37,164 bases of DNA from NCBI GenBank assembly GCA_017694175.1, contig JADINE010000032.1:1-37164 (forward strand), written 5' to 3'. The stretch comes from Candidatus Enterousia excrementavium. GTDB taxonomy: Bacteria > Pseudomonadota > Alphaproteobacteria > Rs-D84. The position numbers and the translations under genes are program-made. The notes below the pieces were generated by a model that had not been told where the DNA came from, did not search any database, and was given only the letters and a program-made list of their open reading frames with translations. Positions 1 to 37,164 of this stretch are shown piece after piece; position 1 is the stretch's first letter; the number at the start of each line of letters is the position of its first letter.

Positions 1-67
1 CTCAGTTGATTAGAGCATCTCGTTTACACCGAGAGGGTCGGGGGTTTGAGTCCCTCAACATCCACCA
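1..67 (+). tRNA. tRNA-Val (anticodon TAC), 5' end cut by window start
   Basis: Anticodon arm CTCGTTTACACCGAG with TAC anticodon, T arm GGGGGTTTGAGTCCCTC, acceptor AACATCC-A-CCA ending at 67. Confidence 0.88.
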
Positions 68-73
68 CAAAAT
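59..73 (+). repeat. 15-bp direct repeat copy 1 (CATCCACCACAAAAT), tRNA 3' end
   Basis: Exact copy at 251-265. Confidence 0.85.
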
Positions 74-75
74 AC

Positions 76-100
76 AATCGCCCAACGGGCGATTTTATTT
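76..100 (+). terminator. Intrinsic terminator after tRNA
   Basis: AATCGCCC-AAC-GGGCGATT stem followed by TTATTTT. Confidence 0.75.
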
Positions 101-250
101 TGTGCATGGGGATGTGGGACGAAAACCCCCGCGGGGTGTTTGACAATGAGTCAACGAGCATTTTAATAAAATGCGAGTGCAGTACGCCTTGGCGTACGTG
201 AACGAATGCCCCGCAGCCGGCGTATCGGCGCCGTGCGAGGGAGTCCCGGG

Positions 251-265
251 CATCCACCACAAAAT
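251..265 (+). repeat. 15-bp direct repeat copy 2 (CATCCACCACAAAAT), tRNA-3'-end-like
   Basis: Exact match to 59-73; also preceded by GAGTCCC, as in the tRNA. Confidence 0.85.
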
Positions 266-303
266 TTCGTTAACGAACGCAGTGAGTTTAAGAAATTTTA
301 GTG

Positions 304-330
304 CCACACGAAGCCTCGTGCGAAGTGTGG
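304..330. repeat. Palindromic repeat unit CCACACGAAGCCTCGTGCGAAGTGTGG (copy 1), terminator-like
   Basis: CCACAC/GTGTGG stem; followed by CTTTTTT; near-identical copy at 362-388. Confidence 0.8.
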
Positions 331-361
331 CTTTTTTGTTACCACACGAAAGCAAAAATTC

Positions 362-388
362 CCACACGAAGCCTTGTGCGAAGTGTGG
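362..388. repeat. Palindromic repeat unit CCACACGAAGCCTTGTGCGAAGTGTGG (copy 2)
   Basis: One-base difference from 304-330; followed by CTTTTT. Confidence 0.8.
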
Positions 389-500
389 CTTTTTCGGTAC
401 CACAACGGGCAATTGTATTTTGCCGGTAAAAAATCTTGGATTTTTATATGTGTATTTGCTATGGTTGCACTGAATAACATAACAGCAAAAGGATACCATA

Positions 501-833
501 ATGCCACAGACAAAAAAACAAGCGGTTACATCTGTTAACAACAATAAAACAATAGTTGGATGGGTTATTGGATTGGTCGTTGGGCTTATATCCCTGATTT
601 TTGTATATGGGATAATAAATGTTTCGTTCAGATCTGTGATAAAATCTGGTTGTATGGATGGCGGGGAAGTTAATGAAATGGCATGTGATTGCCTTGCGGG
701 TGTTGTGTCCGGAAAAATTTCGTTTTTTGGCAAGACGCAGTTACTTTTGTTTGGCGGCAGTCCTTTGGAATACATGGATGGAATTCCATTGGTCGAAATA
801 ATAGGATGTGGGCTGATCGGTTTTGATTTTTAA
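501..833 (+). CDS. Hypothetical small membrane protein
   Basis: 110-aa ORF, one clear TM segment (VGWVIGLVVGLISLIFVYGII), AAAGGA upstream of ATG. Confidence 0.55.
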   Translation: MPQTKKQAVTSVNNNKTIVGWVIGLVVGLISLIFVYGIINVSFRSVIKSGCMDGGEVNEMACDCLAGVVSGKISFFGKTQLLLFGGSPLEYMDGIPLVEIIGCGLIGFDF

Positions 834-860
834 TCGCGTTTTTATCAAAGGGGGAAAGAT

Positions 861-1508
861 ATGAAAAAATTAATTGGTTTAACAGCGGTATTGTCTGTGT
901 TATCAGCATGCACAACAATTAATCCGTACACGGGCCAGGCCCAAACATCAAAGGCCGTCTGGGGTACAGCCATCGGTGCGGCAACGGGGGCAGCAACTGG
1001 TGCGTTGGTATCTGATAACCATGGCACAGGCGCATTGGTTGGCGGTTTAGCGGGTGCTGCATTGGGTGGTGGTGTTGGGTATTACATGGACACCCAGGAA
1101 GCTGAATTACGCGCAGAATTGGCGTCAACAGGGGTAAGTGTTATTCGTGATGGTGATAACATTCGTCTGATTATGCCGGGTAATATCACATTTAAAACTG
1201 ATTCTGCGGATATTAATGCAGGATTTTATGCAACATTGAATTCTGTGGCCAAAGTTTTGAATAAATACGATAATTCCACGGTTATGGTTATGGGTTTCAC
1301 AGACAGCACAGGTTCGGCGGCATACAATCAAACATTGTCGCAAAATCGCGCAAGTGCTGTTGCTGCATATTTACAGGGCCAGGGCGTGAAATCAAACAGA
1401 TTTGAAATTTTGGCAATGGGCGCATCAAACCCGATTGCAGATAATTCAACTGCCGCGGGGCGCCAACAGAATCGCCGTGTGGAAATTAAAATTATTCCAA
1501 ACAAATAA
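861..1508 (+). CDS. OmpA-family lipoprotein with glycine-zipper N-terminal region
   Basis: Lipobox-like LSAC, GAATGAATGALVSDNHGTGALVGGLAGAALGGGVGYY, C-terminal OmpA motif (NRRVEIKI). Confidence 0.9.
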   Translation: MKKLIGLTAVLSVLSACTTINPYTGQAQTSKAVWGTAIGAATGAATGALVSDNHGTGALVGGLAGAALGGGVGYYMDTQEAELRAELASTGVSVIRDGDNIRLIMPGNITFKTDSADINAGFYATLNSVAKVLNKYDNSTVMVMGFTDSTGSAAYNQTLSQNRASAVAAYLQGQGVKSNRFEILAMGASNPIADNSTAAGRQQNRRVEIKIIPNK

Positions 1509-1511
1509 AAT

Positions 1512-1537
1512 AAAACCCCGCGTTTGCGGGGTTTTTT
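1512..1537. terminator. Bidirectional intrinsic terminator
   Basis: AACCCCGC-GTTT-GCGGGGTT flanked by AAAA and TTTTTT, between convergent genes. Confidence 0.85.
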
Positions 1538-1543
1538 ATAAGA

Positions 1544-2299
1544 TTACATTTGACGTCCGTGTCCGCGCAACCAGTTCAGTGCGCCGCGCACATACGTCTC
1601 TGCGCGTCTCGCGTCAAATTGCATAGTTCCCGGTTTTCTTAATTTGAATTCTGCGTCAATCCAAGTGTTGTAAGAAAATGGAATAACGTTGGAAATTCTT
1701 GTTAATTGTTCGGCGACGTTTTCACCCGACAATCCACCCGCATATCCGTGCGCATGCCCGGAAAAACGCGGCGTTTCCCATTTCACGGGGCTGCGCCCTG
1801 TGCCGTATGATGAATCAAACAGCAATGAAAATGGCACCCCTGTGTCATACAGTCGTGATATATACGATACAACCAGCGGGTTATCATTAAATGAAAATAT
1901 GAATTCATTATCTGGATAATCAGCGATAATGGCGGCCATTTCATTTTCATTGCGCAGATTCATTCCGTTGCCGATATTCAATTGCCAGCGCGGAATTGCG
2001 GGCCTGTTGGTTGCATATTTGCGTGCAGCCAACCATTGTTTTAATTCCGGCGCGATTTTCCCATTGCAAAAATCAGTGCACCAATCGCCGCCTATATGCA
2101 TTGCCAAATTTACTTCATTTTGTATATTTTCGCGCAGTATTTGATTAAACCACTTATTACGCACAGAATTTGCGCGCATAGTGTGTTGAGAGGTAACTAT
2201 GCCAATTTCCACTTTGTCTGATAAACGCCCCAGGCTGACAAGTTCCGCTGTATAATTTTCTTCGTTTGCCCCTGAACAAGTTATATACCGTAAGTCCAT
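1544..2299 (-). CDS. Conserved hypothetical protein, possibly TIM-barrel (TrpF-like) fold
   Basis: 251-aa ORF adjacent to rlmN; fold suggestion is tentative and from sequence texture only. Confidence 0.6.
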   Translation of the reverse strand: MDLRYITCSGANEENYTAELVSLGRLSDKVEIGIVTSQHTMRANSVRNKWFNQILRENIQNEVNLAMHIGGDWCTDFCNGKIAPELKQWLAARKYATNRPAIPRWQLNIGNGMNLRNENEMAAIIADYPDNEFIFSFNDNPLVVSYISRLYDTGVPFSLLFDSSYGTGRSPVKWETPRFSGHAHGYAGGLSGENVAEQLTRISNVIPFSYNTWIDAEFKLRKPGTMQFDARRAETYVRGALNWLRGHGRQM

Positions 2300-3406
2300 T
2301 TAATTTTCCTTTTTGCTATTATTCAATCGTAATTGTCCACAGGCACTCCCGATATCCTGACCGCGTTCACGACGTATACGAGTATGAATTCCGTTTTTTA
2401 TTAAAATATCCTGAAATCTGTGCACAGCATTTCCAGATGGTGCGACGAAATCGCGTTCATCAACTGTATTCCACGGGATTAAATTCACCATACAGTTTTT
2501 GCCACGTAATAATTCAGACAATTTTTCTGCATATTCGGGGGTGCAGTTTAATAATTCAGGTTCGCCATTTTCACCGGCCACAGCCAATAAAATATATTCT
2601 ATCATCAGTTGTCGATTGTGCAGACCAGAAAATTCAAACGCAGCATCCAATACATCACTTAACGGATATTTATTGTTGATAGGCATTATTTTACTGCGCA
2701 GTTCATTTGTTGGTGCATGTAACGATATTGCCAGATTAATTGGCCGTCCCCATTCTGTTAATTTTTTTATACCCGGCACAATCCCGCATGTTGACACAGT
2801 AATTTTGCGCCATCCGATACCCATATCGCTGTTTGCGCGTTCAATAAACCCGATTACATTATCTGTATTTTGCAACGGTTCGCCGGTTCCCATCACAACG
2901 ATATGCGACACGTCGCCATTATTAGCATCCCCATTTGGGTGTATTGGGCGTGGTGAAAATCTGTCGTCACGCAATTCCCATTGCGCCACCAAGATTTGAG
3001 CATAAATTTCATTTACAGTTAAATTTCGTTTAAGTCCCAATAATGTGCTTGCGCAAAATTTACAACCCATTGCGCATCCAGCCTGGGAACTTACGCAAAC
3101 ACTGTTGCCGTAACTTGTGCGCATTAAAACGCATTCAATTTGTTCCCCGTCCCCCAGGCCCAGTAAAAATTTTGTTGTTTGATTATCTGTGGATTGTAAT
3201 TTTTTAATAACCCGCACAGGCAACGTTTGCGCAACATCATCCAACTGGTTACGCAACGCCACAGGTAAATTTTTCATAGATTGAAAATCGGGTGCCCCCC
3301 GATTTAACCATTCACGAATTTGTTTGGCGCGAAATCTGGGTTGTCCCAAATTTTCGACGAATTCATTTAATTGTGCATCTGTAAAATCAAATAATATAGG
3401 TTTCAT
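2300..3406 (-). CDS. rlmN: 23S rRNA (adenine(2503)-C(2))-methyltransferase RlmN
   Basis: Radical SAM CxxxCxxC (CAMGCKFCAS), VVMGTGEPLQN, C-terminal TRIRRERGQDIGSACGQL. Confidence 0.97.
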   Translation of the reverse strand: MKPILFDFTDAQLNEFVENLGQPRFRAKQIREWLNRGAPDFQSMKNLPVALRNQLDDVAQTLPVRVIKKLQSTDNQTTKFLLGLGDGEQIECVLMRTSYGNSVCVSSQAGCAMGCKFCASTLLGLKRNLTVNEIYAQILVAQWELRDDRFSPRPIHPNGDANNGDVSHIVVMGTGEPLQNTDNVIGFIERANSDMGIGWRKITVSTCGIVPGIKKLTEWGRPINLAISLHAPTNELRSKIMPINNKYPLSDVLDAAFEFSGLHNRQLMIEYILLAVAGENGEPELLNCTPEYAEKLSELLRGKNCMVNLIPWNTVDERDFVAPSGNAVHRFQDILIKNGIHTRIRRERGQDIGSACGQLRLNNSKKEN

Positions 3407-4230
3407 AATTTATATCTGTCATCGTTTATAACAACCACAGCACGCCTGCGCAGTTGCTTTAATTGTTGGTCAGCCAGGAACATAGCCTGTTTAAATTGTG
3501 CATTTTGTTCAATTAATTCATCCAGTTTTTGATATTCTTCGGTTTTTTTGGTGCTGCACACCAGCAGTACAGATCTGTCCACCACGGGCGACCAAGTAAG
3601 CAACGGCAATGTTGCCACACGATTACGAATTTCATCCTCGAATTCATATTGCAGTGCGGTAAATTTTTGTGGTGCGCCGCCTAAATCGCGTGCCATTTGC
3701 ATTGCGTCATCGCAACTGTCGGGTTTGGTAAGTTTTGCCGCCACATCCCCAGGAATATCCACCAACCGTATGATGGTCATTTCGATTGGCAAACCCTGTT
3801 CACGTGCGATATTTGCGCGTTCATTTGCGATATCATTTTCGGTTACTTCCACTGTTGGCAAAATTGTACGCGCAACAACGATTTGCCATGCAATTTCCGC
3901 CCGCAACGCAGACAAAGCCATCGCCCGTTCAGTTGCTGACAAATCACCCAAATTCATTTTGGCCAGTTCTTTTTCAACTGTTTCATCATCTGGCACAACA
4001 TTAAAATTTTGTGCATAGGCCAACTTGACACTGTCATCAATAATGTTTTGCAATGCTACGCGTCGATTATCAGTGGACGATTGCCCCTGTTTGTTCATTA
4101 ACGAGACGCGCGCAGTAACATCCGCATCGGTCACAGGTGTCCCATTCACAGACGCCACCACAGACGCCGCATACCCCGGCATTGCCAGCAACAAAGAAAA
4201 TATTGTAACGACCAGTTTTTTCATTTCCAC
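3403..4230 (-). CDS. SurA-like periplasmic chaperone (N-terminal domain, divergent C-terminal part)
   Basis: Signal peptide, VVASVNGTPVTDADVTARV; lies directly after lptD, the usual surA position. Start may be 4224. Confidence 0.75.
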   Translation of the reverse strand: MEMKKLVVTIFSLLLAMPGYAASVVASVNGTPVTDADVTARVSLMNKQGQSSTDNRRVALQNIIDDSVKLAYAQNFNVVPDDETVEKELAKMNLGDLSATERAMALSALRAEIAWQIVVARTILPTVEVTENDIANERANIAREQGLPIEMTIIRLVDIPGDVAAKLTKPDSCDDAMQMARDLGGAPQKFTALQYEFEDEIRNRVATLPLLTWSPVVDRSVLLVCSTKKTEEYQKLDELIEQNAQFKQAMFLADQQLKQLRRRAVVVINDDRYKL

Positions 4231-4243
4231 ATCCCCTGCTTAA

Positions 4244-6256
4244 TCAGTATTGTTGGCCATTTATGGACATTCCAAATCTGAACTGGAATGTAGTTGTACC
4301 AACGTAATCGTATTTTACAGCATTATCACGACGATATTCCACCGACAAATAATAACACGGATGGGTATAGAATAATCCCCCACCATGGCGCTGGAATTGG
4401 CCGTCTGTCATGTTGAATATTGCATTAAAGCGCAAAGACCACCGATCAGTCAACTGGACACCAATCCCCGCCATTAATTCATTTATATCGTCATCAGTGG
4501 TATGTGCATCAATAAATTGCCGCGACCAAATATGCCCCAAATTCACAAAGTTTTTTGATGTTCCAATTATGGCGGATGTTTCCATATGGCGCAAAGACAA
4601 ATCTTCCTGGTCCAGACGGAAACGCGTTGTTAAATCAATCCATTTCATATTATCGTATTCCAGACGTCCGACATAGTCTGATGCCCCATGATGGAAACCG
4701 CTGTTTGGATCAGTGTTTGCGGGGTCTGCGAAATCATATGTTTGCCCGACAAAGATTTCGAATGTTTGTCCATCTGGATTGAATGCAGCATACCGCACAC
4801 CATAATCTGCATATGTTCCATTTTCCCATAAATCCAATCCGGCAAATCGGTTATTTGAAAACAGCGTTGCATCGGATAAAAACGTTCCGGCTGAATCATT
4901 GTTTAATGTAAATTGGTCTTCGTCTGTGCTGCGCATAACAGTTAAACGGGCGCGCGGTTCAATAACCTGGGTCCATCCATCAGATGGTCTGAATAATGGC
5001 AATCCCCATTCAACATAACCGCTGGGTAAAAATCTGTCTTTTAATCCTGAAAAATCTGCTTCGTCGATTAAATTTGTATTATGGAAATGATACACGTCAT
5101 ATCGTGCAGACAAACTGGCGGTAATTCTGTTGCCGCCCCACAGCGTCCATGGCGACACAATGCGCATATCGCCGATTAAACGCTGAGACGATGTTCCATC
5201 CCCAGAAATTCCCAAAACGTCAGCATTTAACTTCAAAAATGTTTCTTTGAACAAAGGCTCGGTTTGATACGTTGCGCGAATGTTCGGCAAAATGTTACCA
5301 GACGGTACAAATTGCATACCGGTCGAGGCACGTAATTCCTGGAATATATGTGCATCAGCAACAACATATCCACTTTGTCCGAACAATTCGATTTTCGCGC
5401 CTGAATCCAAATAGGGTTGATCGCCATAAAATCCGTATTTTTGCAGGAATGTTTTATCAGACGCGCGTTCCAAAAACACAGTTGCCCGCGCATATTCACC
5501 CAATTCGATTACGTCATTATTGAATATATACCAACGGTCATCGCCGTCCTGGTTATGTGTGTATGCACCATCAGTTCTGAATTGTGAATGATTAAGGTTT
5601 AATCTGTGTTCCAATTGGAACAATGGATTTTCTTCGGTTAAAATCGATGAAGTAAAAGTTAAATCATGCGTATCTGAAAAATTCACATACAATGGGATAT
5701 TAATTTGAGTTCCCATATTATTGGTTGAACCGAAATCAGGCATTAAAAAACCAGTTTTATGCCGAACACCTGGATCTGGCATTTCAAAGAAAGGCAACCA
5801 AAACACAGGGATATCATAAGTGCGCAACACAGGATTGTAAAAACGCAACATACGACTGTCCATATCGTGCACTATTTTTTGTGTAGTAATTTTCCAAGCG
5901 TCACCATACGCGTCACAATTATCACACGCGGTAAAACTTGCATCGTATGCAGTGGTAAGGATACCATGCCGCACTATGTTATCAGATTCCACATACACAT
6001 GATCGCCCAGCCATAATTTAATATCGTTGCCGAATAATTCGTTGCCATCCTGGGACAAATACGAATCAGTAAGTGTCATTCGTTGCCCAGTTTCGTTTAC
6101 TATTTCAGTATCCCCAATTGTTTTCAGTGTTCCTGATTTTACATCGTATTCGATTTTATCTGCGGTAATAGTTTTGGGTGTATCGATATCAACAGATGCC
6201 GCGCCCGCGGTAACAGGCGCGATACAGTAAACTAAAAATGCGTATATTTTCTTCAT
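4244..6256 (-). CDS. lptD: LPS assembly protein LptD
   Basis: Signal peptide, LptA-like N-terminal domain (ITADKIEYDVKSGTLKTIGDTEI), FLPFFEMPDP..KTGFLMPDFG, C-terminal beta-barrel. Confidence 0.95.
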   Translation of the reverse strand: MKKIYAFLVYCIAPVTAGAASVDIDTPKTITADKIEYDVKSGTLKTIGDTEIVNETGQRMTLTDSYLSQDGNELFGNDIKLWLGDHVYVESDNIVRHGILTTAYDASFTACDNCDAYGDAWKITTQKIVHDMDSRMLRFYNPVLRTYDIPVFWLPFFEMPDPGVRHKTGFLMPDFGSTNNMGTQINIPLYVNFSDTHDLTFTSSILTEENPLFQLEHRLNLNHSQFRTDGAYTHNQDGDDRWYIFNNDVIELGEYARATVFLERASDKTFLQKYGFYGDQPYLDSGAKIELFGQSGYVVADAHIFQELRASTGMQFVPSGNILPNIRATYQTEPLFKETFLKLNADVLGISGDGTSSQRLIGDMRIVSPWTLWGGNRITASLSARYDVYHFHNTNLIDEADFSGLKDRFLPSGYVEWGLPLFRPSDGWTQVIEPRARLTVMRSTDEDQFTLNNDSAGTFLSDATLFSNNRFAGLDLWENGTYADYGVRYAAFNPDGQTFEIFVGQTYDFADPANTDPNSGFHHGASDYVGRLEYDNMKWIDLTTRFRLDQEDLSLRHMETSAIIGTSKNFVNLGHIWSRQFIDAHTTDDDINELMAGIGVQLTDRWSLRFNAIFNMTDGQFQRHGGGLFYTHPCYYLSVEYRRDNAVKYDYVGTTTFQFRFGMSINGQQY

Positions 6257-7311
6257 TTTTTACACAATACAAATAATATCACACCCAGCACTGCGAAAAG
6301 CCCTGCAACCAAGCCGACAAATTCAGACAAACTTCCCACCATATTGGACACAGACATGTATAACGACATAACAATCGCCATCGCCGCAACTGCCACCGCC
6401 GGGGCAAAACTTGCGCGTCTGCGTAATAACGAAGAACGCAGCAATATTGTCGCGCACAGCGCAGCCAAAATCAAGTTCATCATTGGCCCCAGAAAACGGC
6501 TGCACAATTCGGCTAAAACCATTTTGTGCTGTTTTTCTGTATCCGAATTCAAAACATAATTGATTAATTCAGCGGTTGGAACCCGGCGTACTCGGAAAGA
6601 TGTTTCGCCTTCTTTATCGGCAACATTTAAATCCATGTCGAATGTATCAAATGTGCCGGTGGTAAGTGTATCGCCTTTGGCCTGTAACGAACCATTATTC
6701 ATTACGATTGATAATCCACGCGCCGTTGAAACCAGTTTTCCTTTTTCCGCGAATATTGTGACAGGCGCATCCTCGTCGCGCATATCAGACAGCATCACTT
6801 GACTTAAATCATGGCCAGAAACCTTGTCCACATACACAACCAGCCCATCTGTTATTTGCGTGAATGCGGATTCTTGCAATTTCATATGTGCCAATCCGTA
6901 ACGCAAATTCCATTGTGTTGAATAAAACAAAGCCTGGGTACGTGGCACGACCCATAAATTTAACACAAAATGTAAAATGGTAAGCACGCATGCCAATATC
7001 AGCGCCGGTCGTGCCAGTTGCCTTGGCGATAATCCGGACGCAGCCATAACTGTTATTTCATTGTCAGATATTAATTTATTATAAACAAAAATCACCGCAA
7101 TGAACGTAACGAACGGGATAATAATAGACATGATAAACGGCACCATAAGTACCGTAAGCCCCAAGAAACTTGTTAATTCCACCCCATAGTTCAACAAAAA
7201 TTTCATCATGGACATAATTTGCAACATCCATGCCAGTCCAGTCAGAACAAGCAACAGAATCACAAAAATCGCGACCAGCTGACGCGTAAAATATCTGTTC
7301 AGTATTTTCAT
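6253..7311 (-). CDS. lptG: LPS export permease LptG (YjgP/YjgQ family)
   Basis: MKILNRYFTRQLVAIFVILLLVLTGLAWM start and TM pattern; 4-bp overlap with lptD. ORF extends to 7338 but 7311 is the better start. Confidence 0.9.
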   Translation of the reverse strand: MKILNRYFTRQLVAIFVILLLVLTGLAWMLQIMSMMKFLLNYGVELTSFLGLTVLMVPFIMSIIIPFVTFIAVIFVYNKLISDNEITVMAASGLSPRQLARPALILACVLTILHFVLNLWVVPRTQALFYSTQWNLRYGLAHMKLQESAFTQITDGLVVYVDKVSGHDLSQVMLSDMRDEDAPVTIFAEKGKLVSTARGLSIVMNNGSLQAKGDTLTTGTFDTFDMDLNVADKEGETSFRVRRVPTAELINYVLNSDTEKQHKMVLAELCSRFLGPMMNLILAALCATILLRSSLLRRRASFAPAVAVAAMAIVMSLYMSVSNMVGSLSEFVGLVAGLFAVLGVILFVLCKK

Positions 7312-7375
7312 ATTTTTGCAGTATAAAGCCCAAAACACATACCGTCAAATTATATTTGAAATTTGCAGAATTTTC

Positions 7376-7404
7376 TTGCATTTAATCGATTCGGTATACA
7401 TAAT
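7376..7404 (+). promoter_or_regulatory. Candidate sigma70-type promoter for nusA
   Basis: TTGCAT - 17 bp - CATAAT; predicted start about 7411, just before the hairpins. Confidence 0.4.
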
Positions 7405-7413
7405 ACATGTGTT

Positions 7414-7470
7414 CTTAAAAGTTTTTTTAAGGGCGGGGTTGAAAAACCCCGCCTTTTGAATAAAAAGGCG
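7414..7470 (+). promoter_or_regulatory. nusA leader with consecutive and mutually exclusive hairpins (candidate attenuator)
   Basis: CTTAAAA/TTTTAAG (7414-7431); GGCGGGGTT-GAAA-AACCCCGCC-TTTT (7432-7457); CGCCTTTT-gaata-AAAAGGCG (7450-7470), overlapping the previous stem at 7450-7453. Confidence 0.6.
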
Positions 7471-7508
7471 ACATAAAAAACAAAATATTATCATAAGGAG
7501 AAAAACAA

Positions 7509-9047
7509 ATGTCTTTTGTTTCTATGCCACGTCAGGATTTGCTTTTGGCCATTGATTCATTGGCCCAGGAAAAGCAAATAGATCGTGAAATCGTTATCGA
7601 TTCACTCGAAGCCGCAATTGCAAAAATCGCCAAACATAAATACGGCGAAGAATTTAATATCACGGCTGAAATTGATCGTAAAAATGGTGCGATTCATGTA
7701 AAACGTTTGTTCGAAGTTATTGAATCGCCTGAATCCCGCGGTGAAGAATACGATGCCAACACGATGTTGACGGTGGCCGAAGCAAAAAAGTATGCTAAAA
7801 ATCCACAGGTTGGCGATATCGTCGAAGATGCCTTGCCAGAACCAGAATTTGGCCGTATGGCATTTCAAACTGCGCGCCAGATTATGACGGCTCGCGTTCG
7901 CGATGCTGAAAAGGGCCGCCAATACGAAGAATTCAAAGATAATATTGGTGATATCGTAAGTGGCGTTGTGAAACGCATTGAATTTGGTAATATTTTTGTT
8001 GATATAAATGGCAAAGCCGAAGGCTATATTAAAAGCAACGAATTAATTCCGGGCGAACGTTTGGCGGTTGGCGACCGTGTTCGTGCATTGATTATGGATG
8101 TGGCGCGTTCGAATACTGGGCCCCAGATTTTCTTGACCCGCACGCATCCGATGTTTATGGAAAAATTGTTTGTCCAGGAAGTGCCAGAAATTTACGAAGG
8201 CATTATCAAAATCAAATCGGTTGCACGTGCCCCCGGCAGTCACGCTAAAATCGCCGTTGAAACCCAGGATCCGTCAATTGATGCAGTTGGTATGACTGTG
8301 GGTATCAAAGGTACCCGTATCCAGCCGGTTATTAACGAATGCCACGGCGAAAAAATAGACGTTATTTTGTATTCAGACGATCCGGCTGTGTTCATTGTGA
8401 ACGCCATGCAGCCTGCCAAAGTTGCAAAAATCATTGTTGATGAAGATACGCGCAGCGCGGCCGTTGTTGTGAACGAAGACCAACAGTCTTTGGCAATTGG
8501 TCGTCGTGGTCAAAACGTGCGTTTGGCATCGCAATTGACGGGCTGGAACATCGATGTTATGAACGAAACCGAAGAGCAAGAACGTCGTGCCAAAGAAGTC
8601 AAAGAAAAAACAGAATTGTTTATTTCTGCGCTGGATGTGGATGAAATGCTGGCACATCTTTTGGTTACCGAAGGTTTCCGTACAATCGAAGAAATTGCAT
8701 TTGTGGATGCCGGCGAATTGGAATCCATCCAGGGATTCAATGCTGAATTGGCCGCAGAACTGCAAAATCGTGCAAAAGCATATTTGCAAAAGCAAGAAGA
8801 ACAGTACAAAGAAGATGGCCACAAAATTGGCATGTCGGATGATTTATTGAACTTTGATTTTATCAAACGTCCAATTATAATGCAGTTGGGTAATGCAGGC
8901 ATTAAATCATTAAATGATTTGGCTGATTTGTCCACAGATGAACTGATTGAAATTTTGGGCGAAGATACAATGAGCCCACGTTTGGCAGGTCGTGTGATTA
9001 TGAAAGCGCGCGAATTGGCATACGGCATAACCCAAGGCGAAGAATAA
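7509..9047 (+). CDS. nusA: Transcription termination/antitermination factor NusA
   Basis: S1 and KH domains (AVGMTVGIKGTRIQPVINECHGEKIDVI, LAIGRRGQNVRLASQLTGWNIDV). Confidence 0.97.
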   Translation: MSFVSMPRQDLLLAIDSLAQEKQIDREIVIDSLEAAIAKIAKHKYGEEFNITAEIDRKNGAIHVKRLFEVIESPESRGEEYDANTMLTVAEAKKYAKNPQVGDIVEDALPEPEFGRMAFQTARQIMTARVRDAEKGRQYEEFKDNIGDIVSGVVKRIEFGNIFVDINGKAEGYIKSNELIPGERLAVGDRVRALIMDVARSNTGPQIFLTRTHPMFMEKLFVQEVPEIYEGIIKIKSVARAPGSHAKIAVETQDPSIDAVGMTVGIKGTRIQPVINECHGEKIDVILYSDDPAVFIVNAMQPAKVAKIIVDEDTRSAAVVVNEDQQSLAIGRRGQNVRLASQLTGWNIDVMNETEEQERRAKEVKEKTELFISALDVDEMLAHLLVTEGFRTIEEIAFVDAGELESIQGFNAELAAELQNRAKAYLQKQEEQYKEDGHKIGMSDDLLNFDFIKRPIIMQLGNAGIKSLNDLADLSTDELIEILGEDTMSPRLAGRVIMKARELAYGITQGEE

Positions 9048-9065
9048 TTTTAACGGAGTATATTT

Positions 9066-11465
9066 ATGGCGACATTAACACTCGGAAAATCAGTAACTAT
9101 TGACCAGGTGGCCAGCAAAAAGGGCGACGCGGTGTTCGTTGAACGCCGTCGTCGTGTCGTTGCCCCAGGCAGCAAAGAATTACGCGAAGAACCGTCCGCG
9201 CCTGCGCAAACACATAACGCAGCGGATGAAAAATTGCGTGCTGTGCTCGAAGCTGCCCGTGCCCGCGAAGAAGAACGTCGGCAACGTGCCGCAGCCGAAG
9301 CGGCCGCAACCGCCGCGCGCGAGGCTGAAATAGCGCGTGAAACCCGCGAATACGAACAGGTCAAAGAACAACTGGCTGCGCGTGAAAATGTCGCCGAAAC
9401 GCAACCTGCCGAAGAAAATACACCTGTTCGCCCGACCCAGGCTAAAAAGCAATTTTCTCAACCATCGCCGCGCGCAAAACAGAACCGCGACGATGATGAA
9501 GATATGGGAATGGGGCGTGCGTCTAAATTCAGTGGCGGCAAAAAAGAATTCAAAAAAACAGGAAAAATTTCCCTGCACGATATTGTAATTGGTGGCGATG
9601 ACGACGATGATGACGAAATCGGCCTGCGTGGTGCAAATCGTCGCCGGTCCGAAGCGTCGCTGAAACGCTTTCGTGAAAAGGCACGTGCGGTATTTTCTGC
9701 CCCGCAAAAGGTGGAACATGTTGTAACTTTGGGCGACACCATCACAGTCAAAGATTTGGCGGCTGCCATGGCGGAAAAGGTTGGCAACGTTATTAAAAAA
9801 TTAATGGAAATGGGCATGATGGCATCACAAAATCAAACCATCGATGCCGATACAGCCGAACTTGTGGCCGGTGAATTTGGCGCCAAAGTAAAACGTGTTG
9901 TTGTAAAGCCATATGCCGATCAATTGGAACGTGTGCCGAATCCGGAACATATGCAACCGCGCCCGCCTGTGGTAACGGTTGTTGGCCACGTTGATCATGG
10001 TAAAACATCGCTTTTGGATGCGTTCCGGCATGCAAATGTTGCTGCCCGTGAAGCTGGTGGCATTACCCAGCATATTTCTGCATACGAAGTGAAAACTAAA
10101 TCGGGTGCCATGATAACATTTTTGGACACGCCGGGCCATGAAACATTTACAGCCATGCGTGCACGTGGCGCGCAAATGGCGGATATTGTTGTTTTGGTTG
10201 TTGCTGCAAACGATTCCATCATGCCGCAAACAATCGAGGCCATTAATCATATTCGCGCGGCCAAAGTTCCATTTATTGTTGCGATTAACAAAATCGATTT
10301 GCCTGATGCGGATCCAACGCGTGTTAAAACAGATTTGTTGCAACAGGAAGTCCAGGTCGAAGAATTGGGCGGCGATGTACAATGTGTTGAAATTTCCGCA
10401 ACCAAACATATCGGGCTGGAAAAATTGGAAGAAGCCATCTTGTTACAGGCTGGCATCATGGATTTGAAAGCCGATCCAGATATGCCTGCGGTTGCCTATG
10501 TAGTCGAAGCGAAAATGGAACGTGGCCTGGGGGCAACAGCTACAATACTGATGCGCCAGGGCACATTAAGCATTGGCGACGTATTTGTTGTTGGTGAAAC
10601 ATATGGTCGTGTGCGTGGGTTAATAAATTCCGCCGGTGAACGTGTAAAATCTGTAAAACCCGGGCAACCAGTGGTTGTGTTAGGGCTGCAATCTGTCCCC
10701 AGTGCGGGCGACGATTTGCACGTTATGGAAACCGAGGCACAAACCCGTGAAGTTGCCGCATATCGTGCGCAACAGGCGCGTGATCGTGCCAACGCTGTAA
10801 AGCGCACATCGTTACAGGAATTATTCGCGCGTCGCGATGAAACGAAAAAATTGGTGTTGCCAATTGTTTTGCGTGCCGACGTCCAGGGCAGTGTGGAAGC
10901 CATCACTGATATGTTAAAAGACATTCATACAGATAAAGCATCGGTTGAAATCTTGTCATCTGGGGTTGGTCAAATTACCGAAGGCGACATACGTCTGGCC
11001 GCGGCATCTGGGGCTGTCGTGATTGCGTTTAATGTTCGTGCTGATTCAATGGTGCGGGATATGGCGCGCAGCAGTGGTGTTGATATTCGCTATCACAGTG
11101 TTGTGTACCGCATCACCGATGAAATCAAGGAAATTCTGGCTGGCAAATTGGCCCCAGAAAGAAAAGAAAACTTTATAGGATACGCCGATGTTATCGCATT
11201 GTTTACTGTTGGCAAAGGTATACGTGTGGCGGGTTGCCGCGTAACCGAGGGCGTAATTAAAAAAGATGCCTTTGTGCGTTTGCTGCGTAACAATGTCGTT
11301 ATATACGATGGTAAAATCGGGGAACTTCGACGCGAGAAAAATGAAGTTCGCGAAGTCACCGGCGCAGGCGTAGAATTCGGTATGTCTTTTGACAAGTACA
11401 ATGATTTGAAAGAAGGCGACCGGGTTGAATGTTACGAGGTTGAAGAAGTTCGCGCAAAATTATAA
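9066..11465 (+). CDS. infB: Translation initiation factor IF-2
   Basis: GTPase motifs [40 protein letters not shown]2 C-terminal domains. Confidence 0.98.
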
Positions 11466-11495
11466 AAAACACCGCCCATTTGGGCGGTATTTTTA
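11465..11495. terminator. Bidirectional intrinsic terminator between infB and der
   Basis: ACCGCCCA-TT-TGGGCGGT followed by ATTTTTATTT; A-rich on the other side. Confidence 0.8.
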
Positions 11496-12842
11496 TTTAT
11501 CATCAAACGGATTTTCATCTTTTTTATATTCAATCACAATTGGTAAATGTTCCCAATGCAATTCCGCCGCAATTCCGCGACGTAAATACCGTGTATAAGA
11601 TTCGGGTATATCAGATGCCCCGCCCACATTAATTGTGATTTTCATAGGATGCCGACCAGTTTGCCGTGCAAATTTGATTTTCATCGGTCGTTTTAATCGC
11701 GACAAAGGTGGCTGGCGTACCTCGATTAATTTTTCTACTATGCGATTAATCAAACTTGTTGGCGCATCAGTATTTGAAATATCCCATTGTTCATATATTC
11801 GACGGAACATATTTTTAACGCCTGTGCCAGTTTCCGCAGATATGGCCAATATAAGTGGTTTGATTATCTGGTGAAACGAATTAGTAAATTGGTGTTTTAA
11901 TTTTAACAGTTTTTCGTCGCGTGCAGCTGCGTCAATCAAATCCCATTTGTTCAGCGCCACGCACAAAATTTTTCCAGCATCATACACACGCCCAGCAATC
12001 CCCAACGCTTGGTTTTCTATATTTCGTGTGGCATCAACCACCAAAATCACAACATCAGATTTTTCAATCGCATCCAATGATTTTATTGCAGACAAAGTTT
12101 CCACGTCATCTGTTACGCCGGCCTTGCGCCGCAGTCCGGCCGTATCCATCAAAATAATATCGCGCCCGTAAAAGTTTGTTGGGATTTTCACAGTATCGCG
12201 TGTAATCCCGGGCGCATCGATAACAATTTGACGCTTTTCACCCAAAACCTGGTTCACCAACGTGGATTTTCCAACATTAGGCTGCCCCAGGACAGCGATT
12301 TTTAATTTTTGTGTTGGTGTATCCGTCCCAGGTTTGTTTTGCGCGTCTGGATTGATTTTATCGATAAAATCATATATCGCATCAAATCCAGATTTGTGTT
12401 CCGCCGAAATCATCACAGGCGCCCCGAATCCCAGTTTATAAAATTCATTTATATCGGCCAATCTGCGCCCCGATTCAGATTTATTCACAACCAACAACAA
12501 AGGCGCCCGTGTTTTGCGGCGCACCATACGCGCCCAATCTATATCAGCCGGCATTAATCCAGTGCGCCCATCAACCACGAACAAAATCGCATCGGCCGCG
12601 GCCACTGCGTCCATAGCCATAGTGGTGGAATCCGCCGCAATGCCGGTTTTAGCATTTTCCAGCCCAGCCGTATCCACAACGGTCCACGTGCGATCGCGCA
12701 TAGTACCACTGATTGTATCGCGCGTAACACCCGGTCTGTCGTGAACAAGCGCATCCCGCGTGCCCGTAAGCGCATTAAACAGCGTAGATTTACCCGTGTT
12801 GGGTCGTCCTGCAATTATTAATTTCAACATAACTTTTTCCAT
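11493..12842 (-). CDS. der: Ribosome biogenesis GTPase Der (EngA)
   Basis: Two G domains (AGRPNTGKSTLFN and LGQPNVGKSTLVN), C-terminal KH-like domain. Confidence 0.97.
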   Translation of the reverse strand: MEKVMLKLIIAGRPNTGKSTLFNALTGTRDALVHDRPGVTRDTISGTMRDRTWTVVDTAGLENAKTGIAADSTTMAMDAVAAADAILFVVDGRTGLMPADIDWARMVRRKTRAPLLLVVNKSESGRRLADINEFYKLGFGAPVMISAEHKSGFDAIYDFIDKINPDAQNKPGTDTPTQKLKIAVLGQPNVGKSTLVNQVLGEKRQIVIDAPGITRDTVKIPTNFYGRDIILMDTAGLRRKAGVTDDVETLSAIKSLDAIEKSDVVILVVDATRNIENQALGIAGRVYDAGKILCVALNKWDLIDAAARDEKLLKLKHQFTNSFHQIIKPLILAISAETGTGVKNMFRRIYEQWDISNTDAPTSLINRIVEKLIEVRQPPLSRLKRPMKIKFARQTGRHPMKITINVGGASDIPESYTRYLRRGIAAELHWEHLPIVIEYKKDENPFDDK

Positions 12843-12884
12843 TGATTTTTTTCAATTATAAAGCAAAAATATAAATAATCAAAT

Positions 12885-13505
12885 TTGGGGAAAGAAAAGA
12901 TGAAGAAATTAAAACAGGGATTAAAACGGTTACGTGATTTAATTATCAAACCAAAGCGTTTTTTTACAAGAATTGTCGCTGATGGAAATATGGAAGAATC
13001 CATGTTCAAGGCCTTTATATACGGTCTTATTGGTGGATGCTTGGTATTGTTGTTAAAATTGTGCAGTGGCGCAACGATTACCATCAGTTCGGTATTTTGG
13101 GCGTTGATAATAATTCCGGTTTTGGCGGTGGCATTATTGTACGTCTTGGGCGGATTGATGATGCTGGTTGCTGAAATGACAGACGGCGAACGCGATTGGG
13201 AAATTGCGATAAAGGGGTTGGCGTCTGTATTTTTCGTATATCCGGTTATTTTGGCATTAAATGCATTGGCATTTAATTGTACGTCGATGTGGATTGCAAG
13301 TTTATTGGGTGATGCGTATGTTTTATTCCTGTTTTATAATATAGCACTGTATTGCATGCGTGGCAAACGCAGCAATGTGATAATAGTAATATCTATTTTT
13401 GCGTTATTTTTAATCATGGTATACGCTTCGGATTTCCATACAGGCTGGTTCATGCTTAAAAATCCCGATGCCGCAATGGCATGTGAAGGGTTAATAAACG
13501 CATAA
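12885..13505 (+). CDS. YIP1-family multipass membrane protein
   Basis: Several TM helices and KRFFTRIVADGNMEESMFKAFIYGLIGG, typical of Yip1-domain proteins. Confidence 0.65.
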   Translation: MGKEKMKKLKQGLKRLRDLIIKPKRFFTRIVADGNMEESMFKAFIYGLIGGCLVLLLKLCSGATITISSVFWALIIIPVLAVALLYVLGGLMMLVAEMTDGERDWEIAIKGLASVFFVYPVILALNALAFNCTSMWIASLLGDAYVLFLFYNIALYCMRGKRSNVIIVISIFALFLIMVYASDFHTGWFMLKNPDAAMACEGLINA

Positions 13506-13506
13506 C

Positions 13507-13535
13507 TTGATTTTTTTCGCATTTTGTGATATAAT
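13507..13535 (+). promoter_or_regulatory. Candidate strong sigma70-type promoter
   Basis: TTGATT - 17 bp - TATAAT; predicted start about 13542. Confidence 0.6.
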
Positions 13536-13546
13536 CAGGAACAATC

Positions 13547-13571
13547 AAAACCCCACAGTTTGTGGGGTTTT
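13547..13571 (+). terminator. Intrinsic terminator 1
   Basis: AAAACCCCACA-GTT-TGTGGGGTTTT. Confidence 0.85.
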
Positions 13572-13575
13572 AATT

Positions 13576-13605
13576 TGCCCGGGTTTCATAGCTCGGGCAT
13601 TTTTT
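13576..13605 (+). terminator. Intrinsic terminator 2
   Basis: TGCCCGGG-TTTCATAG-CTCGGGCA followed by TTTTTTATTT. Confidence 0.8.
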
Positions 13606-13627
13606 ATTTAAAAAGAAAGGATGATAA

Positions 13628-14599
13628 ATGTATCTTATAACATATCTTGGCGATGGCACCGCAACAGAATTCAATTTCTCGTTCCCATATTTCCAGGCCG
13701 CCGATGTGCATGTATCTGTCAATTCCGTGATTCAAACATCTGGCGCGTGCACGGTTATCCCGACATCCGAAACCCGTGTTGACGGAAAATATATGGGTGG
13801 CCGCGTGATATTAACCACAGCGCCCGTGGCCGGCGCAGAAATTCGGATTTGGCGAAAAATAGATTTATCGCGCGTGATTGACTATCAACCAACTTTGCCA
13901 ATAAACACAGATTGCCTGAATGCAGATTTTAATTTTATGTTGGAATACCTGCGCGATTTGTATGAATTGGATGGAGATGTAGAAAATATAGAAAACGGAT
14001 TACAGTTTTTGGATTCGATTCAATACCAAATTGAACAACTGGGTGATTTCAGTGAATTGGCGCGCAAAGCCGATTTGCCGGATTTTACCCAATTTGCGAA
14101 ACTTACCGATATTCCAGACACATCTGAATTTGCCGCGGCGAATCACACACACGATATGTCCGCGTATGTAACAAACACTGCACTGGCCGCGACCATATCT
14201 GAATTACAGGACGAAATAGACGACATCGATACCTCGCTGGCATTTCCGATTGAATTTGCCCCTGATGACGAACCAGACGTTGTTGTAAAAACGCAATTGC
14301 CCACGGCGGAAAATAATTATACCTGGTACCGACTGTATAAATCAGGCTGGGTGGAACAGGGCGGCCGAGGTGGCGCGCTTGAAAACAGTGCAAAAATCAT
14401 AACATTGCCGATTGCGATGGCGGACACAAATTTTTATGCGTCTATGATCAACATGGTGCCAGCAACGCCTGTTATAAAAAATTATAATTCTATTGGACTA
14501 TATATCCCAAATAATACCCAGGTCAGATTTGCAACATTGGCCACAGTTACGGATTTTGCATGGTATATCACAGGCATGTCCGCCCAATCAGACCAATAA
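13628..14599 (+). CDS. Phage T7-type tail-fibre N-terminal-domain-like protein
   Basis: N-terminus MYLITYLGDGTATEFNFSFPYFQAADVHVSVN...IWRKIDLSRVIDY...LNADFNFMLEYLRDLYE resembles T7 tail-fibre-type N-terminal domains; coiled-coil-like middle. SD AGAAAGGA. Confidence 0.6.
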   Translation: MYLITYLGDGTATEFNFSFPYFQAADVHVSVNSVIQTSGACTVIPTSETRVDGKYMGGRVILTTAPVAGAEIRIWRKIDLSRVIDYQPTLPINTDCLNADFNFMLEYLRDLYELDGDVENIENGLQFLDSIQYQIEQLGDFSELARKADLPDFTQFAKLTDIPDTSEFAAANHTHDMSAYVTNTALAATISELQDEIDDIDTSLAFPIEFAPDDEPDVVVKTQLPTAENNYTWYRLYKSGWVEQGGRGGALENSAKIITLPIAMADTNFYASMINMVPATPVIKNYNSIGLYIPNNTQVRFATLATVTDFAWYITGMSAQSDQ

Positions 14600-15685
14600 C
14601 ATCGCGACATATGCGAAGATTAATAATATATTCAACCCCAGTAACACATTGAATAAAAATTTGTATTTTTTTATTTTGTGTTTCTGGGTTATATATTGAT
14701 TATTACCGCAAATACGCAGATCAGCATTTTTACCTAATTTAGATTTGATAAAATCTGAATAAGATTTATTTTTCATAAACATGTTGTATGCGTTGGGATC
14801 AGCCATTAATCTGTGAAATGTATAGTTTGCCCATAACTTTTTTATTGAGTCTGATGTATTTTCCGCAATTTGCGTTAGAATAACAGGTATATTTAAAGGA
14901 GTGACACTTTGTTCACCAATTACATCAGAAAACATATCATGGAATAATTTTGTGTCCTTGATTTCCAGGAATTTATCCAGCATAAAAAATTTTTCGGACA
15001 TATCTGTCATATTAGATATCCACCCAGAAACATTTGTTTTATGGTCGATAATTCTGTATTTCGTCAGCGGTATTTCCAATACTTTGATTTTGGTTTGCAA
15101 CAATGTGTTTATATGGAAATATCCATCGCCACATGATAACAAATGCGCATTAAAATAAATTGCGAATTGGCGTCTGAACATTTCAGTTGGGAAAGCCAAA
15201 AAATTATATACATCAAACGCCTTGCGTAACATTTCCGCGCGTGTTCCTGCGGGATTATTAATCAAATTGCATATTGTTGTCGCAGTCGGCGAGTGCGACT
15301 GATTCCCGTTAACATCGATTGGATTTATGTATGCAAATACTGCGCCATAGTCAGGATTTTGATCCAGAAATTCCGTTTGTATCCAAAGTTTGTTTGGATA
15401 AAATATATCATCGCCGTCCAATATGGTGATATATTTGCCTGTTGCATTCTGTATACCAATATTCAAATTTTCCACCGGTCCCAAATTTTTATCATTGCGA
15501 ATATATTTTATGCGCGGATCCTTGAACGATAATATCACTGATTCAGTTCCGTCCGTTGATGCGTCATTTATTACAATTAATTCCCAATCAGAAAGCGTTT
15601 GATTTAACACAGATTGAATCGCTTGGTTTATAAAGCGTTCCTGGTTATACGTCCTGCAAATTACACTGACGGTTGGATTTTTCAT
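14588..15685 (-). CDS. Family 2 glycosyltransferase with C-terminal TM helix
   Basis: VSVICRTYNQERFINQAIQSVLNQTLSDWELIVINDASTDGT, ILDGDD. Confidence 0.93.
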   Translation of the reverse strand: MKNPTVSVICRTYNQERFINQAIQSVLNQTLSDWELIVINDASTDGTESVILSFKDPRIKYIRNDKNLGPVENLNIGIQNATGKYITILDGDDIFYPNKLWIQTEFLDQNPDYGAVFAYINPIDVNGNQSHSPTATTICNLINNPAGTRAEMLRKAFDVYNFLAFPTEMFRRQFAIYFNAHLLSCGDGYFHINTLLQTKIKVLEIPLTKYRIIDHKTNVSGWISNMTDMSEKFFMLDKFLEIKDTKLFHDMFSDVIGEQSVTPLNIPVILTQIAENTSDSIKKLWANYTFHRLMADPNAYNMFMKNKSYSDFIKSKLGKNADLRICGNNQYITQKHKIKKYKFLFNVLLGLNILLIFAYVAMLLV

Positions 15686-15694
15686 AATTGTTCC

Positions 15695-16300
15695 CTATCT
15701 GTTTAATGGTTTACAAATTTGTGTTGTTGTTAAATTTTTTGTATCCAGGATGGATGCAAATGCCATACCACGAATATTACGTGATTGTCCCACAGACCCG
15801 GGGTTCAAAACCAGTTTGTCGCCGCGTTTGAATTCCATTGGATGATGTGTGTGTCCAATGCATATAACGTTATATTGTAAATTAAATAAGTCATCAATAC
15901 GCTTGCTGTTATCCGGGTAAATATATTCTTCCAGATGATTCCATGGACTGGCGTGGCAACATAAAAAATTTTTCCCATCCGTGTTAAATTCCAAGTAATC
16001 AGGTAATTTGGACAACCACAGTTTATTTTCTGGTGTTATATTATCACGTGCATATTGCACCCAGTATTTTACATTGTCGTTTACAGGGCGCGTAAAATCG
16101 TGCAACATATAATGGTCATGGTTGCCCATAATGCACTGAACATTATTTGTACGTAAAAAATCAATAACAGGATTAACATATTGGTTATAACCAACCGCAT
16201 CCCCCAGGCATATAACCTTATCAACCGAATCCATATATGGTGCAATCATATTCAACGCATGCATATTTGCGTGAATATCAGACATTATTAATATTTTCAT
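15695..16300 (-). CDS. Metallophosphoesterase (YfcE/MJ0936-type)
   Basis: MSDIHANMHAL, CLGDAVGYN, MGNHDHY, GHTHHPMEF, LNPGSVGQSR. Confidence 0.92.
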   Translation of the reverse strand: MKILIMSDIHANMHALNMIAPYMDSVDKVICLGDAVGYNQYVNPVIDFLRTNNVQCIMGNHDHYMLHDFTRPVNDNVKYWVQYARDNITPENKLWLSKLPDYLEFNTDGKNFLCCHASPWNHLEEYIYPDNSKRIDDLFNLQYNVICIGHTHHPMEFKRGDKLVLNPGSVGQSRNIRGMAFASILDTKNLTTTQICKPLNR

Positions 16301-17156
16301 AATAATTTTTTATGTTTTTGATTGTTTCACGTATATCTATTTTGGGCACGAATCCGAAATCATTATATGCCTTGGATGTTGATATAACCCATTTATCATT
16401 TTCCAATGCATCAGCACCACTGAAAACAATATTGGATCGAGATTTACATACATCGATACATATTTGCGCCAATTCCAGATTAGAATAACTGTGTGCCCCC
16501 GCCAGGTTATAAACGCCGCTAATATCTTTATCAGAATTTATGATATTACGTACAGCATTGGCGATATCTGCGACATCAATATAATTCTGTATGCGTCCAC
16601 CATTACCCACCAGGGTAATATCCTGATTTTTTATGGCGTTTGATATAAATACAGACAATATCTTATTGTCTGACATTCCAACACCAACTGGTGACGGTAT
16701 ACGTAACGAAACCCCGTTATATATACCAGTAATATATTCGCCAAATAATTTAGAAGCATGATACGCAGAATTTGGATTTGTCGGATGATTTTCTGTTATT
16801 GGTATTTGAATTGGCGTTCCAATCACAGGAATACTGGAAATGAAAATAATTTTAGCATTATTTTTGATTGCTAAATCTGCAACATTCATAATGCCTAAAC
16901 AATTTGCAGAAATTAAATTTTTATTTGTATTGTCGTGCGAAACACACGCCCCAACATGTATAATGTAATCAAATTTGTGATTATTAAATGCAGGTACAAA
17001 ATTTGTATCGGAAAAATCCGCCGATACATAATCAACATTTGGCACAACAGATTTATCCTGGCGACCATTTGCGGTTATATCAAATTCGTCCATTAAATTT
17101 TTCACTATGGATTTTCCTATAAATCCATTTGCGCCGGTAATCAACAGTGTTTTCAT
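16278..17156 (-). CDS. NAD-dependent epimerase/dehydratase (extended SDR)
   Basis: LLITGANGFIGKSIV, YHASKLFGE (YxxxK). Confidence 0.92.
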   Translation of the reverse strand: MKTLLITGANGFIGKSIVKNLMDEFDITANGRQDKSVVPNVDYVSADFSDTNFVPAFNNHKFDYIIHVGACVSHDNTNKNLISANCLGIMNVADLAIKNNAKIIFISSIPVIGTPIQIPITENHPTNPNSAYHASKLFGEYITGIYNGVSLRIPSPVGVGMSDNKILSVFISNAIKNQDITLVGNGGRIQNYIDVADIANAVRNIINSDKDISGVYNLAGAHSYSNLELAQICIDVCKSRSNIVFSGADALENDKWVISTSKAYNDFGFVPKIDIRETIKNIKNYYENINNV

Positions 17157-18130
17157 TTTGAATATCCTATCAGTTTTTCTGTTTGGTATCTGATAACTTT
17201 TGCCTGTTTTATATCAAAACAATCATCTGCCGACTGTCCGGTTAAATGTTCGCGCAGTGCGGCAACAACGTCACGAAATCCCAGTAAATCGCGCATAGGC
17301 GTTGTTCCAGAAAATCGAACATTTAATTCAAAACATGTTGGCCGCCCATTGTGCATGCGCAATTGTATATTTAATGGTCCAATTGGACGGAACGCTTCGC
17401 AAATTTTTAATGCCTGGTTATATATAACATTGTCAAACACAGGTTCTGCAATCATAGTTGTTCCATGTTCTAATTTGCGTTTCATAGTGATTATTTCTGT
17501 TTTACTGTTTGATTTATGCGAATAACAGGCAACTGTATATTCCGAATTATCATCCCCCAGCATTTGTTCAACCACATAGTTTTGTTTTGGTATTTGTAAA
17601 ATATCGTTTTGGTTGCATACTTTGATTATGCCATTGCTGCCTTTGCCGTTACGGGGTTTTGCTATCAGTGGAAAACCAGCCATTGCAGCCAGTTTGTTTA
17701 CAGCGTTTTTATCTGATGCATCTGCAAATAACGGATAATTGCATCCATTATTTTTTAACCACAGGCATGTTTTTAATTTATCATTACCAATTTCCAATTG
17801 ATTTGGTGTTGCAACTAAAAATTTTGCCGCGGTTTTGGATTGCAGTTCTGGTAAATGGGTTGATATTGCATATATATTTTCTTCAACCCCGGATAAAACC
17901 ATATCTATATTTTTATTATTACAAATATTTATCAGCCACGGTATAAATTTTGCATCGGCTGCCAATGGGGATACATGATATTCATCCACAAAATATTGAC
18001 CAATGGAATCATTTGTTATACACGCGCCAACAATATTCATATCTATGCCAGAATTACGCAACACGGAAACAATGCCACGGCTGACATTGCCACTGACACC
18101 CAAAACCAGAATGTTATATTTATTTGTCAT
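17153..18130 (-). CDS. ATP-grasp domain protein (CarB/PylC-like)
   Basis: GFPLIAKPRNGKGSNGI, YVVEQMLGDDNSEYTVACY, FELNVRFSGTTPM. Confidence 0.88.
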   Translation of the reverse strand: MTNKYNILVLGVSGNVSRGIVSVLRNSGIDMNIVGACITNDSIGQYFVDEYHVSPLAADAKFIPWLINICNNKNIDMVLSGVEENIYAISTHLPELQSKTAAKFLVATPNQLEIGNDKLKTCLWLKNNGCNYPLFADASDKNAVNKLAAMAGFPLIAKPRNGKGSNGIIKVCNQNDILQIPKQNYVVEQMLGDDNSEYTVACYSHKSNSKTEIITMKRKLEHGTTMIAEPVFDNVIYNQALKICEAFRPIGPLNIQLRMHNGRPTCFELNVRFSGTTPMRDLLGFRDVVAALREHLTGQSADDCFDIKQAKVIRYQTEKLIGYSK

Positions 18131-19487
18131 TCATCAACCCCAACAATTTTTTGCACCACTTTGTGCCCTCGTAATTATCGATGAAAAATTGATAATTAGA
18201 TTCAGCAATTTCATGCCGCAATTTTTCATCATACATTAATTTTTCAATTCCATTTATCATATCAGGAACATTATCAAACGCAAAAGGGTAATTTTCCGGC
18301 ATATATTCATGGAACGTCCACATTGGATTTTCGCGATTGATTTTAATAACGTTCGCCACCCCCAGGCTTATCAAATCAATCTGGGTCAGTGCGCTGGACA
18401 CAGGAAACGAATCAATAAACACGTCTGCGCATTTGAATATAATTTTGTAATCAGGCGTTCTTGGAATAATATGCAAACGTTGTCCAACGTCGGTTTTTTC
18501 AAATATGCTATGCAGAATATTTTGTTGTGTTATATTCAGTTTATCAGTCAACATCACGTGTCGCATATTTGGATTGCGTTCCAAAAGTGTGCGAATCATT
18601 TCAAAATATGGCGATGTATTATTATCCATATCAAAAAATTTATTTACATCAGCACCGCTGATGGTCAAAATATTATCAGGTCCCGCCCCCAGTTTTTGGC
18701 GCATGCCACTGATATCATCGTCTGAAAATTTTGGCAAACACCGTAACGGTAAATATGGCAACCCAACAACAGCTGTGTTGTTAAAACCACGTTGGACACG
18801 GGTAATTTCTGCGGTGGTGGCGGTACCTTCGAGTATTAAATCGGCAAAACTCATACCCAAAGTTGCACTGTGCGACATATGATTATAAAATAAAATTTTA
18901 ATTCCTGATTTTTGCAACATGCACAGCAACATGGCGCCAAATACATCGTCTGGGTGGGTAAAAGCCAAAACTATGCGTGGACACATGGCAATGATTTGTT
19001 TATACGCCGAATATAATTTGCGTTTGTATAAGAACATGCCCTTAAAATCGATGCCAGATACATGCGCGCGCTGTGATAAAAAATCGAAATTGTACGCTGC
19101 ATCATGTTGTGATGTTGTCAACCGTGTAAAAAATATAGCCGTTTTCCAATCGTTTGGCCATGACAAGATTATGTTTTTAATACATTCTGTGTGCCCGCCA
19201 ACATCATAAATTTCGCTGGCCAAAATCACCACAGATTTATCAGATGGTCCGGCGTGCACAACCGACAAGCCGCGCACAGCATTGCGAATATCATCATCAA
19301 TGTGTTTGGTGTCAAAATTTTTGTTTCGAGCAAATTTGTTTTGTATGTATATTATTTTGCTGGATATGTATAACACTGGAATCAAACACAGGAACAAAAA
19401 CAGTACGCCGTTACCCACACGTTTACGGCGCACTGCCCTGATACCCATGAAACGGTATTTATCGCGACACCAGCCAAACAGTTTCAT
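18120..19487 (-). CDS. Glycosyltransferase (GT-B/GT4-like) with N-terminal TM helix
   Basis: ILASEIYDVGGHTECIKNIILSW, C-terminal sugar-nucleotide-domain texture (IIFKCADVFIDSFPVSSALTQIDLISLGVANV). Confidence 0.75.
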   Translation of the reverse strand: MKLFGWCRDKYRFMGIRAVRRKRVGNGVLFLFLCLIPVLYISSKIIYIQNKFARNKNFDTKHIDDDIRNAVRGLSVVHAGPSDKSVVILASEIYDVGGHTECIKNIILSWPNDWKTAIFFTRLTTSQHDAAYNFDFLSQRAHVSGIDFKGMFLYKRKLYSAYKQIIAMCPRIVLAFTHPDDVFGAMLLCMLQKSGIKILFYNHMSHSATLGMSFADLILEGTATTAEITRVQRGFNNTAVVGLPYLPLRCLPKFSDDDISGMRQKLGAGPDNILTISGADVNKFFDMDNNTSPYFEMIRTLLERNPNMRHVMLTDKLNITQQNILHSIFEKTDVGQRLHIIPRTPDYKIIFKCADVFIDSFPVSSALTQIDLISLGVANVIKINRENPMWTFHEYMPENYPFAFDNVPDMINGIEKLMYDEKLRHEIAESNYQFFIDNYEGTKWCKKLLGLMNDK

Positions 19488-20620
19488 CGTACTTTTTCCA
19501 AAAATTTGTTTGCTGTTTCAATAACACGTGCCTGATCCGATTTAGCCATATTGTAATACAGCGGCAACCGCACCAACGTATCACCAACCCGGTCTGTCAC
19601 AGACATATCCCCAGCCACGCGGCCAAATTTCTGACCGGCAGGCGACGAATGCAATGGCACATAGTGGAACACGCACATTATATCGTTATCTTTCATGTGG
19701 CGAATGAACGCACTGCGCATGGACAAATCCGGGAACCGCAGATAATACATATGTGCATTATGTGTGCAGTGCGCCGGGATAAACGGTGTGCGCACCACAG
19801 ATTTATATTGTACAAAATTGTCGTTATATATTTTCCAAGTGCGCATACGATTAGCATTAATATCGTCCATTTTTAACAGTTGTGGATATAAATACGCAGC
19901 ATTCATATCGCCCGGCAAATACGACGATCCAACGTCCACCCATGTGTATTTATCAACCTGGCCGCGGAAAAACCGACTGCGGTTAGTACCTTTTTCGCGA
20001 ATGATTTCAGCCGGTTCAACCAATTCAGGATGATTAACCAAAATTGCACCACCTTCGCCACTGGAAATATTTTTTGTTTCATGAAAAGAAAAACAGCCCA
20101 AATCACCAATCGCACCCAGCGCGCGACCCTTGTAAAAACTGCCCACAGCCTGGGCGGCATCTTCGACCACCCGCAGGTTGTGTTCACGTGCAATTTCCAT
20201 AATTTTATCCATTTCGCAACCAACGCCCGCATAATGCACAGGTGCAATTGCACGTGTTTTGGGTGTGATTGCGTCCTGTATCTTGGATTCGTCCAGATTC
20301 AATGTATCGTCGCGAATATCAACGAACACAATTTTTGCGCCACGTAATACAAACGCATTTGCAGTTGATACAAATGTGTAAGATGGGCAAATAACTTCGT
20401 CCCCGGGTTTTATATCAGATAACAACGCGGCCATTTCCAGTGCGGCTGTACCGCTGTGCACCAACAGTGCCTTTTGCGTGCCGGTGCGCTTTTCCAAAAT
20501 TTCGTTGCATAACTTGGTATATTTGCCATCCCCACTGATATGCGCAGATTTAATAGCATCCTGGATATATTTGAATTCTGTTCCCAAAAACGGTGCGCGA
20601 TTAAATAAAATTTTTTCCAT
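19484..20620 (-). CDS. rffA: dTDP-4-amino-4,6-dideoxygalactose transaminase (RffA/WecE-like, DegT family)
   Basis: FNRAPFLGTEFKYIQDAI, ICPSYTFVSTANAFVLRGA, GCFSFHETKNISSGEGGAI (PLP lysine). Confidence 0.93.
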   Translation of the reverse strand: MEKILFNRAPFLGTEFKYIQDAIKSAHISGDGKYTKLCNEILEKRTGTQKALLVHSGTAALEMAALLSDIKPGDEVICPSYTFVSTANAFVLRGAKIVFVDIRDDTLNLDESKIQDAITPKTRAIAPVHYAGVGCEMDKIMEIAREHNLRVVEDAAQAVGSFYKGRALGAIGDLGCFSFHETKNISSGEGGAILVNHPELVEPAEIIREKGTNRSRFFRGQVDKYTWVDVGSSYLPGDMNAAYLYPQLLKMDDINANRMRTWKIYNDNFVQYKSVVRTPFIPAHCTHNAHMYYLRFPDLSMRSAFIRHMKDNDIMCVFHYVPLHSSPAGQKFGRVAGDMSVTDRVGDTLVRLPLYYNMAKSDQARVIETANKFLEKVR

Positions 20621-20646
20621 AACAATACCCTTTTAAATTTCAGGAT

Positions 20647-20675
20647 ATTGTACCCTACCTATATTGACATTTCAA
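20647..20675 (-). promoter_or_regulatory. Candidate sigma70-type promoter of the glycan operon
   Basis: Minus strand TTGAAA - 17 bp - TACAAT, about 27 nt upstream of the rffA start. Confidence 0.6.
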
Positions 20676-20693
20676 GATATCTGGTGAAAAAAT

Positions 20694-21422
20694 TTAATCG
20701 TTGATAACCCGGCCATTTTCGGCCGAAATTTGCTGTTTCCCAACAGTAATAATTTTGTTGTCATATGTTGGGGCAGCCTGGGCATCCACAGCCGTGCGCC
20801 AATAAACAGCGCCATCCGACGTACGAATTGCGTACAAATTACCATCAGTTGCCATAACAAACGCCACACCGTCTGTAACGATAAAAGGCACCGCCACCCC
20901 GATTTCCACGCACCATTTTTTGTCGCCTGTGATGCGATCCAGTCTGCAAAATGCATCGCCCAATCCGCCAACATATAATGCGCCATCATGCATTACCAAC
21001 GGTGCCACAATATCAACGATTGCCGCACCACCGGTCAGATTACTGCGCCGAAAAACATCGGCAATCCACATAACTTTGCGTGAATTTGGGCCAACTTTTA
21101 CAACCTCGCCCGTGGTCAGGCCGGCATAAACATAACCGTTTGCACAAATTGGCTTTTGCGTGCTGTCCACAGAATTATTTGTTGGGAAACCGCTGAAAAT
21201 TTTTCTTTCCCCGTCCCAAATAACATTGGATGAATCCTGGCTATACGGGCATTCTGTCACAGATGTATCAATTGCATCAGGTAAATTTTCGACAGTTTTA
21301 TTTAATATCTGGATATTGTTTGTGTTGAACACAGGTGTGCGTTCACCTGGCAAAATAGGATCGTGTTCGGCACACCCAGCCAACGCGAATACACACATAC
21401 ATATCACAGCAAATTTTCGCAT
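20694..21422 (-). CDS. BamB-like PQQ/beta-propeller lipoprotein (short)
   Basis: Lipobox LAGC, propeller repeats (YVGGLGDAFCRLDRITGDKKW, DGNLYAIRTSDGAVYWRTAV); next to YfgM-like gene. Confidence 0.78.
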   Translation of the reverse strand: MRKFAVICMCVFALAGCAEHDPILPGERTPVFNTNNIQILNKTVENLPDAIDTSVTECPYSQDSSNVIWDGERKIFSGFPTNNSVDSTQKPICANGYVYAGLTTGEVVKVGPNSRKVMWIADVFRRSNLTGGAAIVDIVAPLVMHDGALYVGGLGDAFCRLDRITGDKKWCVEIGVAVPFIVTDGVAFVMATDGNLYAIRTSDGAVYWRTAVDAQAAPTYDNKIITVGKQQISAENGRVIND

Positions 21423-21446
21423 ATTTTTGTATCCCTGTGTTTAGTC

Positions 21447-22097
21447 CTATCTTAATGCCTGGGCGCGTGCAGAAATCATGGCCGGGGCATCTGCGTCATT
21501 TATTATCACATCCAACCATTTATCAGCATTTTTCACATCCCCCGTGGCCAGGTATTTTTGTGCCACCAACAACCGCCCTGTGTAATAATACGGCGATTTT
21601 TTAGTATCCAACGGCGCCAAATAATCTTCCACAGCGGCGGCGGTCATATCATCACCGCGCAGTGAAATGATGTGAATTCGTGCCAAATCGCGATAATCGC
21701 GCGAATTGCCATCTGATGCTAATTTTTCCAAATGTTCTATATTGTCATCCAACAAATACGCGTTGAACAAAGCCATATCAGCAGTCACCCCATCGGCGTT
21801 TTCAGCCACAGTCCGCATCGTGCCAGCATCCAAACTGTGCAAAGCCATTTCGTAATTTTGTGCATCAGCCAACTTGTGTGCGCGATGTGTACGCACCCCC
21901 ATCACGGCCACAGTCGTCGCAATCAGTATAATTAACGCGCCTGCAATGATAAAGCGGGAATATTTCTTGATAAACGCGACAGTTTTTTCATTATTAACTT
22001 CTTCCCATACTTCGCGGTACAGGGCATCTTCTGCATAATCTTCGCGTGTTTTTTTGCGTTTAGTTGTTTTATTGTTTCTTTCCAATATAGATGCCAT
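21447..22097 (-). CDS. YfgM-like/TPR_21 membrane-anchored protein
   Basis: VWEEVNNEKTVAFIKKYSRFIIAGALIILIATTVAV TM anchor plus helical repeat region. Confidence 0.8.
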   Translation of the reverse strand: MASILERNNKTTKRKKTREDYAEDALYREVWEEVNNEKTVAFIKKYSRFIIAGALIILIATTVAVMGVRTHRAHKLADAQNYEMALHSLDAGTMRTVAENADGVTADMALFNAYLLDDNIEHLEKLASDGNSRDYRDLARIHIISLRGDDMTAAAVEDYLAPLDTKKSPYYYTGRLLVAQKYLATGDVKNADKWLDVIINDADAPAMISARAQALR

Positions 22098-22124
22098 TTG
22101 AAAAATCTCCTGTATTATGGTGGC

Positions 22125-22152
22125 TTGATAAATCTTAATTTATTGCTATACT
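22125..22152 (+). promoter_or_regulatory. Candidate promoter of rpoH
   Basis: TTGATA - 16 bp - TATACT, with the ATG at 22162. Confidence 0.55.
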
Positions 22153-22161
22153 ATAAAAGTT

Positions 22162-23073
22162 ATGAAAAAGCAAATCAAGAACGCTTTACCAGTTGTGCAA
22201 AATGAAAGTCTGGTTTCGGCCCGTGGGGTTAACGATGAAACCAGCCTGGCGCAATATATTCAAAATATCCAGAAATTCCCGATTTTATCGGCTGAACAGG
22301 AATACGAATATGCCAAAAAATGGGCCGAGCATCAGGATAAAGAGGCGGGCGAAAAATTAGTAGCCAGCCATCTGCGCATGGTTGTATCGGTTGCATACGA
22401 TTTCAAAAATTATGGCGTTCCATTTGCAGACTTGATTGCCAGCGGCAACATGGGATTAATGCAGGCGCTGCAAAAATTCGATCCGGACAAAGGGTTCAGA
22501 TTTTCCACATACGCTATGTTTTGGGTTCGTGCGGAAATATACGAAACAATTCTGCAAAATTGGTCGATAGTAAAAATCGGCACGTCTGCCAATCAAAAAC
22601 GTGTGTTTTTTGGGCTGAATCGTGCGCGCCGTGCACTGGGCATAATGGATGGCAATTTATCAGACGACCAAACAAAACAAATTGCAGATTATTTGAATGT
22701 GCCTGAAAACGATGTGCGTCGTATGTCAACACGTATGTCGGCGCGTGATGTTTCGCTGAATGCGCCGGCACATACAGACGATGATGCCCAGGATATTTTA
22801 TCCAACATGGCGGACAATAAATCCAGCCTGGAAGAAGATATGGAACAAATCGAATTTCGTCGTCGTGGATATGAATTGCTGCGCAAACATCTGGCTGAAT
22901 TGCCGGATCGCGATCGCGAAATATTGGTGGCGCGCAGACTGTCAGATCCGGTTGCAACATTGGAATCTTTGTCACAAAAATATGGCATATCACGTGAACG
23001 TGTGCGCCAAATCGAAGAACGCGCATACAATAAATTGCGCACCGCTATTTTGAAAGAAACCCAGGACGCATAA
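22162..23073 (+). CDS. rpoH: RNA polymerase sigma-32 factor RpoH
   Basis: LVASHLRMVVSVAYDFKNYGVPFADLIASGNMGLMQALQKFDPDKGFRFSTYAMFWVRAEIYETIL; C-terminal YGISRERVRQIEERA. Confidence 0.96.
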   Translation: MKKQIKNALPVVQNESLVSARGVNDETSLAQYIQNIQKFPILSAEQEYEYAKKWAEHQDKEAGEKLVASHLRMVVSVAYDFKNYGVPFADLIASGNMGLMQALQKFDPDKGFRFSTYAMFWVRAEIYETILQNWSIVKIGTSANQKRVFFGLNRARRALGIMDGNLSDDQTKQIADYLNVPENDVRRMSTRMSARDVSLNAPAHTDDDAQDILSNMADNKSSLEEDMEQIEFRRRGYELLRKHLAELPDRDREILVARRLSDPVATLESLSQKYGISRERVRQIEERAYNKLRTAILKETQDA

Positions 23074-23074
23074 T

Positions 23075-24103
23075 ATGCCAAAAATTACCAGTATTATTGC
23101 CACAGTTGTTTGTTTGATGTCTGTTATTCCGTGTGGGGCGCATGCCTGGCAATACGACAGCGGCCGTTTTGGGCTGAAAATCACAGGGTACGGCACAGGC
23201 GGTGTATTGGAACCTGATTTTGAAAAGCCGACTTTTATTGGCGATTGGCGCGTTCGTGCAGAAATGGATTACATGGCCACAGATAATAATACATTTGGGC
23301 TGGTGTACGCCATCGATGCGGCCGCTGTTGACGAAGATAAATTCCTGCGCGAAGGCTTCACATACTGGCAAAACCGTAAAATTGGCCGTGTTGAATTGGG
23401 ATTAACGGATTCAATTGCGCGCAAATTAGGGGTCGGATTGCCTGATGTTGGTGGTCTGCGTGTGAATGATAAACCATTGTTTTATAAAAAAATCACGCCA
23501 AATGGCCCGGTTATTTCCGATACTACATTAACCACAGGGCGGGGTGGATTGCGTTTGAATTACGCAACAATGCCAATTGGTGCGGCGCAATATGGGATTT
23601 CTGTGGCCGGATTAACGGATAAATATGATTACGCGGTGGATGCGGCCGTAAAATTCCGTCAGCCATCGGGCAAAGTAAAAACTGCATACACAATTGGTGC
23701 ATCGTTTATGTCGCGCCCGGATGGATACAGAACAGATGCGTATACTCCGCGCGTGTATGCCGATTGGCGCGCGCAAATGTCTGCGGGCGTGAATGTGCAA
23801 TATAACAGTTGGATGTTTGGCACGACGGCGCGTCTTGTATACGATGAAAATCCGATTGGCCCAATATCAGACGGCTTGGCGGTTGGTACTGGGCTAAGTT
23901 ATGATATTTTGAATTACAGTTTATCGTTAACATATATCTTTTCAGACACAGGCGTATGGAATCGCGATGTTGATGATTATATGGATCATACCGCAATTGC
24001 ATCATTCAGGTATAAGTACAGCGAAAATGTGGATATGTGGGCATCATTGGGCATGACAACAGAAACACCATTTGTCGCCGTCGGATTGCGATTGACGTTC
24101 TAA
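23075..24103 (+). CDS. Porin-like outer membrane beta-barrel protein
   Basis: Signal peptide ending AHA, amphipathic strands, C-terminal aromatic (GLRLTF). Confidence 0.8.
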   Translation: MPKITSIIATVVCLMSVIPCGAHAWQYDSGRFGLKITGYGTGGVLEPDFEKPTFIGDWRVRAEMDYMATDNNTFGLVYAIDAAAVDEDKFLREGFTYWQNRKIGRVELGLTDSIARKLGVGLPDVGGLRVNDKPLFYKKITPNGPVISDTTLTTGRGGLRLNYATMPIGAAQYGISVAGLTDKYDYAVDAAVKFRQPSGKVKTAYTIGASFMSRPDGYRTDAYTPRVYADWRAQMSAGVNVQYNSWMFGTTARLVYDENPIGPISDGLAVGTGLSYDILNYSLSLTYIFSDTGVWNRDVDDYMDHTAIASFRYKYSENVDMWASLGMTTETPFVAVGLRLTF

Positions 24104-24106
24104 ATA

Positions 24107-24169
24107 ACAGATAACAGAGAACAGATAACAGAGAACAGATAACAGAGTACAGAGAACAGATAACAGATT
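24107..24169 (+). repeat. Left heptamer array: nine 7-bp units (ACAGATA/ACAGAGA/ACAGAGT/ACAGATT)
   Basis: Nine perfectly phased units read by eye. Confidence 0.97.
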
Positions 24170-24518
24170 AAATTTGTTTGATTGTTTTGGCTGTTTTTAC
24201 CAGTATTTTTGTTATTTCATTACATTCGGCAAATATGCTGTTAAATTCTGTGACTGTTATGTATTCTGAATCTTTTAATAATTCTAGCCAATATTGGGTT
24301 TCTGAGGCCTCTTTCAACGCTATATAAACCTTGGCCAGAAAATCGTTTTTACTGATTGCACATTCGGCCTCTGCTAAATTTGCACCAATACTTGTTCCCG
24401 AACGCAGGATTTGCTTGGACAGTACATATTCTTGCTTTACGTCCATCAGGTATTTAGATAGCTTAATAATTCGCAAAGCGAAACTTTTACTTTTATTTCT
24501 TGCAATACCAGATTGCAT
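24168..24518 (-). CDS. Four-helix-bundle protein (23S rRNA intervening-sequence protein family, TIGR02436-like)
   Basis: SKSFALRIIKLSKYLMDVKQEYVLSKQILRSGTSIGANLAEAECAISKNDFLAKVYIALKEASETQYWLELL. ORF is open to 24533; 24518 has a better SD (GAGGGGG). Confidence 0.9.
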   Translation of the reverse strand: MQSGIARNKSKSFALRIIKLSKYLMDVKQEYVLSKQILRSGTSIGANLAEAECAISKNDFLAKVYIALKEASETQYWLELLKDSEYITVTEFNSIFAECNEITKILVKTAKTIKQI

Positions 24519-24536
24519 CCCCAACCCCCTCATCCA

Positions 24537-24634
24537 CTCTGTTCTCTGTACTCTGTTCTCTGTTCTCTGTACTCTGTTCTCTGTTATCTGTTATCTGTTC
24601 TCTGTTCTCTGTTATCTGTTCTCTGTTATCTGTT
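24537..24634 (-). repeat. Right heptamer array: fourteen 7-bp units (CTCTGTT/ATCTGTT/CTCTGTA), inverted relative to the left array, plus a degenerate unit CTCTATT (24635-24641)
   Basis: Fourteen phased units; minus strand reads WACAGAK as in the left array. Confidence 0.97.
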
Positions 24635-26851
24635 CTCTATTTTTTCCAGTTCTTTTGTTTCTTTGGTTTGAGGAATGTAAATGCGCGGATTGCCGCTGTA
24701 TCCCAATGCCGCATGGTGCGACGGGATTAAAAATTCAGGCAACGGGCTGCACGCACCCATGGCCATAAAACTGGCCAGACGCGGATCTTCGAACGCGAAT
24801 TGTTTGTCGGCCTCGATTGGGCGATGGTACCAACCCTGGAATATCACCAATTGTTTTTTGTGATCCAATTTCATAATGTCCATGGGGGTGTACAGGGGTT
24901 CTTCGGATTTTTCTTCTTTTTCTTTGCCATCAGGCCCCTTGACAGTTTTGATTTTAATTTTATCACCCATCATATCGGAAAAACGCTTTGCAGTATCAGG
25001 ATCATTTTGGCGCATAACAATTTTCGCAGCAGTTGTCGAAATAATCGTCGCCGCCGCGTCTGCCCCGTATTTTTCCTGAATCTGGTGCAAATCCTGACCG
25101 ATAATCAGGTATGAAATTTTCTGTCCACGCCCCAGGTCAGGCCCCTGAATCACGGCCTGTAATTTTTGCATTTTGGGCATTTCGTCCAACACGAACAGCA
25201 CAGGATACGGCCCCATGCGAACACCACTGTTTTCAGATTCTGGCGGATTAGACAACAGGAAATTCGTCATTAATTCGATGAATATCCCGGTAATTGGATT
25301 TAACGCCTGGGCATCAACCATATTAATGGACAGATACACCGTCACAGGTTTAATTTTCCCATCGCGTGGATCAACCATTCCGCGCAAATCAGCAAAATGA
25401 AAATCAGAATGGCTGGTACGATTGCGCACAGCCGCATTGCGGAAAACGGACAGACCTTCCATCACAGTGGAAATAATGGAACCGCGTTCTTTATCGGGCG
25501 TGTTGGCCAATTGCGTCAATTCAGAAATACATCTGTGGGAATAAGAATATTGGCGCGCTTCGTCCACAGCGGCTATGAACAAGTCGTGCATGGGGTCAGC
25601 CAACGCCACCATTTGATCACCGGCGCGACGGCGTTCCTCCATTTCCTGGGCCATAGATACCTGGCTGGTGGTAATCCAATCCAAAATCATGGACAGTGAT
25701 GCTTCGTGTCCAACCCACGCGTCTGGAATTTTATCCCATGTACCAATGTGCACATAATTCATTGCGTTTAATTCGCCGCGTTGCAACATGGAATACGCCG
25801 CATATGCATTTGGGTCGTTCATCATAGACAGGTAATAATCCCCCAGCACGGCAGCATCTTCGGCATCAAAGGTGCCGGACGAAATTCGCGCATAAAAATA
25901 ATCGTCGGCTTTGGCACGTTCCACTTTTGACACAATAAACTGCACCAATCCAGACAACGCCGCGCGCCCAGATATTGTCCAGTGCGGATCCGCAGATGAT
26001 GATTCTTTGTCTGGAATTAACACGTTGCACATGGAATCGATATACAAATCGCGCTGTTCAGGATTAAACGGCACATGTTCCGGCGACAGCGGATTCCACG
26101 ATGGATAATAAATCCCGCGTTCTGGGTCGTCCTGACCCGCCCAGTTCATAATAAACACCGGCCCCACAGTCGAACGATATGCGGACGACGATTGGTACAA
26201 TTCGGGCTTTGGGTCATTTATAATCATCGATACATTGTTGCACTCAAATATTGTTGGAAATACCACACCTTGTGATTTACCAGTCCCCGGGGGCGCAACG
26301 CATAACGCAGACAGACATTCGTTCATCATTAAAGGTTTTTTCTTGAAATACCCCAAAACCATCATGAAACCCTTTAACAGACCCATTTTTTCGATATCTT
26401 CCTTGGATGCCTTGTTGGACGATTTGTCATCGAATTTATCGTTGCCGTACGGGTTGAATTCCTTGATTAACGTACTGTCCGCCATGAAAAAATACGCGAT
26501 AATCGGCAACAATGGCACCATGCACATAATATCAGTCCGCAATAATGTGCGCATGAACCAGGCCGGAACCTCGGCAATAATTGACATGCCGCCACTGGTT
26601 AACATATTTTGGAAATACAGCACAGTCCATTGCTGGGTTGCCGGTGACCAGCCCGCGCGCCAAATGTGTTCAATCCAGAACGACAAACCAAACGCAGCCG
26701 CGCACACCAACCAAATACCCACCGCCCATCGCAGCGACCAAAACAGCGACGCCATGGGGGTGCGCAAACTTTCTTTGTATGCGCTGGATTTGAATATATT
26801 CAAACCTTTGCCTTTGCCACCGGCGGATAAAATCTTGAACTTTTCGACCAT
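24626..26851 (-). CDS. virD4: Type IV secretion coupling protein VirD4/TraG family
   Basis: Walker A CVAPPGTGKSQGVVFPT, Walker B-like VLFVLDEMPKM, FLIPSHHAALGYSGNPRIY; N-terminal TM segments. Confidence 0.93.
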   Translation of the reverse strand: MVEKFKILSAGGKGKGLNIFKSSAYKESLRTPMASLFWSLRWAVGIWLVCAAAFGLSFWIEHIWRAGWSPATQQWTVLYFQNMLTSGGMSIIAEVPAWFMRTLLRTDIMCMVPLLPIIAYFFMADSTLIKEFNPYGNDKFDDKSSNKASKEDIEKMGLLKGFMMVLGYFKKKPLMMNECLSALCVAPPGTGKSQGVVFPTIFECNNVSMIINDPKPELYQSSSAYRSTVGPVFIMNWAGQDDPERGIYYPSWNPLSPEHVPFNPEQRDLYIDSMCNVLIPDKESSSADPHWTISGRAALSGLVQFIVSKVERAKADDYFYARISSGTFDAEDAAVLGDYYLSMMNDPNAYAAYSMLQRGELNAMNYVHIGTWDKIPDAWVGHEASLSMILDWITTSQVSMAQEMEERRRAGDQMVALADPMHDLFIAAVDEARQYSYSHRCISELTQLANTPDKERGSIISTVMEGLSVFRNAAVRNRTSHSDFHFADLRGMVDPRDGKIKPVTVYLSINMVDAQALNPITGIFIELMTNFLLSNPPESENSGVRMGPYPVLFVLDEMPKMQKLQAVIQGPDLGRGQKISYLIIGQDLHQIQEKYGADAAATIISTTAAKIVMRQNDPDTAKRFSDMMGDKIKIKTVKGPDGKEKEEKSEEPLYTPMDIMKLDHKKQLVIFQGWYHRPIEADKQFAFEDPRLASFMAMGACSPLPEFLIPSHHAALGYSGNPRIYIPQTKETKELEKIENR

Positions 26852-26907
26852 TGTGTTATGATTATATCAGAATTTTACACGATTATAAATCAGAATTAAG
26901 AAAGTTT

Positions 26908-27564
26908 ATGAAAAATATCCCGCGCGTATTTCTTGGTGATAATATTAAATCCGGCGCATCAATGCCGGCACCGCGTGATGTGGCGCATTATTTAACCCGT
27001 GTCATGCGTCGACATGATTTTTTAGCCTTTGGTGGCGGGGCTGAATATAACGCGTCTGTATCAGATGACGGCAAAACAATATTAATCGGTGACCAAACGC
27101 CCCATGCTGACCCGTCAAACGATATTACATTGCTGTTTTCGCCGATTAAAAAAACAGATGATTTGTTAAACATGGCGACCCAGTTGGGGGTTGCTGCTTT
27201 TCAACCAGTGATAACCGCACGCACTGTTGCGAACCATGTAAATTGGGCGCGTATGGAAAAAATAGTGACGGAAAGTGCCGAACAGTCAAATCGCAACAGT
27301 GTGCCAAAAATTTTGCCCGTGAAAAAATTTGATGAAATTGATTTATCGCACATTGTCTTTGCCGACGAACGTGCCGCATACGGTGCGAAATTACCAACAA
27401 CTGCGCACGATGCGAAATACATTTTTGTTGGTCCCGAGGGCGGATTTTCAGATTCAGAATTTTCCGCATTTGACGCGGCCGGTGCCATGGGCATATCATT
27501 GGGCAAAACAATTTTGCGTGCAGAATTGGCCGCCGCAGTCGCAATCAGCCGGGTGTTAAAATGA
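26908..27564 (+). CDS. rsmE: 16S rRNA (uracil(1498)-N(3))-methyltransferase RsmE
   Basis: IPRVFLGDN start, YIFVGPEGGFSDSEFSAF, SLGKTILRAELAAAVAISRV. ORF open from 26851. Confidence 0.93.
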   Translation: MKNIPRVFLGDNIKSGASMPAPRDVAHYLTRVMRRHDFLAFGGGAEYNASVSDDGKTILIGDQTPHADPSNDITLLFSPIKKTDDLLNMATQLGVAAFQPVITARTVANHVNWARMEKIVTESAEQSNRNSVPKILPVKKFDEIDLSHIVFADERAAYGAKLPTTAHDAKYIFVGPEGGFSDSEFSAFDAAGAMGISLGKTILRAELAAAVAISRVLK

Positions 27565-28259
27565 AAACGCGTATTGCAAAATTTCTTTCAGATGCAGGCA
27601 TATCATCGCGCCGCGGTGCGGAAAATTTAATTGCGGCGGGGCGGGTGACTGTGAATGGGCAAAAAATTGATACACCTGTAACATTTATTAATGATGGCGA
27701 TGAAATCGCTGTGGATGGTGTGGTTGTGCATGCACGTGCGAAAACAGTGCTATACGCATTTCATAAACCAGTCGGCACAATGACAACGTCGCACGATCCA
27801 GAACACAGAAAAACAATTTACGATGTTTTGGATGAAAAATATAAAAATTTAAAATACGTTGGGCGCTTGGATTATAACACTTCTGGACTGTTACTTTTAA
27901 CGAATGATGGCGATTTGTCGCGCAGATTAACTTTGCCATCATCAAATATTTCGCGCACATATATTGCAACTGTATCGCGCACCGATGATAACGGATTAAA
28001 TCGTGCGCGTCGGGGAATAACGGTTCACGGCATAAAATACAGACCTATGCAAATCGACGTGATACAAAAGAATACTCTGCGCGTCACCGTGACCGAGGGG
28101 AAAAAGAATGAAATCCGCATAGTTCTGCGGGCGTGCGGTTGCCCTGTGACAAAATTGCATCGCATATCGTTTGGTCCGATTTCATTGGGAAATTTATCTG
28201 TGGGAAAAATTCGTGAAATTAATCAGAAAACAATTGACGCGTTGTTAAAAACTCTCTAA
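27561..28259 (+). CDS. rRNA pseudouridine synthase (RsuA/RluB/E/F family)
   Basis: S4 domain KFLSDAGISSRRGAENLIAAGRVTVNGQ; YVGRLDYNTSGLLLLTNDGDL. Confidence 0.94.
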   Translation: MKTRIAKFLSDAGISSRRGAENLIAAGRVTVNGQKIDTPVTFINDGDEIAVDGVVVHARAKTVLYAFHKPVGTMTTSHDPEHRKTIYDVLDEKYKNLKYVGRLDYNTSGLLLLTNDGDLSRRLTLPSSNISRTYIATVSRTDDNGLNRARRGITVHGIKYRPMQIDVIQKNTLRVTVTEGKKNEIRIVLRACGCPVTKLHRISFGPISLGNLSVGKIREINQKTIDALLKTL

Positions 28260-28290
28260 AATCCAAATAACACAGGAAGGGAGAGTTATC

Positions 28291-29319
28291 ATGAAAAAAC
28301 AAACCGCCAAAAAAAATCTGACTGCGACAAAGCGCACGAATTCCCGGGTCAAAGTTGCACAACCGCATCAGACATCTGTTACGACACCATCTGTATCGAT
28401 TTACGTTTATTGGGTTATAATTTTATTCTTTATTGCGGCGGCGTTTTTCTGTCTGGGGATGGAATTTGGTAATAATAAATCTCAAAACGTTGTAACACCA
28501 AATGCCGAAGTTACTCAAAGTGCAGACGGGGTTAATAATGTGGAAATAAGTGAAGAGGCATTATTACAACCAATGGATTATTACACCAATGCGCGCGATA
28601 AATTGGTCGATGGCGACATTGCTGGTGCAATCGCTGATTTAACAACGGCAATTGATGCGGGCGGTGCCACGTCCGACATGTACACATTGCGGGGCGAGGC
28701 ATATATGCAATTATCAGATTATCGTAACGCATTGGCAGATTTTAACACAGCATTGGAAACAGACGCAGTAAGTGCAGTTGCGTATTATGATCGCGCATTG
28801 TTAAATATGCGACTGGAAGATTACAGTACGGCTCTTGCTGATATAAATAATGCATTGGCGGCCCAGGCGTCAAAGCCATCATCTGCGTTACAGATGCGTG
28901 ATTTGTATGCCAAACGTGGCCAGTTAAATTTATGGCTGAAAAATTGGCAGGGCGCAGTTGCAGATTTCACAAATTCGCTTGCCAGACCCGAAGGCACCGT
29001 TGACGCAACTGTTTATGCTGATCGTGCCGAAGCGTACACTCAAATGGGCAGTTATGCCGACGCAATAAATGATTATGCGGCTGCGATACGGATTATTTCC
29101 GAACAGATTCAGGGCACCACAACCCAGGCGGCCCGCGAAAGTCTGTCCAGCAATGCCATGGGATATTTTGAAAAATCAGCGGCGTTGAATTTGGCGTTGG
29201 GTAATCTTAGCGCGGCATACAGCGACTTGGATGCTGCCTATGCGATTGCGTCTGCATTGGGTGACGACGCAAGTATATCCAGAATTCAAAATTTACAGGC
29301 TGATTTGAATCAACAATAA
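28291..29319 (+). CDS. TPR-repeat protein with N-terminal TM anchor
   Basis: TM YVYWVIILFFIAAAFFCLGMEFG; repeats ..YRNALADFNTALETDAVSAVAYYDRALLNMRLEDYSTALADINNAL.. Confidence 0.85.
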   Translation: MKKQTAKKNLTATKRTNSRVKVAQPHQTSVTTPSVSIYVYWVIILFFIAAAFFCLGMEFGNNKSQNVVTPNAEVTQSADGVNNVEISEEALLQPMDYYTNARDKLVDGDIAGAIADLTTAIDAGGATSDMYTLRGEAYMQLSDYRNALADFNTALETDAVSAVAYYDRALLNMRLEDYSTALADINNALAAQASKPSSALQMRDLYAKRGQLNLWLKNWQGAVADFTNSLARPEGTVDATVYADRAEAYTQMGSYADAINDYAAAIRIISEQIQGTTTQAARESLSSNAMGYFEKSAALNLALGNLSAAYSDLDAAYAIASALGDDASISRIQNLQADLNQQ

Positions 29320-29332
29320 AAAATATAAAATA

Positions 29333-29360
29333 AAAAAATCCCGCAATTGCGGGATTTTTT
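29333..29360. terminator. Bidirectional intrinsic terminator
   Basis: Perfect palindrome AAAAAATCCCGCAATTGCGGGATTTTTT between convergent genes. Confidence 0.88.
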
Positions 29361-29811
29361 ATACGTTCTTTTCCAACGGATTATGGGAATCCATGATGGC
29401 GGTGAATGTGGCCTCGGATACTTTTTTACCACTTACCATTGCGATGCCGTGGAATTTATACAGTCTCATTTTTGACATAATCAATTCAACATGTAACTCC
29501 AACACATCACCAGGTTTTACAAAATGTGAAAATTTGATTTTTTCCATTGTTGTAAAATATCCCAATGTTTTCCCATCGTTTACCCCCATGCGCGCCAAAG
29601 CGATAAAACAAGCAGTTTGTGCCAATGCCTCGATTGTCAAAACGCCCGGCATAATTGGACTGCCTGGGAAATGCCCGGCACACCAAAATTCGTCATCGCG
29701 AACATATTTAATACCAACGCCGCTTGTTTCATTGTATTCGCGAATTTCATCGATTAACCGCATCGCACCACGATGTGGTATAACTTTTTCAATACCCTTT
29801 GCGTCTATCAT
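29359..29811 (-). CDS. fabZ: 3-hydroxyacyl-ACP dehydratase FabZ
   Basis: IPHRGAMRLIDEI, GHFPGSPIMPGVLTIEALAQTACF. Confidence 0.95.
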   Translation of the reverse strand: MIDAKGIEKVIPHRGAMRLIDEIREYNETSGVGIKYVRDDEFWCAGHFPGSPIMPGVLTIEALAQTACFIALARMGVNDGKTLGYFTTMEKIKFSHFVKPGDVLELHVELIMSKMRLYKFHGIAMVSGKKVSEATFTAIMDSHNPLEKNV

Positions 29812-29831
29812 AATTTATACTCCCCTGTTTT

Positions 29832-30875
29832 TTAATTTTTTGCGTTTTTGCGCAGCCACGCGTAATGGCGCATAAATTCAGTCCCAGGCCCCGCCGGATA
29901 TCCCATGTGGCGTGCACCATCTGGCACATTTCTGAACACGCCGCTGTGGGCGCCAACCTCGGCATCATTACCAACGTGCACGCCGTTTGCGATTCCAACC
30001 TGGCCCGCCAATAACGCGCGGTCGCCAATAACAGTGCCACCGGCCAACCCAACGCCGGCCGCTAAAAAGCATTCAGCCCCAATTACAACGCCGTGTGCAA
30101 TTTGGCACAAGTTATCAATCTTTGTCCCGTCGCCAATACGCGTATCGGTCATTGCGCCACGATCAATACATGTGTTTGCACCAACAGACACCCGATTTCC
30201 AATCACCACACGTCCAACATGCGGAATAAACACATTGTGGCCATTTTGACGGGTGTATCCAAATCCGTCTTTGCCGATAACTGCGCCGGCATTTATCACA
30301 CAGTCTGCGCCAATGGTTGCATTTTCGATATGTGCGCCTGTTTGAATAATTGTGTTTGCGCCAATTGTAACATTGCGTCCAATAAACGCACCGGGATAAA
30401 TTTTCACGTTTTCTTCGATAACGGCGCCTTGCTCGACAGTGGCGTATTGCCCAACGTACACAGTTGCGCGCCGCCGGAAAAACACACCGCGTTCCACGGT
30501 TGCCCGCCGACTGATGCCAAAGCGTGGTGGCTCGCGATAAATTTCCCCCAGTATTTTAACAATGTTGCCACGTGGACTGTCGGTGATTAAAAGAGTTGCG
30601 CCCTGTGGTGCATTTTGTGCCTGTTCAGGTTGCACCAAAATTACAGACGCGCGAGTATTTTTTAATACTTCGATTGGTAAAATTTTAAACGCAGAACTGT
30701 TTTGTTCAGTTGAATAAAACGCCAGTTGTCCGGGGCGTGCGTCCGCAATTGGCGCAACACCACGGATAACAGTATCCGCATTTCCACGTAATTCCAGACC
30801 GAATTTTTCGGCCAACTGGCCGGCTGTTGTTTGTGTGGCCGCCGGCATAAACCAAGATTTAATTTTGTTTAACAT
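29832..30875 (-). CDS. lpxD: UDP-3-O-(3-hydroxyacyl)glucosamine N-acyltransferase LpxD
   Basis: Left-handed beta-helix hexapeptides, [46 protein letters not shown] open from 30950. Confidence 0.95.
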
Positions 30876-30913
30876 ACCGGGATTATATCTGTTTTTTTTG
30901 AAATTAAAAGCAT

Positions 30914-30940
30914 AAAAAAACACCGCCCAATTGGGCGGTG
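30914..30940 (-). terminator. Intrinsic terminator after skp
   Basis: Minus strand CACCGCCCAATTGGGCGGTG followed by TTTTTTT. Confidence 0.82.
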
Positions 30941-30955
30941 AATGAAGCAATGGAA

Positions 30956-31627
30956 TTATTTGAAACCTTGTGGCTTTTCCATTGTGTATTTGGATATTTT
31001 TTTATCCAAAGCTTTGATAACTTCATCGGTTATATCCAGATTTTCAACATTGTTGCCAATCCGTGCCATACGACCATCGATAACCAACGACAGATTCTTT
31101 TTTGCGATTATACCTTCGATAACAGGATCCAAATGTTGTTCTTGGATTTCGTTCAAAGCTTTCTGGAAAACAACTTCCAACCCCTGGGCACGTTCAGTCA
31201 AATCGCGTTGCAATTCTGTTACGCGACGTTGATAATCGATAACGCGTTGCTGCAATTTATCCTGGGTTAAAACGCCCTGGGATGCTTCGATATCTTCTTT
31301 TTCTTTTTCCAATTCTTTTTGTTTGGATTCCAGTTCATCACGCAATTGTTCTTCGTACTTTGCGCGTTGTTCTGTCAAGTTTTGCAGCACAGCCGCCTGG
31401 GTTTGAATTGCGTCCATGCGGATAACAGCAATGCGCAAATCGGCGGCATTCGCGGCGTCAGTTGTGACAACCTGCAATGCTTCTTCTGCGGAAACAGTTT
31501 TTTCACCGCGCCACGCAGCAGACAGTCCCCAAATGCTCAATGCCGCAACCACGATAACAGCAACGGCAATAATGCCGTATTTTACGAATTTTTTTCCAGC
31601 TGAACTGGATTGATTTTTGTTTGCCAT
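30956..31627 (-). CDS. skp: OmpH/Skp-family periplasmic chaperone
   Basis: [55 protein letters not shown]; next to lpxD. Confidence 0.85.
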
Positions 31628-31706
31628 AATTTCCCCTTTTTTATTTTATACACGGGCAGTATAACAATAAAAATTTAAAATGAAAAGGGAAAGTTATGCT
31701 ATTTTT

Positions 31707-32381
31707 TTATCGTGCTGGAACAATACGAATTTCGACCCGCCTGTTGGTCAGGCGCCCTATATCATCCTGGGCAGCGATGGGGCGCGTGGCCCCGCGGCCA
31801 ACGATAAACATCCGGGCTGTATTAATGCCATTTCGTGATAAATAAACCCCAACGCGCTGGGCCATATCAAGTGACAGCGCATTTGCGGCGTTACTTGCCA
31901 TTGCGTCGGTATATCCCGCAATTTCCAAAAAAGTCGCATCATATTTTTTCAAAATCTTGGACACAGTTTTTAATGTATCTGCGCCATCGGCGGAAATATC
32001 CCCAACATTTAATTCCATAATCGCATCACGCACCAATATAACCACAACATCAGTCCCCGCGCGCTGCACAGAAATCCCAGGCTTGCGCAATGCGTCATAT
32101 AATTCGTATTCTAAATTCGCCATATAATTAATACTGGTGGTGGTGTCGTTTTGTACTTTATCCCCATATTCAGCCGCCACCGGTGTATCAATTGATGATA
32201 TTAATTTTCCGCCCGCCCCCAAAAATACAGGTCTTTTTGCGATGCGCGCAGTTTCTGTCATATCAGTAAAACTTGCCCCACGCAGGTATTGCGGCCATGT
32301 ATTGCGCGCCGGGCTGTGGTATTGCATGCATCCGGTAACCAAGATTAAAATTGATAAAATCGCAATCCTGTATAATTTCAT
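31707..32381 (-). CDS. OmpA-family lipoprotein
   Basis: Lipobox VTGC; C-terminal LEIAGYTDAMASNAANALSLDMAQRVGVYL...LTNRRVEIRIVP. Confidence 0.9.
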   Translation of the reverse strand: MKLYRIAILSILILVTGCMQYHSPARNTWPQYLRGASFTDMTETARIAKRPVFLGAGGKLISSIDTPVAAEYGDKVQNDTTTSINYMANLEYELYDALRKPGISVQRAGTDVVVILVRDAIMELNVGDISADGADTLKTVSKILKKYDATFLEIAGYTDAMASNAANALSLDMAQRVGVYLSRNGINTARMFIVGRGATRPIAAQDDIGRLTNRRVEIRIVPAR

Positions 32382-32390
32382 TCGAATCCG

Positions 32391-32855
32391 TTATTCTATA
32401 ACAAAAGAAACATTATTAGTATTTGTTGAAAAACAATTCGGTGTTGTTCCCGCAGTTGATTCAACATTATTTATAATAACCCGTGTCACCAGTTGGGGCA
32501 CGTTAACAGAAAAATATTCGCATTCGCCCTGGGATAATTCGGTAAGGTTGATTGAAAAACCAACGCCTTCATTAATTGCCGTCACAGACCAATCATCGCC
32601 ACCGATTGGGGCATTAGCATTCGCCAATGCGCCTGCCTCGACCAGATATTGCACAGAAACCCCAGTATAATCGCCTCGCATCCCCATAAGCATTTCGGTA
32701 TTTCGTGCCAATTCTTCCACTGTGGAAAAAGCAATCTTACGCATTTGGTTATTTCGGATTACATTGTACATTCCAATTGCGGCCGCAGTCATCATCCCGG
32801 CAATTGTTATCACACCCAAAATTTCAATCATAGATGCGCCACGTTCATGAATCAT
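32391..32855 (-). CDS. Type IV prepilin-like protein
   Basis: HERGASMIEILGVITIAGMMTAAAIGMYNVIR: G cleavage site, E at +5, hydrophobic helix. Confidence 0.78.
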   Translation of the reverse strand: MIHERGASMIEILGVITIAGMMTAAAIGMYNVIRNNQMRKIAFSTVEELARNTEMLMGMRGDYTGVSVQYLVEAGALANANAPIGGDDWSVTAINEGVGFSINLTELSQGECEYFSVNVPQLVTRVIINNVESTAGTTPNCFSTNTNNVSFVIE

Positions 32856-32874
32856 TATATCCCCCGCTGTTTAA

Positions 32875-34413
32875 TTATTTAATTCCGACAATTTCTGCAT
32901 CTGCGAACAAATCCATTGCGCTTGCAACAAGTGGATCTGATTCCAATTCTTCTTTTTTTTGTTCAGTTATAGTGTGCGCGTGTGGCGATTCGGTTATACG
33001 TTCCAACGTCCACGCATGCCCAGTTTTGCTTTCCAACCACGTGGCCAATTTGTGTGCAAAATCGGCATCCCCACGTCGGTCAAAATATTTAAGCACACCA
33101 TCAGAAACTTCAACCACTTCTAAATTACTTGTGTAATAAGAATACAAAAGTATTTCTTTTGAATTTTGTAAAGCGTTCGCCAAATCAGTTGCGTTTAAGA
33201 TGTTTATCTTTTGTGGTTCAGCGTTTGGCGCAGCCTGTGCGGGTGCCTGTTTTGGTGCATCCTGATTTAATTGCTGTTGCTTTAATAAGTCGGGCACAGA
33301 TGGCATATCGGCAATATGCATTAACCGCACAACCAGCATATCGAAGCATTGTTTTTGATTGGCAGACGCCTGCATTTCTGGAACTGCGGCCACCATAACC
33401 TGCCATATACGCGACAAAGTATTTAACGACACACGTGCATCGATTTTGCTGATTTGCTCACGCTGATCTGCGGTATATGGTGAATTTGTTGTTTGACCAG
33501 CCCGAATAGCCGGGTGCATACGTGTTGCCCAATGAGTCCATTCCATCATGTCGGTAAGCAACATAGACAAATCAGCCCCGTTATTGTAAATTTCATCCAC
33601 TTTGGCCAACGCGGCGGCGGTGTCGCCCGACAATACTGTTTCCATAAAATTCACAACAACGCCGCGATCTGCGCGTTTTAACATATCCAACACAGATTGT
33701 TCGTCGATGTGGCCGCCTGTTTGTGCGATTGCCTGATCCAGCAACGACAACCCGTCACGCACAGAACCGTCGGCTGCACGCGCCAATAATTCATTTGCTG
33801 CATCGGATAATTCTATTTTTTCTTGTTCAGCAATCCATGCGAAATGTTTTTTTAATGTTTCCACAGGCACGCGCACCAAATCGAACCGCTGGCACCGCGA
33901 TAATATGGTAACCGGCACTTTTCGTATTTCAGTTGTTGCCAAAATGAACACAACGTGCGCCGGTGGTTCTTCCAGTGTTTTAAGCAACGCATTAAACGCA
34001 GGCACAGACAACATGTGCACTTCGTCGATTATATACACTTTATACCGGCCGTTTGTTGGGCGATATTGCGCAGTATCCAAAATGTCGCGCATATTATCAA
34101 CGCCTGTGTGTGATGCAGCGTCGATTTCCATCACATCGATATGTTGCCCGGCGGCGATTGCGCGGCAATTTTCGCAAACACCACATGGGGTTGCGGTTGG
34201 CGCATCAGATGATAAACAATTCAAAGCCTTGGCCAAAATACGGGCAGTACTGGTTTTGCCTGTGCCCCGAATTCCGGTAAAAATATACGCATGCGCTATA
34301 CGTCCAGTTTTAATTGCAGTGGTAAGAGTTTTAACCAATACATCCTGGCCTATTAAGGATTGAAAATCTTGACTGCGATATTTACGTGCAAGAACTGTGT
34401 AATTGCTGTCCAT
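32875..34413 (-). CDS. dnaX: DNA polymerase III subunit gamma/tau
   Basis: YTVLARKYRSQDFQSLIGQD, GIRGTGKTSTARILAKALNC, zinc-binding CGVCENC, SLLDQAIAQTGG. ORF open from 34440. Confidence 0.96.
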   Translation of the reverse strand: MDSNYTVLARKYRSQDFQSLIGQDVLVKTLTTAIKTGRIAHAYIFTGIRGTGKTSTARILAKALNCLSSDAPTATPCGVCENCRAIAAGQHIDVMEIDAASHTGVDNMRDILDTAQYRPTNGRYKVYIIDEVHMLSVPAFNALLKTLEEPPAHVVFILATTEIRKVPVTILSRCQRFDLVRVPVETLKKHFAWIAEQEKIELSDAANELLARAADGSVRDGLSLLDQAIAQTGGHIDEQSVLDMLKRADRGVVVNFMETVLSGDTAAALAKVDEIYNNGADLSMLLTDMMEWTHWATRMHPAIRAGQTTNSPYTADQREQISKIDARVSLNTLSRIWQVMVAAVPEMQASANQKQCFDMLVVRLMHIADMPSVPDLLKQQQLNQDAPKQAPAQAAPNAEPQKINILNATDLANALQNSKEILLYSYYTSNLEVVEVSDGVLKYFDRRGDADFAHKLATWLESKTGHAWTLERITESPHAHTITEQKKEELESDPLVASAMDLFADAEIVGIK

Positions 34414-34494
34414 AATAAAATCTTCCTTTTGGCCCAGCATAGCAAAACACAGTAAAAATTCAAGAATTAAAAGTGCGATATCGTGTGTGAAAAA

Positions 34495-34800
34495 TTATTT
34501 TTCGTTGATGATGAAATCAGGCAACGAATTTTCTTCTTCATCGTTTATCTCTGTCACATCGGGGGTGTCTGGGATATCGTCAATCACCGGCGTTTTGTCG
34601 TTGCCCCGCGTGGAATCAATTTTGCCTTGTTCAGCATTTACAATGCGTCCATAATGTTCCGCCGCCTGCATAAGACGTTCGCGTTCAATTTCGTCGGATG
34701 TTTGACGGGCTTGATCCATGTATTGTTTTCTTTTCTGGCGCCATTTATGACAGCGCTGAATCATCTGTCCTACGGACGATTGGTTTTTTTTATTTTGCAT
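34495..34800 (-). CDS. Small protein with DUF4167-like segment
   Basis: ERERLMQAAEHYGRIVNAEQ resembles the DUF4167 core of alphaproteobacteria; acidic C-terminus. Confidence 0.6.
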   Translation of the reverse strand: MQNKKNQSSVGQMIQRCHKWRQKRKQYMDQARQTSDEIERERLMQAAEHYGRIVNAEQGKIDSTRGNDKTPVIDDIPDTPDVTEINDEEENSLPDFIINEK

Positions 34801-34895
34801 AATTCGTTTTTTTATTTTTGTTAAATGGAAATATCATAACAGCATTTTTATTACTGTTTTCTTAGCACTGCGATAATAAAGCATCTTAAAACCAA

Positions 34896-34924
34896 TTGCA
34901 ATCTTTTTTTTCAATTGCTATTAT
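34896..34924 (+). promoter_or_regulatory. Candidate promoter upstream of prepilin-like genes
   Basis: TTGCAA - 17 bp - TATTAT. Confidence 0.5.
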
Positions 34925-34940
34925 CCAATGCGTAGGAGGG

Positions 34941-36311
34941 ATGCCACAGTTGTCGCGTCAAAATGGAAATTTTTTATTACAGGCTCTGTTGGCGTTGGCG
35001 CTGATATTTTCTTTTATACCATTTTTCGCAGGGCGCCTGGCATCGCGCGACCTGGATTCACAGATGTATGCAGCAACCCAGAAAGTGGAAGTTGCCCAAA
35101 CAGCGGCCCAGATTTTCGTTCGTGAAAACGCCAACGATTTGCCGTATAACACAACCAAGGTTTCTGGAAACACATTTTCCGATTTATTGGAATCATATGG
35201 ATTGCCATTGGGTTTTGTTCCACGCACTGCCCTGGGCCAGGATATATCCCTTGTTATCAATAAAACGCCATTGGCAGTTACGGCATATTTGGAATTATCG
35301 GGTGGTGATTTATCGCCGTTGCAATTGGCGGAACTTGCGCGACGCATAGGGTTTTATGCATCTGTATCTGGCGATATTATAACAGTTGGGCTTGCGCTGG
35401 ATGCTGTTTATTCAGATGTTGTTCGCCGCAATGAATCAGATTTGAACAACAGTGCATTTTTAACAGATTTAGACATGGGTGGGTATACATTCGATAACGG
35501 TGGGGAAATTTTTGCCCGTCGCGGTGAATTTGAAACGGCACAAATTGGAACACTGTCTGTATTTGGGGTTGAAAATGGGCGCGACACTCGTAATAACATA
35601 GAATCCATGGCGGCGAATTTGGCTGTGTTTCAAAGTTCGTTGGGGGAATCGGCATTGTCGTTAACGCGTGGTGCGTTACATGTTAACAATATTTCTGCGC
35701 GCACATTATCTCAGTTTGGCGATACAGGCAATTTTACATCGAACGCGGCGTCGGCATATGATTTCGCAATGACAGCGGGTCGCACAAGTTTTTATGGGCC
35801 TTTGGATTGGACTGTTGGCGGCGATGTGATAAGTGAAAATATAAATTTCAGCGTGGAACGTTTGGACATAGATTCATACATTGATGCGTCTCGTGGCCAG
35901 GATGTATACATTGACCCGGACGAGTTGGAAGTATCATCGCGCACAGGTATCGAGGCCAGCACCGTAATCGCATCTAACATAACTATGCGTGATCAGACGT
36001 CTGATGCATTAAACAGCGGTGAAACAGGTTTGGTTATTTTGGATATTCGGCCATCTGGCACATCTGTATTGCCTGATGTATTGCTGGACGGCATTAATAA
36101 TGATGCGTTTGAAATTTTGGCGGAACCCACAAGTGACAGTGATAAAACAGAAAGTTGTCGCGATGTAATCGCGCAATTGGATAATCGCGTGCGATACAAT
36201 GCAAAATCTTTGTCGCAATATCTGGTGTGCCAATATATTTATTGGCAGCGCTTGGAACAAAGAATAGATATGAAACAATGTTTACTAGAAGGTGGCACTA
36301 ACTGTGACTAG
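34941..36311 (+). CDS. Prepilin-like/surface protein with long repetitive C-terminal region
   Basis: SD GTAGGAGGG; RQNGNFLLQALLALALIFSFIPFFAGRLASRDL N-terminal helix; strand-rich C-terminal part. ORF open from 34896. Confidence 0.65.
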   Translation: MPQLSRQNGNFLLQALLALALIFSFIPFFAGRLASRDLDSQMYAATQKVEVAQTAAQIFVRENANDLPYNTTKVSGNTFSDLLESYGLPLGFVPRTALGQDISLVINKTPLAVTAYLELSGGDLSPLQLAELARRIGFYASVSGDIITVGLALDAVYSDVVRRNESDLNNSAFLTDLDMGGYTFDNGGEIFARRGEFETAQIGTLSVFGVENGRDTRNNIESMAANLAVFQSSLGESALSLTRGALHVNNISARTLSQFGDTGNFTSNAASAYDFAMTAGRTSFYGPLDWTVGGDVISENINFSVERLDIDSYIDASRGQDVYIDPDELEVSSRTGIEASTVIASNITMRDQTSDALNSGETGLVILDIRPSGTSVLPDVLLDGINNDAFEILAEPTSDSDKTESCRDVIAQLDNRVRYNAKSLSQYLVCQYIYWQRLEQRIDMKQCLLEGGTNCD

Positions 36312-37164
36312 GCTGAATGCCTTTTCTGTATATGAACGCGGGGCCAGTATGATGGAAGTTTTACTGGCCATGGCGATTGTTGCCCTGGCGGCGCCATTTT
36401 TGTACAGCCAATTGGCTGATACAACCAATACATTGCGCGATATGAAGGCTGCGAATGAAATTATAGATTTGCGGGACGATGTGTTAAATTTTGTTCGTTT
36501 GAATCAATCGGAATGGCCGGATACCGCACAAATCAAATTATCAGAAGATGAATTGGATGAAATATCCGAATTACCAACAGCGGGATTTATCGATAAATAT
36601 CTTGTGCGTGGCGCCACTATGACGGATGTGTATTTGGCGTTTGATATGAATGATACGGAATTACGTACATCGCAAATTGCGCACCATATTGGCGCAGACG
36701 CTGCGGTTGTGGGGGGTGATGGAATTGCGTATGGACGTGCGTGGGCGGTTGCGGCGCCTGATTTCAAACCAGGCAATTTGATATATCGTATATCGCGTGA
36801 TATTTCAGGCCAGGATAAATCCCAATATCTGCACAGAACAGAAACTGGCGAAGAAAACTTGAACATGATGTTGCGCGATTTGGATATGAATAACAATCGC
36901 GTATACGATGTTGGTGGGGTTATTGCAAATTCTGCGGAAATACGCAGTGCATCGACTCAATTTGTGGAAACGCCATATTTGGGCGCGGAAAAATTGTATT
37001 TTTCATCTGGGGCGAATTTGGATGGTGATACCGCAATATTTGGTTCCATGCGTGTAACTGGCGATATTTCAGGTTTTCGAAATATTTATGCAGACACATT
37101 GAACGGGCGCGCATACACAACCCAGGGGCGTATAATAACAGATCGTGCAAATGTTGTAAATTCT
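36304..37164 (+). CDS. Prepilin-like protein, partial (runs off the window)
   Basis: GTG start overlapping the previous stop; VTRLNAFSVYERGASMMEVLLAMAIVALAAPFLYSQLADTTNTLRDM; frame open to the last base. Not in the supplied ORF track. Confidence 0.75.
   Translation, partial: MTRLNAFSVYERGASMMEVLLAMAIVALAAPFLYSQLADTTNTLRDMKAANEIIDLRDDVLNFVRLNQSEWPDTAQIKLSEDELDEISELPTAGFIDKYLVRGATMTDVYLAFDMNDTELRTSQIAHHIGADAAVVGGDGIAYGRAWAVAAPDFKPGNLIYRISRDISGQDKSQYLHRTETGEENLNMMLRDLDMNNNRVYDVGGVIANSAEIRSASTQFVETPYLGAEKLYFSSGANLDGDTAIFGSMRVTGDISGFRNIYADTLNGRAYTTQGRIITDRANVVNS

Follow-up and report, generated by a model that had tools for sequence, protein, structure and literature searches.

Tandem terminators directly behind a distinctive promoter precede dispersed phage-type genes in Candidatus Enterousia and probably mark a regulon switched on by antitermination

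A phage tail-fibre gene in Candidatus Enterousia, gut Alphaproteobacteria, is preceded by a promoter that leads straight into two predicted terminators, and the same arrangement stands before phage-type genes at scattered loci throughout the genus. The architecture is conserved with these genes, the hairpin arms vary but keep their pairing, and the promoters carry an element that ordinary promoters of the same genomes have less often. We consider it probable that a processive antiterminator of the lambda-Q/AlpA/GafZ type, loaded at the promoter, turns on a dispersed regulon from a domesticated podovirus-like, gene-transfer-agent-like (GTA-like) element. The DNA analysed (the window) is a 37,164-nt stretch of the 0.85 Mb source genome (G000).

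The features around the fibre gene are collected in Table 1. The promoter, both hairpins and the fibre start codon lie where the initial annotation had placed them, with a 17-nt spacer in the promoter. That the promoter follows the stop of the upstream gene was also correct, the −35 element beginning 2 nt past the stop codon (13503-13505); the name YIP1 given to that gene was not upheld, as Pfam returned no such assignment at E 0.001. The downstream product is tail-fibre-like, as had been proposed. The 86-nt leader (13542-13627) folds as exactly T1 and T2, at -32.4 kcal/mol against -16.0 +/- 2.6 kcal/mol for shuffles (z -6.25). T2 looks the stronger predicted terminator of the pair because the tail after T1 is short (TTTTAATTT). 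The distance from T2 to the ATG is 28 nt, which is too short to hold a second promoter. Elsewhere in the window there is a bidirectional terminator between the IF-2 and Der genes (11465-11494), and a surface-sugar cluster (glycosyltransferase, epimerase, ATP-grasp and DegT aminotransferase; 14588-20620, minus strand) adjoins the fibre gene in convergent orientation.

Table 1. Promoter, leader and fibre-gene features in the window
Feature	Position	Strand	Basis
-35 element TTGATT	13507..13512	+	Sequence; exact fit to the genus-wide promoter pattern
T-tract immediately 3' of the -35, part of the module-specific promoter element	13513..13515	+	Each of the three is T in 88-94% of 36 module promoters vs 28-32% of 59 ordinary extended -10 promoters
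TTT, TG extension (13527-13528) and -10 TATAAT (13530-13535)	13523..13535	+	TTT ahead of TG in 94-100% of module promoters vs 49-66%
Predicted transcription start (~+1)	13542	+	Distance from the -10
Terminator hairpin T1, 11 bp, 3-nt loop	13547..13571	+	Sequence, folding
Terminator hairpin T2, 10 bp, 4-nt loop (13576-13599), with U-tract 13600-13609 (TTTTTTATTT)	13576..13609	+	Sequence, folding
Ribosome-binding site AAAGGA	13616..13621	+	Sequence
Fibre gene, 323 aa, T7-type N-terminal attachment domain	13628..14599	+	PF03906, E 4.6e-08; PHROG tail families

Taken singly, such elements occur in this stretch at chance level, with 39 promoter-like matches found vs 40.0 expected and 14 terminator-like matches vs 14.4, and therefore conservation alone can decide. 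The exact promoter pattern, allowing at most one mismatch, was found in 57 of 59 genus genomes and not at all in the reversed control. Judged by genome comparison, the combination of promoter and terminators is not a product of chance, because the promoter pattern is genus-wide and the terminator pairs in homologous leaders exceed those in shuffles.

The comparison of fibre homologues separates two settings. The module (the promoter with one or more terminators behind it) precedes all 17 solitary homologues with the T7-type domain; two terminators were scored at 13 of these loci and a single one at four. It precedes none of the 22 homologues located within an operon. Were the hairpins the ordinary terminators of the upstream gene, next to a chance promoter, one could point to the frequency of the single elements and to the orientation of the upstream genes at module loci, most of which run in the same direction (17 same, 4 opposite). 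However, the order and spacing are constant beside unrelated upstream genes of either orientation, the reversed control lacks the exact promoter pattern, and the module divides the solitary from the in-operon homologues without exception. Conservation thus refutes this explanation, to which we give next to no credence, and the initial annotation was right that the terminators do not simply end the upstream gene. Its own refuting observation, hairpins that are not conserved with the gene, was not what we found. In another family (G043), a 468-aa T7-domain fibre gene (L063) is also situated behind a promoter-like sequence and a terminator; from this locus, the device may extend beyond the genus.

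The likely origin of the fibre gene emerges from two designs among the congeners. In the first, a T7-type adaptor of ~185 aa is encoded within the structural operon, and solitary Mtd_N fibres lie elsewhere. In the second, represented by G000, the operon passes from a 115-aa gene straight to the terminase without an adaptor, the T7 domain is carried by a solitary full-length fibre, and no Mtd_N gene was found. A few genomes (G002, G029 and G032) combine the two. The N-terminal 120 residues of the window fibre are 42-50% identical to the in-operon adaptor of the congeners. Most likely, the gene represents the adaptor plus fibre of the particle, relocated out of the operon; its product would be the receptor-binding part of a phage-derived particle.

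The operon itself is podovirus-like. In G010 it encodes a head-tail connector, capsid, tail-tube proteins, an adaptor and part of the large terminase, and the same operon is found in G000 on contigs C26 and C35. Of 39 genus genomes, 36 have the capsid, almost invariably as a single copy, at 67-93% identity. The first gene of the operon occurs in 100 of 114 genomes of the order, spanning 14 of 18 genera; it has a weak endolysin-family match, and by its motifs we take it to resemble a SleB-type wall hydrolase.

Leaders of this operon carry the same module. A promoter of the form TTGAC-17-xAxxxT with a TG extension was present at 80/80 loci, 73 of which also had two scored terminators. In two further sets, which overlap with each other and with the set of 80, the figures were 30/30 for the promoter with 26/30 for two terminators, and 21/21 with 20/21. 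At least two terminators were thus scored in 26 of 30 leaders where shuffles gave an expectation of 0.05. Stem pairing was tallied per hairpin against permuted arms. Across the 80 loci, the outer five stem positions were paired in 97% (T1) and 99.7% (T2) of cases, vs 45% and 49% when the 3' arms were permuted, and all six standard pair types were represented. The arms vary yet pair. RNAalifold, run on 30 of the operon leaders, predicted no pairs owing to MAFFT misalignment of the variable stems. The median distance from T2 to the start codon was 28 nt in 72 operon leaders, and therefore a second promoter does not fit here either.

Other phage-type genes are likewise equipped. We read 24 exact promoter sites in the genus genomes: a terminator was scored after 20 and was visible after one more, and these 21 precede T7N or Mtd fibres, MuF-lysins, lysozymes or a DuOB protein. 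The other three exact sites precede SocA/Panacea genes (L439, L444 and L456) without terminators, and therefore the promoter by itself also occurs outside the device. When all 860 genes of G010 were read, clear modules were seen only at phage-type genes, one methylase and a DuOB/DUF488 pair; the module-bearing loci are the structural operon, a MuF-fused lysozyme, another lysozyme, a MuF-GH108 endolysin, Mtd fibres, the C5 DNA methylase and the DuOB/DUF488 pair. The methylase (L177:11532-12419) is followed by a nuclease-like gene. The DuOB protein stands under the same module at L160:7814-8891, with DUF488, and again at L462. Fusions of a MuF-like domain to lysozyme or GH108 domains were seen at L155:12285-13142, L436, L438 and L461; their make-up suggests that these lysins may be carried inside the particle. 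Genus-wide, the module was present at 7 of 14 phage-lysozyme genes and 12 of 27 GH108 genes, including that of G000; about half of the lysozyme and GH108 genes lack it, some of them being host-type or having misplaced starts. G020, without the capsid and the first operon gene, keeps one clear module, at a MuF-family gene adjoining a lysozyme. The sampled genomes are related, so that the locus counts given here are not independent events. A loose scan of G010 for a promoter with two terminators yielded 10 sites, 6 of them convincing, vs 2-8 in Markov-random genomes; being near random, it is given no weight, which is placed only on the strict pattern, on its association with particular genes and on the comparison of homologues.

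An ordinary repressor or activator might instead govern initiation, with the terminators merely cutting leakage into costly or lytic genes and strong initiation reading through. The promoters are strong, leaky products such as lysins would do harm, and a few loci have only a single scored terminator, as might be expected of such insulation. Nevertheless, two good terminators in series would block most of the induced transcription too, and insulating terminators would be expected upstream of a promoter rather than ~10-30 nt past the start at every locus. We regard this explanation as unlikely.

What the loci share is informative about how the terminators could be passed. The stem sequences of the solitary loci are unrelated from one locus to the next, and the DNA that all loci have in common is mainly the promoter, special element included. 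What sets module promoters apart from the ordinary extended −10 promoters of these genomes is a T-tract at either end of the spacer (Table 1); the tracts are fixed and the spacer is exactly 17 nt, but there is no inverted repeat. The operon promoters have in common TTGACTTT, the 17-nt spacer and the TG. The transcripts of different solitary loci are unrelated in sequence, which makes a factor that reads the RNA appear unlikely, and the shared DNA points to loading at the promoter as the simplest reading, in the manner of Q, AlpA and GafZ (PMC9371919, PMC11150451). In the operon leaders, a −10-like hexamer lies near +13, with A2 and T6 in 70% of 73 leaders; such a pause-type sequence was not evident in the solitary modules.

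The same observations bear on two readings centred on the RNA. The initial annotation had offered a short two-hairpin RNA as one possibility. Working terminators would imply RNAs of ~30 and 65 nt whenever the promoter fires, and to that extent the proposal holds, such RNA being the expected by-product; a functional role, as a regulatory small RNA or a decoy, with only leakage to express the downstream gene, found no support. The RNA sequences differ wholly between loci of constant architecture, leaving no common base-pairing target, and the module always adjoins a Shine-Dalgarno sequence and start codon. We consider this highly improbable as the purpose of the device. The label of attenuator fared no better in its classical, cis-acting sense. 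Terminators do lie in the leader between promoter and gene, as they would if the nascent RNA sensed a signal through a riboswitch, T-box or leader peptide. However, T1 follows the start by merely ~5-20 nt without a leader open reading frame, the loci have no conserved unpaired RNA in common, and the leader has no Rfam match, the sole match in the window being the 3' portion of a tRNA gene truncated at the contig end (1-64, plus strand). A cis-acting attenuator therefore has only the slimmest chance of being correct. The remaining suggestion, that the gene needs readthrough or antitermination to be expressed, is strongly favoured by the conservation of the arrangement with the gene, the lack of room for a second promoter and the same arrangement at other phage-type genes.

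On the antitermination reading, a strong sigma-70-type promoter with extra fixed sequence would begin transcription, and the polymerase would be halted within ~30-65 nt by one or two intrinsic terminators, leaving the fibre gene silent. On induction, a factor would board the polymerase at the special promoter so that the terminators are ignored, and the fibre would then be made along with the products of the structural operon and the lysis genes, all under the same device. As in antitermination of the Q/AlpA/GafZ type, the predicted terminators are situated shortly downstream of the promoter and ahead of the genes to be controlled.

Searches for the putative trans-acting factor covered PF06530, PF20057 and the NusG family. 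Neither Phage_antitermQ (PF06530) nor the GafA/GafY-type DUF6456 (PF20057) was found in any of 39 genomes. The absence of matches is not decisive, because Q and AlpA are without sequence homology to each other (PMC9371919) and a factor could escape such searches. One NusG was present in 37 of the 39 genomes and none was detected in two; the lack of a second NusG-family protein argues against antitermination by an RfaH-like NusG paralogue. In phylogenetic profiling, 364 open reading frames of G010 had no counterpart in the capsid-less G020, partly because 49 kb of G020 was left out, and no regulator could be singled out.

Q antitermination in phages lambda, 21 and 82 acts from the late promoter pR', which is followed by a terminator. 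The Enterousia module is alike in having one or more terminators at once after the promoter, in its late, lysis and structural genes and, in the operon leaders, in the −10-like sequence downstream of the start. It differs in that the regulon is chromosomal and multi-locus, that the Phage_antitermQ family is absent and that there is no recognised Q-binding element, only the T-tracts and fixed spacer. Both Q and AlpA require a −10-like sigma-dependent pause sequence (PMC9371919). AlpA of Pseudomonas aeruginosa is a chromosomal Q-like factor that loads between −35 and −10 and bypasses a promoter-proximal terminator before lysis genes (PMC9371919), an arrangement of the kind that we propose for the Enterousia chromosome; unlike that system of one promoter and one terminator, Enterousia has many loci, virion genes included. 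The Caulobacter GTA is controlled by GafY, GafZ and IHF, and GafZ, the antiterminator, is recruited to the promoter between −35 and −10 (Tran and Le 2024, PMC11150451). It too is an alphaproteobacterial domesticated phage in which a promoter-recruited antiterminator passes strong terminators and peripheral genes are co-regulated (PMC11150451), features that would apply to Enterousia on the reading proposed here. However, GafZ acts at a single promoter there, with the terminator positioned behind the first gene, whereas Enterousia has tandem terminators right after the start and many dispersed promoters; moreover, the Enterousia element is podovirus-like and lacks DUF6456. The GTA-like element FpGTA of Faecalibacterium also comes from the gut, is probably podovirus-like and is split over more than one locus (PMC12946183), but its host belongs to an unrelated phylum and the available text of that report does not describe such a promoter device. 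A literature search of limited coverage turned up no publication describing such an element in Enterousia.

We call the particle GTA-like on the grounds that its head and packaging genes are scattered and have been retained by vertical descent; a capacity to package DNA is putative. The chromosome carries head, packaging and tail genes (capsid, connector, tube proteins, part of the large terminase and fibres), maintained vertically and nearly always in one copy across the clade. The dispersed loci sit behind one type of promoter device, from which we infer that they are co-regulated. It seems to us evenly balanced whether the genus as a whole, and probably a family, has a podovirus-derived GTA whose dispersed genes are kept off by tandem promoter-proximal terminators at each locus rather than by promoter repression, and are jointly freed by a new antiterminator without sequence relation to Q or GafA, new fibres and lysins joining the particle by gaining the cassette. 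If this is true, antitermination would be the common on-switch of a dispersed domesticated-phage regulon, acting at many promoters at once, and the hunt for the missing antiterminator would become concrete. The promoter-terminator cassette would then serve as a sequence signature for GTA accessory genes in uncultured bacteria, and control by terminator bypass may have arisen more than once in GTAs.
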